A DNA stretch of 64,000 nt from Afipia sp. (GTDB lineage Bacteria; Pseudomonadota; Alphaproteobacteria; Rhizobiales; Xanthobacteraceae), in contig JAFVHU010000071.1 of assembly GCA_017474385.1 (NCBI GenBank), positions 1-64,000 on the forward strand. The letters are read 5' to 3'. The first letter of the stretch is position 1. Each line of letters opens with the position of its first letter. Positions 1 through 64,000 of this stretch are shown piece after piece. The notes under the pieces are model-generated. The model ran no database searches. It saw only the letters and a program-made list of their open reading frames with translations, and had not been told where the DNA came from. The position numbers and the translations under genes are program-made.

Positions 1-141
1 TACTACAACTTCGACACCACCAACGTGGCCTACACCAACGCTGGCGCTCGCGCACTCTCCTACACGGACGACCTCCACACCGTGAAGGTTGGCGTCAACT
101 ACCGCTTCAACTGGGGTGGTCCGGTCGTCGCGAAGTACTAA
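1..141 (+). CDS. Outer-membrane beta-barrel protein, C-terminal fragment
   Basis: The frame is open from the first base to a TAA at 139-141, giving the last 46 residues. Alternating polar and hydrophobic residues (HTVKVGVNYRF) form a closing beta-strand of the kind found in Omp25/Omp31-type porin-like proteins of Rhizobiales. It ends WGGPVVAKY, so the final strand is followed by a short tail rather than a terminal Phe. The product would sit in the outer membrane. The N-terminus lies outside the window, so the exact family cannot be fixed. A second barrel of the same general type is at 49222-50061. Confidence 0.75.
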   Translation, partial: YYNFDTTNVAYTNAGARALSYTDDLHTVKVGVNYRFNWGGPVVAKY

Positions 142-174
142 GCTTCGCTTCACCTGAGTCTCTCGGGAATACGG

Positions 175-203
175 AAAGGCCGGCTCTTGAGCCGGCCTTT
201 TTG
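175..203 (+). terminator. Rho-independent terminator of the Omp gene
   Basis: Perfect 11-bp inverted repeat (176-186 with 189-199) with a very short loop, GC-rich at its core and running into a T tract at 198-202. It lies 34 bases after the Omp stop codon. Confidence 0.85.
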
Positions 204-289
204 TTTGGTGATCGCTCTCCGGATCGGCTGAACTTTCGAGGTTCAGCAAACCGTTGATGGCTTGCGAACAGGACTGGAAATCCGCCTAC

Positions 290-304
290 GTTCTTACTAT
301 GTTC
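290..304 (+). promoter_or_regulatory. Candidate LexA (SOS) box upstream of uvrA
   Basis: GTTC at 290-293 and GTTC at 301-304 are separated by exactly seven bases. This matches the GTTC-N7-GTTC direct repeat described for LexA operators in Alphaproteobacteria. It lies 103 bases before the uvrA ATG, a gene usually under SOS control. A separate palindrome GCTGAAC-N7-GTTCAGC (227-247) lies just upstream and has no clear role. Confidence 0.7.
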
Positions 305-407
305 ACGGGACAAGAATCTAATCGAGAATGAGAAACCGGCGAACGGTCATCGCGTTTTCCGGAGACAGCGCTCTAGCTGCGCACCACGCGCCACCGGAAC
401 TCCCCTT

Positions 408-3389
408 ATGGACGAAGTCATCAAGGCAAACCGCAAACCGACAGCCGGATCGAGCTCGCGGGCCATTACGATTCGTGGCGCGCGCGAGCACAATCTCAAG
501 AACATCGACCTCGCAATTCCACGCGACAAGCTGGTCGTCTTTACCGGCCTCTCGGGCTCCGGGAAATCGTCCCTCGCCTTCGACACCATCTACGCGGAGG
601 GCCAGCGCCGCTACGTCGAATCCCTGTCGGCTTACGCCCGTCAGTTTCTGGAAATGATGCAGAAGCCGGACGTCGATCAGATCGACGGCCTGTCGCCGGC
701 CATTTCCATTGAACAGAAAACGACATCCAAGAATCCGCGATCGACCGTGGGTACGGTCACGGAGATCTACGACTACATGCGCTTGCTGTGGGCGCGCGTC
801 GGCATTCCCTATTCGCCCGCAACGGGGCTTCCCATCGAAAGCCAGACCGTGTCGCAGATGGTGGATCGCGTGCTCGCGCTCCCCGAAGGCACCCGGCTTT
901 ATCTGCTGGCGCCGGTCGTTCAAGGCCGCAAAGGCGAGTACCGCAAGGAATTCGCCGAGTATCTCAAGAAGGGATTTCAACGGATCAAGGTCGACGGCAA
1001 GTTCTACGAACTGTCGGACGCGCCGACGCTGGACAAAAAATTCCCTCACGACATCGATGTTGTGGTCGATCGCATCGTCGTGCGTCCCGATATGGCGCAG
1101 CGGCTCGCCGAATCGTTCGAGACAGCCTTGAAACTCGCCGAGGGCCTGGCCGTCGTCGAATTCGCCGATGCACCGGCAAGCGAACCGGCTTCAGAGAAGA
1201 AAGCGGAAAAGAAGACCGCAAAGATTCACGACAAGAGCGGTCCGGAGCGGATTCTGTTCTCGGAGAAATTCGCCTGCCCCGTCTCCGGATTCACGATCCC
1301 GGAAATCGAGCCCCGCCTGTTCTCGTTCAACAACCCCTACGGCGCCTGCCCGAAATGCGGCGGCCTCGGTGTCGAACAGCATATCGATGCCGAACTGGTG
1401 ATCCCGGACAAGGAACTGACGCTGCGCAAGGGCGCGATCGCGCCGTGGGCAAAATCGTCATCGCCTTATTATGTCCAGACGCTGCAAGCGCTGGGCAAGT
1501 TCTACAAGTTCACGCTCGACACCAAGTGGAAGGATCTGCCGAAGAAGACGAAAGACGCGATCCTGTTCGGCTCCGGCGACGACGAGATCAAGTTTTCCTA
1601 CGAGGACGGCGTTCGTTCCTACGACACCAAGAAGCCGTTTGAGGGCGTGGTCACCAATATCGAGCGCCGGTTCCGCGAAACCGAAAGCGAATGGGCGCGT
1701 GAGGAACTCGGCAAGTACTTCAGCGACGTTCCGTGCGAAGCGTGCCACGGTCATCGCCTGAAGCCGGAAGCTCTTTGCGTTAAAATCGGCGGCAAGCATA
1801 TCGGCGAAGTCGCGGAACTTTCGGTTCTGCGCGCCGGGGAATGGTTTGAAACCGTTCCCAAACAGTTGAACAAGCAGCAGAACGAGATTGCGACGCGCGT
1901 GCTGAAGGAAATCCGCGAGCGGCTGTCGTTCCTGCTCGATGTCGGCTTGAACTATCTCACGCTGTCGCGGTCGTCCGGAACCCTGTCCGGCGGCGAGAGC
2001 CAGCGTATCCGCCTGGCCTCGCAGATTGGCTCCGGACTGACCGGCGTGCTCTACGTCCTTGACGAGCCATCAATCGGCTTGCACCAGCGCGATAACGCGC
2101 GGCTGCTCGACACGCTGCGGCGGCTGCGCGACCTCGGCAACACGGTCATTGTCGTTGAGCACGACGAGGATGCCATCGAAACCGCGGACTATGTGGTGGA
2201 CGTTGGCCCCGGAGCGGGCGTCCATGGCGGCAACATCGTCGCCCAGGGCACCCCGCAACAGGTGATGAACAATCCGAACTCAATGACCGGAAAGTATCTC
2301 ATCGGCGAAATGTACGTGCCGATTCCCGAGCGCCGACCGCCCAATCACCGCCGCACCATCAAGGTCATCAACGCGCGCGGCAACAATCTCAAGAATGTGT
2401 CAGCGGAAATTCCGCTAGGACTGTTCACCTGCGTCACCGGCGTCTCGGGCGGCGGCAAATCGACACTGCTGATCGATACGCTGTACAAATCCATTGCGCG
2501 CAAGCTCAACAATGCCTCGGAAGGCCCTGCTCCGCACGATCGTATCGAGGGGCTTGAACATATCGACAAGATCATCGACATCGACCAGTCGCCGATCGGC
2601 CGGACGCCGCGTTCGAATCCCGCGACCTATACCGGCGCCTTCACCCCGATCCGCGAATGGTTCGCCGGGTTGCCGGAATCCAAGGCGCGCGGTTATGAGC
2701 CGGGCCGCTTCTCGTTCAACGTGAAAGGCGGCCGTTGCGAGGCTTGCCAGGGTGACGGCGTCATCAAGATCGAGATGCACTTTCTGCCCGATGTCTACGT
2801 CACCTGTGACACCTGCAAGGGCAAACGTTACAACCGCGAAACCCTTGAAGTGTTGTTCAAGGGCAAGTCAATCGCCGACGTGCTGGATATGACGGTGGAA
2901 GAAGCCGCCGAGTTCTTCAAGGCCGTGCCGCGCGTGCGCGAGACATTCAAGACGCTCCATCGCGTCGGGCTCGACTACATCCATGTCGGCCAGCAGGCGA
3001 CCACGCTCTCTGGCGGCGAAGCGCAACGCGTCAAGCTCGCCAAGGAACTCAGCAAGCGCGCGACCGGGCGGACGCTCTACATTCTCGACGAGCCGACGAC
3101 CGGGCTGCATTTCCATGACGTCGCGAAACTGTTGGAAGTGCTGCACGAACTGGTGGCGCAGGGAAACACCGTTGTCGTCATCGAACACAATCTCGAAGTC
3201 ATCAAGACCGCGGACTGGGTGATCGATCTCGGTCCGGAAGGTGGCGACGGCGGCGGAGAGATCGTTGCATGGGGCCCGCCGGAAGATATCGTCAAGGCGC
3301 CGCGCAGTTACACCGGGAAATTCCTCGCGCCAGTCTTGAAGAAGGGTCGCGCCGGAAAAATTCACGATACTGGCGAGGCGGCGGAGTAA
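408..3389 (+). CDS. uvrA: Excinuclease ABC subunit A
   Basis: UvrA is the ATPase that, with UvrB, searches DNA for bulky lesions at the start of nucleotide excision repair. The 993-residue product has both ABC modules. The first has Walker [10 protein letters not shown] near residue 47 and signature LSGGESQR near 526. The second has GVSGGGKST near 678 and LSGGEAQR near 866. Zinc-binding CxxC groups are visible near 289-317, 442 (CEACHGHR) and 777 (CEACQGDG). Length is normal. The ATG at 408 gives the conserved N-terminus, although the ribosome-binding site is weak. The upstream SOS-type box suggests LexA control. No ssb gene lies upstream; the neighbour there is an Omp gene. Confidence 0.97.
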
Positions 3390-3419
3390 ACGATCCTTGT
3401 TCCAGCGCGGAAAGAGTCG

Positions 3420-3548
3420 TTACCTCACCCCGGTGCCCTTGCACCGCTGACAGGTAACGACCTTGTCGCCCTTCTTCAGCAGCCCCTTGCCTTCGCAGTT
3501 CTTGCACTTCTGCTTCTTCTTGATGTTCGGCCCTTTTTCATTCGCCAT
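3420..3548 (-). CDS. 42-residue zinc-ribbon protein with two DnaJ-type CxxCxGxG motifs
   Basis: A small gene convergent with uvrA. It reads MANEKGPNIKKKQ followed by CKNCEGKG and CQRCKGTG, two copies of the DnaJ central-domain zinc motif that could bind one zinc ion. There is no J-domain or substrate domain. The four cysteines, the lysine-rich N-terminus and the precise CxxCxGxG spacing argue for a real protein. The ribosome-binding site is not strong. Function is unknown; nucleic-acid binding or a chaperone accessory role are guesses. It does not resemble an in-place remnant of dnaJ. Confidence 0.65.
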   Translation of the reverse strand: MANEKGPNIKKKQKCKNCEGKGLLKKGDKVVTCQRCKGTGVR

Positions 3549-3674
3549 GGCGTTTTCCAAATATTGATGAGTTGCGACAAGCGAAGAAAATGGCTCGCCC
3601 CGTCTATAGTCAGGCCAGCTTCACGTGAGGCGCGATCATAGCATGGTCCATGCCAGGATCAGAGCAAGTTAAAG

Positions 3675-3702
3675 ACGGCGCATGGATCACACCATGCGCC
3701 GT
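3675..3702 (-). terminator. Hairpin downstream of the SPW gene
   Basis: Perfect 11-bp inverted repeat (3675-3685 with 3692-3702, 6-base loop), about 125 bases past the stop of the minus-strand SPW gene. On that strand it is followed by CTTTAAC, a weak T tract. It could end transcripts from the SPW gene or be an unrelated palindrome. Confidence 0.45.
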
Positions 3703-3827
3703 TCCTTCACCAGGTTGAATAGCCATTGCGTGAGCCTGCGTCTTCCGCCGCCGGTTCGATCGTGAACTAGCGGCCAGACTCCACCTTTCATCCCTGCGCA
3801 AACGCGAGACGCGTCAGGCGAAGGACA

Positions 3828-4235
3828 TCATTGCCCGTGGTTGGCAAGCTCCTGGTCTGTCAGATTCCAGTCCTGCCACAGCTTCAGAATTGCCAGCAGG
3901 AACACAACGGCACCGATACCGGTGTGCCAGAACCTGAGCACGCCGCTGCTCGAATAGCCCAGCAGGTAAGGCGCTGCGATCAGCCAGAGACCGAGCGCCA
4001 TCTCGCCCGCCTCTTCCCAGCGCTGAAGCGCGATGTATTCCATCTGGGCAAGGCCGAATACGAGGACGCCGGCGATGACCGTACACAGAATCGCAAATCC
4101 CGGCTCCGACAGGCTACCAAACCCATAGTTTGCCTGTCCCGTGAGCCAGGGCGACAGAACGATCAGCAGGCCCAACAGCATGCCGAACCAATCTTCCCAC
4201 TTTCGATGAGTGTCGAAAAACCGAATGCCAGACAT
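3828..4235 (-). CDS. SPW-repeat membrane protein
   Basis: 135-residue protein with four predicted membrane helices in two pairs. The SPW hallmark occurs at residues 28-30 (VLSPWLTG), and the second half repeats the pattern as LIAAPYLLG, as expected for the duplicated SPW repeat family. Good ribosome-binding site (GGAGG) before the ATG at 4235. The biochemical role of this family is not established. A shorter relative lies at 33973-34335. Appears monocistronic. Confidence 0.8.
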   Translation of the reverse strand: MSGIRFFDTHRKWEDWFGMLLGLLIVLSPWLTGQANYGFGSLSEPGFAILCTVIAGVLVFGLAQMEYIALQRWEEAGEMALGLWLIAAPYLLGYSSSGVLRFWHTGIGAVVFLLAILKLWQDWNLTDQELANHGQ

Positions 4236-4488
4236 GTAAGACCTCCATTAAAAGAGGCATACGTCGGCGGGCCTGACGTCGTCCGATTTAACTTTCCTAA
4301 AGACGACCGTTCGGCCGCATCGGAGTATGTCCACCTTTAAACGTATGAAACCCGCCGGTCCTTGCAAGGTGCCGAGGACGGAATTTGTTGCTTCGCCGGT
4401 GGCTGCGGTGCAGTGCGGCGGATGGCTCGCCTTGGCACATGAAATGTTGATAGACTTCTCTTAGCAAGACTCGAAACGAAGGCTGACA

Positions 4489-4764
4489 ATGAGCGATACT
4501 GTGCGGAATAACCCTGCCAAGAAGCGCTATGAACTCGATGTTGAAGGTCATATCGCGGCGACCTACTACGAACTCTCCAATGGCGTGATCACTTTTATCC
4601 ATACCGAAGTACCGGAAACGCTCGGAGGCCGAGGTATCGGTTCGCAGCTCATCAAGGGAGCGCTCGATCAGGTGCGCGCCGCCGGGCTGAAAGTCGTCGC
4701 CCAGTGCCCCTTCGTGAAGGCTTACATCGGCAAGCATCAGGAATACGCCGACCTCTTGACGTAA
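4489..4764 (+). CDS. Small GNAT-family N-acetyltransferase (YjdJ/COG2388 type), copy 1
   Basis: 91-residue minimal GNAT domain. The acetyl-CoA binding loop is visible as GGRGIGSQLI (R/Q-x-x-G-x-G/A) near residue 47, preceded by strand ITFIHTEVP and followed by LKVVAQCPFVKAYI. Such proteins (human GTLF3B-like, E. coli YjdJ) lack the N-terminal part of larger GNATs; the substrate is unknown. A GAAGG ribosome-binding site precedes the ATG. It is followed after 37 bases by a clear paralogue, so the pair probably arose by tandem duplication and may be co-transcribed. Confidence 0.85.
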   Translation: MSDTVRNNPAKKRYELDVEGHIAATYYELSNGVITFIHTEVPETLGGRGIGSQLIKGALDQVRAAGLKVVAQCPFVKAYIGKHQEYADLLT

Positions 4765-4801
4765 ATTCGCACGCCGCATTCAACAGCAGAACGCTGGCTC
4801 C

Positions 4802-5080
4802 ATGGATCAAGGCATCGTCCGCAACAACACCTCCCTCAGCCGCTACGAACTCGATGCAGATGGTGCGACTGCATGTGCCACTTATCGGCTTGCACCCGGA
4901 AAGGTGATCATCACCCACACCGAAACGCCTCGCCCTTTGCGCGGCCGAGGCATTGCATCGAAGCTAGTGCAAGGCGCACTGGAGCAGATCCGCGCCGATG
5001 GCCTGAAGGTCGTCGCGGGCTGCGGTTTCGTTGTCGACTATCTGGAGAAGCATCCGGAGTTCGCAGACGTTATGGCTTAG
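4802..5080 (+). CDS. Small GNAT-family N-acetyltransferase, copy 2
   Basis: 92-residue paralogue of the preceding gene. The two share RNN...RYELD near the N-terminus, HTE.P...L.GRGI in the CoA loop and a closing KH-E-AD motif. Acetyl-CoA motif LRGRGIASKL. No strong ribosome-binding site is seen, so translation may depend on the upstream copy. The gene ends just before a bidirectional terminator shared with the opposite-strand FAH gene. Substrate unknown. Confidence 0.83.
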   Translation: MDQGIVRNNTSLSRYELDADGATACATYRLAPGKVIITHTETPRPLRGRGIASKLVQGALEQIRADGLKVVAGCGFVVDYLEKHPEFADVMA

Positions 5081-5102
5081 TCCACACCATCGGCATCGCA
5101 AA

Positions 5103-5126
5103 AAAGCCCGCCGTCAGGCGGGCTTT
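5103..5126. terminator. Bidirectional terminator between GNAT pair and FAH gene
   Basis: 10-bp perfect inverted repeat (5103-5112 with 5117-5126, loop GTCA) flanked by A residues on the left and T residues on the right, so it can serve both converging transcripts. Confidence 0.85.
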
Positions 5127-5163
5127 GACTTTCTTAACAGCGAACCGTACCGGTCAAACGCCG

Positions 5164-5955
5164 TCAGACAATCTTGATCGACATATCCGGCAAGCCCTCC
5201 AGTTTGCAGAGTATGACGTCATCCTTCACCACGGGACCAACATTCTCCGGCGTGCCGGAATAGATGATGTCGCCGGCTTTCAATTCGCAGGCTTCAGACA
5301 GCTTCGAGATTTGTTCAGCCACGCTCCAGATCATATTGCTGAGGTCGGAGCTCTGCTTCACCGTTCCGTTCACCGCAAGCGAGATCGCGCCTTTGGCAAA
5401 ATGGCCGGTCTTGGTCACCGGGTGAATCGGGCCAAGCACAGCGGAATTATCGAAGCTCTTGCCGATTTCCCACGGTTTCTTCTGGTCACCCATTGCACGC
5501 TGAAGATCGCGGCGGGTCATATCGAGACCGAGCGCGTAACCGTAAACGCAATCGAGCGCCTTCTCCGGCGAAATGTTGGATCCGCCAGATTTCAGCGCGG
5601 CCACCAGTTCGACTTCATAGTGATAGTTCTTGGTCAGCGGCGGATACGGATGGTCACCGACCGTTCCGATCGCGACGTTCTGGATCGCGTCCGTCGGCTT
5701 CTGGAAAAAGAACGGCGGCTCCCGCGTCGGATCGGATCCCATCTCGCGCGCATGCGCCGCGTAGTTGCGGCCGATGCAATAGATGCGGCGGACCGGGAAA
5801 ACCTCTTTCAGGCCGACGATGGGAATCGTCGCCTGTGCGACGGGGAAAACCGCCTTCAGGCCAATCTCGGCGTCTGCGGTCTCGCCGAGTGCTGCCGTAC
5901 CGGCAAGGGCTGCCGCTCCGCCAGCCAGGATGTTTCTGCGGTTGAATTCGGTCAT
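5164..5955 (-). CDS. Tat-exported fumarylacetoacetate hydrolase family protein
   Basis: 263 residues starting at the ATG at 5955, which has a GGGAAA ribosome-binding site. Residues 1-30 form a twin-arginine signal (NRRNILAGG, then an Ala/Gly-rich stretch). The rest is an FAH C-terminal-type domain: IYCIGRNYAAHAREMG, then FFFQKP, then the acidic metal site in YHYEVELVAAL, and GDIIYSGTPENVGP near the end. FAH enzymes cleave C-C bonds or decarboxylate acylpyruvates using Mg/Mn, normally in the cytoplasm, so export is unusual. The linker after the signal contains a direct repeat, GLKAVFPV (32-39) and GLKEVFPV (48-55), encoded by two 48-bp-spaced copies. Substrate unknown. Confidence 0.85.
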   Translation of the reverse strand: MTEFNRRNILAGGAAALAGTAALGETADAEIGLKAVFPVAQATIPIVGLKEVFPVRRIYCIGRNYAAHAREMGSDPTREPPFFFQKPTDAIQNVAIGTVGDHPYPPLTKNYHYEVELVAALKSGGSNISPEKALDCVYGYALGLDMTRRDLQRAMGDQKKPWEIGKSFDNSAVLGPIHPVTKTGHFAKGAISLAVNGTVKQSSDLSNMIWSVAEQISKLSEACELKAGDIIYSGTPENVGPVVKDDVILCKLEGLPDMSIKIV

Positions 5956-6110
5956 GGTCGTTTCCCGTTTGCTTTGTTGGCTTTGGCGCACTTGCCACTC
6001 GTTAACTCGCGGCAGCGAACAATGGTTCGGAAGCGCTGGTATTTTGTATGCCGGAGACGGTTGTTTGAACAGAGGTCTCGTACGTAAACGTTGGTGTGCG
6101 GCGCAACGAA

Positions 6111-6135
6111 AAAGGCCCGCCAATGGCGGGCCTTT
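6111..6135 (-). terminator. Terminator of the DUF3597 gene
   Basis: 11-bp perfect inverted repeat (6111-6121 with 6125-6135, loop AAT), GC-rich core. On the minus strand it ends in CCTTTTTCG. It lies 26 bases after the DUF3597 stop codon. Confidence 0.8.
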
Positions 6136-6161
6136 CCAAATCCGGCGCGAGGCCGCCGGTG

Positions 6162-6527
6162 TTAGTGCTTCAGATCGTCCGGCAGCTTGCCGCCGTTCGC
6201 CGCAAGCTTGGTCATGACCTGCTTGTGCAGCCAGATATTCATCTTGGCCGAGTCGCTGGTGTCGCCGTCGTACTTCAATTCTTTCGCAAGCTCCTTGCGA
6301 GCGCCCAGGCTTGAATCTATGTCGAGGGCCTTCATCAGGTCCACGATCGACGTGCGCCACTCGAGCTTTTCACCCTTGGCAGCAACGGCCTTGTCGAGAA
6401 TCGGCGCGACATCCACCATCGGCACGCTAGCGCCACCGCCTGCAGCCGATCCAGCACCGCCGGCGGGCTCAGCCGCGTCGGCCTTAGTGCCGAAAATCGC
6501 GCCCATGATCTTTCCAAAAATGCTCAT
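6162..6527 (-). CDS. DUF3597 domain protein
   Basis: 121 residues. The N-terminus MSIFGKIMGAIFG is typical of DUF3597 proteins. It is followed by a Gly/Ala-rich linker (residues 20-33) and a helical domain (VDVAPILDKAVAAKGEKLEW...LMKALDIDSS...ELAKELKYDGD) that resembles a small LysM-independent peptidoglycan- or stress-associated module. Function is not known. The ATG at 6527 has a GGGAG ribosome-binding site; a longer reading frame upstream lacks one. Monocistronic, closed by its own terminator. Confidence 0.8.
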   Translation of the reverse strand: MSIFGKIMGAIFGTKADAAEPAGGAGSAAGGGASVPMVDVAPILDKAVAAKGEKLEWRTSIVDLMKALDIDSSLGARKELAKELKYDGDTSDSAKMNIWLHKQVMTKLAANGGKLPDDLKH

Positions 6528-6944
6528 TTGTAAAACTCCCGATAACCCGTCGATTGACTGGTGGATCTGATTGGCGCTTCCCCGCTCCGGCAGCACCGCA
6601 CCGGTATCACGCAAGAGTGTAGACGGCTGGTCAGGGCTTGCCAATGCAGCAGCTCAACATTGCGCTGCGGCGATTTGAGTTAAAGGCGTCAAAAAGACGC
6701 CACAATGACTCAAGTGTGACGACACTGATTGTATACAAAACTAAAACGTATCTCGTTCTTTTGCAGAACCTTGCTTCATCTGCTCGCTCGCACATTGCAA
6801 GCGATCGTGATGTTTCCGCGGACACTCTTCGCAAGGTTTGCCGTTAACCGCACTCCAGCACTGCAAGGCCGTCAGGCGCCGTTGCCTGTCGCGCTGCGGT
6901 TTGGCATGGATGCACGCCTCAAGGTGTGCATCAGAAGACTGTTC
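6528..6944. other. 417-bp intergenic region with nested palindromes
   Basis: No convincing gene. It separates the divergent DUF3597 and patatin genes. At 6675-6713 there is a nested palindrome (TTGAGT-N4-GGCGTC-N5-GACGCC-N6-ACTCAA), immediately followed by AGTGT-GACG-ACACT (6713-6726) and a relatively AT-rich stretch to about 6770. These could be operators or promoter elements for either gene. Confidence 0.5.
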
Positions 6945-7781
6945 ATGTTCGACGCGGTGGTTTTTGCAGGCGGTGGCAACCGCTGTTATTGGCAAGGCGG
7001 CTTCTATGAAGCGGCCGCAGCGCGTCTTGGCCTGTCGCCCAAACTCGTGGTGGGCGCAAGCGCCGGTGCGTTCGCGGCAGCCTATTCGTTGCTCGAAGCC
7101 GGACCGGCGACCCGTGCACGCGTGATCGGCGCCTGCGATCCAAAACTGAAGAATTTCGATTTCGCCGCATGGCGCGCGGGCAAACCGCTCTGCCCCGTCG
7201 GCCCGATGTTCTGCGAACTCCTCGACCAGACCATCAATGCGAACGCCTTCAGGCGGCTGCAGGACATGACCGATTTTCGGATCGCAGTTTCGCGGTTGCC
7301 ACGCGGCCTGTCCCCGCCGATTGGTGCGGCCATCGGCATCGGTGTCTATCAATTGGAGAAGCAGCTCTTTCATCCGGTGCACCCGCGGTTTGGGCGGGCG
7401 CTGGGTTTCCGATCCGAATTCGTCGCGGCCAGCTCTCTGAACGATCCGCAGCAGTTTCGCGATGCATTGATGGCCAGCAGCGGCGTTCCGCCGTTCATGC
7501 CGGTCACGAACGTCGCGGGACGGCCTGCCTTCGATGGCGGGCTCGTTGATAATGTCCCGGTTGAACCGCTTGCGCCGATAGAAGCCGCCGGCGGCCGCTC
7601 GCTGGTGCTGTTGACCCGGGTCTACAAGACGGTCCCGCACGTGAAGGGACGCACCTATGTCCAGCCCTCGCGAAGGATCGGCGTTGGGCAATTCGATATC
7701 CGAAACCCGGATGGCATCCGGGACGCTTACGAACTCGGTCTTAAGGACGGCGACGCATTTGCATCCTCGCTCAATCGATGA
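6945..7781 (+). CDS. Patatin-like phospholipase family protein
   Basis: 278 residues from the ATG at 6945. The patatin hallmarks are in order: an oxyanion-type glycine stretch GGGNRCYWQGG (usually GGGxRG), the nucleophile elbow GASAG at about residue 39, and the catalytic Asp in FDGGLVDNVP. No signal peptide or membrane helix is evident, so a cytoplasmic or peripheral-membrane lipid acyl hydrolase is likely; the substrate is unknown. The start is uncertain: an in-frame ATG at 6906 would add 13 residues, and neither site has a strong ribosome-binding sequence. Confidence 0.85.
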   Translation: MFDAVVFAGGGNRCYWQGGFYEAAAARLGLSPKLVVGASAGAFAAAYSLLEAGPATRARVIGACDPKLKNFDFAAWRAGKPLCPVGPMFCELLDQTINANAFRRLQDMTDFRIAVSRLPRGLSPPIGAAIGIGVYQLEKQLFHPVHPRFGRALGFRSEFVAASSLNDPQQFRDALMASSGVPPFMPVTNVAGRPAFDGGLVDNVPVEPLAPIEAAGGRSLVLLTRVYKTVPHVKGRTYVQPSRRIGVGQFDIRNPDGIRDAYELGLKDGDAFASSLNR

Positions 7782-7840
7782 GCTGACCGCCAAAGCGACA
7801 CGTTTTAGCCGCGGTTGCACGCGAGATTCGCGACGGGTTC

Positions 7841-8677
7841 ATGTTCGCAACAGGCGTTCAAATGACCGTTGGTTTGCTCCCACGCGTGGCTTTCGCCGCT
7901 TTCATTTTCCTTGTCCCTGCTTCGCATGCATCGGCTGCGACGTGCGGCGCCGGCAGTTTCGAAAGCTGGCTCGATAACTTCCGAAAGGAAGCTGCGGCGG
8001 AAGGAATTTCCCAACAGGCGATCTCGCAGGGGCTGAACGGCGTCACCCTCGACAACACAGTCCTCTCACGTGACCGATCGCAGCACGTCTTTCGCCAGAG
8101 CTTTGAGGAATTTTCCGGCCGGATGGTGCCGCCGCGGTTGGCGGCGGGCGCCAACAAGATGAAACAGTTCGGCTCAGTATTGTCCCGCATTGAACAGCGC
8201 TATGGCGTCCCGGGCTCGGTTCTCGTCGCGATCTGGGGGCTGGAGACGGACTACGGCGTCAACATCGGAAAATTTCCGACCATCCGTTCGGTCGCAACGC
8301 TCGCTTATGATTGCCGCCGTTCCGAAATGTTTCGCGCGGAGTTGAAGGATGCCCTGCGCATTGTCGATCAGGGCGATCTGTCGCCCGCAGACATGCGCGG
8401 TGCATGGGCCGGCGAAATCGGGCAAACGCAGTTCATGCCGTCATCCTACATCAAATTTGCCGTCGACTTCGACGGCAACGGACGGCGCGACCTGCTGCGA
8501 AGCGCCCCCGATGTTTTGGCGTCGACCGCGAATTTCCTCGCCAGTCATGGCTGGAAGCGTGGTCAGCCATGGGATCCCGGCAGCGAGAACTTCGCGGTGA
8601 TCCAGCAGTGGAATAAGAGCGAGGTCTATTCGAAGACGATCGCCTATTTCGCGAGCCAACTCGACCGCGCGCCTTGA
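7841..8677 (+). CDS. Lytic murein transglycosylase (MltB/SLT family 3 type)
   Basis: 278 residues with an N-terminal signal peptide ending near ASHASA; a second in-frame ATG at 7862 gives a tidier signal and may be the true start. The catalytic Glu lies in IWGLETDYG, followed by GEIGQTQFMPSSYIKFA and the DFDGNGRRDL segment, all typical of MltB-type transglycosylases, which cleave the MurNAc-GlcNAc bond and form 1,6-anhydroMurNAc in the periplasm. The C-terminal peptidoglycan-binding domain found in many relatives is absent. It lies 59 bases downstream of the patatin gene and is possibly co-transcribed with it. Confidence 0.92.
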   Translation: MFATGVQMTVGLLPRVAFAAFIFLVPASHASAATCGAGSFESWLDNFRKEAAAEGISQQAISQGLNGVTLDNTVLSRDRSQHVFRQSFEEFSGRMVPPRLAAGANKMKQFGSVLSRIEQRYGVPGSVLVAIWGLETDYGVNIGKFPTIRSVATLAYDCRRSEMFRAELKDALRIVDQGDLSPADMRGAWAGEIGQTQFMPSSYIKFAVDFDGNGRRDLLRSAPDVLASTANFLASHGWKRGQPWDPGSENFAVIQQWNKSEVYSKTIAYFASQLDRAP

Positions 8678-8700
8678 TGCGGCAGTGTGACTGCCGCATC
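8676..8700. terminator. Hairpin between convergent transglycosylase and copper genes
   Basis: 10-bp perfect inverted repeat (8676-8685 with 8691-8700) beginning within the TGA of the transglycosylase. It has no T tract but stands between converging transcripts. Confidence 0.5.
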
Positions 8701-8716
8701 ACGATGTCCCTGGCTA

Positions 8717-9754
8717 TTAGTGCTTGTGAGCCGGCTCGCCGGTTGCCCCCATCGCATTGACGTCGAAACTGACATCGAGCTTGCCCGCCTTTTCGAACGT
8801 CAGCGTGGCTTTCAGCTTGTCGCCCTGCTTCAGCGGCTGCTTGATGTCCATGAACATCATGTGCAAGCCGCCGGGCTTCAGTTCGACCGTCTCGCCGGGC
8901 TTGATCGTCAGGCCGTCAGCCAGCGGCCGCATCTTCATCACGCCGTCGGTCATCGACATCTCGTGAATCTCGACGCGGTCCGCACCAGCCGAGATTGCGC
9001 TGACAAGGCGGTCTGGAGATTTGCCGGTATTAGTGATCTTGAGATAACCGCCGGCGATCTTGGCGCCGCCCGGCGTCGCGCGCGTCCATGGCGCGGCGAC
9101 GATCAGATCACCGGCCTTCAAGGTATCACTGCCCGACTGGGGCGCTGCGGGCGCCGCCATCTTCCCGTGATCCATCTGGCTGTGATCCATCTGCGCCTGC
9201 GCAACTGTGGCGTTGTCAGCAACGATCCGCAGCGTAGGAGCCGGCGATTTCAGGCTGTGCGGATTCTGCCCTTCCGACGCGATCTGATCCCAGCGAACCT
9301 CACCCTTGGCACATTGCTGAGTGGTTGGGAAAGTGATCGCCTGCCCCGAAGGAAAATCCGTAATGAAACTGGTGAAGACGAACTCGTCATAGTTATCGTC
9401 CGCCAGCGATCCGCCCGACCAGACGATCTCCTTCGGACCTTCCGCAACGGTCTTGCCATGGCTCTGGTATGACTTGGCGTACGCGCCACGCGTGATGCTG
9501 AGTGTCCATCCCGCCTTCGGCATCGGCTTTACGCCGATGACGCCTTCCGGGATCTGGATACGGACGGTTTGAGTGGCCGCGCCGTCGCAGCCGTGAGGCA
9601 CCTGGAACACTGCCTTGTAGTACGTGTTGGCGCGCGCCTCTCCGGTCGCGAGCGTCACGTGGGCGAATGAAGGTGATTGCGAAGCGATGACAGCCGTTGC
9701 GGCCAGGCCAGCGCCGGTCAGCAGCCGCTGAAGGCCGCGGAAGTTGATGATCAT
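8717..9754 (-). CDS. YcnI (DUF1775) - PCu(A)C fusion, periplasmic copper-handling protein
   Basis: 345 residues. A signal peptide should be cut after SFA (residue 31), leaving His32 (HVTL) as the mature N-terminus. That is the copper-binding first residue of YcnI domains, which run to about residue 180. A Met/His linker (QMDHSQMDHGKM, 189-199) follows, then a PCu(A)C domain with H264, M266, M275, H298 and M300, close to the H-x10-M-x21-H-x-M copper motif. The tail PAHKH adds two more His. Both domains are known copper-binding periplasmic modules; fusion suggests relay or delivery, for example to cytochrome oxidase. Good ribosome-binding site. The DUF2946 gene is directly upstream. Confidence 0.9.
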   Translation of the reverse strand: MIINFRGLQRLLTGAGLAATAVIASQSPSFAHVTLATGEARANTYYKAVFQVPHGCDGAATQTVRIQIPEGVIGVKPMPKAGWTLSITRGAYAKSYQSHGKTVAEGPKEIVWSGGSLADDNYDEFVFTSFITDFPSGQAITFPTTQQCAKGEVRWDQIASEGQNPHSLKSPAPTLRIVADNATVAQAQMDHSQMDHGKMAAPAAPQSGSDTLKAGDLIVAAPWTRATPGGAKIAGGYLKITNTGKSPDRLVSAISAGADRVEIHEMSMTDGVMKMRPLADGLTIKPGETVELKPGGLHMMFMDIKQPLKQGDKLKATLTFEKAGKLDVSFDVNAMGATGEPAHKH

Positions 9755-9797
9755 GTTGTCCTCGAATGATGCTGAAAGAGAATTCCGAAAGAAGGTC

Positions 9798-10172
9798 TCA
9801 AGTCAGCCTCGGCGGAGCCCTGGCGGAAAAGGCCAGTTGCCGTTCAATTTCGGGCAGCGCTACCTGCCGAGAAGCCGACATCCGCGCATAGGCCGTGGCG
9901 TACGTCAGGAGCACCACGCGATCGGGCGGCGCAGCCATCTGGCCCGCGAGGCAGGCGCTGAAGCAATCGTGAGGCGCGCTCGGCGGGCCCGGGTCAGTTC
10001 CGCCAGCAGCCCGGACCGAGGATATCGTGCCGGAGCAAATGGCACTGAAACCGTCCACCGCCCCAGCCGCGGCTTGCGAGCCGCTCCAGGCCAGCAGGAG
10101 CGCCTGAATCACCATGGCTTGCGACAGCACAAGGGTCAGGAGCAACCGGCGGACTGAATAGCGATCTCGCAT
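9798..10172 (-). CDS. DUF2946-type small membrane/periplasmic protein
   Basis: 124 residues from the ATG at 10172 (MRDRYSVRRLLL). A basic N-terminus and one hydrophobic segment (about residues 8-30) are followed by a Cys-containing region (AICSG, HDCFSACLAG) and a Pro-rich end. This is the layout of DUF2946 proteins, which often accompany copper genes. It lies 43 bases upstream of the YcnI-PCu(A)C gene on the same strand, so they probably form an operon. A longer start at 10250 is possible. Function is unknown; the pairing of cysteines with copper genes is only suggestive. Confidence 0.7.
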   Translation of the reverse strand: MRDRYSVRRLLLTLVLSQAMVIQALLLAWSGSQAAAGAVDGFSAICSGTISSVRAAGGTDPGPPSAPHDCFSACLAGQMAAPPDRVVLLTYATAYARMSASRQVALPEIERQLAFSARAPPRLT

Positions 10173-10633
10173 CCAGCGGCTATGCCACGCTCTCGCGAGA
10201 ACGTCCACGATTCGGCATTGTGCGCCACTCGACAGCCGGTTCCGCGGCATAAAATGAACTATTATTCGCTATTAGTTGATGATCGGCACTATACGTAAGC
10301 GGCAACACCGAGTTTCCAATGCTATTTCTCTAAGACATGGCTTAGCGTATCCACTTACTCCAATACCGTGGGGTCGATCAGGGCAGAATTTGTGTCTCCT
10401 TTGCGTCAACTCGATGAAATACTGGTCTAAAATGAGCATCCAGCACGAAACTAGGCCGAGCCTTCGCGAGCAATCTTAGCTGAAAGATTAATCACTTCTT
10501 ACCTTTGATATGCGCTGTACGCTTAGCTGCATCGCAACAATTGCGGTGTTGCAGCGCAGAATCGTACCCTATATTCAGTTCCAACGATGACGCTACTCCA
10601 AGAGCTGAATCGGGATTACGAAGGAGACTAACT
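10173..10633. other. 460-bp intergenic region upstream of DUF2946 and DUF1127 genes
   Basis: Less GC-rich than its surroundings and without a supported gene. A 67-codon frame at 10276-10479 lacks a ribosome-binding site and recognisable sequence. The right end carries the promoter of the DUF1127 gene, and the left end should carry that of the copper genes. Confidence 0.5.
10549..10577 (+). promoter_or_regulatory. Candidate promoter of the DUF1127 gene
   Basis: TTGCAG at 10549-10554 is followed by CCTATATTCA at 10568-10577. This resembles a sigma-70 promoter (TTGCAG, 17 bases, TATTCA) and also the alphaproteobacterial heat-shock -10 form CYTATNTNNG. A transcript from here would have a leader of about 50 bases. 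Confidence 0.35.
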
Positions 10634-10786
10634 ATGCTGCTCTCATTTATCCGCGCTATCCAGGCGTTCCGCGACTATCAGCGCAATGTCGCTGAGCTGT
10701 CCCAGTTGAGCGATCGGGAACTGGCCGATATCGGACTCGATCGGTCCGACATCCAGCGGGTCGCAGCGGGCGCCTACAACGGCTAA
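10634..10786 (+). CDS. DUF1127 domain small protein
   Basis: 50 residues with a textbook AAGGAG ribosome-binding site at 10621-10626. The C-terminal half, LSQLSDRELADIGLDRSDI, is the DUF1127 (YjiS-like) signature: an arginine-rich short helix pair found in many alphaproteobacterial mini-proteins, some involved in RNA binding and in phosphate, carbon or stress responses. The role here is unknown. It is followed by its own terminator. Confidence 0.88.
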   Translation: MLLSFIRAIQAFRDYQRNVAELSQLSDRELADIGLDRSDIQRVAAGAYNG

Positions 10787-10817
10787 ACGCCGCGAACTAC
10801 TGCATCACGAACGGATT

Positions 10818-10838
10818 ACGCCCGCCCTGCGCGGGCGT
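10818..10838 (+). terminator. Terminator after the DUF1127 gene
   Basis: 8-bp GC-rich inverted repeat (10818-10825 with 10831-10838) followed by TTGTCGT, 32 bases after the stop codon. Confidence 0.65.
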
Positions 10839-10920
10839 TGTCGTATCTGGCCCACGGCACAGACAATCGCACCCGGCATCAAGCGTTGCGTCGTGGTCCT
10901 GTGAGCTTTAGTTGTGAGCC

Positions 10921-12357
10921 ATGACAGCTCACACAGATCATCAAGCAGACGTCGTCCACGTTGTCGGCGGCGGCCTGGCCGGTTCCGAGGCCGCATGGCA
11001 GATCGCCAATGCCGGCGTCAACGTCGTGCTGCACGAGATGCGCCCAACGCGCACGACCGAAGCACACCGCACCGACAGTCTCGCCGAACTCGTCTGTTCC
11101 AATTCGTTCCGCTCCGACGACGCGGCCAACAACGCGGTCGGCCTGCTGCACGCGGAACTCCGCAAGCTGAACTCCCTCATCATGCGCAGCGCCGACGCCA
11201 ATCAGGTGCCGGCAGGCGGCGCGCTTGCCGTGGATCGCGACGGTTTTTCCGCAGCCGTCAGCGCGGCGCTGACCGCGCATCCGCGGATCGACATTCGCCG
11301 TGAGGAAGTCGCCGGGCTCCCGCCGGCCGACTGGCAAAACGTCATCGTCGCGACCGGACCGCTGACGTCACCCGCGCTTGCCGACGCGATCCGGGGATTG
11401 TCCGGCGAAGACGCCCTCGCCTTCTTCGACGCCATCGCCCCCATCGTTCATCGCGATAGCATCAATATGGATATCGCGTGGTTTCAGTCGCGTTACGACA
11501 AGGTCGGCCCCGGCGGCACCGGCGCCGACTACATCAACTGCCCGATGACGCGCGAACAATACGACGCCTTCGTCGATGCGCTGATCGCCGGCGAGAAGAC
11601 CGACTTCAAGGAATGGGAAGAGAACACTCCTTATTTCGACGGCTGCCTGCCGATCGAAGTGATGGCCGCGCGCGGTCGTGAAACGTTGCGCCACGGGCCG
11701 ATGAAACCGGTCGGATTGACCAATCCGCGCGATCCCACGGTGAAGGCGTATGCGATCGTCCAACTTCGCCAGGACAACAAGCTCGGCACGCTCTACAACA
11801 TGGTCGGTTTCCAGACCAAGCTGAAGCATGGCGCGCAGACGCAGGTGTTTCGTGCCATTCCGGGACTCGAACACGCAGAGTTCGCGCGGCTCGGCGGCCT
11901 GCATCGCAACACCTTCCTGAATTCGCCGAAGCTGCTCGATCCGCAATTGCGCCTGCATGCGGAGCCGCGCCTGCGGTTTGCCGGACAGATGACCGGATGC
12001 GAAGGTTACGTCGAATCCGCCGGCATCGGTCTGCTAGCCGGACTGTTCGCGGCGGCGGACATCCGGCAAGGCAACATCGCGCCGCCGCCTCCGACAACGG
12101 CGCTCGGCGCGCTGCTCGGCCACATCACCGGCGGCCATATCGAAACCATTGACGCGGGACCGCGTTCGTTCCAGCCGATGAACATCAACTTCGGACTGTT
12201 TCCGCCGCTGGCTTCGCCGCCGACCAAGAAGCCGGACGGCACGCGGCTGCGCGGCAATGAAAAGACGGTCGCGAAGAAGCAGGCGATCAGCGCACGTGCA
12301 TTATCGGATCTCGATCGGTGGATTGCCGATCACCGCAATGTGGCGGATGCGGCGTAG
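10921..12357 (+). CDS. trmFO: Folate/FAD-dependent tRNA (uracil-54-C5)-methyltransferase TrmFO
   Basis: TrmFO makes ribothymidine at position 54 of the tRNA T-loop using methylenetetrahydrofolate and FADH2. The 478-residue protein opens with an FAD-binding Rossmann motif ([14 protein letters not shown]) followed by the TrmFO-specific LHEMRP and [16 protein letters not shown]. The C-terminal flavin segment contains [10 protein letters not shown], and [11 protein letters not shown] is conserved near the end. Length is typical. ATG start at 10921; the ribosome-binding site is weak. The gene stands alone between the DUF1127 gene and a convergent hydrolase gene. Confidence 0.96.
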
Positions 12358-12381
12358 GTTCCTGTCGACAGCACAAAGCCG

Positions 12382-13092
12382 TTATCGCGCGGCGAAGCCG
12401 GTGACCGCAGACACCACCTGACCATCCTGACCGGCGAAGCCGTGATGAGCCCAGGCCTCACACGGATTGCCAGTGCTCTGGCCGCCATCGAGCCAGGTCA
12501 CCCGCGCCTTGCCCTTGGCCCAATCGAGGAACGGAGCCACGCCGGCGGGAAGCGTCTTGACGCAACCATCCTGCCGATGATGCACGACCAGCGTAGGCGG
12601 CAACGCCGCGGGCGATCCGAGCGTGTTCATGGCGTTGTCTGAATCGCCGAACGCATTGCTGAGAAAGCCCGACGTCAGCACCAGTCTGTCGGGCCGCGCA
12701 CCCGCCGCGATCCCCTGTACCGCGCGCTGCGTGCCACGGCTCGTGCCAACCAGCGTGACCTTTCCGAAGCTGTGCATATATTGAACCGCAGCGGCCACAT
12801 TCACGCAGCAATCCGGGACCAGCACGGCGAAGCCGCGGGTGGCATAAGCGGCGCGGGTACGCACGAGCTGATTGCCGTCGCGCGCGATCGAGCCATTGGG
12901 GCCAACACCAATGTTGCCGGCGCCGCCGGCCAACAGGATGATCCCGCCTTTCGGATGCGCGGGTTTTAGCAGCGCAGCGGAAACCCCGCCGACCGAGACC
13001 GTGCTTTGATCGAGAGCCGCGGCGCGCGCGGCTGAATTGTCGAGGAGAGAGACGGCCAGCAAGAAACAGCCTGCAAAAATTGCGATGCGCAT
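12382..13092 (-). CDS. Secreted alpha/beta hydrolase-fold protein
   Basis: 236 residues from the ATG at 13092, which has a GGGAGG ribosome-binding site. A signal peptide covers about residues 1-25. The nucleophile elbow is GTSRG (G-x-S-x-G), the acid is probably in VVHHRQDGC, and a late His lies in EAWAHHGF. An early GGAGNIG segment could supply the oxyanion hole. This is the organisation of small dienelactone-hydrolase-like serine hydrolases; substrate unknown. It is convergent with trmFO, with no clear operon partner. Confidence 0.75.
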   Translation of the reverse strand: MRIAIFAGCFLLAVSLLDNSAARAAALDQSTVSVGGVSAALLKPAHPKGGIILLAGGAGNIGVGPNGSIARDGNQLVRTRAAYATRGFAVLVPDCCVNVAAAVQYMHSFGKVTLVGTSRGTQRAVQGIAAGARPDRLVLTSGFLSNAFGDSDNAMNTLGSPAALPPTLVVHHRQDGCVKTLPAGVAPFLDWAKGKARVTWLDGGQSTGNPCEAWAHHGFAGQDGQVVSAVTGFAAR

Positions 13093-13205
13093 GCGCGTAA
13101 CCTCCCGATGACGTTTAGAGTAAGTTAGACATCGAGTTCTTCCTCGAACAGTAAAAATTACATGACAAAGCGCTCCCAGCAGCGCTGTCCTTCCTTGCAG
13201 GGGCA

Positions 13206-13400
13206 TCAGTCAGCCGACTTTAGATTGTCGAAGATTCGATCTCTGTCTGGCTTGGGCGGTCCGGCCTTTTCAGCCCGGATGTTGTTCACGTTGTTCGCCA
13301 GCGCGATTATCGCCAGGGTAATCAATATGGCCAGCGCTATCAGCCCCCAATGAAGCTTGCCAACCGATTCGACCCGCCTGTCCTTGTTCGATGTCGCCAT
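13206..13400 (-). CDS. Small single-span membrane protein, unknown function
   Basis: 64 residues: a charged N-terminus, one strong transmembrane helix (WGLIALAILITLAIIALA, about 18-35) and a charged C-terminal tail rich in Lys, Asp and Pro. A GAGGCG ribosome-binding site precedes the ATG at 13400. No family was recognised. It is the next minus-strand gene after the squalene/phytoene synthase-like gene (125 bases), so co-transcription is possible. Confidence 0.6.
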   Translation of the reverse strand: MATSNKDRRVESVGKLHWGLIALAILITLAIIALANNVNNIRAEKAGPPKPDRDRIFDNLKSAD

Positions 13401-13525
13401 GTCATCGCCTCGAAATTCGGCACTGCGAATTTGCGCGAATCCTGACAGACGCCGCCGCTACTCACCATTTGGAAGTTGCGTTGGCAGCCTTCTGTAAAGC
13501 CGAAGGCAGATCGACGAGAGGCTGC

Positions 13526-14392
13526 TTACACCTTGAACGGCTTCGCGCTTGCCGCGCGCCACGTTGTCCAGAGAATGCCGAGACGCGACGGCACCGGTGG
13601 CGCGAACGGATCGGATGTCTCCAGCCGCGCCAGCGTCTTTCCGATCGCCGCAAGCGGCAGGAAGGCCGGACGCGCGAGGGGCGGCGCAGTCTCAAGCATC
13701 AGCAGCGCCTGCTTCATCTGCGTGTTTGCCTCGCGGCGCAGATGAGCCAGCGCTTCCTTGAGCGGCTGACTCGTCTGCCGCAGAAAAAACTCCTCCGAAA
13801 TCATGCCATGAAGATTCATCAGGTCCGCTGGCAGATAAAGCTGACGGCGGGCGGCGTGGCGCGGCAACGCTAGCATCATGTCCACCAGACCTTCCGCAAT
13901 ACCGGCATGCTCGGCCATGCGCGCGACTTCGAGTGAGTTCACGCCAAGCACCTTTGCGCGTAAGGCGTAGAGCGCCGCAGCCGTATCGCGACAATGGGCC
14001 TCCAGCGCCGCCATGTCGGGCATCGGATCGTCATAGACATCGAACACATGCGCGTCGATCAGGCGAACAAGTGTCTCGATGGGAAGATCATGCAAGGCAA
14101 TCGCACGCAGCAATTCCGCCGCGACGGGATTACCCTCGATCGCGCCGTGCTCAGCGCCCTTCCCGCTGCCGGTCAAGGCGTCGCGCCACCATTGCAACCG
14201 GATCTCGCCGGGCAGTGGCTGGCTGACATGATCGCGGACATTCGCGACTTCGGTATTGAACGCCGCCAGCGCAAGCCACGCTCGCCGCGCTTCCGGCGAT
14301 ACGAACAGGCTCGCGGCATAGGTTCTGAAATCCTGCGCGCGCACCAATTCGGCGCAAAACGCTGCGGCGTCGTTGCTGGATGCGCCACTCAT
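13526..14392 (-). CDS. Squalene/phytoene synthase-like protein, NDUFAF6 homologue
   Basis: 288 residues with the all-helical trans-isoprenyl diphosphate synthase fold (PF00494 type): RRAWLALAAFNTEVANV, then IRLQWWRDAL, and a second segment with LYLPADLMNLHG. The paired DxxxD motifs of true synthases are largely missing; only DVYDDPMPD is acidic. This fits the NDUFAF6 group, which in mitochondria supports complex I assembly rather than terpene synthesis. Its ATG overlaps the stop of the upstream NDUFAF3-like gene by four bases, implying translational coupling. A catalytic role cannot be excluded. Confidence 0.8.
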   Translation of the reverse strand: MSGASSNDAAAFCAELVRAQDFRTYAASLFVSPEARRAWLALAAFNTEVANVRDHVSQPLPGEIRLQWWRDALTGSGKGAEHGAIEGNPVAAELLRAIALHDLPIETLVRLIDAHVFDVYDDPMPDMAALEAHCRDTAAALYALRAKVLGVNSLEVARMAEHAGIAEGLVDMMLALPRHAARRQLYLPADLMNLHGMISEEFFLRQTSQPLKEALAHLRREANTQMKQALLMLETAPPLARPAFLPLAAIGKTLARLETSDPFAPPVPSRLGILWTTWRAASAKPFKV

Positions 14393-14796
14393 GGAACAGC
14401 GATCAGCGCAGCCGCAACGCGCCGACGCTCACCGAGCATGACATTGTAGGTGCGGATGGCGGGGCCAGTCTGCATCGTATCGAGCACAATCTGAACGGAG
14501 CGTAGCGCGTTGCGCAGCGGTGCAGGCGCGATCCAGACTTCGCTTCCGGTGCCGATCAGCAATGTATCGACCTCGTTGGCGTGCTCGAATACACGCGCCA
14601 GCGAATAGCGGTCGATGTCCTTGGGGTCCGTGACGGGCCAGGCCCAGATCGCATTCGGCAGGCACAACAGCGAGCCGCGATGCGACATCTCGGCGAACCG
14701 GAATCCGCCATGGCCGTAGGCTTCGATCGGCGCCGACCGCGGAAGATGCAGCGCATCCGGCGCGCTAGTACCCACTTTCCGAAGTTCGTGATCCAT
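14389..14796 (-). CDS. Mth938/DUF498 domain protein, NDUFAF3 homologue
   Basis: 135 residues of the Mth938-like alpha/beta fold: IEAYGHGGFRFAEMSHRGSLLCLP, then DTLLIGTG and the C-terminal RTYNVMLGERRRVAAALI. The mitochondrial member NDUFAF3 is an assembly factor of respiratory complex I. The bacterial proteins are usually encoded next to secF, as here. Overlap with the downstream NDUFAF6-like gene suggests that the two act together. No signal peptide, so probably cytoplasmic or peripheral to the membrane. Confidence 0.88.
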   Translation of the reverse strand: MDHELRKVGTSAPDALHLPRSAPIEAYGHGGFRFAEMSHRGSLLCLPNAIWAWPVTDPKDIDRYSLARVFEHANEVDTLLIGTGSEVWIAPAPLRNALRSVQIVLDTMQTGPAIRTYNVMLGERRRVAAALIAVP

Positions 14797-14830
14797 CTCA
14801 GCACCGCAGGTCAGAAGGTGGCCTCGCCTC

Positions 14831-14913
14831 CGTCATTGCGAGCGAAGCGAAGCAATCCATCTTGGTTACCACACGAATGGATTGCTTCGTCGCAAGTGCT
14901 CCTCGCAATGACG
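14831..14913. repeat. Intergenic inverted repeat (CGTCATTGCGAG type)
   Basis: Imperfect palindrome between secF and the NDUFAF3-like gene. It starts CGTCATTGCG (14831-14840) and ends CGCAATGACG (14904-14913), with inner arms AAGCGAAGCAATCCAT and ATGGATTGCTTCG. Its ends resemble interspersed palindromes that are common in Bradyrhizobium-like genomes. Confidence 0.75.
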
Positions 14914-14914
14914 A

Positions 14915-15916
14915 TTACGGCTTCGACGGCTTGTCCTCGCCGCCCCGGTTTTCGCCCACGCCGAGATAGATCAGGATCGGCGCCGCGATGAAGATCGACG
15001 TGTAAGTGCCGACCAGCACCACGCCAAAGGTCATCGTCGCCGCGAAGCTGTGGATCGCCTTACCGCCGAACAGCAGCAGCGCAAGCAATGCCAGCGTCAC
15101 CGTGACGTGGGTGATGATGGAGCGCGACAGTGTCGAATTGATCGAGTGATTGAGCAGATCGGTCATCGGCATCTTCTTGTACCGCCGCAGCATTTCGCGG
15201 ATACGGTCATAGATGACGACGGTGTCGTTCAGCGAATAGCCGAGAATGGTCAGCAGCGCCGCGATGCTAGTCAGATCGAACTCGATCTGTGTGATAGACA
15301 TGAAGCCGAGCGTCAGCACGATATCGTGGACGTTCGCAATCATCGCGCCGAGCGAAAACTGCCACTCGAACCGGAACCAGAGATAGATGAAGATGCCTAC
15401 GATCGCGAGCATCAGGCCCACGGTGCCGTAGGCGAGCAGCTCGCTCGAGACGCGCGGTCCGACCACTTCGACGCGCCGATACTCGACGCTGTCGCCGAGC
15501 AACTGGCGCACCTTCTGCACGGCGGCCTGCTGCGCCTGATCGCCGCCCGGCTGTTCGGCGATACGGATCAGCACGTCGCTTGGGCCACCAAACTGCTGAA
15601 GCTGGACGTCGCCGAAATTCAGCGTTGTGAGTTGTGCGCGCAATGCGGCGATATCGGCGGGGCCGGACTTGGTCTGGATTTCCAGCAGCGTGCCGCCCTT
15701 GAAGTCGATGCCGAAATTCAGCCCGTGCACGAAATACAGGCCGATCGCGAGCAACGACAGCAGCGCCGAGATCGGAAAGCTGATGCGGCGGAAGCGCATG
15801 AAGTCGAACTTCGTATCGTCGGGAACGATACGCAGCGCGGGGATCACGCCATAAATGCTGAGCACCGTCAGGACGACAATGAAGACGGCGAGCGCGATGA
15901 TGATGGTCTGGGTCAC
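14915..15916 (-). CDS. secF: Protein translocase subunit SecF
   Basis: SecF with SecD uses the proton gradient to help pull proteins through SecYEG on the periplasmic side. The 333-residue product has six predicted membrane helices with a periplasmic domain after the first conserved one. Family motifs include FGIDFKGGTLLEI and TILGYSLNDTVVIYDRIRE. The start is GTG at 15916. The first about 35 residues form an extra hydrophobic segment before the conserved LRIVPDD, so a shorter start cannot be excluded. It follows secD after 180 bases that contain two long hairpins. Confidence 0.95.
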   Translation of the reverse strand: MTQTIIIALAVFIVVLTVLSIYGVIPALRIVPDDTKFDFMRFRRISFPISALLSLLAIGLYFVHGLNFGIDFKGGTLLEIQTKSGPADIAALRAQLTTLNFGDVQLQQFGGPSDVLIRIAEQPGGDQAQQAAVQKVRQLLGDSVEYRRVEVVGPRVSSELLAYGTVGLMLAIVGIFIYLWFRFEWQFSLGAMIANVHDIVLTLGFMSITQIEFDLTSIAALLTILGYSLNDTVVIYDRIREMLRRYKKMPMTDLLNHSINSTLSRSIITHVTVTLALLALLLFGGKAIHSFAATMTFGVVLVGTYTSIFIAAPILIYLGVGENRGGEDKPSKP

Positions 15917-15920
15917 GGTT

Positions 15921-15994
15921 TAGTGGTCCGCTTCTGACATTCGCATCCCGTTTCAGCAGCCCTCTTTGCGAATGTCAGAAGCAAAGGACCACTA
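15921..15994. repeat. Long hairpin 1 in the secD-secF spacer
   Basis: The left arm (15921-15945) and right arm (15967-15994) are complementary over 25 bp apart from a three-base bulge, with a 21-base loop. The inner part of the arm contains TGACATTCGC, also present in hairpin 2. It ends just upstream of the secF GTG, so it could affect secF translation or stabilise mRNA. Confidence 0.8.
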
Positions 15995-16008
15995 GCAATT
16001 ATAATTTC

Positions 16009-16084
16009 GAGTGGAGTTTTGGATTTGACATTCGCCGACCGGCATTTCCGCAAACTATAGGCGAATGTCAAATCCACTCCACTC
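16009..16084. repeat. Long hairpin 2 in the secD-secF spacer
   Basis: The left arm (16009-16016 and 16021-16036) pairs with the right arm (16060-16075 and 16077-16084): 24 bp interrupted by a small internal bulge, 23-base loop. It shares the core TGACATTCGC with hairpin 1, suggesting two copies of one palindromic element. It begins 12 bases after the secD stop codon. Confidence 0.8.
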
Positions 16085-16096
16085 TACTCGCTATCC

Positions 16097-17695
16097 TCAA
16101 ATCGGCACGGTCTTGGGCCGCTTCCAGGCCACCCACATCGCGACGATCAGCCGCGTGACGGTGAACGCCGTGAAAACCGTGGTGATGATGCCGATGCCGA
16201 GCGTCACGGCGAAACCACGCACCGGGCCGGTGCCGATATAGAACAGCACGGCGGCGGCGATGAACGTGGTGATGTTGGAGTCCAGAATGGTCGCCAGCGC
16301 CCGCGTGAAGCCTGCGTCGATGGCCGAGATCGCAGTCCGGCCGGCGCGCAGTTCTTCGCGGATACGCTCATAGATCAGCACGTTCGAGTCGACCGCAATG
16401 CCGACCGTCAGAACAATGCCGGCGATGCCGGGCAGCGTCAGCGTCGCATTGAGCAGCGACAGAATGCCGAAGATCATCGCGACGTTGATCGCGACCGCGA
16501 CGTTGGCGAAGAAACCGAACAGCCGGTAGGTCAGCAGCATGAACACGATGACCAGCACCGAACCGACATAAGACGCGAGTTCGCCGGCGGCGATCGAGTC
16601 CTGTCCGAGTCCCGGTCCGACGGTGCGCTCTTCGATAATCGTGAGCGGCGCGGGCAGTGCGCCCGCGCGCAGCAGGATCGCCAGATCGTTGGCGCCCTGC
16701 ACCGTGAAGCTGCCGGAAATCTGGCCGGAGCCGCCGGTGATCGGTTCACGAATGACGGGAGCCGAGATCACTTCGTTGTCGAGCACGATCGCGAACGGCT
16801 GGCCAACGTTCTCAAGCGTGGCCTGCGCGAACTTGCGCGCACCAGACGTATTGAACCGGAAACTGACGATCGGCTCACCAGAGCGCTGGTCGAAGCCCGG
16901 CTGCGCATCGGTCAGATCGCCGCCCGAGACCAGCACCTGCTTCTTGATGACGTAAGGGACCTTCGGCGAGGACGCGCTCATCAGCACTTCGGAGTCCGGA
17001 GGCACCCGTCCCTGTTGCGCCTGATCCGCCGGCACCGTCGAATCGACCATGCGGAAGTCGAGCTTCGCGGTCTTGCCGAGCAGTTCCTTGAGGCGGGTCG
17101 GATCCTGAAGGCCAGGCACCTGCACCAGAATGCGGTCGATGCCCTGACGCTGGATCAGCGGCTCGACAGTGCCGAGTTCGTTGATGCGGCGTTCGACGAT
17201 CTGGATCGACTGTTCGACCGACTGGCGGACGCGTTCGGTGATCGCGGCCGGTGGCACGGTCAGACGGATCAATCCGCCGCCGACGTCGCTGACTTCGACG
17301 CTGCGCTGGCCGCTTGAGCCGAGCAATCCGCCGAGCGGCTGCGAGAGTTCGCGCAACTTGGCGAGCGCGGCCGTCAGATCGGTATCCTTGACGCGGACTT
17401 CAACGCTTTCGCCGCGAACCGCAAGACCGGTGTAGCCGATCTTGGCATCGCGCAGCGTGCGGCGCACGTCATCGCGAACCTGATCGAGCTTGTCCTTCTT
17501 GACCGAGTTTGAATCGACCTCGAGCAGGATGTGCGAGCCACCCTGCAAGTCGAGACCGAGCACGACATGACGCTGGGCCCACTTCGGCCAGGCCTTGACG
17601 GTTGATTCAGGGAGGAAGTTCGGAACCGCGAAAAGGCAAACGATCAAGGCGGTCAGGATGACCGCCAGCGCCTTCCACCGCGTGAAATACAGCAT
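16097..17695 (-). CDS. secD: Protein translocase subunit SecD
   Basis: 532 residues with six predicted membrane helices and a large periplasmic P1 domain between helices 1 and 2. The GLDLQGGSHILLEVD motif near residue 47 and TVGIAVDSNVLIYERIREE near residue 430 are characteristic of SecD. With SecF it completes protein export driven by the proton-motive force. The ATG at 17695 lies 43 bases downstream of yajC, so yajC-secD-secF is a standard export operon on the minus strand. Confidence 0.97.
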   Translation of the reverse strand: MLYFTRWKALAVILTALIVCLFAVPNFLPESTVKAWPKWAQRHVVLGLDLQGGSHILLEVDSNSVKKDKLDQVRDDVRRTLRDAKIGYTGLAVRGESVEVRVKDTDLTAALAKLRELSQPLGGLLGSSGQRSVEVSDVGGGLIRLTVPPAAITERVRQSVEQSIQIVERRINELGTVEPLIQRQGIDRILVQVPGLQDPTRLKELLGKTAKLDFRMVDSTVPADQAQQGRVPPDSEVLMSASSPKVPYVIKKQVLVSGGDLTDAQPGFDQRSGEPIVSFRFNTSGARKFAQATLENVGQPFAIVLDNEVISAPVIREPITGGSGQISGSFTVQGANDLAILLRAGALPAPLTIIEERTVGPGLGQDSIAAGELASYVGSVLVIVFMLLTYRLFGFFANVAVAINVAMIFGILSLLNATLTLPGIAGIVLTVGIAVDSNVLIYERIREELRAGRTAISAIDAGFTRALATILDSNITTFIAAAVLFYIGTGPVRGFAVTLGIGIITTVFTAFTVTRLIVAMWVAWKRPKTVPI

Positions 17696-17738
17696 CGAGA
17701 TGACCCGTCAGATTAATGAAGCCGCAGCGGTGGGAGCG

Positions 17739-18092
17739 TCAGCTCGCGGCGGTTTCTTCCTTGGAGTCCTTGGCAGGCTCGCCCTTGGTGCGAACGCCCG
17801 AGATCATCTGACGCATCTGACGAATGCGCACGCCGTCGGCGATTTCCACTTCGATCTGATCGTCATCGACCACCTTGGTCACCTTGCCCACGAGGCCGCC
17901 ATTGGTAACAACGGTGTCGCCGCGGCGGATGTTCTTCACCAGCTCCTGATGGTCCTTCAGCTTCTTCTGCTGCGGCTTGAGGATCAGGAAGTACATGATG
18001 ACGAAGATCAGTGCGAACGGCAGCAGCGACATCAGCATGCTGTTGGTGTCAGCGGCACCGGCGGCCTGAGCAAAGGCAGGAGTAATGAACAT
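17739..18092 (-). CDS. yajC: Preprotein translocase subunit YajC
   Basis: 117 residues from the ATG at 18092 (GAGGAC ribosome-binding site). One N-terminal membrane helix (LLPFALIFVIMYFLIL) is followed by the YajC signature KPQQKKLKDHQELVKNI and the small cytoplasmic beta domain RGDTVVTNGGLVGKV. The C-terminal tail is charged. YajC associates with SecDF and YidC. First gene of the secretion operon; the divergent DUF815 ATPase gene starts 196 bases away. Confidence 0.95.
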   Translation of the reverse strand: MFITPAFAQAAGAADTNSMLMSLLPFALIFVIMYFLILKPQQKKLKDHQELVKNIRRGDTVVTNGGLVGKVTKVVDDDQIEVEIADGVRIRQMRQMISGVRTKGEPAKDSKEETAAS

Positions 18093-18288
18093 ACGAAAAG
18101 TCCTCGGGAAGGCGCCCGCCATCGGGCGAAACGCGTCGTGTTGTGGCCGTTTTGGCCGAATTTGCGCGGACTATAGCGGCCGGCGTCCCAATTGCAACGG
18201 GACCGGAGGTGCCGATTTTGCCATGCATTTGTGGCGCTTGCGGGCATTCGCGGGCCTCGCTAAGGGTGCCTCTCAAAGGGGCTGAATC

Positions 18289-19251
18289 ATGTCCAAAAAA
18301 CCCAGCAAAAAGGCCTCCAGGGCCGCCGCGAAGGCACGTCCTGGCAAGGCGATCACATCCGCGACAAATCGCCCTGCTGCAACGGCAGAAACCGAAAACG
18401 GGCGCATCGCGCGGGCGCTCGAGAGCATCGCCGCCAGCCTCAACGCATCTGCGGCCAAACCGTCGAGCGCTGATTCCCTCAAGAGCGCCGATGCGTTCGT
18501 CTGGCAGCCCAGTGGCCGTCTGGTGCCGGTTCCTAAAGTGAACCGCGTCGATCTCGGCCTGCTCCGGGGAATCGACCGGATGCGCGACATCCTGATCGAG
18601 AACACCGAGCGTTTCGCCAAGGGCCTGCCCGCCAACAACGCCCTGCTCTGGGGAGCGCGCGGCATGGGCAAGTCGTCGCTGGTGAAGGCGGCACACGCCA
18701 GTGTGAACGCCACGGTGCGCGGCAAGCTGAAGCTGATCGAAATTCACCGCGAGGATATCGAGAGCCTGCCGCTGCTGATGTCGCTGCTGCGCGAGTCGGA
18801 TTTCCATTTCATCGTGTTCTGCGACGACCTGTCGTTCGACGGCAACGATGCATCCTACAAGTCGCTCAAGGCCGTGCTTGAAGGCGGCATCGAAGGCCGG
18901 CCGGAGAACGTCATCCTGTATGCGACGTCCAACCGCCGTCACCTGCTGGCGCGCGACATGATCGAGAACGAGCGCTCGACGGCGATCAATCCCGGCGAAG
19001 CGGTCGAGGAAAAGGTCTCGCTGTCGGATCGTTTCGGCCTGTGGCTTGGCTTCCACAAGTGCAGCCAGGACGAATATCTCGAAATGGTGCGCGGCTATTG
19101 CAAGCACTTCGGCGTCAAGATGGCTGACGATCAGTTAGAGCGCGAAGCGCTCGAATGGTCGACCACGCGCGGATCGCGTTCGGGCCGCGTGGCGTGGCAA
19201 TTCACGCAGGAGATCGCAGGGCGGATGGGTGTGAAACTCGCGGCCCCGTAG
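18289..19251 (+). CDS. DUF815 family AAA+ ATPase
   Basis: 320 residues. A low-complexity basic N-terminus (KKPSKKASRAAAKARP) is followed by an AAA+ core: Walker A GARGMGKSSLVKA near residue 119, Walker B-like FIVFCDDLSFD near 178, and sensor-type NVILYATSNRRHL. DUF815 proteins are widespread, predicted cytoplasmic ATPases of unknown substrate. Divergent from yajC; an AGGGG ribosome-binding site precedes the ATG. It ends 13 bases before the stop of the convergent LysR gene. Confidence 0.92.
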   Translation: MSKKPSKKASRAAAKARPGKAITSATNRPAATAETENGRIARALESIAASLNASAAKPSSADSLKSADAFVWQPSGRLVPVPKVNRVDLGLLRGIDRMRDILIENTERFAKGLPANNALLWGARGMGKSSLVKAAHASVNATVRGKLKLIEIHREDIESLPLLMSLLRESDFHFIVFCDDLSFDGNDASYKSLKAVLEGGIEGRPENVILYATSNRRHLLARDMIENERSTAINPGEAVEEKVSLSDRFGLWLGFHKCSQDEYLEMVRGYCKHFGVKMADDQLEREALEWSTTRGSRSGRVAWQFTQEIAGRMGVKLAAP

Positions 19252-19264
19252 AACGAGAAGTGCA

Positions 19265-20161
19265 CTAGACCGCCGTCAAGCGAGCCCGCTCCGGCCCGCC
19301 TGATGTGTTGGACCAGAAGCGCGCCTCGTCAACGATCAACCGGCTCAGCTCAACCGAGCACGGCATCTCGTCGCCACGCTTCCGGATCAGGACGTACTTT
19401 GCCTCCGGCAACGGCGGCAAACCGTCCTTACCATCGAGAACGACCATCCATGGCTCGATTTCCTCTTGGGCGAAGATCGACACCGCCAGCCCCGCCTGCA
19501 CTGCCGACTTCAGGCCATGCTGGTTCGCCGACGTAAAAGCCACATGCCAATCGATGCCAGAGGCTGTGAGAGCGTCGACACCAATTGCACGGAGCGCGCA
19601 CGGCGGCGGCGAAAACGCGAACGGCAACGATGAATTCTGCGGCTTTTTGAAAGTCTCGGCTGCCGCCCAGACGAATTGCGTCTGACGGAGAACTGTTCCG
19701 TCCACGTCGTCCGATCCCGTAATCGCGACCGCAAGGTCGAGATCGCCCGCATCGACCTTGGCCCGCAGATCAAGACAGACGCTGACCGAAACCTCGAGCC
19801 GGACTGCGGGATAGCTGCGAGCAAACCGGCCAAGCAGTTGCGGCAGCCGATCACCAATGAAGTTTTCAGGAACGCCCAGCCGCACGGCACCCGAGGCTGT
19901 GGAGGAATGGAAGCGGCGCGTCAGTGCTTCCTGGCTTTGCAGAATCTGTTCGGCGTGGCGCAGAAAATCCTCGCCGTCTTCGGTCAGAGTCAGCTTGCGC
20001 GTGGTCCGGTACAGCAGCGGCCGACCCACCTGCTCCTCGAGCCGCCGGATCTGATGGCTGACGGCGGACTGGGTCAGATGGAGTCGCTCAGCCGCGCGCG
20101 TGAAGCCGCCGGTCTCGCAGACAGCAACAAAGGCGCGAAGCAATGTAGGTTCGAAATCCAT
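19265..20161 (-). CDS. LysR-family transcriptional regulator
   Basis: 298 residues. The N-terminal winged helix-turn-helix (1-60) contains GGFTRAAERLHLTQSAVSHQ and RRLEEQVG; the remainder is a periplasmic-binding-type effector domain. It is divergent from a drug/metabolite transporter of the MFS DHA2 class, the usual arrangement for a LysR regulator controlling its neighbour and itself. A palindrome in the 120-bp spacer is a candidate operator. Effector unknown. Confidence 0.93.
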   Translation of the reverse strand: MDFEPTLLRAFVAVCETGGFTRAAERLHLTQSAVSHQIRRLEEQVGRPLLYRTTRKLTLTEDGEDFLRHAEQILQSQEALTRRFHSSTASGAVRLGVPENFIGDRLPQLLGRFARSYPAVRLEVSVSVCLDLRAKVDAGDLDLAVAITGSDDVDGTVLRQTQFVWAAAETFKKPQNSSLPFAFSPPPCALRAIGVDALTASGIDWHVAFTSANQHGLKSAVQAGLAVSIFAQEEIEPWMVVLDGKDGLPPLPEAKYVLIRKRGDEMPCSVELSRLIVDEARFWSNTSGGPERARLTAV

Positions 20162-20179
20162 AAGCCCGAATATATGATA

Positions 20180-20212
20180 AAATGAACTGAAATCAACAAA
20201 ATCAATTCATTT
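20180..20212. promoter_or_regulatory. Candidate LysR operator between regulator and transporter
   Basis: AAATGAA at 20180-20186 and its exact complement TTCATTT at 20206-20212 flank an AT-rich centre in the divergent spacer. Position and symmetry suit a LysR-type site; the spacing is wider than the minimal T-N11-A box. Confidence 0.4.
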
Positions 20213-20281
20213 CTGTCATGAAAGGATAGCGCCCATATCCCTCAACCCGCAACTGCCACATCGGGTTGAAAAGGAATCTTC

Positions 20282-21838
20282 ATGAGCGCCTCCCCCTCCA
20301 CCAGAAACACTGCCGCGCTGATCGGCGTCTGCCTGGCATCACTAATGTTCGGCCTCGAAATATCGAGTGTCCCCGTCATCCTGCCAACCCTGGAAACGGC
20401 ACTACCCGCCGATTTCAAGGACCTGCAATGGATCATGAACGCCTACACCATTGCCTGCACGACAGTGCTGATGGCGACCGGCACCTTCGCCGACCGGTAT
20501 GGCCGGAAGCTGGTTTTCATCACCAGCACCGTGGCCTTCGGCATCACGTCGCTGATGTGCGGACTGGCGCAAAGCGCATCCGTGCTGATCGCTGCGCGGT
20601 TTCTGCAAGGTCTCGCTGGCGGCGCGATGTTCACCTGCACCATCGCCATCATCTCGCACCAGTACCAGGACGAACACGAGCGAGGCATAGCCTTTACGAC
20701 CTGGGGCATCATCAGTGGCATCGGTTTGGGATTCGGTCCGATCATCGGCAGCACCATCAACGCAGTATCGAGCTGGCATTGGGTGTTCCTGATCCATGTG
20801 CCGCTGACGTTCCTCGCCCTCATTCCGGCCTCCATCGGCATCAAGGAATCACGCGATCCGCACGCGAAGAGACTGGATGGCTGGGGCATCGTGACGCTGA
20901 CGATCGCCGTCTTCGGCCTGACTTACGTCATCACCCAAGGTGCAGACCTTGGCAGGGCAACCGCGATCGGACTCGCGGCTATCGCCGTTGCAAGCTTCGC
21001 CGCCTTCGTGCTCGTGGAGCGCAACACCGCGCAACCGATGTTCGACTTTTCGGTGTTCCGGATCAGGAAATTCAGCGGAGCCATCATCGGCTGCATCGGC
21101 ATGAACTTCTGCTATTGGCCGTTCATGATCTATCTGCCGATTTACTTCGAGGGCGGGCTTGGCCTCGACAGCAAAACGGCGAGCCTGTTGTTACTGGCCT
21201 ATACAATCCCGTTTCTGGTGATGCCTCCCTTCGCCGACCATTTGCTCCGGCGTCATGGCGCGCGCATTGTGATTCCGTTGGGCATGGCGATCATGGGCAT
21301 CGGCTTCATCGCCATGCGTCTCGGCAGCGGCTTTGAGCAGGCGAACTGGCTCACCGTGCTTCCCGGCGCGCTCCTCGCCGGAATAGGCCTCGGTCTGACC
21401 AACACGTCGGTGACCAACACAACAACCGGTGCGGTCCCGAGTAACCGTGCGGGCATGGCATCCGGGATCGACATCAGTGCACGACTGATCTCGCTCGCCA
21501 TCAACATTGCGGTGATGGGATTGATCCTGCTGGAAGCGATCCAATGGTCGCTTCCAGACACACTCGCCGCCGCCCTCGACGGCCAGCAGTTGCGCACATT
21601 GGCCTCGACCATCGCCACAGGTAATCTCGGTTCGCTACAGCAAGCGCATCCGGTGCTATCCACGCAGGACCCGTCCGGCGCTGCGGTTCACGCGGCGCTG
21701 GTCAAAGGTTTCGGCTGGGTGATGCTCTATGGCGGCATCGGCGCGTGGATTTTGGCTGCGGTCAGCTTCCTGATCTTCGGCTTCGAGAAGGCCACGGCCA
21801 AATCGGACCTCACCTGCGTCATCGATACGGCCGAGTAA
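20282..21838 (+). CDS. MFS transporter, DHA2 (14-helix) drug/proton antiporter family
   Basis: 518 residues with about fourteen hydrophobic helices. The early segment SLMFGLEISSVPVILPTLE and motif A-like FADRYGRKLVFI between helices 2 and 3 place it in the DHA2 family of proton-driven exporters (EmrB/QacA type). The inner-membrane location is clear; the substrate is unknown. Divergent from and probably regulated by the LysR gene. Followed by a terminator shared with nlpD. Confidence 0.92.
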   Translation: MSASPSTRNTAALIGVCLASLMFGLEISSVPVILPTLETALPADFKDLQWIMNAYTIACTTVLMATGTFADRYGRKLVFITSTVAFGITSLMCGLAQSASVLIAARFLQGLAGGAMFTCTIAIISHQYQDEHERGIAFTTWGIISGIGLGFGPIIGSTINAVSSWHWVFLIHVPLTFLALIPASIGIKESRDPHAKRLDGWGIVTLTIAVFGLTYVITQGADLGRATAIGLAAIAVASFAAFVLVERNTAQPMFDFSVFRIRKFSGAIIGCIGMNFCYWPFMIYLPIYFEGGLGLDSKTASLLLLAYTIPFLVMPPFADHLLRRHGARIVIPLGMAIMGIGFIAMRLGSGFEQANWLTVLPGALLAGIGLGLTNTSVTNTTTGAVPSNRAGMASGIDISARLISLAINIAVMGLILLEAIQWSLPDTLAAALDGQQLRTLASTIATGNLGSLQQAHPVLSTQDPSGAAVHAALVKGFGWVMLYGGIGAWILAAVSFLIFGFEKATAKSDLTCVIDTAE

Positions 21839-21867
21839 ATTCGCCGGACGCAATCCGCAAAACAAAA

Positions 21868-21892
21868 ATCCCCCGGCTTGCGCGCGGGGGAT
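21868..21892. terminator. Bidirectional terminator between MFS gene and nlpD
   Basis: 8-bp GC-rich inverted repeat (21868-21875 with 21885-21892) with A residues on the left flank (21864-21868) and TTTT on the right (21893-21897), lying between converging genes. Confidence 0.85.
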
Positions 21893-21912
21893 CTTTTGGT
21901 TCGTCTGGACGC

Positions 21913-23268
21913 TTACGCGCCGTTCAGGAATTGAAGCGGGTCGACGGCTGAAGATCCCTTGCGGATCTCGAAGTGAAGCTGCGGCGACCCCACCTCTCCC
22001 GTCTGACCCGATTTGGCAATGATCTGGCCGCGCTTGATCGTATCCCCGCGCTTCACCATCAGTTCACTCGCGTGGGCATACGCGGTGACATAACCGTTGG
22101 AGTGCCGCACCAGGATCAGATTGCCATAACCCTTGAGTTCGTTGCCCGAGTAAGCAACCACGCCATCCTCAGCGGCTTTCACCGGCGTGCCTTCAGGAAC
22201 GGCGACATTGATGCCGTCGTTCTGTTTTCCGTTATTCTTCGCACCATAAGCGGTGATGACACGGCCACGTACCGGCCAACGGAATGTCGGCAAGGCATTG
22301 GTCGCATCAGCGGCCTTTACAGGCGACGCTTCAGGAAGGTCGGCCGCAGGAGCCTCGGCCGCGACGCGCGCCTTCTGCTGAGGCTCGGCAGATGCAACAG
22401 TCACGGGCTTTGCTGCTGGCGCAGGCGCGGCAGCCGCAGGTTTCGGTGCTTCCGCGATAACCTGCGGTGCCGGTGCTGCCGCGACGGCCTTGCCGCCCGG
22501 AATGTTGATCTTCGAACCGATCTTGAGCTGCGTCGTTACCGGAATGTTGTTGGCCGCAGCAAGCTGCGCCGGCGCGATGTTGTGACGGCGCGACAGATTC
22601 ATCAGCGTATCGCCAGACTTGACGACATGAACGCTCGCCGGAAGCCCTGCGGCAACCTTCGTGCCCGGCGCAGTCGAGAGCGCTGGCGGCGTGGCCTGCG
22701 CCATCCGGCGCGGAATAACGAGTTGCTGGCCCGGCTGAAGGACGCGAGGTCCGCCGTAGCCGTTCGCTTTGAGGATTTCTGATGACGGAACGTTGTAGCG
22801 CTTCGAGATGACTTCGAGCGTATCGGCGGTGCCGACAATGATCGTGGTGCCGCCTTCGCGGCTCCATCCAGAGGTCGCGGCAACGGAGCGCGGCGCAACG
22901 GACGCTGTGGTTTCGATCGGCGAAGAAGACGGAGGCGCATAGGACGCCATGCCCCTGCCGCCGCCTGATGTGGCAACGGGCGCAGACAGCGGCGCCGAGA
23001 TCACCGGCGGATTGTGCGGCCGCGCGTATTGCGGAAGCTCACGAGGCTGCTGATGGGATTGCTGCTGCGGCTCGTAAGGCGCGCCGCGATAATTGCTCGG
23101 AACCGAGCCGGTTGCATCCGCACTGCGCGACGCAAACGGGTTGGAAAACGTATCGGAGAACCGCGTCTGAGTGTCGGCGCTACATCCGCCAAACCCAACC
23201 GAGACGAGCGTCAGGACCACGAGATGCGGCGCGTGACGCGAGCTTATCAACTCGACAAAGCGGGACAT
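21913..23268 (-). CDS. nlpD: LysM/LytM-domain lipoprotein, NlpD/DipM-like
   Basis: 451 residues. A lipobox-like GFGGC (Cys about residue 29) ends the signal peptide. Two LysM peptidoglycan-binding domains follow (about 145-190 and 212-257), then an Ala/Pro-rich linker and a C-terminal LytM (M23-like) domain (about 330-450). The first zinc ligand, normally the His of HxGID, is replaced in QNDGINVAVPEG, although HFEIR is kept. The domain is therefore probably not a peptidase but an activator of cell-wall amidases at division, as for NlpD. The order serS-surE-...-pcm-nlpD is the classical one. Confidence 0.9.
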   Translation of the reverse strand: MSRFVELISSRHAPHLVVLTLVSVGFGGCSADTQTRFSDTFSNPFASRSADATGSVPSNYRGAPYEPQQQSHQQPRELPQYARPHNPPVISAPLSAPVATSGGGRGMASYAPPSSSPIETTASVAPRSVAATSGWSREGGTTIIVGTADTLEVISKRYNVPSSEILKANGYGGPRVLQPGQQLVIPRRMAQATPPALSTAPGTKVAAGLPASVHVVKSGDTLMNLSRRHNIAPAQLAAANNIPVTTQLKIGSKINIPGGKAVAAAPAPQVIAEAPKPAAAAPAPAAKPVTVASAEPQQKARVAAEAPAADLPEASPVKAADATNALPTFRWPVRGRVITAYGAKNNGKQNDGINVAVPEGTPVKAAEDGVVAYSGNELKGYGNLILVRHSNGYVTAYAHASELMVKRGDTIKRGQIIAKSGQTGEVGSPQLHFEIRKGSSAVDPLQFLNGA

Positions 23269-23373
23269 GGTTACTCACTCGTACGCAACTAACACAAATT
23301 TGAGTAAACACAGTCCGAGTAAATAACTCTTTAAGGCTCGAATTCCGCCTTAATTCCTAACGCGTAACGCCGC

Positions 23374-24027
23374 TCACAACTCGCGCGCGATACCCGGCAG
23401 CGCCGGCACGAAGCGCACCGCGACAAGCTCCTCCCGATCGAAGCTGTTGCCCGTCCGGACCACGCGGATCAGAACCTGCCTGTCGTCCACTGGCCCAACC
23501 GGCGCGATCAGGATGCCACCCGGCTCCAGCCTCCCGAGCAGCGCATCGGGAATTTCCTCCATCGCCGCAGTCACAATGATCCGGTCGAACGTGCCGAGCG
23601 TTTCCGGCAGGTCAAATCCGTCGCCGAGTTTCACATCGACATTGCGGCAACCGAGTTCGGTCAGGACAAGCTTGGCGCGATCCGCCAGCGTGCGAAACCG
23701 CTCCAGTGTCACGACTTCCCGGCACAGCTTCGAGAGGATCGCGGCCTGATAACCGGAGCCCGTCCCTATCTCCAGCACGCGGTTTTCCGGCTTTAAATCG
23801 AGCTGTTCGGTCATGTAGGCCACGACGAACGGCTGGCTGATGGTCTGGCCGCAGGCGATGCCGAGAGCGGTGTCGCGGTACGCATAGGCGCGGTCCATCG
23901 CCGTCACGAACAGTTCGCGCGGCACGTCCTCCATTGCCTTCAGCACGGCTTGATTGCTGATTCCGCGCTGCCGCAGGTTCAGCTGAAACATCATCCTGTC
24001 GTGCGGCGTAGGGTGGGACGATTGCAT
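23374..24027 (-). CDS. pcm: Protein-L-isoaspartate O-methyltransferase
   Basis: 217 residues. Pcm methylates isoaspartyl residues in aged proteins so that they can revert to normal peptide bonds. The family motifs are VPRELFV, the helix with [15 protein letters not shown] and the SAM-binding [15 protein letters not shown]. Cytoplasmic. It lies 105 bases upstream of nlpD on the same strand, as in many proteobacteria. Here it is separated from surE by two plus-strand genes. Confidence 0.95.
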
Positions 24028-24168
24028 GCGTGATCAACGTTGAAAGCAGGAACGGCCTGTATACGATGCATGCTCTGACAAGAGTCGCGGCATGCGCTAC
24101 CTTCGTGTTAGCAATCCGGATACGTTTTGCGCAATGACCCCATACAGTTCAAGCGTGCCGAGATCCTC

Positions 24169-24639
24169 ATGACGTTACCCCTTCCCGATCCATTTCGCGC
24201 CACCTTTGACGGATTGGAGGAGCAGATCCTCTCCGGCGGGCCGGACAACAGCTTTCATCAATGCTTCGGCTGCGGCCCATCGCATCCCACGGGCCTGCAT
24301 GTGCGCACCTTCAAGACAAACGAAGGCGTCGCCTCGCCGATTCTCATTTCGCGCCAGTACGAAGGGCCTCCGGGCGCCGCGCACGGGGGCATCGTTGCCG
24401 CCTATCTCGACGAGGTGCTGGCGGCCACGGTGCTCCGGGTCACGGGGCGACTGGGGGTGACCGGCGAATTGACCATCCGTTACATGAAGCCGGTGCCGAC
24501 CGAGACGCCGATCGTCGGGCGCGGTTCGCTCGTTGCGGACCATGGCCGCTATGTGGATGTCGAAGGCCGGCTGGAGGACCTCAGCACCGGCGTCGTCTTG
24601 GCGACCGGTCGGGGACGGTTCTTTCCGTTGCCTTCCTGA
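24169..24639 (+). CDS. Hotdog-fold (PaaI-like) thioesterase
   Basis: 156 residues from the ATG at 24169; an upstream TTG at 24127 would add 14. A Cys-rich N-terminal segment HQCFGCGPSHPTGL is followed by the hotdog core GPPGAAHGGIVAAYLDEVL, the conserved central helix carrying the catalytic acid, and strands ELTIRYMKPVP. These enzymes hydrolyse acyl-CoA thioesters; substrate unknown. It is on the plus strand between the minus-strand pcm and surE genes, so it interrupts a conserved cluster. Confidence 0.8.
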   Translation: MTLPLPDPFRATFDGLEEQILSGGPDNSFHQCFGCGPSHPTGLHVRTFKTNEGVASPILISRQYEGPPGAAHGGIVAAYLDEVLAATVLRVTGRLGVTGELTIRYMKPVPTETPIVGRGSLVADHGRYVDVEGRLEDLSTGVVLATGRGRFFPLPS

Positions 24640-24665
24640 AAACGGCCCATTTTTTCTTCGGCGCC

Positions 24666-24694
24666 TCAAAAGTTCCTCCCAATGGAACTTTTGA
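24666..24694. repeat. Hairpin between thioesterase and response regulator genes
   Basis: 11-bp perfect inverted repeat TCAAAAGTTCC / GGAACTTTTGA (24666-24676 with 24684-24694, 7-base loop). AT-rich with no following T tract, so it may be an operator or processing site rather than a terminator. Confidence 0.5.
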
Positions 24695-24770
24695 ACCAGG
24701 TGTGAGTTTGCGCGCTGGATAATTGTGTTATTCCTGTAGCAAGCCGTCGAGATTTGTCGTTGGGGAACGA

Positions 24771-25154
24771 ATGCCGGGCAATTTCAAAGCAGGATCGCGC
24801 ACGTCGGTTTTGCTGGTCGAAGACGAAGTCATGATCCGCATGATGGTTGCGGACATGCTGGAGGAGCTTGGCTATACGATCGTTGCTGAAGCTGGCGACA
24901 TCGACGAAGGCATCAGGCTCGTTCAGTCCACCGATTTCGACATCGCCATCCTGGACGTGAACGTCAACGGCAAGGTGATTACACCTGTCGCGGAGGCGGT
25001 TCAGATGCGTGGCAAACCGTTCGTGTTTGCGACCGGCTATGGCGCGCAGGGCTTGCCGGAAAAATTCCGCGACCGCCCTACGCTACAAAAGCCCTTCCAG
25101 ATCGAGACGCTGGCGCGCACGATCGAGACGGTGCTGAAGGGTATCGCGGCCTGA
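24771..25154 (+). CDS. Single-domain response regulator (CheY-like receiver)
   Basis: 127 residues from the ATG at 24771 (GGGGAACG ribosome-binding site; the longer TTG start at 24723 is less likely). A complete receiver domain: acidic pocket LLVEDE, phosphorylation Asp in AILDVNVNG, switch Thr in FATGYG and conserved Lys in LQKPF. There is no output domain, so it should act by protein contact or in a phosphorelay. No histidine kinase gene is nearby. Convergent with surE. Confidence 0.9.
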   Translation: MPGNFKAGSRTSVLLVEDEVMIRMMVADMLEELGYTIVAEAGDIDEGIRLVQSTDFDIAILDVNVNGKVITPVAEAVQMRGKPFVFATGYGAQGLPEKFRDRPTLQKPFQIETLARTIETVLKGIAA

Positions 25155-25172
25155 GCCGCAACGCCGCGGCGA

Positions 25173-25940
25173 TTACTTCAGAATGCCTTGCAGCTTTTCC
25201 GAAAACGCCTCGTCAGTGCGATCGAGCCGCAGCGGCGTGACCGATACGAGTTTCGCTGCAAGTGCCGCAAGATCGGTGCCCTCCGCCGGCACTTCCAGCA
25301 TCGCCGCCCTCTCGAACCCGATCCAGTAGTACGGATTGCCGCGACCATCCTGGCGGCTGTCGATCTTGAGAAAGCCCAGATTACGCTTGCCTTGCCGCGT
25401 GACCGCGATGCCTTTGACCTCGTCGGGCATGCAGGACGGAAAGTTGACGTTGATGACGGTGTTGCGCGGCACGCCGAGTTTCATGACATTGCGGATCACA
25501 TCGGGACCGAATTTCAGCGCGGTGTCCCATAGCGGCTTGTTGCGGGTCTCCATGGAAAATTCCTGCGACAGCGCGAACGACGGCAAGCCAAGAATGGTGC
25601 CTTCCAGCGCGCCGGCGATGGTGCCGGAATAGACGACGTCTTCGGCGACGTTGCGGCCCTTGTTGACGCCTGACAGGACGATATCAGGCTGCTTGTCCTT
25701 GAGGATGTGCCGCGCGCCCATGATGATGCAGTCGGTCGGCGTGCCGCGCACCGCGAAGTGGCGCGGGCCGACTTCGCGCAAACGCAGCGGATCGTTCAGC
25801 GACAGTGAGTGCGAGACGCCGGACTGATCGAGCTCAGGCGCAACGACCCAAACGTCGTCGGACAGTTGCTGCGCGATTTCTTCGATGACCTTGAGGCCCG
25901 GCGCGTGAATGCCGTCGTCGTTCGTGCAGAGAATTCGCAT
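25173..25940 (-). CDS. surE: 5'/3'-nucleotidase SurE
   Basis: 255 residues. SurE is a metal-dependent phosphatase acting on nucleoside monophosphates and short polyphosphate. Motifs are CTNDDGIHAPGL at the N-terminus (metal-binding Asp pair), SGVNKGRNVAEDV and GTPTDCIIMG. It starts four bases after the serS stop codon, consistent with translational coupling in a serS-surE operon. Normal length. Confidence 0.96.
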   Translation of the reverse strand: MRILCTNDDGIHAPGLKVIEEIAQQLSDDVWVVAPELDQSGVSHSLSLNDPLRLREVGPRHFAVRGTPTDCIIMGARHILKDKQPDIVLSGVNKGRNVAEDVVYSGTIAGALEGTILGLPSFALSQEFSMETRNKPLWDTALKFGPDVIRNVMKLGVPRNTVINVNFPSCMPDEVKGIAVTRQGKRNLGFLKIDSRQDGRGNPYYWIGFERAAMLEVPAEGTDLAALAAKLVSVTPLRLDRTDEAFSEKLQGILK

Positions 25941-25944
25941 CTTC

Positions 25945-27441
25945 TTATTGTTCCTTCGCGATCACTTTGAGGCCGCCCATATACGGCTGCAACACATCCG
26001 GCACGGCGATTGAGCCGTCTTCCTGCTGATAGGTTTCCATCACGGCGATCAGGGCGCGGCCAACCGCCGTGCCCGAGCCAATCAGCGTATGCACGAAGCG
26101 CGGCTTGCCGTCCGGTCCGCGCGAGCGCGCGTCCATGCGCCGTGCCTGGAAGTCGCCGCACACCGAGCATGAGGAGATCTCGCGATACATGCCACCCTCA
26201 CCCTGACTCGATATTTGTCCCGGCATCCAGACCTCGATGTCGTAGGTCTTTTGTGACGCGAAGCCCATGTCGCCGGTGCACAGCGTCATGACGCGGTAAT
26301 GCAGATCGAGCTTTTTCAGAACCTCTTCGGCGCAGGACAGCATGCGCTCGTGTTCGTTCTTCGACTCTTCCGGCGTCGTGATCGACACCAGTTCGACCTT
26401 GGTGAACTGATGCTGGCGGATCATGCCGCGCGTATCGCGCCCCGCCGCACCCGCTTCCGCGCGGAAGCACGGCGTCAGCGCGGTGAGACGCATCGGCAGT
26501 TCTTTTTCGTCGAGAATGGATTCGCGAACGAGATTGGTCAGCGGCACTTCGGCGGTGGGGATGAGCCAGAGCTTTTCAAGCATATCATACTTTTCAATGT
26601 CTGAGCCGCTCCCTTGATACGTACCTGCTTCAAAAGGATTATTTTGCAGCCACTCTTCAAATCCTGAGTTTTGTCCAGGGTGCTTTGCTTGGAAAAGCTC
26701 ATTTGCTCGCGCAAAAAAGGTTAGCTGCGCTTTCGCCATATCTTGAAGAAAATCATCAAATGTTTTGCGCTTCGCAGTTGCAAATTGATCATCCGCGAAC
26801 TTCGGCAACTGCGCCGTTCCGAACATCGCGTCATCGCGCACCAGCAGCGGTGGATTGACTTCGGTGTAGCCGTGCTCCCCGGTGTGCAGATCGAGCATGA
26901 ATTGCCCGATGGCGCGCTCCAGCCGCGCGAGGCCCTTCTTCAAAACGACGAAGCGCGCGCCGGACATTTTGGCAGCCGCCTCGAAGTCCATGAACTTCAG
27001 ACCTTCGCCAAGCTCCACATGCTCCTTCGGCTTGAACGCATAATTGCGCTTCGCGCCGAAGTGATGATGCTCGACATTGCCGTGCTCGTCGGCGCCGTCC
27101 GGCACCTCATCGAGCGGCAGGTTCGGAATCTGCGCGAGTTCTTTCTTCAGTTCCTCTTCGACCTGCTTCACCGTCGCTTCAAGCTCGGGAAGCTTTGTCT
27201 TGAGTTCGCCAACCTCGGCCATCAGCGCATCTGCGCGCGCATTGTCCTTGTTCTTCTTGGCGTCGCCGATTTCCTTGGAGGCCGCGTTGCGGCGCGCCTG
27301 CGCCTGCTCCGATGCCAGGATGGCCGTGCGGCGCTTCTCGTCGAGCGCGATCAGCGGCTTCGACAGCGGCTCCAGCCCGCGCCGTTTCAGCGCTGCGTCG
27401 AAGGCGTCGGGGTTGTCGCGAATGGCCTTGATGTCATGCAT
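25945..27441 (-). CDS. serS: Seryl-tRNA synthetase with an unusual internal insert
   Basis: Charges tRNA-Ser. The N-terminal coiled-coil arm (about 30-110) binds the long variable arm of the tRNA. The class II catalytic core carries the serine-binding [12 protein letters not shown], motif 2 ([15 protein letters not shown]) and motif 3 ([14 protein letters not shown]). At 498 residues it is longer than the usual about 430. The excess is mainly one insert between [10 protein letters not shown] and LWLIPTAEV: 72 residues where E. coli has about 17. The insert DNA is much less GC-rich than the rest (76 of 180 bases, 42%, at 26581-26760, against 39 of 60 at 26881-26940). The frame is intact, so the enzyme should work. 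Confidence 0.95.
26575..26783 (-). other. AT-rich in-frame island inside serS
   Basis: About 70 codons encoding a largely helical, charged segment ([20 protein letters not shown], then [15 protein letters not shown] and [14 protein letters not shown]) placed just before the TxE serine-binding loop. Base composition (42% GC) and codon choice differ sharply from the flanks. It looks like a foreign or horizontally exchanged segment that has kept the reading frame. No intein splice residues and no clear palindrome at its ends were seen. Confidence 0.7.
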
Positions 27442-27452
27442 TTGAAAAATCC

Positions 27453-27543
27453 CGTCATGGCCGGGCTCGTCCCGGCCATCTACGTCTTTGGTTGAGCGCG
27501 TTAAAACAAGGCGTGGATGCCCGGGTCAAGCCCGGGCATGACG
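27453..27543. repeat. Mosaic intergenic palindrome, copy 1
   Basis: Two GC-rich hairpins within an outer palindrome: CGTCATGGCCGGG...CCCGGCCAT, a variable middle, then GGATGCCCGGG...CCCGGGCATGACG. Related copies occur at 39723-39810 and 60814-60902, each with the same first-arm/second-arm plan but different middles. Confidence 0.8.
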
Positions 27544-27590
27544 AATCGAACGCATGGCCGCCACCATACCTGAACGCCCGGCCAGCCGGT

Positions 27591-27704
27591 CGTCATCCTG
27601 AGGTGCGAGCCGCCTTCGGCGAGCCTCGAAGGATGAGGGACAATGGAGGGCGTGCAGCCCATCCTTCGAGGCGCGCAAGAAAGAGCGCGCACCTCAGGAT
27701 GACG
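27591..27704. repeat. Long interspersed inverted repeat (CGTCATCCTGAGGTGCG type)
   Basis: Outer arms CGTCATCCTGAGGTGCG (27591-27607) and CGCACCTCAGGATGACG (27688-27704) match exactly; inner arms GAGCCTCGAAGGATG and CATCCTTCGAGGCGC also pair. It lies between tatC and serS, directly after mosaic palindrome copy 1. The 287-bp gap otherwise holds nothing recognisable. Confidence 0.8.
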
Positions 27705-27728
27705 CGGGGCAAGCGACGGGATTCGGCC

Positions 27729-28556
27729 CTATTCCGCAGGCGTCGTGGCAGGTGGTGTCGGAGGCGCATCCGCAGGCGGGGTCGTGCCGGTGGCCTGCTT
27801 GGCGGCCTTCTTCTCGACAACGCTCACCGCGATGATCGAACCCTCGTAGAGGATCAGCAGCGGGATCGCGAGCGACATCTGGCTGATGACATCCGGCGGC
27901 GTCAGCACCGCGGCGATGATGAATGCCACGACGATGAAATAGCGCCGCTTTTCCTTGAGCTGCTTCGAGGTCAGGATTCCGATCCGCCCGAGCAGTGTCA
28001 GGATCACCGGCAACTGGAACGCGATGCCGAACGCGAAGATCAGCGACATCATCAGCGACAAATATTCGCCGACTTTCGGCAACAGCGCGATCTGCGCGGT
28101 TTCCGCGCCGCCGACCTGCTGCATCCCGAGCGAGAAGCGGATCAGCATCGGCAGCACAAGGAAATAAACCAGCAATGAGCCGAGCGCGAAGAAGACCGGC
28201 GTTGCGATCAGATACGGCAGGAACGCGCCGCGTTCGTGCTTGTAGAGGCCGGGCGCGACGAACATGTAGATTTGCGCCGCGATCACGGGGAACGAAATGA
28301 ATCCCGCGCCGAACATCGCGAGCTTCAACTGCGTCAGGAAATATTCCAGCAGCGCTGTGTAGATGAACTTGGAATTCTCAGGTCCCGCGACCCAGACGAA
28401 CGGCCACACCAGCACGTTGTAGATTTGCTTGGCGAAGAAGAAACAGAAGATGAATGCGAGCGCGAACGCGAGTAGCGCCTTGATGAGCCGCGAGCGCAGC
28501 TCGATCAGGTGATCCATCAAGGGCGCCTTGGTGGCTTCGATGTCTTCGGCGCTCAT
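27729..28556 (-). CDS. tatC: Sec-independent translocase subunit TatC
   Basis: 275 residues with six predicted membrane helices. TatC recognises twin-arginine signals of folded export substrates. The N-terminal [11 protein letters not shown] is the conserved cytoplasmic TatC motif; [11 protein letters not shown] and the helix-rich middle fit the family. The Pro/Ala/Thr-rich C-terminal tail is longer than usual. Its ATG overlaps the tatB stop by four bases. A likely Tat substrate in this window is the FAH protein at 5164-5955. Confidence 0.96.
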
Positions 28557-28963
28557 GACGCTTTGGCGTCCGGAATGGCGGGCTTCGGGGTCTCTACCGC
28601 CGGCGCATGTGCCTCAGCCTCGGCGAACGTTGCCGCGGTCGGCGGCTCGGGCGTCGTTGGCGTCATCACCGGCTGATCGATCTTCATGGCGTCCTCGACA
28701 TCCTTGTTGAGGGACGTCAGCAGATTGGTCGGCGACAGATCCTTTGCAGCGGATGAAGCGTCATCGAACGTCTTCTTGATGTCCGCCATTTCCGCTTCGC
28801 GCATCGCCTCGTTGAACTGGCCCTGGAATTCGGCGGCCATGCGGCGCGCCTTCCCCATCCACTGCCCGACCATGCGCAGCACGCCGGGCAGTTCTTTCGG
28901 GCCGATGGCGATCAGCGCCACGACGCCGATGACGACCAGTTCACTCCACCCGATGTCGAACAT
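28553..28963 (-). CDS. tatB: Sec-independent translocase subunit TatB
   Basis: 136 residues: one N-terminal helix ([22 protein letters not shown] with the conserved Glu at position 8), an amphipathic helix and an acidic/proline-rich tail. TatB works with TatC in the signal-peptide receptor complex. Middle gene of tatA-tatB-tatC. Confidence 0.95.
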
Positions 28964-29022
28964 GGAAAATTCCGCTCACGGGGCTGGGCCCCGTACTCTC
29001 TCAGGAACGCGATGCCCGGATG

Positions 29023-29259
29023 TCAGACCGCTTTGCTGCCGACATCGTTCCGCTGCGAGGTCGTTGCCGCAGGAGCGCTGTCGATGGTCTTGACCGGCTC
29101 AGGCTTCTCGGCCGGCTTCTCGTCATCGGCCATGCCCTTCTTGAAGGCCTTGATGCCCTGCGCGACGTCGCCCATCAGGTCCGAAATCTTGCCGCGTCCG
29201 AACAGCAGCAGGATAACAGCGATCACGACGATCCAGTGCCAGATACTCAACGAACCCAT
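29023..29259 (-). CDS. tatA: Sec-independent translocase subunit TatA
   Basis: 78 residues from the ATG at 29259, which has a GGAGG ribosome-binding site. A short transmembrane helix ([16 protein letters not shown]) with the Phe-Gly hinge is followed by the amphipathic helix [19 protein letters not shown] and a charged tail. TatA oligomers form the protein-conducting element of the Tat system. First gene of the Tat operon; 59 bases separate it from tatB. Confidence 0.95.
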
Positions 29260-29437
29260 ACTGCTATCCTCCAAAACACGCGGCCGGGATTTCCCGCCAT
29301 ATCTGACCGGAAAGTAGGCTCCGGAGGTGTCAAAAACAAGGATTAACCCTTAGCAGGGATTGCGCAAACGGGCGCATTGAAACGAGAGTTAATGTTCACC
29401 CCAGGCAGGCGCGAAGGATACGCTGCCGGGCGAAAAC

Positions 29438-30175
29438 TCAGCTTTCGCCGGGCTTTTCCGGCTCCACGGCAGGTGCCAGCGCCAATTCGAGATCGCCGGG
29501 CTCCAGCGGATCCTCGTCCTCGCGCAGTGCCGGGTCGTCGGATGGCGATGGAACAGCGAAACCGCCCGGCAACCGCGTATCCAGCAGACCCGCACCCTTC
29601 AACTCATCGAGGCCGGGCAGATCGCCCAGGGCTTCCAGGCTGAACTGCGAGAGGAAGGCTTCCGTGGTTCCGAAGGTGAGCGGCCGGCCCGGCGTCTTGC
29701 GGCGCCCGCGCGGGCGGATCCAGCCGGTTTCCAGCAGCACGTCGAGGGTGCCCTTCGAGGTGACCACGCCGCGGATTTCCTCGATCTCGGCGCGCGTCAC
29801 CGGCTGGTGATAGGCGATGATCGCCAACATCTCGATGGCGGCACGCGACAGGCGGCGCGTCTCGACGCTTTCACGCGTCATCAGCCACGCCAGATCGCCG
29901 GCCGTGCGGAAAGTCCACTTGTTGGCAACGCGAACGAGATTGACGCCGCGCATCGCGTAATCGGCCTGCAATTGAGCGAGCGCAACCTTGACGTCCACGC
30001 CTTCGGGCATCCGCTTTGCGAGCGACGCCTCGTCGAGCGGTTCGGTCGATGCAAACAGCAAGGCTTCCAGCAGGCGCAGTTCCTCGGGGCGCGCGACCGC
30101 GTCGTTGGAAGACACCTCCTGCTCCACCGGAGCAATGTGCTGTGCCGCCGCAGTCGTTCTCGCCGGACTTGCCAT
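29438..30175 (-). CDS. scpB: Segregation and condensation protein B
   Basis: 245 residues from the ATG at 30175, preceded by GAAGGAGA. Two winged-helix domains include LLEALLFASTEPLDEASLA and IEMLAIIAYHQPVTRAEIEEIRG; GRRKTPGRPLTFGTTEAFL is a hallmark. ScpB with ScpA and SMC forms the bacterial condensin-like complex for chromosome segregation. The C-terminal tail is acidic and proline-rich. It lies 33 bases after scpA. Confidence 0.95.
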   Translation of the reverse strand: MASPARTTAAAQHIAPVEQEVSSNDAVARPEELRLLEALLFASTEPLDEASLAKRMPEGVDVKVALAQLQADYAMRGVNLVRVANKWTFRTAGDLAWLMTRESVETRRLSRAAIEMLAIIAYHQPVTRAEIEEIRGVVTSKGTLDVLLETGWIRPRGRRKTPGRPLTFGTTEAFLSQFSLEALGDLPGLDELKGAGLLDTRLPGGFAVPSPSDDPALREDEDPLEPGDLELALAPAVEPEKPGES

Positions 30176-30208
30176 GGCCCTGTCTCCTTCTTCCACTTAC
30201 TCGACGTC

Positions 30209-31045
30209 TTAGTCGGCCTGCACTTCCGGCGCCGCTTGAACGTCGGGAGGCAAATGCGCCACGTGCTTACGAAAATACAAAGGTGCGAACGCTTCTTTCT
30301 GATGCAGATCCAGCGTGCCTTCGCGCACCAGCTCGAGCGCGGCAGCGAAGCTCGACGCGAACACCGTCGCCTTCTGCGAAGGATCGACCACGTAGCGCAT
30401 CAGATAGTCGTCGAGGTTCGCCCAATCCTCAGAGTCGGCAGAACCCACAAGCCGCTCCAGCGACGCGCGCGCTTCCGACAGCGACCATACGGTCCGCTTG
30501 GTCAGGTGCACGGTCGCGAGCACCCGCTGCTGGCGCTGCGTGGCATAGGCGGTCAGCAGGTCGTACAGCGTCGCGGTCCAGCGGGCGTGCTTGATCTGCG
30601 CAATCTGTTCCGGCTGACCGCGCGGGAAAATATCGCGCCGCAGTTGCGGCCGCGTCATCAAGCGGTTCGATGCCTCGCGGATCTGCTCGAGCCTGCGCAG
30701 CCGGTTGGCGAGCGCAGTCGCAAGATCCTCCGCGCTCGGCCCTTCGGCTTCAGGAGGCTCCGGCAACAACAGGCGCGACTTGAGATACGCCAGCCACGCC
30801 GCCATCACCAGATAGTCGGCAGCCAGTTCGAGCCGCAGTTTGCGCGCCGCCTCGATGAACACGAGGTACTGGTCGGCAAGCGCCAGAATGGAAATCTTGG
30901 CGAGGTCGACCTTCTGCTGACGCGCAAGCGCGAGCAACAGATCGAGCGGACCCTCATAGCCCTCGACGTCGACAACGAGCGACGGTTCATCCTCGGCATG
31001 CTCCGCCGGCAAACCGGTCTCGAAGGAAAGGATTTCCGCGCTCAT
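30209..31045 (-). CDS. scpA: Segregation and condensation protein A
   Basis: 278 residues. The kleisin-type ScpA binds SMC and ScpB. The N-terminal VEGYEGPLDLLLALARQQKVDLAKI segment is diagnostic, followed by AWLAYLKSRLLLPEP. Its ATG overlaps the nagZ stop by four bases, so nagZ-scpA-scpB is a tight operon. Confidence 0.95.
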   Translation of the reverse strand: MSAEILSFETGLPAEHAEDEPSLVVDVEGYEGPLDLLLALARQQKVDLAKISILALADQYLVFIEAARKLRLELAADYLVMAAWLAYLKSRLLLPEPPEAEGPSAEDLATALANRLRRLEQIREASNRLMTRPQLRRDIFPRGQPEQIAQIKHARWTATLYDLLTAYATQRQQRVLATVHLTKRTVWSLSEARASLERLVGSADSEDWANLDDYLMRYVVDPSQKATVFASSFAAALELVREGTLDLHQKEAFAPLYFRKHVAHLPPDVQAAPEVQAD

Positions 31046-32070
31046 GAGGTGAGATTCCCTGCCTCGCCGATCAGGCGTTCAAGTTCGGCGCGCGCCGCTC
31101 CGCGATCGAAGGGCTGCGGCGTTCTGCGCAACGCCAGGGCACCATCCGCCCGCGCCAGCGCCATGCCGGCGAGTTCAGGCGCTTCGCCCGCAACCTGGCT
31201 CATCTCGTCGAGCTTGCCATTGCAATGCAGAACGACATCGCAGCCCGCCGTGAAGCTGGCGCGCGTCCGTTCCGCAATCGATCCCTGCAAGGCATTCATG
31301 GACACGTCATCACTCATTAACAAACCCTGGAATCCGATCGTCCCGCGAATCACCTGTTCGATGATTGTCGCAGATGTCGTCGCAGGTTGGGCGGGGTCGA
31401 TGGCGCTAAACACAACATGTGCCGTCATGGCCATCGGCAGATCGGCAAGCGGTTTGAAGGCCGCAAAGTCGGTTTTGGCGAGTTCCGCCGCCTGGGTGTC
31501 AACCGTCGGCAGCCGAAAGTGGCTGTCCGCTGTGGCCCTTCCGTGGCCGGGAATATGCTTGAGGACGGGCAATACGCCGCCCTGCGCCAAACCGTCGGTC
31601 ACGGCCCGGGCGATCTCAGCCACCTTCTCCGGGGTGGTGCCGTAAGCCCGATTGCCGATCACCGAGTCCGCGCCGGGAACCGGCACGTCGGCCAGCGGCA
31701 GGCAGTCCACGGTGATCCCGAGATCGGCCAGATCGGCCGCAATCAGCCGGGACGACAGCCGCGCGGCCTCAAGCCCCGTTTCCCGGTCAACGTCGTACAA
31801 CGCGCCGAAGACCGCCCCGGGCGGATATACCGGCCACTGAGGCGGCTGGAGCCGCTGGACCCGGCCGCCTTCCTGGTCGATCAGGACCGGCGCTCCGGGT
31901 TGGCCTATGGCCGAGCGCATTTCCTCAACCAGTCGAACGACTTGGTCAGGTGTCTCGATATTGCGCTTGAAAAGGATGAAGCCCCACGGCCGCTGATCGC
32001 GCAAAAATGCGCGCTCATCGTCGGTCAGAGCGGTTCCGGATACACCCGTAATGAATGCGCGCGCGGCCAT
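31042..32070 (-). CDS. nagZ: Beta-N-acetylhexosaminidase NagZ
   Basis: 342 residues of the glycoside hydrolase family 3 N-terminal barrel. It removes GlcNAc from anhydro-muropeptides in cytoplasmic cell-wall recycling. The catalytic His/Asp loop KHIPGHGRATADSH and nucleophile region LLMSDDVSMNALQG are present, as is IDQEGGRVQR. Length is typical. Upstream lies a 205-bp gap and then an MFS gene instead of the usual SPOR-domain gene. Confidence 0.96.
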   Translation of the reverse strand: MAARAFITGVSGTALTDDERAFLRDQRPWGFILFKRNIETPDQVVRLVEEMRSAIGQPGAPVLIDQEGGRVQRLQPPQWPVYPPGAVFGALYDVDRETGLEAARLSSRLIAADLADLGITVDCLPLADVPVPGADSVIGNRAYGTTPEKVAEIARAVTDGLAQGGVLPVLKHIPGHGRATADSHFRLPTVDTQAAELAKTDFAAFKPLADLPMAMTAHVVFSAIDPAQPATTSATIIEQVIRGTIGFQGLLMSDDVSMNALQGSIAERTRASFTAGCDVVLHCNGKLDEMSQVAGEAPELAGMALARADGALALRRTPQPFDRGAARAELERLIGEAGNLTS

Positions 32071-32197
32071 AGACCGGCGATTAGCCCGCGTATGGCGGCA
32101 GGGTCAAGGAAAGCAGGCAAATTCGCACGTGATTGTGGGCGTCATCCACAATCGCAAAGGCAATCGATCTCAATGATTTGGCGCTGTTGCGCGGCCC

Positions 32198-32227
32198 TGG
32201 AGCGTGATGGCTCGTCATCACGCTCCA
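32198..32227. terminator. Hairpin after the MHS transporter gene
   Basis: 12-bp perfect inverted repeat (32198-32209 with 32216-32227, 6-base loop), 48 bases past the transporter stop on the minus strand. No T tract; probably a transcript 3' end or mRNA-stabilising structure. Confidence 0.5.
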
Positions 32228-32275
32228 TCGTCAGGTTCCCGGCTGACCTAAGGCCCGTTACGACGCTCCGATCGG

Positions 32276-33604
32276 TCAAGTCGCAGGCCCATGCTCGATC
32301 GGTTGCCAAATGCTGATCTTGCGCGTTTCCGGCATCAGGAAGACACAAAGCACGAAGCATACGGCCGGAACCACGATCGGGTAGATCAGTGCGTAACCGA
32401 TGCTGCCCGTGGCCGCGAAAGCCGCCGAAGTGACAAACGGCACCAACCCGCCACCCCAGCCGTTGCCGATGTGATACGGCACCGATACCGACGTGTACCT
32501 AATCCTGCCGGGGAAGTATTCCGCCAGGAACGCCCCGACCGGCCCATACACCATCCCGACGTAGCAAACGAGGATGAAGATGATGAAGATCGCGACCGGA
32601 TAATTGATGTTGCCGGGCTGCGTAACCGTTCCCAGCCAAGAATACAGCGGATAGTACGTGATCGCAGCGAGCAACATGCCTCCCAGGATCACCGGCTTGC
32701 GACCGATCTGGTCTGACAGCCAGCCAAAGAAGATCAAGCTCGGCGTTGCAATGAGCAGCGCGGCTCCCACAATGTAGGCCGAGGTCAGTGCGTCCACCTT
32801 GGACACCTGCTGCAGGAAGTACAGCGCCCAGAACTGGCCGCTGTACCAGACGACGCCTTGCCCGATCAGCACGATGGTGGCGATCCCGACATATTTGATG
32901 TTGGCGCTGAGGAAGGCTTCCCTCCAGGGATTTCTGGTCATCTGCCCCTTCGCCTTGATCTCCGCGAAGATCGGCGTCTCCTGGAGCTGGAGCCGGATGT
33001 AAATTGCGATGGCCACCAGCAGGAAGGATACCAGGAACGGAACGCGCCAGGCCCATTCGTCGAACACCTTGTTGCCGAAATACGTGCGCGTGGCGATGAT
33101 GACGGCCAGCGACACCACGATCCCGAGAGTCGGAGATGTCTGCAGCCAGCCGGTGTAGTAGCCGCGGCTTTCGTCCGGCACATGCTCCGCGACGTAGGTG
33201 ATGGCGCCGCCATACTCGCCGCCCAGACACAGGCCCTGGATCATCCGCAAACCGAAGAGAAGAAACGCTGCGGTCAAACCGATCGACTCGTAGGTCGGGA
33301 TCAACCCGATCGCACCCGTGCCCAGTCCCATTCCGCTGAGGGTAACAAGGAACGTGTACTTGCGGCCAACCCGGTCGCCCATCCATCCGAAGAGAAACGC
33401 TCCCAGCGGACGGATCAGAAATCCGGCGGTGAACAGCGCAATCGTACTCAGCAGAGCTGCGACCGGGTGAGATTGTTCAAAGAACTTGACCGATAGAACC
33501 GCAGCCAAACTGCCAAAGATGTAGAAGTCATACCACTCGATAACATTTCCCACCGACGCGGCGACGATCACGCGGCGGAAATCCCTCGGGACTTGCATTG
33601 CCAT
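32276..33604 (-). CDS. MFS transporter, metabolite:H+ symporter (MHS) family
   Basis: 442 residues with about twelve membrane helices. The N-terminal GNVIEWYDFYIFGSLAA is the MHS hallmark (ProP, KgtP and ShiA relatives), with GWMGDRVGRKYTF between helices 2 and 3 and GLCLGGEYGGAITYVAEH in helix 4. These import organic acids, betaines or aromatic acids with protons; the substrate here cannot be told. Strong AGGAGG ribosome-binding site. It sits between nagZ and the SPOR gene, normally neighbours, so it is probably an insertion. Confidence 0.92.
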   Translation of the reverse strand: MAMQVPRDFRRVIVAASVGNVIEWYDFYIFGSLAAVLSVKFFEQSHPVAALLSTIALFTAGFLIRPLGAFLFGWMGDRVGRKYTFLVTLSGMGLGTGAIGLIPTYESIGLTAAFLLFGLRMIQGLCLGGEYGGAITYVAEHVPDESRGYYTGWLQTSPTLGIVVSLAVIIATRTYFGNKVFDEWAWRVPFLVSFLLVAIAIYIRLQLQETPIFAEIKAKGQMTRNPWREAFLSANIKYVGIATIVLIGQGVVWYSGQFWALYFLQQVSKVDALTSAYIVGAALLIATPSLIFFGWLSDQIGRKPVILGGMLLAAITYYPLYSWLGTVTQPGNINYPVAIFIIFILVCYVGMVYGPVGAFLAEYFPGRIRYTSVSVPYHIGNGWGGGLVPFVTSAAFAATGSIGYALIYPIVVPAVCFVLCVFLMPETRKISIWQPIEHGPAT

Positions 33605-33972
33605 GCGTGCCTCCTCTTGATGTCAGGCATCGATCCCTGCTTTTCAGGGTTTCGTTTCTCGCGGCACGAGATCGTGAACGATGCTGCAGGCGCGACAGGT
33701 AGGGGATTTCTCCGCAACCTTGGACCTCGGAGCGCTTCTAGCAATCCAAGGAAAGCTCCAGCGGCCTACGCGCCGCGAGCCTGCTGCTTTTTCCCGTCTG
33801 CCGGGGAAACAAGCACAGCGGTAGCCTACCCCCCATTTGGAAACCGCCTTATAGGACTTTCGGCTCAGTCACCGCTCGCAGCGAGGTCCCGCCATGAACG
33901 AGCGCCACACCAGATCGCCCGGCGCAAATCTCCGCACACGTTACCCTGCAAGGGACTCAGTGACATCCGTCC
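33605..33972. other. 368-bp intergenic region without a recognised gene
   Basis: Upstream region of the MHS transporter and downstream of the second SPW gene. An open plus-strand frame across 33593-34108 has no ribosome-binding site and overlaps the SPW gene antisense, so it was not accepted. No repeat or terminator was recognised. Confidence 0.4.
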
Positions 33973-34335
33973 TCAGGTCGCTGGGTGGTGCCAGCGATCG
34001 CGCCACTTGGTGATGAATTCGCGATCCGTTGCCAACTCCCAGGCCGCGAACAGAATGACCAGCAGACCAGATATCACACTGCTCACCGTCGCCGACCCCG
34101 GCTCGTAGCCGATCGCCCAAGGTGCCAGTATCAGGGCCAGACCGAGGAGAAGTTCTCCCCATTCCTCCAAATAGGATGGAACGATGAACCCCTCCACAGC
34201 GAACATGATGACCAGCAGCCCAAGCACGACGGTTATCCAAGTCGCGGCGGCTGCAAAGCCAAGGGCGAAGGGCGACAAGATCAACCACACGCCTAGCAGC
34301 AGGCTGACGGAGTCTTGCCAATGTTTAATGCGCAT
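33973..34335 (-). CDS. SPW-repeat membrane protein, second copy
   Basis: 120 residues from the ATG at 34335, preceded by GAGGAGGTGAGC; a longer start at 34380 has no such site. Four predicted helices. The SPW motif appears as SVSLLLGVWLILSPFALGF and is echoed by GLALILAPWAIGYEPG in the second half. Related to the gene at 3828-4235 but not a recent copy. Function of the family is not established. Confidence 0.8.
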   Translation of the reverse strand: MRIKHWQDSVSLLLGVWLILSPFALGFAAAATWITVVLGLLVIMFAVEGFIVPSYLEEWGELLLGLALILAPWAIGYEPGSATVSSVISGLLVILFAAWELATDREFITKWRDRWHHPAT

Positions 34336-34584
34336 GATGCTCACCTCCTCAGCGCAAGTCTCCATCTCAGAGATAGTCATGGATTTCGGCGTGACCAGTA
34401 TGCACTCATGCCTTACACGGTGACGGCACTGGTTCTTCTTGTCGCATCAAGAGCATTGCTAGGGGCTGAATTGTCCTGGATCGCGCCGGGAATCCGGGCC
34501 ATCCACCGGATCCTCACCAATCCTGTCTGCTTCGATGATTACGACTGGGACGTTGATCTCGCGATCGGCGGGTTTCGCGAGAAA

Positions 34585-36102
34585 CTACCGCCGCTGCACG
34601 ACGCACTGCCCGCCGGCCGCCTTGAGGTTCACGCAGAACTGCGTGGCCTCGTCGTTGGTCCCGAACGGACCAACCATCGCGCGATAGAACGTGCCCTTGC
34701 CTTCGATGTCGGCCTTGTGGATCGACGCCGTGCGCGAGCCGAGGACCGACGCGTATTTGCCCTGAATGGATTTGAAGGACGCCTTGGCATCGGCCTCGGA
34801 CTTCTGCGACGACACCTGAACGTAAGCCCCGCTGCCTGTGACTGCCGCAGGACTGACCGCGGCAACCTTCGGCCGTTCAGCAGCAGCAGCCGGAGGCTGC
34901 GCCTGCGGCGAAAGTGAAACCGGTGCGTTGGCGGACGGCGCTCCCGTCGAGGCGGTGCTGGCCGGTGCGGTCGTCGAAGCCCGCTGTGCTGGAGGCTGCG
35001 CACGTGCTGGCGCCGCAGCCGGTGCGGCAGCAGCCGAATCCGGCTGATCGGGCCGGATGCTCAGGGTGCGGATTTTTCGCGGCTCCTCACCGCCAGTCAG
35101 TGTGCCGTTGCCCACGCCTGCGCCGGTCGGCCGGACGTTGGTCGATGCGCTGGCGACTGATGGAGGGTTCGCGTTCTGGGTCAGCGGCGGAAACACCACG
35201 CGCGGACCGGTCTTGGCGTTGACGTCGACAGGCTGCTCTTCGCGGGACACCACGCGCTCGGCCGACTTGTCGCCGACGCGATCGGTGATCTGCTTGCTTG
35301 AACCATCGCCTGCACCGGGCGGAATAACCTTGTTCGGGCCGGTATCAGCCTTGATGACCGGCGGCTCGCCGCTGCGCGGAGAACCGACGAACGTCCTGTA
35401 AGCGAAGGCAGCGCCGGTGCCGACAACCGCAAGCAGCAGAACGACGACAACCGTCATCATGCCGCCGCGCCGTGCCTTCGGGGCTTCCTGCTCGAAATCC
35501 TCGCCGTAGGGCGGCCGGTCGTAGCCGCCGTCGTCGTAGTGCCCGCCCTGAGCGCCGAACTCGCCATCACGGTTAGGATCGTGATCGGGCCGGCCGTAGA
35601 GAACGTCATCGTAACGGTCGCTGGCGGCAGTCTGCTGGCCTCGGCCCTGCCCGGTCAGCACCGGGTCGTAACCGCTGTGATCAAACTGCGGGGCCTGCCT
35701 GCCGTAAGCATGACCCTGGGTCTGGTGAGGCTGTTCGTCCGCATAGGGCGGATCGTAACGATCTGGCTCGCGATAAGGCTCTTCACGATAAGGCTCCTCG
35801 CGATAAGCCGGCTCCTGCGACGCGTGACGCCCGGCAGCCAAGTTCTGCACCCAGGATGGCCGAACGGCGGGTACGTCTTCTTCAGCGGCAGGTTCATGCG
35901 CGGCGTACTGATCATGCGGATCATGCCGGGGCGGCTGCGCCTGCTGTTCACGTCCGAAATTCGAGAATGGATCGGCCTGCCCGATCAATCGCGCCAGTTC
36001 GGCCAGCGGGTCGCTCTCGCCTTGCTGCGGGGCAATGCGGGATTGATCCCGGCTGTAGTCGTCGTCCGCCGGAAACGGTCTGTCGCGATACTGGTTCGCC
36101 AT
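34585..36102 (-). CDS. SPOR-domain cell-division-associated protein
   Basis: 505 residues. A long acidic, Gln/Tyr/Pro-rich cytoplasmic region contains near-perfect tandem EEPYR repeats (about residues 102-113). One transmembrane helix (MMTVVVVLLLAVVGTGAAFAY) follows at about 216-236, then a disordered Ala/Pro-rich periplasmic linker and a C-terminal SPOR domain (about 425-505: GAYVQVSSQKSEADAKASF, then FYRAMVGPFG). SPOR domains bind denuded septal peptidoglycan. The normal neighbours argS and nagZ are near, but nagZ is displaced by the inserted transporter block. Confidence 0.92.
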   Translation of the reverse strand: MANQYRDRPFPADDDYSRDQSRIAPQQGESDPLAELARLIGQADPFSNFGREQQAQPPRHDPHDQYAAHEPAAEEDVPAVRPSWVQNLAAGRHASQEPAYREEPYREEPYREPDRYDPPYADEQPHQTQGHAYGRQAPQFDHSGYDPVLTGQGRGQQTAASDRYDDVLYGRPDHDPNRDGEFGAQGGHYDDGGYDRPPYGEDFEQEAPKARRGGMMTVVVVLLLAVVGTGAAFAYRTFVGSPRSGEPPVIKADTGPNKVIPPGAGDGSSKQITDRVGDKSAERVVSREEQPVDVNAKTGPRVVFPPLTQNANPPSVASASTNVRPTGAGVGNGTLTGGEEPRKIRTLSIRPDQPDSAAAAPAAAPARAQPPAQRASTTAPASTASTGAPSANAPVSLSPQAQPPAAAAERPKVAAVSPAAVTGSGAYVQVSSQKSEADAKASFKSIQGKYASVLGSRTASIHKADIEGKGTFYRAMVGPFGTNDEATQFCVNLKAAGGQCVVQRR

Positions 36103-36208
36103 TGCGATGTTGCATCCCCTTCGGGAAAGCGCCGCGTCCGTCGTTCAAGCGGAGCGACCACTATTCACACTGCCGCCACCCGTTCCCCGCGGCGGTCAAA
36201 TCCCCCAA

Positions 36209-38002
36209 CTATCGCATCTCGTCTGGAGCATGGACGCCGAGCACGGCGAGGCCGGAAGCCAGAACCGAGACGACGCCCTGAACCAAGGCAAGTCGCGCGA
36301 TTGTTACTTCTGCATCATTCTGGATAATGAAGCGTAAATAGGGCAAATCGCGCCCCTTGGTCCAAAGCGCGTGAAATTCACTCGCGAGATCATACAGGTA
36401 AAACGCGATTCGGTGTGGCTCATGCGCGACCGCCGCCGCCTCCACGATCCGTGGGTACAGCGCAATCTGCCGGATCAGGCTCAGCTCGACCGGGTCGCTG
36501 AGACGCTCGATCTTCGCACCGCGCAGGAAGGCAACGCGCTCGGCGGCGTCCTCGGGCAATGACGGAACCGTTTCGCGCGCATTCTTGAAAATCGAATGCC
36601 CGCGCGCGTGTCCGTACTGTACGTAGAACACCGCGTTGTCCTTCGACTGCTCAATCACCTTGGCAAGGTCGAAATCGAGCACCGCATCGTTCTTGCGGAA
36701 CAGCATCATGAAACGCACGGCGTCGGAACCGACTTCGTCCACCACTTCGCGCAGCGTGACGAAGTCGCCGGAGCGCTTCGACATCTTCACCGGCTCGCCG
36801 CCCCGCAGCAGCTTCACGAGCTGCACGATCTTCACATCAAGCGCCGCCTTGTTGGCCGTAACGGCCTTGATCGCCGCCTGCACGCGTTTGATGTAGCCGC
36901 CGTGATCCGCGCCCCACACGTCCACCATGTTGAGGAAGCCACGATCGAACTTGGTCTTGTGATAGGCGATGTCCGACGCGAAGTAGGTGTACGACCCGTC
37001 CGATTTCTTCAGCGGACGATCGACGTCGTCGCCGAACGCAGTAGCGCGGAACAGTGTCTGCTCGCGATCCTCGTAGTCCTCGACCGGCGCGCCCTTCGGC
37101 GGCGGCAGACGGCCCTCATAGACATCCCCCTTGGCACGCAACTCAGCGATGGCGGCGCCGACGCGGTCGTTGCCGTTTTCGTTAAGCGAGCGTTCGGAGA
37201 AGAACACATCGTGCCGGATGTTGAGCGCGGCGAGATCGCCCTTGATCATCTCCATCATCATGGCGATGGCTTTTGCGCGCACCAGCGGCAACCACTCTGC
37301 CTCGGATTGCTTCAGCAGCTTGTCGCCGTATTCTGCTGCAAGAGCCTTCCCGACCGGCACAAGATAATCGCCGGGATAAAGACCCTCGGGGATCTCACCT
37401 ATGTTCTCGCCGAGCGCTTCGCGATAACGCAGGAAGGCGGAGCGCGCGAGCACATCGACCTGCGCGCCGGCGTCGTTGATGTAGTATTCTTTCGTGACGT
37501 CATAGCCCGCGAACGACAGCAGGCTCGCCAGCGCGTCGCCGAACACCGCGCCCCGGCAATGACCGACATGCATCGGCCCCGTCGGATTGGCGGAGACGTA
37601 TTCGACATTGACCTTCTCGCGCGCACCAACAGCGCTGCGGCCATAACCGTTGCCCTGCTCCAGCACAGACCGCAATGCGCCGAACCATGCGGATGTCTTC
37701 AGGGTCAGATTGATGAAACCCGGCCCGGCCACATCGACGCTTTCGACAATCGGATCGGCGCGCAGTTTTTCTGCAATCTTGTCGGCAAGCTCGCGCGGCT
37801 TCGCCTTCGCGTCCTTGGCCAGCACCATCGCGGCGTTGGTCGCCATGTCGCCATGGGTGGCATCACGCGGCGGTTCAACCACGATGCGCGACAGGTCGAT
37901 ACCTGCGGGAAGCACACCCTCGCTGCCGAGCGCTGCGCACACGGCATGCACGCGCGAAAGCACGTCGGCGAACAAATGCTGGGATTGGGCGGGCGAAGTC
38001 AT
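36209..38002 (-). CDS. argS: Arginyl-tRNA synthetase
   Basis: 597 residues from the ATG at 38002. Class I synthetase attaching Arg to its tRNA. An N-terminal additional domain, the HIGH-equivalent [15 protein letters not shown] near residue 135, [12 protein letters not shown] (KMSKS loop) and a C-terminal helical anticodon domain ending [11 protein letters not shown] are all visible. It is 49 bases downstream of dgt and 106 bases upstream of the SPOR gene, the standard order in this group. Confidence 0.96.
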
Positions 38003-38051
38003 CGAGAATATCCTGCTGGGCGCACGTAAATCGGCTGTTTCAGGCCGCCGC

Positions 38052-39260
38052 CTAACGTAAATCCGGGGTCGAGTCAAAAAGCCTTTGATGCTCGATAATG
38101 GCGTATCGGTCGGTCATTCCGGCAATGAAGTCGCCGATCCGGCGGGCCCGGCCGGCCTCGTCGTGCTCGCCGTCATCGGGCAGCCATTCGGCGGGCAGAT
38201 CGCCCGGTTCAGCCTGATAGCGCGCGAACAGATCGCGGACCACAGCCTCCGCGTCCCGCATGACGCTCATCACCCGCTCATGGCGATACATCCGCGTCTT
38301 GAGGAAGCGTTTGATCGCCGCTTCTGTTTTCTCGGCCTCGGCCGAGAAGCTGACGAGCGTGGCATCGTGATTACGCACGTCGATGACGCTGTTGGGGTGT
38401 ATGCCAGTCAGCCGCTTGCGCGTCTCCGAAAACACATCCTCGATCAGATAGGAGATCAGCTCGCGCACCAACTCCGCGCCGCGGCGGGTCTCGTCGAGGA
38501 CGGGATAGCGCGCCGTGATGACCGCGTTGATGTCAGCGATCAGCGGAATAACTCCAAGATCGTCGACGGTGAACAGCCCTGCCCGCAACCCGTCGTCGAT
38601 GTCGTGGGCATCGTACGCAATGTCGTCGGCGACTGCTGCAACCTGCGCTTCCAGCGAGGCGTAGCTCCACAATTCGAGATCGTGCCAGGCGACATATTCC
38701 GAGATGCCGACCGGCACGCCGTGGTCGCGATAGCGGCCGACCGGCTCGCCGTTGCTGTCGATCAAGGGTCCGTTGTGCTTGACGATCCCCTCAAGCGACT
38801 CCCATGTCAGATTGAGGCCGTCGAATTGCGGATAGCGCCGCTCCAGCAGCGTCACCACGCGCAGGCTTTGCGCATTGTGATCGAAACCGCGGTGCGCCTT
38901 GAGGCATTCGTCGAGCGCGCGTTCCCCGGCATGGCCGAACGGCGGATGGCCGAGATCATGGGCCAGCGCCAGCGTCTCGGTGAGGTCCTCGTCGAGCCCA
39001 AGCTGCCGCGCCAGCGCGCGGGCGATCTGCGCCACTTCCAGCGTATGGGTCAGGCGGGTGCGATAGTGATCGCCTTCGTGGAACACGAACACCTGAGTCT
39101 TGTGCTTCAGACGCCGGAACGCGTTGGAATGGATCACGCGGTCACAGTCGCGGCGGAAGGCGCTGCGCCGCAGGCTCGGCGGCTCATTGAAACGCCTCCC
39201 GCGGCTTTGACCGGGATCGCAGCCATAGACCACGCGGGGGGCAGCCATTCCGACCGACAT
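38052..39260 (-). CDS. dgt: Deoxyguanosinetriphosphate triphosphohydrolase-like protein
   Basis: 402 residues of the HD-domain dNTPase family. Metal ligands are in [18 protein letters not shown] and [15 protein letters not shown]; a later Asp lies in [14 protein letters not shown]. These enzymes remove triphosphate from dNTPs and affect nucleotide pools; specificity is uncertain, so the dgt name is by family. A second in-frame ATG (39248) is possible. Divergent from erpA. Confidence 0.92.
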
Positions 39261-39357
39261 ACGAATTATTCTACTTTCGGTGTTTGATTCTGGTGTTTAG
39301 CGCACTTAACTATGCCACACGGGCATGTTCAAATACCCGCGTTTTCGGAGACTTATT

Positions 39358-39705
39358 ATGACCGCCGTAGCGACCGAAGCCGCCAGCGTCACAATTTCGG
39401 AGCGGGCTGCAAAGCGAATCGGCGCCATCCTGAAGACGGAAGGCGAAGGCGCGATGCTGCGCATCAGCGTCGAAGGCGGCGGCTGCTCCGGATTCCAGTA
39501 CAAATTCGATGTCGAGCGCGCCAAGGCGGACGACGATCTTGTGATCGAACGTGACAATGCCGTGGTGCTGGTGGACCCCTCGTCCGTGCCGTTCCTGGCC
39601 GGATCGGAAGTCGACTTCGTCGATGACCTGATCGGCGCATCGTTCCGCGTCGTCAATCCGAATGCCACCGCGTCCTGCGGCTGCGGCACCAGCTTCTCGA
39701 TCTAA
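39358..39705 (+). CDS. erpA: Iron-sulfur cluster insertion protein ErpA (A-type carrier)
   Basis: 115 residues from the ATG at 39358, with GGAG upstream. The A-type carrier motif has three Cys: one in VEGGGCSGFQY and two in ASCGCGTSF. It delivers 4Fe-4S or 2Fe-2S clusters to target enzymes; a nearby client could be the Fe-S enzyme IlvD. Divergent from dgt. The erpA-versus-iscA naming is by overall resemblance and context. Confidence 0.88.
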   Translation: MTAVATEAASVTISERAAKRIGAILKTEGEGAMLRISVEGGGCSGFQYKFDVERAKADDDLVIERDNAVVLVDPSSVPFLAGSEVDFVDDLIGASFRVVNPNATASCGCGTSFSI

Positions 39706-39722
39706 GCTACTATTGTATCTGA

Positions 39723-39810
39723 TGTCATCACCGGGCTCGTCCCGGTGATCTCGATTGGTTGCGCACAGTGCATCGTGATCGGGATGCCCGGGACAAGCCC
39801 GGGCATGACA
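39723..39810. repeat. Mosaic intergenic palindrome, copy 2
   Basis: Same plan as copy 1: TGTCATCACCGGG...CCCGGTGAT, a variable middle, then GGATGCCCGGG...CCCGGGCATGACA. The first hairpin has A/T replacements that keep pairing, a sign of compensatory change. It fills the gap between convergent erpA and amidohydrolase genes and may act as a terminator. Confidence 0.8.
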
Positions 39811-39818
39811 ACAGACGA

Positions 39819-40667
39819 TCACTTCTCGGCAAACAGCCGCTTCGCATTGCCATGCGCGATCTGCTTCGCGACGGCGGGCGGGAGCTGTTTAAGCCAGCCG
39901 CGGTATTCGGCCATGATCGCGCCGTAGGTCGACCAGCGTTCGTTGATCCAGGTGTCCGATCCGAGCAAAAAGCGGTCCGGATACTTCTCAAACATCGCCC
40001 GCCATTCCGGCGTGAGTTCGCCGCCGGCGCCGGTGATGCCGCTGCGGTAGGACAGTTCACCCCACAACTGCGGATACGTTGCCAGCATCGCCGCGACCCG
40101 GCTCGGCGCGAGGCTGAATCCGGTGTGCGCCCAGATGATTTTGGCGCGCCCGTTGTGGCGCATCAAAATCTCGACGGCCTCGTCGTCGGCATGCGCATGA
40201 AGGTAGAGATCGTTGGCGACCGCAAAATCGACAGCCTTCTTCACCCAGTCGGTGGCCGCGGCTTTTCCCGACAGATGAAACTCGCCGATGCCTCGGTAAT
40301 AGCCGCGCTTGAACTCATCCTGCACCAGATCGAAGATCGTGGGATCGTTAAACCAGGTCTGGATGTCCGGGCGAACGCGGTACGGGCGAATGAACGGAAC
40401 GATCCACAACCCGTCCGCCTTCGAATCCATTAGCGCATGGGTCCCGTCATTAGGGCGGCTGGTGGCGAGAATACCGGTGACGCGGTGTTTCTTGAACAGC
40501 GCCAGTATCTCATCGACCTGGTAGTACGGCGTCGGCTCCCAGTTGTAGTGCAGATGAGCGTCAAAGATCTCGATCGGCTCTTCTGCTGCTTGAGCGGGCA
40601 CGGCAGAGAGCAGCACAACAGCGGCGATGAGGAAGCGCCACCCTGCCCGTGCGGACTTGATCGACAT
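39819..40667 (-). CDS. Secreted amidohydrolase-family (TIM-barrel) protein
   Basis: 282 residues with a signal peptide (cleavage near PAQAAEE, about residue 28). The metal-dependent amidohydrolase pattern is complete: DAHLHYN, GIGEFHL, LHAHADDE, IWAHTGFS and LGSDTW, as in Amidohydrolase_2 proteins. Likely a periplasmic hydrolase or decarboxylase-type enzyme; substrate unknown. It starts only seven bases after the RND pump stop codon, so it belongs to the efflux operon, a rare partner for such a pump. Confidence 0.82.
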   Translation of the reverse strand: MSIKSARAGWRFLIAAVVLLSAVPAQAAEEPIEIFDAHLHYNWEPTPYYQVDEILALFKKHRVTGILATSRPNDGTHALMDSKADGLWIVPFIRPYRVRPDIQTWFNDPTIFDLVQDEFKRGYYRGIGEFHLSGKAAATDWVKKAVDFAVANDLYLHAHADDEAVEILMRHNGRAKIIWAHTGFSLAPSRVAAMLATYPQLWGELSYRSGITGAGGELTPEWRAMFEKYPDRFLLGSDTWINERWSTYGAIMAEYRGWLKQLPPAVAKQIAHGNAKRLFAEK

Positions 40668-40674
40668 TCGAGCT

Positions 40675-43600
40675 CTACTCAGCCGCTGCGGCGCGCGGTG
40701 GTTTGGCTTCGGGAGTCTCCAGCAGCGTCGGATCGAGACGGCGCTTCAGCCGGCGATCGATCCGGTCGAGATAGATGTAGATCACCGGCGTGATGTACAG
40801 CGTCAGCAACTGCGACACCAGAAGACCGCCTACAACGGCCACACCCAGCGGCTGCCGCAATTCGGCGCCCGCACCCGCGCCGAGCGCAATCGGCAGCGTG
40901 CCGAAGATCGCCGCGAACGTCGTCATCATGATGGGCCGGAAGCGCAGCAGCGCCGCCTCGCGAATGGCGTGCTCCGCGCTCAGTCCCACCGTGCGGCGCT
41001 CGATGGCGAAGTCGACCATCATGATGGCGTTCTTCTTCACGATGCCGACCAGCATGACGATGCCGATCATGGCGATCACCGACAATTCCATCTTGAATAG
41101 CATCAGCGTCAGGATCGCGCCGATACCCGCTGACGGCAGGCCCGAGATGATCGTGATCGGATGGATGAAGCTCTCGTAGAGAATTCCGAGAATGACGAAC
41201 GCGGCGAACACGGCGGCGAGGATCAGCACGCCCTGCCCGCGCAGCGAATCCTGGAACACCTGCGCTATGCCAGAAAAGCCGGTCGCGATGGTCGCTGGAA
41301 GGTTCGAGTCATCTTGGATCTGAGTAATCTTGTCGACGGCGTAACCGAGCGACGTTCCGGGCGAGAGATTGAACGAGATCGTCACCGCCGGCTGCTGGCC
41401 CTGGTGATTGATCTGGAGTGGCCCGACCGTCGGCACCATCTTGGCCACTGCATCGAGCGGAATGGTCTGGTTGTTCGCCGTCTTGACATACAGCTTGGAC
41501 AGATCGGTCGGGTCAACGCGGAACTTCGGCTGCACTTCCAGGATGATCTGGTAGTCGTTCGAGGGCATGTAGATCGTGCCCACCTGCCGCGCACCATAAG
41601 CGTTGAAGAGCTGGTTACGGATCTGATCGGCGGTGACCCCGTAGACGGCGGCCTTTTCACGATCGATCTCGACCGTGAGTTGCGGATTCTTGATGTAGAG
41701 ATCGGGCGTGACGTCGAGCAGGCCCGGCACCTGCGCGATTTTTTTGAGCATCTCCGGCGCCACGCGATAGAGCGAGTCCGTATCGCCGCTCTGCAAGGTG
41801 TACTGATACTGGCCTTTGGAGGGGCGTCCACCGATGTTGAGGTTCTGAATGCTTTGGAAGAACGCCTGTAGGCCCGGCACCTGCAATGCCTTCTGCCGCA
41901 GCCGTCCGACAACAACCTGTATGTTGTCGCGCTCTTTCTTCGGCTTCAGCCCGATGAACAGACGCCCGTAGTTCGCGGTCGAGTTGGGGCCGCCGGACCC
42001 GACCGTGCTGTTCACAAACTCGACCGCGGGATCAGCCCGCAGAATATCGGCAAGAATCTTCTGACGCGCGCCCATCGCCTCGAATGACGTGTCGGTCGCA
42101 GCCTCCGTCGTGCCGCTGAGAAAGCCGGTGTCTTCCTGCGGGAAAAAGCCCTTCGGCACGATCAAATACAACCAAAGGGTCGCACCGAGCGTCGCCAGCG
42201 TGACCACCAGCATGACCGACTTGTAGGCGAGAACGCGATCGAGCGTCCATTCGTAGGCACGCAGCCAGGAGTCGAACATCGCCTCGAACCAGCGCAGCAC
42301 GAAGTTGGGTTTGTGATGCGGATCATGCGCCTTGAGCACCCGCGCGCACAGCATGGGCGTCAGGGTCAACGACACGAAGCCGGACACGATGATGGCGACC
42401 GAGATCGTGACCGCGAATTCACGGAACACGCGGCCGACGATGCCGCCCATCAGCAGCACCGGGATGAACACCGCGATCAGCGAGAACGTAATCGACAGAA
42501 TGGTGAAACCGATCTCGCGGGCGCCTTTCAGCGCCGCTTCGTACGGTTTCATGCCGTTCTCGATATGGCGCATGATATTCTCGAGCATGACGATGGCGTC
42601 GTCGACCACGAAGCCTACCGACAGCGTCAGCGCCAACAGCGTCATGTTGTTGATGGAGTAATCCAGCGCATACATCACCGCGCAGGTGCCGAGCAGCGAA
42701 ATCGGAACCGCGAGTGCCGGAATGAAGGTGGCGGACGCCGAACGCAGAAACAGGAAGATCACGACGATCACAAGACCGACCGCGATCAGCAGGGTTTCCT
42801 CCACGTCGGTGACGGATTCGCGCACCGACACCGAGCGGTCGAGCGTGACGTCCATGGTGATGGACGGCGGGATCTGCGCCCGCAGCGACGGCAGCTTCGC
42901 TCGCACCGCATCAACTACCGCCACCGTATTGGCATCGGGTTGTTTCTGGATTGCCAGTACGATGGAGCGGGTACCATTGAACCAGGTCGCGACCTTGTCG
43001 TTTTCGACGCTGTCGTAAATTCGGGCGACTTCATCGAGCTTGACCGGCGACCCGTTGCGCCATGCCACGACAACCTGGCGATAGTCGACCGCCTTGTTGA
43101 GCTGCCCGGACGCCTGGATCGCGATGTCCTGCTTCGGACCGTTCAGGGTGCCAACCGGCGTCGACGAGTTGGCGCGCGATACAGCCGCGCGGATGTCTTC
43201 CAGCGACAGCCCGCGCGCGGCGGCCGCTTCAGGATCGGCCTGTACGCGAATGGCGAATTTCTGCGTGCCGTAGATCAGCACCTGCGCCACACCTGGAATC
43301 TGCGACAGCGTCTGGCCAATGGTGATGTCGCCGTACTCGTTGACGGTCGACAGCGGCAGCGTCTCCGAACTCAGCGACACGAACAGCACAGGGAAGTCGG
43401 CCGGGTTCACCTTGCGGAAGCTCGGCGGGACCAGCATCTCGACCGGCAGGCGGCGCTGCGCGATGGTCAGCGCGGTCTGCACGTCAAGCGCTGCGCCGTC
43501 GATGTTGCGGTTGAGATCGAACTGGATGGTGATCGAGGTCGTGCCCTGCGATGAACTGGACGACATCGACGAGATGCCGGCGACGGTCGAGAGCTGACGC

Positions 43601-43803
43601 TCGATCGGACCAGCGACGGAGGCCGCCATCGTGTCGGCGCTCGCGCCAGGCAGCGTCGCCGTGACCTGAATGGTCGGAAAATCAACCTTGGGCAGCGCCG
43701 AGACCGGCAACAGCCGGAATCCGAATACGCCGAATGCAATGATCGACGCCGTCATCAGCGTCGTCATGACCGGTCTGCGGATACAGAGTTCCGACAGGTT
43801 CAT
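40675..43803 (-). CDS. RND-family multidrug efflux permease (MdtB/MdtC-like)
   Basis: 1042 residues. Inner-membrane proton/drug antiporter of the HAE1 RND family: N-terminal IRRPVMTTLMTASIIAFG, paired Asp proton relay in VGFVVDDAIVMLENI, two large periplasmic loops and twelve helices. The N-terminal GASADTMAASVAGPIERQL matches MdtB/MdtC-type pumps. A second pump subunit, as in mdtBC, is missing, so it probably works as a homotrimer. Directly follows its adaptor gene (3-base gap). No outer-membrane TolC-type gene is in the window. Substrates unknown. Confidence 0.95.
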   Translation of the reverse strand: MNLSELCIRRPVMTTLMTASIIAFGVFGFRLLPVSALPKVDFPTIQVTATLPGASADTMAASVAGPIERQLSTVAGISSMSSSSSQGTTSITIQFDLNRNIDGAALDVQTALTIAQRRLPVEMLVPPSFRKVNPADFPVLFVSLSSETLPLSTVNEYGDITIGQTLSQIPGVAQVLIYGTQKFAIRVQADPEAAAARGLSLEDIRAAVSRANSSTPVGTLNGPKQDIAIQASGQLNKAVDYRQVVVAWRNGSPVKLDEVARIYDSVENDKVATWFNGTRSIVLAIQKQPDANTVAVVDAVRAKLPSLRAQIPPSITMDVTLDRSVSVRESVTDVEETLLIAVGLVIVVIFLFLRSASATFIPALAVPISLLGTCAVMYALDYSINNMTLLALTLSVGFVVDDAIVMLENIMRHIENGMKPYEAALKGAREIGFTILSITFSLIAVFIPVLLMGGIVGRVFREFAVTISVAIIVSGFVSLTLTPMLCARVLKAHDPHHKPNFVLRWFEAMFDSWLRAYEWTLDRVLAYKSVMLVVTLATLGATLWLYLIVPKGFFPQEDTGFLSGTTEAATDTSFEAMGARQKILADILRADPAVEFVNSTVGSGGPNSTANYGRLFIGLKPKKERDNIQVVVGRLRQKALQVPGLQAFFQSIQNLNIGGRPSKGQYQYTLQSGDTDSLYRVAPEMLKKIAQVPGLLDVTPDLYIKNPQLTVEIDREKAAVYGVTADQIRNQLFNAYGARQVGTIYMPSNDYQIILEVQPKFRVDPTDLSKLYVKTANNQTIPLDAVAKMVPTVGPLQINHQGQQPAVTISFNLSPGTSLGYAVDKITQIQDDSNLPATIATGFSGIAQVFQDSLRGQGVLILAAVFAAFVILGILYESFIHPITIISGLPSAGIGAILTLMLFKMELSVIAMIGIVMLVGIVKKNAIMMVDFAIERRTVGLSAEHAIREAALLRFRPIMMTTFAAIFGTLPIALGAGAGAELRQPLGVAVVGGLLVSQLLTLYITPVIYIYLDRIDRRLKRRLDPTLLETPEAKPPRAAAAE

Positions 43804-43806
43804 AAA

Positions 43807-44940
43807 TCAAGCTCCGGCCTTGCGGCTGCGAGGCGCGGCGGGCGTGCCGTTGGACAGCAGCAATTGACCATCAACGACGATATCTTCTCCGCCTTCCAGA
43901 CCGCTGTCGATCACGGAAAAGCCCCGAAACGTGCGGCCGATGGTAACGGGCTGGACCTGCGCCTTGCCGTCGCGGATAACGAACACAAAGTTGCCGGTCT
44001 GGCTTCGCTGTACACCGACCGAAGGAACGATCACCGCATTCTCGGTTCGGACAGTGAGTGTGGTGTTGACCAGAATACCCGGCCACAGAAGCTCGTTGTC
44101 GTTGGCCATGATGCCGCGCACCGTCACCATGCCGGTGGTTGCGTCAACGGTATTCTCCACCATCGCAATTTTTCCGGTTTCCGACTTGCCGTTACCGGGG
44201 ATCGTCGCCGTCACTGACGACTGTCCATCCTTCATCGCGTCGCGCAGGTCACTCAAGACGCGCTGCGGAATTGCGAAGGTCACATACACGGGCGCCATCT
44301 GGTTGATGGTCGCAAGCGGCGACGTATCTGCCGGCCGGACGAAATTTCCGACCTTGACCGTGGCGGCGCTGATCCGACCGGTGATGGGGGCCGTGATCTT
44401 CGTATAACTTTTCTGAACTTTCAGATTGTCCAGAATGGCCTGATCGGCCTGAATGGTCGCGGTTGCGGTGTCCGCGGCGGTCTTTGCGTTGTCGACATTG
44501 ACCTGCGTGGTCGCGCCCTTGCCGATCAGTTCGTTGAAACGCCGCACATCGCGCTCGGCAGCGACGAGCTGCGATTGGGACCGTGCAAGATTGCCTTCCG
44601 CCTGTGCGATCTGCGCATCGATCTGGCGCGAATCCAGCGTGAACAGCAGATCGCCTGCCTTGACGCGGGCGCCGTCCTCGAAGTGAACCCCGACGATGGT
44701 GGTCTCGACGCGGGATTTCAGGGCCACGCTCGAAATCGGCGTGACCGCGCCGATTGAATCCACATCGAGTGGGACTGGTTTCTTTTCAGCCTTCGCGACT
44801 TCGACAGAGACCGCCTGAGGGCGCGGCGGAGTCTGGGCCGTGGTGGCGCCACTTGTCCACATCGATCGTGTCGCATAGAGCGCGACGGCTGCAATGACGA
44901 TGCCCGCGAGCAAAATGCGTCTGAAAAAATTTCCGCTCAT
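43807..44940 (-). CDS. RND efflux periplasmic adaptor (membrane fusion) protein
   Basis: 377 residues. An N-terminal signal anchor (ILLAGIVIAAVALYAT) is followed by the barrel-sandwich lipoyl-like halves around residues 70-100 and 185-220, with a coiled-coil hairpin between them (AQAEGNLARSQSQLVAAERD) and a beta-barrel domain. It links the RND pump to an outer-membrane channel. First gene of the adaptor-pump-amidohydrolase operon; divergent from xthA across a 183-bp spacer that should hold both promoters. Confidence 0.93.
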   Translation of the reverse strand: MSGNFFRRILLAGIVIAAVALYATRSMWTSGATTAQTPPRPQAVSVEVAKAEKKPVPLDVDSIGAVTPISSVALKSRVETTIVGVHFEDGARVKAGDLLFTLDSRQIDAQIAQAEGNLARSQSQLVAAERDVRRFNELIGKGATTQVNVDNAKTAADTATATIQADQAILDNLKVQKSYTKITAPITGRISAATVKVGNFVRPADTSPLATINQMAPVYVTFAIPQRVLSDLRDAMKDGQSSVTATIPGNGKSETGKIAMVENTVDATTGMVTVRGIMANDNELLWPGILVNTTLTVRTENAVIVPSVGVQRSQTGNFVFVIRDGKAQVQPVTIGRTFRGFSVIDSGLEGGEDIVVDGQLLLSNGTPAAPRSRKAGA

Positions 44941-45123
44941 GCCGTCTCTCAGGTTCAGGATTCAGGCTGCGCAAAACACGCCAAACAGCCGCCGTTTCCC
45001 CAACCCCATAGTGCTGGTTTTCCAGCGTTAATTTGTATTCGGCTTATCACAGCCGCACCGCCCGTGGTACGGCATACGGGTGGATTCTTTCGAATAATGC
45101 CCACGTCACTAACGGAATTGGAC

Positions 45124-45909
45124 ATGCGGATCGCCACCTGGAACGTTAACTCTATCCGACAGCGGCTCGATCATCTGCTGACGTGGCTCAAGGAACGGTC
45201 CCCGGACATCGTCTGTCTGCAGGAAATCAAATGCGTGGACGAGGCGTTTCCGCGCGAGCCGATCGAGGCGCTCGGCTACAACGTGGTGACCCACGGCCAG
45301 AAGACATTCAACGGCGTGGCGCTCCTCTCGAAGTACCGGTTCGACGAAACCACGCCGCGCCTGGGCGGAGACGCCGAAGACCTGCACGCCCGCTTTCTTG
45401 AAGGCGTGATGTCGCATGCGAACGGCACGCTGCGGATCGCCTGCCTGTATCTGCCCAACGGCAACCCGCCGGAAACCGATAAATATCCGTATAAAATCAA
45501 ATGGATGGACAGGCTTCTTCAGTACTCGAAAGAGCGCATGAAGGGAGAGCAGCCGCTGGTGCTGGCGGGCGATTTCAACGTCATTCCCGCCAACGGTGAC
45601 GTCTACAATCCCGCCGCCTGGGCGAACGACGCGCTGTTTCTGCCGAAGACGCGCGAGCGCTTTCGCGCCCTGCTCAACCTCGGCCTGACCGACGCGATCC
45701 GCGCGGTTTCGGATCAGCCCGGCCAATATACGTTCTGGGATTATCAGGCCGGCGCGTGGCCGAAGAACAACGGCATCCGGATCGACCACCTGCTGCTGTC
45801 GCCGCAGGCAAGCGACCGGCTGCTCGATGCCGGGATCGATCGCTACGTCAGGGGATGGGAAAAGGCGTCAGATCACGTTCCGGTGTGGATCGATCTGGAT
45901 CTGAACTAA
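45124..45909 (+). CDS. xthA: Exodeoxyribonuclease III (AP endonuclease)
   Basis: 261 residues from the ATG at 45124, which gives the conserved start MRIATWNVNSIRQR. Catalytic residues lie in LQEIK, GDFNVIP and the final SDHVPVW. The enzyme cuts at abasic sites and trims 3' blocks in base excision repair using Mg2+. Upstream in-frame ATGs (45064, 45097) add no conserved sequence. Ends convergent with the exoR-like gene. Confidence 0.95.
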   Translation: MRIATWNVNSIRQRLDHLLTWLKERSPDIVCLQEIKCVDEAFPREPIEALGYNVVTHGQKTFNGVALLSKYRFDETTPRLGGDAEDLHARFLEGVMSHANGTLRIACLYLPNGNPPETDKYPYKIKWMDRLLQYSKERMKGEQPLVLAGDFNVIPANGDVYNPAAWANDALFLPKTRERFRALLNLGLTDAIRAVSDQPGQYTFWDYQAGAWPKNNGIRIDHLLLSPQASDRLLDAGIDRYVRGWEKASDHVPVWIDLDLN

Positions 45910-45934
45910 GCCGCGTGTTCGCGAAGCGAACGGA

Positions 45935-46759
45935 TCAATCCCGGCGGCCCTGAACCCAGCGCTCGAGCATCTGCAAGGCCATCGCCCGGTCGTCCTCGGA
46001 TGCCTTGGCGAGCGCGGTCTTGTAGCTGTCCTTGATCCAGGTCTCGTCCGGGCCGGCGCTGTCCTGCGCCAGCGTCAGCCACATCAGACCGCGAGCGGCC
46101 TGACGCTGCAAACGGTCGCCGTTGAACAGCATCTGTCCGAGCAGCGCCTGCGCCTGATGCTGGCCCTTGCGCGCCGCCAGTCCGAGCCAACGAATGCCGT
46201 ATTTGACATCGCGCGGCATACCGACGCCGTCGAGATACATCCGGGCCAGATTGTACTGCGCCTCGGCATTGCCGAAATACGAGGCGGCGTAGGAGAACAT
46301 CTCACGCGCCCGTTCCGGATCAGCCTTCACCTTGGAGTTCGGAATTCCGGACACGTAGTAGCGGCCAAGCGCCACGAACGCATTGGCGACGATGGTCGCC
46401 TGCGGCGCCGACGGGCTGTCTTCGGCGTGGGCGTTCGCGATCTTGCTGAAATAGTCATAGGCGCGCAGATCGTCCTGCGCGACGCCGTCGCCCTTGGCGT
46501 ACATGCGCCCGAGTTTCCACTGCGCCACCGGATGACCGCCCTCGGCGGCGTATTGCAGGGCCGTCAGCGCCGCCGGCTGGGGAATATCGGCGGGCGGGAC
46601 AGGCTTCTTAATGACGGCAACGCCCGTGGGAGCGGCAACGACCGGCAATGTCGCGTCCTGGTTGCCCGGCGACGTACCCTCGAACGCAAAGGCGGGACCT
46701 GCCGCGAAAAACGCGACAGCCAGAGCACCAACAATACCGATGCGCTCAGATGTCCGCAT
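45935..46759 (-). CDS. Periplasmic Sel1-repeat protein, ExoR-like
   Basis: 274 residues from the ATG at 46759 (GAAGGTG ribosome-binding site). Signal peptide cleaved near AFAFEG. Sel1-type repeats follow: [20 protein letters not shown], a second near residue 130, [16 protein letters not shown] and [16 protein letters not shown]. Length, export and repeats resemble ExoR, which in Sinorhizobium binds the ExoS sensor and represses exopolysaccharide and motility switching. No exoS/chvI genes are in the window, so the function is by resemblance. Its start overlaps the ilvD end by 14 bases. Confidence 0.8.
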
Positions 46760-48470
46760 AACACACCTTCTCGGCTGCCCCGCCGGGATGGGTGACCGCG
46801 CCCTTGATCGCCGGTCCCACCTGCTGGGCATATTTCCAAAGCACGCCGGAACCGACCGAGGTTTCACGCGGCTTCCACGCCTTCCTGCGTTCGGCCAACT
46901 CTGCATCCGTCAGCTTAACTTGGAGTGTGCCGTCGACCGCATCAAGTTCGATGATGTCGCCATCGCGGATCAGCCCGATCGGGCCGCCGACGGCCGCCTC
47001 CGGGCCGACATGACCGACGCAGAAGCCCCGGGTGGCACCGGAAAAGCGTCCATCCGTGATCAGGGCGACCTTGCCGCCCATGCCCTGGCCGGTGAGAGCC
47101 GCGGTTGTCTGGAGCATTTCCCGCATGCCGGGGCCGCCCTTGGGGCCCTCGTAGCGGATCACGATGACGTCGCCTTCCTTGTAGGTCTTTTTGTTCACGC
47201 ACTCGAACGCGTCTTCTTCGCAATCGAAGCACCGCGCGGGCCCTGTGAACTTCAACACCGACATTCCAGCGACTTTCACGATCGCGCCGTCCGGCGCGAG
47301 ATTGCCTTTCATGCCGACAACGCCACCGGTCACGGTGATCGGCTTATCGGCTGGATGCACCACGTCCTGGTGAGGATTCCATTTCACGCTCTTGAGGTTT
47401 TCGGCGATCGTGCGACCGGTGACTGTCATGCAGTCGCCGTGCAAGTAACCGTTGTCCAACAGCGTCTTCATCAGAAGCGGTATTCCACCAGCCTCGAACA
47501 TATCTTTGGCCACATAACGGCCACCCGGCTTCAAATCGGCGATATACGGTGTCTTTTTGAAGATTTCGGCAACGTCGAACAGATCGAATTCAATTCCGCA
47601 TTCGTGCGCCATGGCCGGCAAATGCAACGCAGCATTGGTCGAGCCGCCCGACGCCGCCACCACAGCAGCCGCGTTTTCCAAGGACTTACGGGTGACGATG
47701 TCGCGCGGACGAATGTTCAGCGCGATCAATTCCATGATCTTCTCGCCCGCCGCCATGCAGAAGGCGTCGCGGATTTCGTAAGGCGCCGGCGCGCCAGCCG
47801 AGTACGGCAGCGCAAGGCCGATGGCCTCGGAGACGGTCGCCATGGTGTTGGCAGTAAATTGAGCACCGCACGCGCCTGCCGAAGGACACGCCACCCGTTC
47901 GATTTCGTCCAGATCCTCGTCGGACATTTCGCCGACCGAGTGCTTGCCGACCGCCTCGAACATGTCCTGGACGGTGACCTGCTGGCCCCGGAAATTGCCG
48001 GGCAGGATCGAGCCGCCATAGATGAAGATCGACGGCACATTGAGGCGCAGCATCGCCATCATCATACCGGGCAAGGACTTGTCGCAGCCCGCGAGCCCGA
48101 TCAGGGCGTCATAAGCGTGGCCACGGACGGTCAATTCAACTGAATCAGCAATGGTTTCGCGCGACGGGAGCGACGACCGCATCCCCTCATGGCCCATGGC
48201 GATGCCGTCGGTGACGGTGATGGTGCAGAACTCGCGCGGCGTGCCGTTGGCGGCAGCGACGCCCTTCTTGGCGGCCTGAGCCTGACGCATCAGGGAAATA
48301 TTGCAGGGCGCGGCCTCATTCCAGCAGGACGCCACGCCGACGAGCGGCTGGTGGATCTGCTCGGTGGTGAGGCCCATGGCATAGAGGTAGGAGCGATGGG
48401 GCGCGCGCGCGGGTCCTTCCGTCACGTGACGGCTTGGGAGTCGCGCCTTGATGTTGCTCTTCGCGTCCAT
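46746..48470 (-). CDS. ilvD: Dihydroxy-acid dehydratase
   Basis: 574 residues from the ATG at 48470. Removes water from dihydroxy acids in valine, isoleucine and CoA synthesis; contains an Fe-S cluster. Cysteine motifs are [19 protein letters not shown] and CPSAGACG, and the C-terminal half has [11 protein letters not shown] and [12 protein letters not shown]. Length normal for the shorter (about 570) class. Its last codons overlap the start of the exoR-like gene on the same strand. A hairpin lies 35-61 bases before the ATG. Confidence 0.96.
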
Positions 48471-48504
48471 CGTGAACCTTGTCCCGCAGCCGCCGAGAGG
48501 GCCC

Positions 48505-48531
48505 AAAAACCTCTGTGAATGGGAGGTTTTT
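48505..48531 (-). terminator. Terminator-like hairpin in the ilvD leader
   Basis: 9-bp perfect inverted repeat (48505-48513 with 48523-48531). On the minus strand the stem ends in TTTTT. It could end the transcript of the upstream GlsB-type gene or act as an attenuator in the ilvD leader. No leader peptide rich in Ile, Val or Leu was found. Confidence 0.55.
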
Positions 48532-48731
48532 CCAATGCCCTCGCGAATGCCGTGGCGTTTCGCCTACGGAATAATGATCTCATGGAGGCGTGTGGCTAAA
48601 TAGCGGCGCGCGCAAGTGCTGGCTGCGGCGACGGTTAAATGTTCACGAAGTGTTGTAGGCACGCAACATTCGTTGCGCCGCGGCAACGATACCGTGGCGG
48701 CTCGATCGAAGGTTAAGAGCAGTGCGAGCGG

Positions 48732-49010
48732 TTAGCGCTGGCCGCGGATCATGCGCCAGGCAAAGAGCAGAAGAACCGCGCCAATCGCAGCGGAAACGAG
48801 CGTCCGCCAGAAGCCAAATACCGGCACTTGTGCGATTTCGGCAAGCTTGGCGCCGACAAACGACCCGGCGATACCGACAAGGATGTTGGTGAAGATGCCG
48901 TGGTCGGACGAAGTCACCCGCTCCGCGATCCAGCCGGCGATGGCGCCGATCAGAAGCATGGTGAAGAAACCCACCCCGGGTTGGCTGAAAAATGCCTGTG
49001 CGTCGTTCAT
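48732..49010 (-). CDS. GlsB/YeaQ/YmgE family (transglycosylase-associated) membrane protein
   Basis: 92 residues from the ATG at 49010 (GAGGACAGGG upstream). Three predicted helices with the family pattern LLIGAIAGWIAERV, then NILVGIAGSFVGAKLA and a final helix ending AWRMIRGQR. Often induced in stress; despite the old name it has no known enzymatic activity. It lies about 260 bases upstream of ilvD on the same strand. Confidence 0.85.
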   Translation of the reverse strand: MNDAQAFFSQPGVGFFTMLLIGAIAGWIAERVTSSDHGIFTNILVGIAGSFVGAKLAEIAQVPVFGFWRTLVSAAIGAVLLLFAWRMIRGQR

Positions 49011-49221
49011 CGCCCTGTCCTCGTTGGCTAAGACCGACAAGATGATAACCGGAATTCATGACCCGCAATCCGGGCTCAGGCGCTGTCCACCAAAGAAAAG
49101 CCTGAGTGCTTCCGGCCTGTCGTGTGGTGGCCGAAACTGCATTGCGGGTGTTGTTCCGCCGCTACAGACATAGTCGCCGAGAGTCACGTATCGTTTTGAC
49201 AATTCATCCGCAGGTCATTTT

Positions 49222-50061
49222 ATGAAGACAATCGCACTCGCCGCGACGCTGGTCGCCCTCCTCTCCGGTACGGCACATGCCGCTGATCTCTATCGCAAGG
49301 CACCGCCGCCGGCTCCCGTTGCAAACTGGACAGGATTTTACGCCGGCGTGAACGTCGGCGGAGGCTGGAGCGACACCGACGTCGGCTACGGCACCAGCGA
49401 TCCGTTGGTACAGCCGGTGTTCGATACAGTCGCTAACCTTCCCGCGAATGGCGACCGCATCAGATCGTCGGGCGCGTTGGGTGGCGTGCAGGTCGGCTAC
49501 AACTACCAGTTCCAGCCGGCGTGGGTTGCCGGTGTCGAGGCCGACTTTCAGTTCGCCAGTATCAGCGGATCAGGGTCAACGCCCTACGTCGCGGGCGCTC
49601 TGGCCTCGTCAGCCAGTCAGGACATCAAGTACTTCGGCACGGTTCGCGCGCGGCTTGGCTATCTGGCGACCGATAGCTTGCTGGTCTATGCCACCGGCGG
49701 CTTCGCCTATGCGCAGTTGAACAGCGACGTGGCAATGACCATCTCGCCCCTCGGCATCATGCAGATCAACGGTGTCGTGAATGGCGTGCCCACCTCGACC
49801 AATTGCGGCGTCGGCTTCACGACGACCTGTTTCGCCGGCTCGTCAAGCAGACTGACCCCGGGCTGGACGGTCGGCGGCGGGCTTGAATATGCGCTGGGGC
49901 AAAACTGGTCGCTGAAGGGCGAGTATCTCTTCGCGCGTTTCGAGCAGACAGTGACCGCCGCGGCGGTGACGCCAACGGCAGGAACACAGCCGAACACCTA
50001 TACCGCGAAATTCACCACCGACCTGAACATCGCACGGGTCGGCTTGAATTACAGATTCTGA
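49222..50061 (+). CDS. Outer-membrane beta-barrel protein (Omp25/31 family)
   Basis: 279 residues. A signal peptide (MKTIALAATLVALLSGTAHA) is followed by the typical mature start ADLYRKAPPP and NWTGFYAGVNVGGGWSD. Repeated amphipathic strands follow (FGTVRARLGYLATDSLLVYATGGFAY is split over two strands), ending in ARVGLNYRF with the terminal Phe needed for outer-membrane insertion. Such proteins are abundant in Rhizobiales. Two cysteines (NCGVGFTTTCF) may form a loop disulfide. Not a complete copy of the fragment at 1-141. Confidence 0.92.
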   Translation: MKTIALAATLVALLSGTAHAADLYRKAPPPAPVANWTGFYAGVNVGGGWSDTDVGYGTSDPLVQPVFDTVANLPANGDRIRSSGALGGVQVGYNYQFQPAWVAGVEADFQFASISGSGSTPYVAGALASSASQDIKYFGTVRARLGYLATDSLLVYATGGFAYAQLNSDVAMTISPLGIMQINGVVNGVPTSTNCGVGFTTTCFAGSSSRLTPGWTVGGGLEYALGQNWSLKGEYLFARFEQTVTAAAVTPTAGTQPNTYTAKFTTDLNIARVGLNYRF

Positions 50062-50090
50062 AGCGGCTTCAGCGGCGCTTCCGACGCCAC

Positions 50091-51512
50091 TCACATGTTC
50101 AGCACCCGCCCGTAGGCGTCCAGCACCGCTTCCTTCATCGTTTCCGAGATGGTCGGATGCGGGAAGATGGTGTGGAAGAGTTCTTCTTCCGTCGTCTCGA
50201 GGTTCATCGCCACGACAAAGCCCTGGATCAGTTCGGTGACTTCCGATCCGACCATGTGTGCGCCGAGAAGCTGGCCGGTCTTCTTGTCGAAGACCACCTT
50301 GACCATGCCCTGGTCTTCGCCCTGCGCGATCGCCTTGCCGTTGCCGACGAACGGGAAGCGGCCGACGCGGATGTCCTTGCCCGCCTCTTTCGCCTTCGCC
50401 TCGGTGAGACCGACCGACGCGATCTGCGGATGGCAGTAGGTGCAGCCCGGGATCAGCAGCTTGTCCATCGGGTGCGGGAGCAGACCCTTGATGGCTTCGA
50501 CGCAGATGATGCCTTCATGCTCGGCCTTATGGGCAAGCATCGGCGGCCCCGCGACGTCGCCGATGGCGTAGATGCCGGGCACGTTGGTCTTGCCGTATCC
50601 GTCGATGACGATGCAGCCGCGATCGGTTTTCACACCGAGTTTCTCAAGCCCGAAGCCTTCGATGTTGCCGACCACACCGACCGCCGAGATGACGCGATCC
50701 ACCTCGACCTGTACCGGCTTGCCTTTACCATCATCGATGGTCGCGACGACGCTGTCGGCTTTCTTGTCGAGCTTGGTGACCTTGGTGTTGGCGAGAACCT
50801 TGATGCCCTGCTTCTCGAACTGTTTGCGCGCGAAACCCGCGATCTCCGCATCTTCAACCGGCAGGATCTGCGGCAAGACTTCGACCACCGTCACTTCCGC
50901 ACCCATGGTGCGATAGAACGATGCGAACTCGATTCCGATGGCGCCGGAGCCAACGACCAGCAGCGATTTCGGCATCTTGTCCGGGTTCATCGCCTCGAAA
51001 TAGGTCCAGACCAGTTTCTTGTCGGGCTCCAGACCCGGCAATACGCGCGGACGCGCACCGGTGGCGACGATGATGTGCTTGGCTTGATACGCGCCCTCAC
51101 CCAGCGCGCCCTTGGGTGCAGCCGCCTCGGTCTTCTTCACCGTGAACTTGCCGCCGCCGTCCAGCGTCGCCTCACCCCAGATGATCGTGATCTTGTTCTT
51201 GTTCATCAGGAATTCGACGCCGCCGTTGAGGCGCTTCACCACGCCGCGCGAGCGTGCGATGACAGCCTTCGGATCGAACGACACGTTGTCCGCCGACAGG
51301 CCGTAGTCCTTGGCGTGTTTCATGTAGTGATAGATTTCCGCCGAGCGCAGCAGCGCCTTGGTCGGGATGCAGCCCCAGTTGTTGCAGATGCCGCCGAGAT
51401 ACGCCTTCTCGACAATGGCGGTCTTGAAGCCAAGCTGGGCTGCGCGGATGGCGGTGACATAGCCGCCCGGCCCCGAACCGATCACGACGACGTCGAAAGA
51501 TGTATCAGCCAT
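50091..51512 (-). CDS. lpdA: Dihydrolipoyl dehydrogenase (E3)
   Basis: 473 residues from the ATG at 51512. FAD-dependent E3 of 2-oxo-acid dehydrogenase complexes, reoxidising dihydrolipoyl groups. FAD motif VVVIGSGPGGYVTAIRAAQ, redox disulfide GGICNNWGCIPTKALL, NAD-binding VVGSGAIGIEFASF and C-terminal active His in HTIFPHPTISETM. Last gene of the pdh operon, separated from pdhC by an SGNH-like gene. Confidence 0.95.
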   Translation of the reverse strand: MADTSFDVVVIGSGPGGYVTAIRAAQLGFKTAIVEKAYLGGICNNWGCIPTKALLRSAEIYHYMKHAKDYGLSADNVSFDPKAVIARSRGVVKRLNGGVEFLMNKNKITIIWGEATLDGGGKFTVKKTEAAAPKGALGEGAYQAKHIIVATGARPRVLPGLEPDKKLVWTYFEAMNPDKMPKSLLVVGSGAIGIEFASFYRTMGAEVTVVEVLPQILPVEDAEIAGFARKQFEKQGIKVLANTKVTKLDKKADSVVATIDDGKGKPVQVEVDRVISAVGVVGNIEGFGLEKLGVKTDRGCIVIDGYGKTNVPGIYAIGDVAGPPMLAHKAEHEGIICVEAIKGLLPHPMDKLLIPGCTYCHPQIASVGLTEAKAKEAGKDIRVGRFPFVGNGKAIAQGEDQGMVKVVFDKKTGQLLGAHMVGSEVTELIQGFVVAMNLETTEEELFHTIFPHPTISETMKEAVLDAYGRVLNM

Positions 51513-51539
51513 AAAGAACTCCATTCGCCCGGTGGCGCA

Positions 51540-52340
51540 TTATTGTCGGTAGTAGTCTTGCACTGTTGCCCACGCCACGTCCTGTAGAAATGCCGCGGTT
51601 TGGTCGTCGAGGTCTGCGTGATATTTATTGCCGACCGGCGAGCGCCGATAGACCGACGCCATCACGACGCATGCGGCCAGATACGTGCCTGCCAGACTTG
51701 GATGGCTCTTGTCCGGCACATTGAGGGCGAGTTCGGGCCGCAGGGTTCGCGCCCGCGCAAACGCCAGTCCGGCCGGAATCACGAGAGCATCGTTGTCGTT
51801 GCCCACTGCCGTGTAAACAGCCGCCAGCTTGTCTGTCATTTCGGGCTTGTCGGCATAGGCCCACGTCATGAACAGGACAGGCGCGGCGCCGTACTTGCGG
51901 ACAATGGCGCTATCCTTCGCGACCGTCTCGGCGAACGCCGGCTTGCGTTTCGGATCAACCGAGCACCAGTTGCAATCCGCCATGATCACAGCGTCGAACT
52001 GTTTGTGATTGCTGCCGTCCTCCCCCGACGAGGAATGCCGTTTGTGCGACGAGAGAAGCGCGTCAACATCGTGCAGGCTCAACGGAGCACCGCCGATGGT
52101 CGCCGACGTCGCCGTATAGCCGCCGGCCGGATCGGCGCTGCGCAGCAGATTGAGGACGTGATTGTGCAGGCTGTTGTTGAAGTAAAAATAGCTATTGCCA
52201 ACAAACAACACGACTTTCGGCACGTCGTTCAGCTTGACGATCTTCGGCCTGATCTGCGCGTTCGCGGACACAGAAGCACACAGAGCGATGACCGCGCCTG
52301 CAAGCACCGACTGTGTCCATTTCGTATTCCTGAACATCAT
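51540..52340 (-). CDS. Secreted SGNH-hydrolase-like protein of unknown role
   Basis: 266 residues from one of two adjacent ATGs (52340 or 52337). Signal peptide ends near VSANAQ. The mature part opens with VVLFVGNSYFYFNNSLHNHV (block I-like GNS), has DAVIMADCNW and LFMTWAYADKP in the middle, and ends with DKSHPSLAGTYLAA, a block V-like D-x-x-H. This matches secreted SGNH/GDSL-type (DUF4886-like) hydrolases; activity unproven. Nothing links an exported esterase to pyruvate dehydrogenase, yet it lies between pdhC and lpdA on the same strand with a 27-base gap to lpdA. Confidence 0.72.
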   Translation of the reverse strand: MMFRNTKWTQSVLAGAVIALCASVSANAQIRPKIVKLNDVPKVVLFVGNSYFYFNNSLHNHVLNLLRSADPAGGYTATSATIGGAPLSLHDVDALLSSHKRHSSSGEDGSNHKQFDAVIMADCNWCSVDPKRKPAFAETVAKDSAIVRKYGAAPVLFMTWAYADKPEMTDKLAAVYTAVGNDNDALVIPAGLAFARARTLRPELALNVPDKSHPSLAGTYLAACVVMASVYRRSPVGNKYHADLDDQTAAFLQDVAWATVQDYYRQ

Positions 52341-52419
52341 CGGTCTCGTCAGTGGGAAGGTCCGCTTTGATTCCGCAACACGCTGGCGCATGCCCTTCGC
52401 TCGGCAGCCTGCAGTTGCC

Positions 52420-52441
52420 CCCTCTCCCACAAGGGAGAGGG
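52420..52441. terminator. Hairpin between pdhC and the SGNH-like gene
   Basis: 9-bp perfect inverted repeat CCCTCTCCC / GGGAGAGGG (52420-52428 with 52433-52441, loop ACAA), beginning 8 bases after the pdhC stop. No T tract on either side; it may partly end or stabilise the pdhABC message. Confidence 0.6.
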
Positions 52442-52449
52442 ACAACAAA

Positions 52450-53811
52450 TCACACCACCATCATCACCGGATTTTCGATCAGCTTCTTGAACGCGGTGAT
52501 CAGCTCCGCGCCGAGCGCGCCGTCAATGGCGCGGTGATCGCAGGACAGCGTCACGCTCATCATGGACGCCGCCACGATCTGGCCGTTGCGCACGACAGCG
52601 CGCTCCTCACCCGTGCCGACCGCAAGGATCGACGACTGTGGCGGGTTGATCACCGCGGTAAAGTCCTTGATGCCGTACATGCCAAGGTTCGACACAGAAG
52701 AGGTGCCGCCCTGATACTCGTTCGGCTTGAGCTTCTTGCCCTTTGCGCGCGCGGCAAGGTCCTTCATCTCATTCGAGATCGCCGACAGTGTCTTGATCTC
52801 GGCCTGGCGAATGATCGGCGTGATCAGACCGAACGGCAGCGCCACAGCAACGCCGATGTCCGAATGCTTGTGACGCAGCATCGCCGCTTCGGTCCATGAG
52901 ACGTTTGCTTCCGGAATTTTCTGCAGCGCGAGCGCCATCGCCTTGATGACAAAGTCGTTCACCGAAATCTTGTAGAGCGGCTTGCCGTCTGTGTTCTTGC
53001 CGGCGGCAGCGTTGATCTCCTCGCGCGCGGCGTTGAGCTTGCCGAGATCGCAATCAATCGTGAGATAGAACGTCGGCATCGAATTGGTCGCAGCGGTGAG
53101 ACGCTGCGCGATGGTCCGGCGCATGGAGTCGTGCGGCACGCTTTCGTAAGCGCCCTCCTCATACAGCGCGAGAATCTGCTGATCGGACATCGCCGGCGCG
53201 CCGACGGTGCCAGCCGCAGCGGCTGGAGCGCCTGCGCTGGCTGCGGGTTTGAGACCCTTGCCGGATTTTGCCTGATCGATATCGCGGGCAACGACGCGGC
53301 CATGCGGGCCAGTGCCGTTGACGCGGGACACGTCGATCCCGGCTTCCTTGGCAAGACGCCGCGCCAATGGCGAGGAGAACACGCGCGCGCCATTGCTCGG
53401 TGCGGGAGTTGCGGCGGCGGGTGCAGCGGCGAGTTTCGCAGGCGCCGGTGCGGGTGCAGCAGCCGGAGCCGGTGCTGCGGCAGGCGGAGCAGCCTTCGGC
53501 GCCGGTGCGGCTTCCGATTTTGCAGGCGCAGCCGATGCTGCTCCCGCTCCGGCGGCTTTCACGTCTTCGCCGTCACCGGCGAGGACTGCGATGACGTTGT
53601 TGACCGGAACGTCCTGCGTGCCTTCCGGCACCAGTATCTTCGCGATGGTGCCTTCATCGACGGCTTCGACTTCCATCGTCGCCTTGTCGGTCTCGATCTC
53701 GGCGATCACATCGCCGGACTTGACCTTGTCGCCTTCCTTCTTGAGCCACTTGGAAAGGTTGCCCTTCTCCATGGTCGGTGACAGCGCAGGCATCAGAATG
53801 TTGATCGGCAT
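52450..53811 (-). CDS. pdhC: Pyruvate dehydrogenase E2, dihydrolipoamide acetyltransferase
   Basis: 453 residues. One N-terminal lipoyl domain (lipoyl Lys in [10 protein letters not shown], about residue 44), an Ala/Pro linker, a peripheral-subunit-binding domain ([18 protein letters not shown], about 145-180) and a catalytic domain ending with the active-site [14 protein letters not shown]. Transfers acetyl groups to CoA and forms the core of the PDH complex. Its lipoyl domain is nearly the same as the one fused to E1 beta. 18 bases after pdhB. Confidence 0.96.
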
Positions 53812-53829
53812 GATCCTGGTCCTGCTCTC

Positions 53830-55251
53830 TCAGCGGTAACTAACAGCCTTGGCGGCGGCGACGACTTCCGCCACCGTCGGCAGCGCAAGCTTTTCAAGAT
53901 TGGCCGCGTACGGCATCGGCACATCCTTGCCCGACACGCGCGCGACCGGCGCGTCGAGATAATCGAACGCATTCTCCATGATCCGCGCCGCGATTTCCGC
54001 GCCGACACCGGACTGCTGCCAGCCTTCCTCGACCACAACAACGCGCGAGGTTTTCTTCACCGAATTGATGATCGTCTCGGTGTCCATCGGACGCAGCGTG
54101 CGCAGATCGATGACCTCCGCCTCAATGCCTTCCTTGGCGAGTTCATCGGCGGCACCCAGCGCGTAGGTCATGCCGTTCGACCACGCAATCAGCGTCACGT
54201 CCTTGCCGGCACGAACGATGCGCGCCTTGCCGATCGGAACGACATAGTCGTCGAGTTTCGGCACATCGCCGGTGTGACCGTAGAGAATTTCGTTTTCAAG
54301 GAAGATCACCGGATTGGGATCGCGGATCGCAGCTTTGAGCAGGCCCTTCGCGTCCGCCGCCGAGTACGGCGAAACAACCTTGAGGCCCGGAATCTGCGAG
54401 TACCACGCCGAGTAATCCTGGCTGTGCTGGGCGGCGACGCGCGCCGCGGCGCCGTTTGGACCGCGGAACACGATCGAGCAACCCATCTGGCCGCCGGACA
54501 TGTAGAGCGTCTTCGCGGCGGAGTTGATGATCTGGTCAATCGCCTGCATCGCGAAGTTGAACGTCATGAATTCAACGATGGGTTTCAGTCCGGCCATCGC
54601 CGCACCGACGCCGACGCCGGCGAAGCCGTGCTCGGTGATCGGCGTATCGATCACGCGGCGTGCGCCGAATTCCTGCAACAGGCCCTGGGTAATCTTGTAA
54701 GCGCCCTGATACTCGGCAACCTCTTCGCCCATCACGAACACGTCTTCGTCGCGGCGCATTTCTTCGGCCATGGCGTCACGGAGCGCTTCGCGCACCGTCA
54801 TCTTCACCATTTCGGTGCCGGGCGGCACTTCGGGGTCCGGCTCGACCGGAGCCGCAGGGGCTGCGACCACCGGAGGCGCGCTGATCTGGGGCTTGCCTTC
54901 CCCGACGGGTGAGCGGGACTCTTCAACTTCTTGCTTAACTTGAACACTGGGCTCAGGAGCTTTTGCCGCAGCGGCTGCCGGAGCTTTACCCAGATCGGCG
55001 GCGCTCTCGCCGTCGCTCAGGATGGTCGCGATCGGCGTGTTGACGGCGACGTCGTTGGTGCCTTCGGCGACGAGGATTTTGCCCAGCGTCCCCTCATCGG
55101 TGGCCTCGACTTCCATCGTGGCTTTGTCGGTTTCGATCTCGGCGATGACGTCGCCGGACTTGATGGCTTCACCCTCTTTTTTCAGCCATTTGGAGAGGTT
55201 GCCTTTCTCCATGGTGGGCGAAAGAGCGGGCATCAGAACTTGAATCGGCAT
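53830..55251 (-). CDS. pdhB: Pyruvate dehydrogenase E1 beta with N-terminal lipoyl domain
   Basis: 473 residues from the ATG at 55251 (GGAG upstream). Residues 1-80 are a lipoyl domain ([15 protein letters not shown]), followed by an Ala/Pro/Glu linker to about 150, then the E1 beta fold: [47 protein letters not shown] and the C-terminal [14 protein letters not shown]. The lipoyl fusion is typical of alphaproteobacterial PDH. With PdhA it decarboxylates pyruvate using thiamine diphosphate. Confidence 0.96.
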
Positions 55252-55264
55252 GGTGACTCCGCAC

Positions 55265-56287
55265 TTATCGGTAGATATCGGTGTAAAGCTCGGAGGCATC
55301 CGGCTCCGGCGCGTGCTGCGCGAAATCCGCCGCCGCATTGACGATCTCGCGCACTTCCGCATCGACCGCCTTCAACTCCTGCTCGCTCACCTTGAGATCG
55401 AGCAACCGCTGCCTCACCTGCTCGATCGGATCGCTGTCGTGGCGCACCTTGTCCACTTCCTCGCGGGTCCGGTACTTCGCGGGATCGGACATCGAATGGC
55501 CACGGTAACGGTAGGTCTGCATCTCGAGGATGTAAGGCCCATTGCCCTCACGGCACCACTGCACGGCCTTGTCGCCCGCGGCTTTCACCGCACGGACGTC
55601 CATGCCATCGACCTGTGCGCCCGGAATGTTGAACGATGCGCCGCGCTTGGAGAAATCGGTCTGCGCCGATGAGCGGGAGACCGAGGTGCCCATGGCGTAA
55701 CGGTTGTTCTCGATAACGAAGATCACGGGAAGCTTCCACAACTCCGCCATGTTGAAGCTTTCGTAGACCTGCCCCTGGTTTGCCGCGCCATCGCCGAAAT
55801 ACGCAATGCTGACATTCCTGTTGCCGCGATATCGATTGGCGAAAGCGAGACCGGTGCCGAGTGGAACCTGCGCGCCGACGATGCCATGACCGCCGTAGAA
55901 GTTCTTCTCCTTGCTGAACATGTGCATGGAGCCGCCCTTGCCCTTGGAATAGCCGGCTTCGCGACCCGTCAGCTCTGCCATCACTCCTTTGGGGTCCATA
56001 CCGCAGGCCAGCATATGACCGTGATCGCGATAGCTGGTGATGATCTGGTCACCCTGCTCGAGGGCCATCTGCATGCCCACGACGACCGCTTCCTGTCCGA
56101 TATACAGATGGCAGAAGCCGCCGATCGCGCCCATTCCGTAAAGCTGACCGGCTTTCTCTTCAAAACGGCGGATCAGCATCATCTCGCGAAACGCGTGAAG
56201 CTCCTGTTCCTTGGTGAACGTGAGATTCGTCTGATGACGGGCACCGTTACCGGCGTCCTGTGTGGCCGTTTTCTTCGCTGTTGCCAT
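55265..56287 (-). CDS. pdhA: Pyruvate dehydrogenase E1 alpha
   Basis: 340 residues from the ATG at 56287. Thiamine-diphosphate site [17 protein letters not shown]...NN, substrate channel motif [18 protein letters not shown] and the conserved loop [12 protein letters not shown]. Forms the alpha2-beta2 E1 with PdhB. First gene of pdhA-pdhB-pdhC; the 200-bp gap upstream to ftsB should contain the promoter, but no clear motif was recognised there. Confidence 0.96.
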
Positions 56288-56487
56288 AGCTTGTCCGGAT
56301 AAGAGAGGCGGGTACCAACTTCTGTACCCCAACTCATATCGCAATGAAAAGGATAGCGTGCGCAAACGCATCACGCATCTATGACGCAATGCAGCGACAG
56401 CAATTTTAGAATCGAAAGCGAACGATTTTTGAAATTTGAAACCTGGTGTGGTGGTTCGGAAGGGAGCGCGTCGTAAAATCAGGCGAA

Positions 56488-56805
56488 TTAGTTCTGACCG
56501 GTCATCCGTACAAGGTCACGCGGATGCACGTAGTCGAGCTGGTAGCGCGCGCGTTCGTCGAGCATATCGGGATCGACGCGATCCGAACGAAGCAGTGAGA
56601 CGCGCTGTTCCGCCGCAGTACGCTCGGCCTTGAGTCGGGCCAGCTCAGCAGTCAGCAGTACGATTTCTTGATCAAGTTCCTGGCGCGCGTTCAGGCCGTA
56701 CTTGCCGGTATAGGCATTGACGCCAAAATAGGCGATCAGCGCCGCCGCAATCGCGTACAGCGCGAGGCCGGTCATGATGGCTTTGAGTCGCGTGCGTGAA
56801 ACCAT
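56488..56805 (-). CDS. ftsB: Septum formation initiator FtsB/DivIC family
   Basis: 105 residues: a short cytoplasmic start, one membrane helix (LALYAIAAALIAYFGVNA), then a coiled coil (ELDQEIVLLTAELARLKAERTAA spans it in two parts) and the conserved YQLDYVHPRDLV tail. It bridges FtsL and FtsQ in the divisome. The order eno-...-ftsB-pdhA is conserved in Alphaproteobacteria; two metabolic genes are inserted before ftsB here. Confidence 0.9.
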   Translation of the reverse strand: MVSRTRLKAIMTGLALYAIAAALIAYFGVNAYTGKYGLNARQELDQEIVLLTAELARLKAERTAAEQRVSLLRSDRVDPDMLDERARYQLDYVHPRDLVRMTGQN

Positions 56806-56871
56806 ACCCGCACGATGCGACAGCCCGGTTAACCTATCGCTAACAACCGGACTGTTGCCTTATAACGGCGG

Positions 56872-57423
56872 TTATTTCTTGTGGCTATCGACCCATGCCG
56901 CAAAGGCATCGATGTATTGTTTCAGCACCTTTTCGAGGGCTTCCTTGATCAGGTTGCCCTTGTCGTCGAAAGCGTCACCCACCCCGGTCAGATAGATTTC
57001 CGGCTGCTGCAGAATCGGTCCGACATATCCGGGCAGTATCTGTTTCAGATTCATGGCGGCGCAGACTCCGCCCAGCGGTCCCGGTGAATTGCTGACAATG
57101 CCGATCGGCCTGCCGTTGAACGAGCTTTTGCCGTAAGGACGCGAGCCGACATCGATGGCGTTCTTCAGCACGCCGGGAATTGAGCGATTGTACTCAGGCG
57201 TCACGAACAGCACGGCGTCCGACTTCTGGAGTGTCTCGCGGAACGAAACCCAGTCCGCCGGCGGCGCCGCTTCCAGATCCTGATTGAAGAATGACAGGCC
57301 GTGAAGCGTCACAACCTCAAGCTCGAGCGACGGCGGCGCGATCCTGGCAAGGGCTTTGGCGACCTTGAGCGAAAACGACTCCTTGCGGAGGCTGCCGACG
57401 ATAACGGCAACGGTATGGGCCAT
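56872..57423 (-). CDS. NAD(P)H-dependent FMN reductase (chromate/quinone reductase type)
   Basis: 183 residues with a flavodoxin-like fold. The phosphate-binding VIVGSLRKESFSLKVA at the N-terminus, FVTPEYNRSIPGVLKNAID and GIVSNSPGPLGGVCA are the signature of the NADPH-dependent FMN reductase family (ChrR, AzoR-like). Cytoplasmic; reduces quinones, azo dyes or metals in relatives. Stands alone between ftsB and the CoA-transferase gene. Confidence 0.9.
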   Translation of the reverse strand: MAHTVAVIVGSLRKESFSLKVAKALARIAPPSLELEVVTLHGLSFFNQDLEAAPPADWVSFRETLQKSDAVLFVTPEYNRSIPGVLKNAIDVGSRPYGKSSFNGRPIGIVSNSPGPLGGVCAAMNLKQILPGYVGPILQQPEIYLTGVGDAFDDKGNLIKEALEKVLKQYIDAFAAWVDSHKK

Positions 57424-57532
57424 AAGAACATCCTTTCAACAACGGCAAACAAATTCCGTAGAGCGGGCATAGCCGCGCCCCAAAGAGGATGCAAGTGCAT
57501 TAAATTTAGATCGCGGGATCGTGTCCCGCCGA

Positions 57533-58657
57533 TTATCCCAGAAGCTCGTCGTTGTGCTGACCCAGCCGGGGCGCGCCGGAATGCGGATGCGGGCGCTGGC
57601 CGTCGAACGAAATCGGCAGACCCACCACCGGCAACTCGCTGCCGGGCAGCGTGCGCATCAGGTCGGACGCCTTGAACTGTTCGGTCTGTTGCAACTCCGC
57701 GATGGTGTTGACCGGGCTGGACGGGACACCAGCCTTCTCGAAGGCGGCCAGCCATTCGGCCCGCGTCTTTGTCAGCAGCACCGGCTTCAAGAGCCCGATG
57801 AGGATGTCGCGATGGACGAACCTGTCCCTGCCCCGCGCAAATCTTGGATCGGTGCACCACTCGGGGAATCCAAGCACGACCGCGAGCTTATGAAACAGCC
57901 GGTCGTAACCGGCGGCGATCACCAACGGATGATCGGCGGTATTGAAGACCTGATACGGCACGATGGTCGGCGTCGCCGCCCCCGTGCGCGGCGAAAGCTC
58001 TTGCGTGACGTGATACGTCGCAAGCGATGAATCCACCCACGACGCCGCGCTGTCGAGCAACGAGGTATCGATCACGCAGCCCTGGCCCGTGACGTGACGC
58101 TGCTGAAGCGCACCCAGGGCGCCGATCACGCACCATTGCGCGGTCGCCTTGTCGTTGATCGCCGGCGCGCAAAATGTCGGTGGGTCTTCTTGACGGCCGG
58201 TCTGCATCATCACGCCGCCGAACGCCTGAAGCAGCGGATCGAATCCCGGCGCTTTCGACAGCGGTCCCTTCGGCCCGAACGCCCAGATCGAGCAATAGAT
58301 CAGCCGCGGATTGATCGCGCGCATGTGCTCGGGGCCGATGCCGAGCTCATTGACCACACCCGAGCGAAGATTCTGGATCAAGATGTCCGCATCGCGCACG
58401 AGCGTCTTGAGCTTCTCGATGTCGGCCGCGTTCTTCATATCGAGTGTCACCGACCGCTTGTTGCGGTTGGTGACGTGAAACATGATCGAGGCTTCTTCGA
58501 TAAAGGGAGGCCCCCAGCTGCGCGCATCGTCGCCGCCGTCGGGCTTCTCGATCTTGATGACGTCGGCGCCCATGTCCGCGAGGATCGCGCCGGCCAGCGG
58601 GCCCGCAAGCGCCTGCCCGATCTCGATGACTTTGATTCCGGCAAGCGGACCATTCAT
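57533..58657 (-). CDS. CaiB/BaiF (family III) CoA-transferase
   Basis: 374 residues from the ATG at 58657 (GGGAG upstream). GIKVIEIGQALAGPLAGAILADMGADVIKIE is the conserved start of the family (two segments), and the catalytic Asp is expected in APGFDPLLQAFGG. Moves CoA between carboxylic acids; the substrate (formate/oxalate, carnitine, bile acid or other) cannot be told. No acyl-CoA enzyme genes are adjacent. Confidence 0.9.
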   Translation of the reverse strand: MNGPLAGIKVIEIGQALAGPLAGAILADMGADVIKIEKPDGGDDARSWGPPFIEEASIMFHVTNRNKRSVTLDMKNAADIEKLKTLVRDADILIQNLRSGVVNELGIGPEHMRAINPRLIYCSIWAFGPKGPLSKAPGFDPLLQAFGGVMMQTGRQEDPPTFCAPAINDKATAQWCVIGALGALQQRHVTGQGCVIDTSLLDSAASWVDSSLATYHVTQELSPRTGAATPTIVPYQVFNTADHPLVIAAGYDRLFHKLAVVLGFPEWCTDPRFARGRDRFVHRDILIGLLKPVLLTKTRAEWLAAFEKAGVPSSPVNTIAELQQTEQFKASDLMRTLPGSELPVVGLPISFDGQRPHPHSGAPRLGQHNDELLG

Positions 58658-58788
58658 GGCGTCGTTCTCCCGCAACTTGATTTTAGCGGACGCCACTCAA
58701 GCGAGTGCGGCCTGCCAAGGCAAGCCGCAAGCGCGATATGAAAACGAAACCCAGCGTTGCGTCGGCGCGCCTTCCGGCGGGACGCGGT

Positions 58789-60297
<1,509 letters not shown>

Positions 60298-60323
60298 CTA
60301 TCAGGGGACAAACGGAGACACCG

Positions 60324-60805
60324 ATGTCCAAAAAGCCCCGCGTTACCAAAGCCGCCGCCGCTCAATCGCTGCAACTCGGCCACCAGGTCGAAACGCCCGC
60401 CTCGCCCGACGAGGCGCAGCTTGACCGCGTGCCGAATCCGCATACGGACACGAACTACGTCGCGCGTTTCACAATGCCGGAATTCACTTCGATCTGCCCG
60501 GTCACCGGCCAGCCGGATTTCGCAATCCTCGTGATCGACTACGTGCCGAACAAATGGCTCGTGGAGTCGAAGTCGCTCAAGCTCTATCTCAACAGTTTCC
60601 GCAACGTCGGCTCGTTTCACGAAGACTGCACGGTGTCAATCGGCAAGCAGCTTTTGGCCTGCTGGCGCCGCGCTGGCTGCGGATCGGCGGATACTTCTAT
60701 CCGCGCGGCGGCATGCCGATCGATGTGTTCTGGCAGGCCGGAAAACTGCCGGCGAATGTGTGGGTGCCGGATCAGGGCGTCCCGCCCTATCGCGGAAGGG
60801 GTTAA
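60324..60805 (+). pseudogene. queF: NADPH-dependent 7-cyano-7-deazaguanine reductase, frameshifted
   Basis: QueF reduces preQ0 to preQ1 in queuosine synthesis. From the ATG at 60324 (GGAGACA upstream) the frame encodes the catalytic Cys in [13 protein letters not shown] and the QueF motif [15 protein letters not shown] up to about 60659. The rest, [18 protein letters not shown] and [15 protein letters not shown] to the TAA at 60803, lies in the -1 frame. Restoring one C in GGCCTG (60656-60661) joins them as KQLLALLAPRWL, exactly the family sequence. The gene is therefore recently inactivated, miscalled, or read by frameshifting. If unshifted, translation runs on to 60896 with an unrelated tail. 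Confidence 0.88.
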
Positions 60806-60813
60806 CCCCACGA

Positions 60814-60902
60814 TGTCATGGCCGGGCTCGTCCCGGCCATCTCGATTCATCGAGCACTGCGATCAAGTCATCGGATCACCGAGACAAGCCCGGTGATTTA
60901 CA
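60814..60902. repeat. Mosaic intergenic palindrome, copy 3
   Basis: TGTCATGGCCGGG...CCCGGCCAT as in copy 1, followed by a variable middle and a second arm pair GGATCACCGAG...AAGCCCGGTGAT like copy 2. It runs into the last codons of the convergent MFS gene (stop at 60898). Confidence 0.75.
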
Positions 60903-62072
60903 TATCCACCATTTCCGCGGGCTTCTGATGCAGCAAACGCGCCGCGACAATGCCAAGCACGAGAATTGCGGTTGCGCTGAGTATAAGCGTGGGGATTTTG
61001 CCGGCGTGTGACAACGCAAAGCCGTACAGGATCGGCCCGACCGCCTGCCCCATGAAGAAACAGAACGCATGAAGCGACAGCGCCGACGCGCGCGCCTCGG
61101 GCGCGAGGTCGCTCGAGAACACCTGCAACGAGCCATGCAGCGAGTAGAAGCCCCAGCCCATCAGAAGAAAACTGATGGCCTGAATTTCCCAGCGCGGCCC
61201 GATCGCGACAACGAGGAACTGGAGCGCCACCACAGCCGCACCGCCAACCATCAACCCGTTGACGCCAAACCGCGGCAGCATCCGCGACACGCTCATGGTG
61301 TAGAGCAGACCGCCGACAGCGAATGCGGCGATCACAACACCGGGGATCGAGGCGCGCGTTTCGCCGAGTTCGAACAGAAACGCAGCGACGAACGGTAGCA
61401 GTCCGAGGACGCAAATTCCCTCGATGAACACCGCAATGAAAACAACGCGCGCGTTCGGGTTCTTCAGGATCGTGCGATAGCCGTCCTTGAGCGACTGGAA
61501 ACTGACCCGCTTCGCGGACTGGTGACGCCGCCGCGGCGAAAGCCGATAAAGACCACTGCGGACGCAATTACCATGATTGCGCCGAGAACGGCCAGAACGC
61601 CGCGCCATCCGAGAAAATCGCCGATCACGCCTGCGGCCGTCGCACCCAGCAGATTGCCGGTCATCGCACCGGCAAGTACGCGGCTCAATGCCACTTGTCT
61701 CTGTGCCGTCGGCACAAGATCGCTGGTCAAACCGAACGCGATGGGGAATGTGCCGCCGGCCGCCATGCCGCAGAGGACGCGCGACAGGAACAGCATTTCA
61801 AAAGATGTCGCCATCGCGCCGACGATGTTCGCCGCGCCCAGCAGGATAAGACACGCGATCATCAGCCGCGCCTTGCCGAACATGTCGGCGGCCGCGCCCA
61901 GAATTGGCTGCACGATGGCGAATGTGAAAGCGACCACGGCAGACAGGCTCGCGGCGGTCGCGACCGTCACGCCGAAACTATCGGCCACGAGCGGCAGCAC
62001 CGGCTCCATCGAGCGCGATGACAAGGCGGCGGCGAACGTCGTGGCGGCGATGATATTGAGGATCGGCAGCAT
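60898..62072 (-). pseudogene. MFS transporter split by a frameshift
   Basis: The N-terminal half (from the ATG at 62072) carries helices 1-6, with VLPLVADSFGVT, AAADMFGKARLMIAC and ELFL-type helices up to VVFIGFRR. The C-terminal half continues in another frame from RRRHQSAKRVSFQSLKDGY through helices 7-12 to the stop at 60898. The join is within 61527-61538, where one C seems to be missing from the coding strand of a CGCCG repeat. Restored, it would be a twelve-helix efflux-type MFS protein of about 390 residues. Substrate unknown. As read, each half has only about six helices. Confidence 0.85.
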
Positions 62073-62114
62073 CAGGGGTTTAACCGTCCCGCGGACGCTG
62101 CGCGACGGGTGGCA

Positions 62115-62966
62115 TCAGCGCGTCTCGCCTTTGGCGAGCGCGTCGAAGGCCATCAGGTTCTTCACCAGGGTCTCGAAATCCTTCAGCGGCACCATGTTCG
62201 GACCATCCGACGGCGCATTGTCGGGATCGGGATGCGTCTCGATGAAAACGCCCGCAACACCGACAGCAACAGCGGCCCGCGCGAGCACCGGCACGAACTC
62301 GCGTTCGCCGCCCGATGAAGTCCCCTTGCCGCCCGGCTGCTGCACCGAATGGGTCGCATCGAAGATCACCGGCGCACCGGTGGTGCGAGCGAGGATCGGC
62401 AGCGCCCGCATGTCGGACACCAGCGTGTTGTAACCGAACGATGCACCGCGTTCGGTCACCATGACATTCGGATTGCCGCCGCCTGTCACCTTGCCGACGA
62501 CATTGGCCATGTCCCACGGCGCGAGGAACTGGCCCTTCTTGACGTTGACCACCTTGCCGGTCGCCGCAGCCGCCAGCAGCAAGTCCGTCTGACGGCAGAG
62601 GAATGCGGGAATCTGCAATACATCGACCGCCTCGGCGACCTGCGCGCATTGCTCGACTTCGTGCACGTCAGTCAGCACAGGCAAACCGAGCGACGAGCGG
62701 ATCTCCGCGAAGATCGGCAGCGCCTTGTCCAGACCCATGCCCCGCGCGCCCGACGCGCTGGTGCGATTGGCCTTGTCGAACGAGGTCTTGTAGACGAGCC
62801 CGATCTTGAGGCGTGCAGCGATCTCTTTCAAAGCGGATGCGACTTCCAGCCCATGCGCGCGGCTCTCTAACTGGCATGGCCCTGCGATCACTGCCAGCGG
62901 CAGCGCGTTGCCGAACTTGACGTTGCCTGCGGAAACCACCGGAGCCGCGGAAATCTTGGCGTTCAA
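62115..62966 (-). CDS. kdsA: 3-deoxy-D-manno-octulosonate 8-phosphate synthase
   Basis: 283 residues. Condenses arabinose 5-phosphate with PEP to give KDO-8-phosphate for the lipid A core, so the organism makes LPS. Motifs [31 protein letters not shown] and [12 protein letters not shown] are intact. The start codon is TTG (62966) behind AAGGAT; no ATG lies close enough to give the conserved N-terminus. Usually next to eno and pyrG; here a broken MFS gene and queF intervene. Confidence 0.95.
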
Positions 62967-63032
62967 AGGATATCCTTTTCTGAAACTGGCCTGACCATGC
63001 CGATGAGGGAGTGCCGGATCAAGTCCGGCCCG

Positions 63033-63905
63033 TCAAATCCTGACCGGTGTCTCGAATATCAGGGTTGCGTCAAAGGCTGCCTCTGGCGGCACCACCAGCC
63101 GCCCGATGTGCCGGTGCGAGGCCACCCCGCCGCTTTTGAGGACACGTTCGGTTGCATCGATGTCCGGCACCGCAAGACGCAGCCCTTTCAGCGACGCGCC
63201 CTCGCCGTCAACTTTAGGCAAGGTTCCAAACTGGTCGCGGTATGAGACCGCCTCCATAATTTCGACGTCGCCGCGCCGCGTCGGCGCGGTGACGCCGATT
63301 GAACTCGAATGGAGGTCGCGCACGCCGGTCACTGCACCCAGGAAAATATGATGGTCGGTCGGATTGTCCGCGACCATCACTGCGCCGAGCACGCCGCTTG
63401 CGCCGTTGGCGTGCTGCTGTAGCTCTTTCTTATAGAACATCGCCGGATCACGATGCTGGATCGCGAAGAAGCCGGTTTGCGGAGACAAGTCATCGCGCGC
63501 GAAGGCCAGCGTGAATCCGACCGTGATGGTCGAGCCATCCGGTAACTTCGCATCACGTGTGAACGGCAGCGCCTTCGAGATGCCGATGCCGCGCTGTTTG
63601 AAGTCTTCCACGTCCGCGTTGATATCCTTGCTCTCAAGCGCGAGCATCGAGAAGCCGTCACCGCGCGCGATGAAGTCGCGATTGGCAATTCCGAATACTT
63701 GCGCGAGTCCCTCGCCGACCAGCTTGTCCGGTTCGCCCACGGTCAGAACCTCGATGAAGAATCCCGGCAGTTGCACGACGTGATTATGCGTGCCCCACGG
63801 ATGCACATTGCGCGCGCTGACCGTGAAGCCGGCGCGGCGATAGAAATCCGCGGCCGCGTCGAGATCGCGAACGGCATGGACGATATGATCGAGACCGCGA
63901 GACAT
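63033..63905 (-). CDS. VOC-superfamily (glyoxalase-like) protein
   Basis: 290 residues. The N-terminal LDHIVHAVRDLDAAADFYRRAGF is the first beta-alpha-beta-beta-beta unit with a metal-ligand His, and a second unit runs from about 150 (FFAIQHRDPAMFY). This is the Glyoxalase_3-like layout. Could be a metal-dependent lyase, dioxygenase or resistance protein; nothing fixes the substrate. It lies 66 bases upstream of kdsA on the same strand. Confidence 0.85.
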   Translation of the reverse strand: MSRGLDHIVHAVRDLDAAADFYRRAGFTVSARNVHPWGTHNHVVQLPGFFIEVLTVGEPDKLVGEGLAQVFGIANRDFIARGDGFSMLALESKDINADVEDFKQRGIGISKALPFTRDAKLPDGSTITVGFTLAFARDDLSPQTGFFAIQHRDPAMFYKKELQQHANGASGVLGAVMVADNPTDHHIFLGAVTGVRDLHSSSIGVTAPTRRGDVEIMEAVSYRDQFGTLPKVDGEGASLKGLRLAVPDIDATERVLKSGGVASHRHIGRLVVPPEAAFDATLIFETPVRI

Positions 63906-63927
63906 GGTTGATGCGCGACGTGCGCCC

Positions 63928-64000
63928 TCACTTCACCGACGAGAATGCCGTCGGGGTCAGCAACTGGCTGGCGATGTTCTCGACGATCTGGCCGTTCTTC
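63928..64000 (-). CDS. C-terminal fragment, possibly NIPSNAP-like protein
   Basis: A minus-strand frame open from the window edge to a TGA at 63928-63930 encodes the last 23 residues, KNGQIVENIASQLLTPTAFS plus SVK. The pattern of a polar helix followed by LL-P-AFS near the stop resembles the end of NIPSNAP-domain proteins, but the fragment is too short to be sure. It ends 22 bases before the VOC start codon on the same strand. Confidence 0.35.
   Translation of the reverse strand, partial: KNGQIVENIASQLLTPTAFSSVK

What the first reader, a model, noticed from the sequence alone, without database searches (positions are those of the whole stretch)
26575..26783. AT-rich in-frame island inside the essential serS gene
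The sequence shows 72 residues between the conserved QLPKF...F and LIPTAEV segments, where E. coli SerRS has about 17. The DNA of this stretch is 42% GC (76 of 180 bases counted at 26581-26760), against about 65% nearby, while the reading frame is kept. An essential enzyme with a compositionally foreign segment next to its serine-binding loop could be an in-frame mobile peptide element, a recombined segment from another lineage, or a new functional appendage.
Basis: partly seen in the sequence, partly recalled or inferred. Interest (0 to 1): 0.7.

Follow-up and report, generated by a model that had tools for sequence, protein, structure and literature searches.

The report
Hypervariable swapped domain in seryl-tRNA synthetase
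In one large bacterial family, the essential enzyme that loads serine onto tRNA often carries, at one fixed spot, a small extra domain that differs from species to species and appears to be swapped between them, as if the enzyme had to keep changing its surface to escape an unknown attacker.

Summary
In detail: serS (25945-27441, minus strand) has 77 residues between QLPKF and LIPTAE, and the counted bases are 42% GC (76 of 180) against 61-62% around. It is not a one-off. The same site is hypervariable across the host's family (f1; nearest named relatives Rhodopseudomonas and Bradyrhizobium). In the host's genus, 21 of 29 genomes carry 35 residues or more there, 8 have 18-20. Over all loci read, 174 distinct segments fall into 109 groups by phmmer, 84 of them singletons. 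SerRS genes with at least 95% identical flanks mostly carry unrelated segments (8 of 10 pairs). Related segments recur in different genera and scatter on the SerRS tree, though less than at random. Segments are AT-shifted (GC3 0.51 against 0.84), mostly acidic, and homologous pairs show purifying selection. Searches of Pfam, PHROGs, PADLOC, PDB, phages and plasmids found no convincing relative. Best reading: a swappable folded surface module kept diverse by selection, most likely an arms race with something that attacks SerRS. The pattern is shown; the attacker is inferred. A permissive site with little function is the main rival. Eight paper searches found no description.

The parts
25945..27441 (-). 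serS, seryl-tRNA synthetase (498 aa), single match in this genome assembly
   Evidence: ORF; Pfam PF02403 2.5e-30 and PF00587 2.3e-37; one match in G000
26569..26781 (-). variable AT-rich insert, 71 aa ([10 protein letters not shown]...YDMLEKL), between conserved ADDQF and W; 43% GC
   Evidence: near relative G014 has the loop RDDQFAAGSLDAEGQGYW instead
26782..26811 (-). conserved upstream anchor [10 protein letters not shown]; raised divergence from G014 lies here and just upstream
26548..26568 (-). conserved downstream anchor W-LIPTAE (holds the TxE motif of the serine site; motif name recalled)

Best explanation
The segment is one allele of a hypervariable, horizontally exchanged, folded surface domain grafted into the loop just before the TxE motif of SerRS. 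Shown: the site is fixed; about 100 mutually dissimilar groups of segments occupy it; turnover is faster than about 5% divergence of the flanking gene; related segments recur in different genera; most segments are AT-shifted against their gene, as young imports would be; homologous segments evolve under purifying selection. Inferred: new segments arrive by short-patch recombination anchored in the conserved QLPKF and LIPTAE codons; each forms a small, mostly helical, acidic domain near the active site that leaves aminoacylation intact; and diversity is kept because a protein antagonist (phage-encoded inhibitor, delivered toxin or modifying enzyme) recognises this face of SerRS, so that a lineage with a new shape there escapes until the antagonist adapts. 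The domain would act as an exchangeable steric shield.
For: Fixed site and hypervariability: 21 of 29 same-genus genomes carry 35 aa or more, 8 carry 18-20 aa; 174 distinct segments, 109 groups, 84 singletons, no plateau on resampling. Turnover: 8 of 10 pairs with at least 95% flank identity and 56 of 56 pairs at 91-95% carry segments of different groups. Exchange: 13 groups with 3 or more members (58 rows) need 33 changes on the SerRS tree where 12 would suffice; group 0 has 9 tree members in 6 genera and needs 9. Footprint: identity in the 30 nt upstream drops by 0.095 (87 replaced pairs) and 0.151 (34 gain/loss pairs) against 0.003 in 7 short-loop pairs (pairs are not independent). Composition: GC3 median 0.507 against 0.835, GC lower in 167 of 174. 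Constraint: dN/dS 0.03-0.37 in the 18 of 38 listed homologous pairs for which dS could be computed; hydrophobic fraction equal to the backbone (0.404 each), net negative charge in 148 of 174. Specificity. Position: human SerRS insertion II lies in the catalytic domain near the active site and has a negligible role in aminoacylation (passages of PMC10817482), so a segment about here can be tolerated.
Against: No antagonist, partner or phenotype was found. The tree signal is partly vertical: 33 changes are fewer than in any of 200 shuffles (mean 43.6, minimum 39), and presence/absence likewise (29 against a shuffled minimum of 32). Purifying selection could reflect only the need not to misfold. 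No structure could be predicted. The upstream dip could partly be local co-adaptation; 5 same-group pairs show dips too (-0.045 upstream, -0.038 downstream). In 20 of 38 listed homologous pairs dS was saturated, and some flank values are spoilt by ungapped comparison. Groups are by phmmer and could merge with better methods. One other window ORF also has a divergent stretch. Low cysteine is not special to the inserts.
Confidence: 0.42

Rival explanations
1. Permissive site: the loop before the TxE motif tolerates in-frame insertions, foreign DNA arrives there by recombination, and segments turn over by drift. The only selection is to stay in frame, soluble and harmless.
For: The comparable human insertion II has a negligible role in aminoacylation (PMC10817482, passages). 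Segments are mostly unrelated and match no known family convincingly, and are generically acidic with ordinary hydrophobic content. One segment (L222) contains what looks like a dispersed repeat (repeat identity recalled, not tested).
Against: Of 51 window ORFs only serS shows a long stretch against all five relatives. Related segments persist in different genera with conserved residues and dN/dS well below 1 (0.03-0.37). Deletion back to a short loop would be expected to win under drift (inference), yet 21 of 29 genomes of the genus are occupied.
Confidence: 0.3
2. Docking or sensing module: each segment binds its own partner, for example an antitoxin-like domain that neutralises a toxin, or a bait whose contact with a phage protein alters SerRS activity.
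For: One group of 7 has a partial match to the antitoxin VbhA, best E 1.3e-4, 5 of 7 members at E below 0.04. Antitoxin and sensor domains are diverse and horizontally moved (recalled).
Against: The VbhA match is below the curated cut-off (22.3 against 25.9 bits) and covers profile positions 23-47 of 47. In the window the neighbours of serS are genes conserved in relatives, with no evident partner. 109 representatives give only scattered weak hits in Pfam, PHROGs and PADLOC.
Confidence: 0.17
3. In-frame mobile peptide element of the Rickettsia palindromic element type.
For: In-frame, AT-shifted, within an essential aminoacyl-tRNA synthetase gene.
Against: Single match in the genome assembly; no match in the other 295 of 296 family genomes searched; segments of different species mostly dissimilar.
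Confidence: 0.02
4. Assembly chimera or contamination in the host genome, which is fragmented (162 contigs, 84% complete).
For: Fragmented assembly; the same gene has a unique substitution at a residue otherwise shared by 274 of 275 SerRS.
Against: The same site carries dissimilar long segments in independent genomes, four same-genus ones in a single contig (G006, G012, G013, G015). The frame is kept and the flanks match the genus.
Confidence: 0.02

Closest known systems
Higher-eukaryote SerRS insertion II (human G254-N261; PMC10817482, passages seen)
   Same: A lineage-specific insertion in the SerRS catalytic domain near the active site with a negligible role in aminoacylation; from recall of the human sequence it is at about the same place.
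   Different: Short, and described as a feature of higher eukaryotes, so apparently inherited; here 31-97 aa, mostly unrelated even between near species, and exchanged.
Segmentally variable genes (PMC387263, passages seen; authors Zheng, Roberts and Kasif recalled)
   Same: Conserved genes with a bounded variable segment.
   Different: Their procedure asks for variable regions with few gaps between them (GapC under 0.2), and the authors argue these are not repeated insertions of different sequences; here loops run from 11 to 103 aa and most sequences are dissimilar.
Swapped specificity modules, such as target-recognition domains of type I restriction enzymes or surface-protein hypervariable regions (recalled)
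   Same: Many diverged alleles in one frame, exchanged through conserved flanks.
   Different: Those are accessory or surface proteins under known antagonistic selection; this is a cytosolic essential enzyme and no antagonist is known.
Rickettsia palindromic elements (recalled)
   Same: In-frame, AT-rich extra peptides inside housekeeping genes.
   Different: Repeated copies of one family per genome; here a single match and no shared sequence.

Membership tests
Bacterial-type seryl-tRNA synthetase | Seryl_tRNA_N and class II core domains above Pfam cut-offs | tested here: met
   PF02403 105.3 bits (cut-off 28.2), PF00587 129.2 bits (29.3)
Bacterial-type seryl-tRNA synthetase | Asn in the LNGSG stretch (motif 3 by recall) | tested here: not met
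   window has LIGSG; 274 of 275 SerRS in which the stretch was found have LNGSG. One residue, real or consensus error; I still call the gene serS on its domains
Rickettsia palindromic element-like mobile peptide | Multiple related copies in the genome | tested here: not met
   one match in G000 (84% complete); no match in the other 295 of 296 family genomes
Intein | Splicing domain of roughly 130 aa or more (size recalled) | tested here: not met
   71 aa, no Pfam intein match in the whole protein
Segmentally variable genes (PMC387263) | Variable regions of similar length (GapC under 0.2) | tested here: not met
   loop lengths 11-103 aa; GapC itself was not computed
Segmentally variable genes (PMC387263) | Variable segment bounded by conserved sequence in one gene | tested here: met
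SerRS insertion II of higher eukaryotes | Same position in the catalytic domain | tested here: inconclusive
   one search places the insert between residues about 221 and 232 of chain 6r1m; equivalence with human 254-261 is recalled, not superposed
Swapped module under recombination | Distribution of segment types incongruent with the backbone tree | tested here: met
   33 changes for 13 groups where 12 would suffice, group 0 needs 9 for 9 members; partly vertical (shuffled minimum 39)
Antitoxin VbhA (PF18495) | Match above the curated cut-off | tested here: not met
   best 22.3 bits against 25.9, profile positions 23-47 of 47, one group only; the window's insert has no match
Diversity-generating retroelement target | Variable copies of one template differing at adenine-derived positions | tested here: not met
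   lengths and sequences differ throughout; presence of a reverse transcriptase was not tested

The most novel reading that the evidence does not exclude
An essential aminoacyl-tRNA synthetase carries an open-ended, horizontally traded repertoire of shield domains, maintained across a whole bacterial family because SerRS is the target of an undiscovered, widespread class of protein antagonists (phage inhibitors or interbacterial toxins). The hypervariable loop marks the attack face.
Probability: 0.35. Interest if true: 0.92.

Novelty: new variant of a known kind. Interest (0 to 1): 0.77.

Why it matters
Aminoacyl-tRNA synthetases are usually treated as slowly evolving housekeeping enzymes whose extra domains are inherited over long times (recalled). 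Here one of them changes an entire small domain faster than its own gene diverges by about 5%, across a bacterial family. If antagonistic selection drives this, it points to an unknown attack on SerRS and marks the place where it binds. If it is only tolerance, it is a natural library of about 100 dissimilar small domains accepted near one active site, of use for protein engineering and for studying how new domains originate. Either way it makes open questions testable: where new small domains come from, and what selects diversity inside essential enzymes.

Tried and rejected
Mobile peptide element: no further copies found in the genome or family. Known family: the window insert gives nothing in Pfam, PHROGs or PDB sequences; 109 representatives, one per group, give only scattered hits in Pfam, PHROGs and PADLOC, one member each, best E 3e-4. 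The best, VbhA, was followed to one group and is partial and below cut-off. Profiles of four groups gave nothing convincing in PDB (best E 0.029). A scan of ten short segments, looking for the VbhA hit in the wrong group, gave nothing.

Donor: no match of the window insert in plasmids, phages or viral contigs; none for two groups in viral contigs. Other groups were not searched there. A profile of the largest group in 249 genomes of the order gave 3 weak hits; one lies in a SecA-like frame, and I took all three as chance without further test. SerRS itself gave 2 loci in viral contigs (57% and 51% identity, not examined) and 100 plasmid records, all under 60% identity. I looked at two of these: an E. 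coli plasmid holding a block of apparently chromosomal genes and a Bosea megaplasmid; uninformative for the question.

Low cysteine as a mark of the inserts (6 of 10411 residues) was weakened by a control: the N-terminal half of SerRS is as poor (9 of 35260). Literature: 8 searches of the held library (two returned nothing) listed no paper on a hypervariable SerRS insert; two papers were seen by passages only, the others as listings.

Rows dropped: 5 of 80 named loci (L073, L085, L088, L123, L129) did not fit the motif search. In one search, five loci from genomes (L190, L198, L201, L202, L322) did not. L003 failed the pattern and was read. Loci with the same serS centre were merged. The family sample was chosen mainly for broken matches, so its share of insert carriers is not a frequency. 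The tree leaves out the named loci. Flank identities are ungapped, so an indel lowers them.

Full report
Observation. The window's serS runs from 27441 to 25945 on the minus strand and encodes 498 residues with both SerRS domains well above Pfam cut-offs. Between QLPKF and LIPTAE lie 77 residues, 26566-26796; the part between the conserved ADDQF and W is 71 residues, 26569-26781, with 43.2% GC, against 61.7% for the rest of the gene and 61.2% for the window. The insert falls between residues about 221 and 232 of PDB chain 6r1m, E. coli SerRS by recall.

It is a family-wide hypervariable site. I read the same loop in relatives. Among the 29 genomes of the host's genus (G000-G028), 21 have 35 or more residues there and 8 have 18-20. 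The near relative G014 has a SerRS 96% and 98% identical on the two sides but an 18-residue loop, RDDQFAAGSLDAEGQGYW. In the order outside the family, only 2 of 23 genomes with a match (G049, G051) have about 50 residues or more, judged by eye from the coordinates and. Among 75 named loci read the commonest loop is 12 residues; long ones also occur outside the f1 genomes, as in Brevundimonas (L132) and Rhodoblastus (L076). A scan of 391 family genomes with the loop-free G014 protein matched 368, and in many of them the match is broken in two. From these I read further loci, chosen mainly for broken matches.

How variable. Pooling all loci gives 279 distinct SerRS sequences, 174 with a loop of 35 aa or more, no two alike. 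By phmmer at E below 1e-3 they form 109 groups, 84 of them singletons, and resampling shows no plateau. The variable parts are 31 to 97 residues, median 57. The edges are sharp: xDDQF or a near variant before, W or LG after. Turnover is fast: of 10 pairs with at least 95% nucleotide identity over 510 flanking bases, 8 have segments of different groups, and of 56 pairs at 91-95% all do. Grouping is by one method: the window insert stayed a singleton, although an alignment with L007, L067 and L220 suggests a shared pattern at 19-28% identity.

Exchange. Groups cut across genera: group 0 occurs in genera g1, g38, g39, g41, g47 and g58 and in the named Aquabacter (L065); group 3 in g1, g67 and the named Ancylobacter (L071). 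On a FastTree of the SerRS protein without the insert (203 rows), 13 groups with 58 rows need 33 changes where 12 would suffice; 200 shuffles give 39 to 48. Presence or absence needs 29 changes; shuffles give 32 or more. So inheritance is part vertical, part horizontal. Pairs whose segments are unrelated show a local loss of identity in the 30 bases just upstream: -0.095 on average in 87 pairs and -0.151 in 34 gain/loss pairs, against -0.003 in 7 pairs of short loops and -0.045 in 5 same-group pairs. It fades over about 90 bases. Downstream the means are +0.004, -0.011, +0.016 and -0.038. Pairs share sequences and are not independent. In the window gene, the last 60 upstream bases match G014 at only 0.83 but match L177 of another genus at 0.93. 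This is what short imported tracts would leave, though local co-adaptation could contribute.

Composition and constraint. Segment GC3 has median 0.507 against 0.835 in the rest of the same genes; GC is lower in 167 of 174. A few groups shared within a genus have host-like GC3 (L184 and L226; L251 and L254; L277 and L283), as expected if segments ameliorate with residence. Of 38 homologous pairs listed (insert identity above 55%), dS could be computed in 18; there dN/dS runs from 0.03 to 0.37 (L070/L288 0.010/0.308; L021/L223 0.023/0.169; L221/L280 0.074/0.824; L277/L283 0.104/0.573; highest L185/L269 0.357/0.980). It is mostly but not always above that of the flanks, and the flank values of a few pairs are spoilt by indels. 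The segments have the same hydrophobic fraction as the enzyme (0.404) and are net negative in 148 of 174. Cysteine is nearly absent (6 of 10411), but so it is in the N-terminal half of SerRS.

Specificity. Of 51 ORFs of the window with a homologue in at least one of the syntenic stretches of five same-genus genomes, serS alone has a long divergent internal stretch against all five (29-61 residues). The next are the ORF at 5167-6369 (10-33 residues in all four relatives where it was found) and the ORF at 44758-45906 (26 and 70 residues in two of five); a few others have shorter ones.

What it is not. It is not repeated in the genome assembly or in 295 other family genomes, so not a mobile peptide element of the known kind; it has no intein match; it has no relatives in phages, plasmids or viral contigs at the sensitivity used, nor in PDB sequences. 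109 representatives have only scattered weak hits in Pfam, PHROGs and PADLOC. The best, to the C-terminal half of the antitoxin VbhA in one group, is below cut-off.

How it most likely works. Human SerRS insertion II lies in the catalytic domain near the active site and has a negligible role in aminoacylation (passages of PMC10817482); from recall it is at about the same place. A surface domain here is thus plausible without loss of function. Rapid replacement of an entire domain at one place of one essential enzyme, exchange between species, and conservation while resident suggest a part whose identity, not mere presence, is under changing selection. I therefore favour an exchangeable shield against protein antagonists of SerRS (0.42) over a permissive site with little function (0.30) and a docking or sensing module (0.17). 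The antagonist is inferred; nothing here identifies it.

Known work. Eight searches of the held open-access library listed no description of this; subscription journals and preprints are mostly not held. The nearest concept seen, segmentally variable genes, asks for variable regions with few gaps between them and is argued by its authors not to arise by repeated insertion of different sequences (PMC387263, passages).

Noticed in passing
window 26080-26082: Codon ATT (Ile) in the stretch LIGSG of the only serS found; 274 of 275 SerRS read have LNGSG. Either a consensus error or a striking substitution at a residue otherwise shared.
   Followed up: partly
L222 insert (genome G315): The segment contains AHSRESGNPESKITGSPLARGRAEAG, which looks like the translation of a dispersed proteobacterial repeat (recalled), so at least one insert may have taken up a repeat element.
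   Followed up: no
L022, L082, L098, L182, L228, L276, L297 inserts: One insert group shows a partial, below-cut-off similarity to the antitoxin VbhA in 5 of its 7 members.
   Followed up: partly
L046 and L049 (genome G031): Two serS genes, one with a 103-residue loop and one with a 12-residue loop; this assembly is rated 6% contaminated.
   Followed up: no
genome G051, contig C28:4130-5413: A second, divergent serS (pieces of 42% and 29% identity) in addition to the main one with a 53-residue loop.
   Followed up: no
window 5167-6369 (minus) and 44758-45906 (plus): Two further ORFs with divergent internal stretches against some relatives, smaller or less regular than in serS.
   Followed up: no
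L349 (Bosea sp. ANAM02 plasmid pANAM02), 8001-9302: A serS gene, 56% identical to the window protein, on a 692-kb plasmid among hypothetical proteins, with an aminoacyl-tRNA hydrolase gene about 3 kb away.
   Followed up: no
L346 and L347 (viral contigs): Two contigs filed as viral encode a SerRS (57% and 51% identity to the query), one near a contig end.
   Followed up: no
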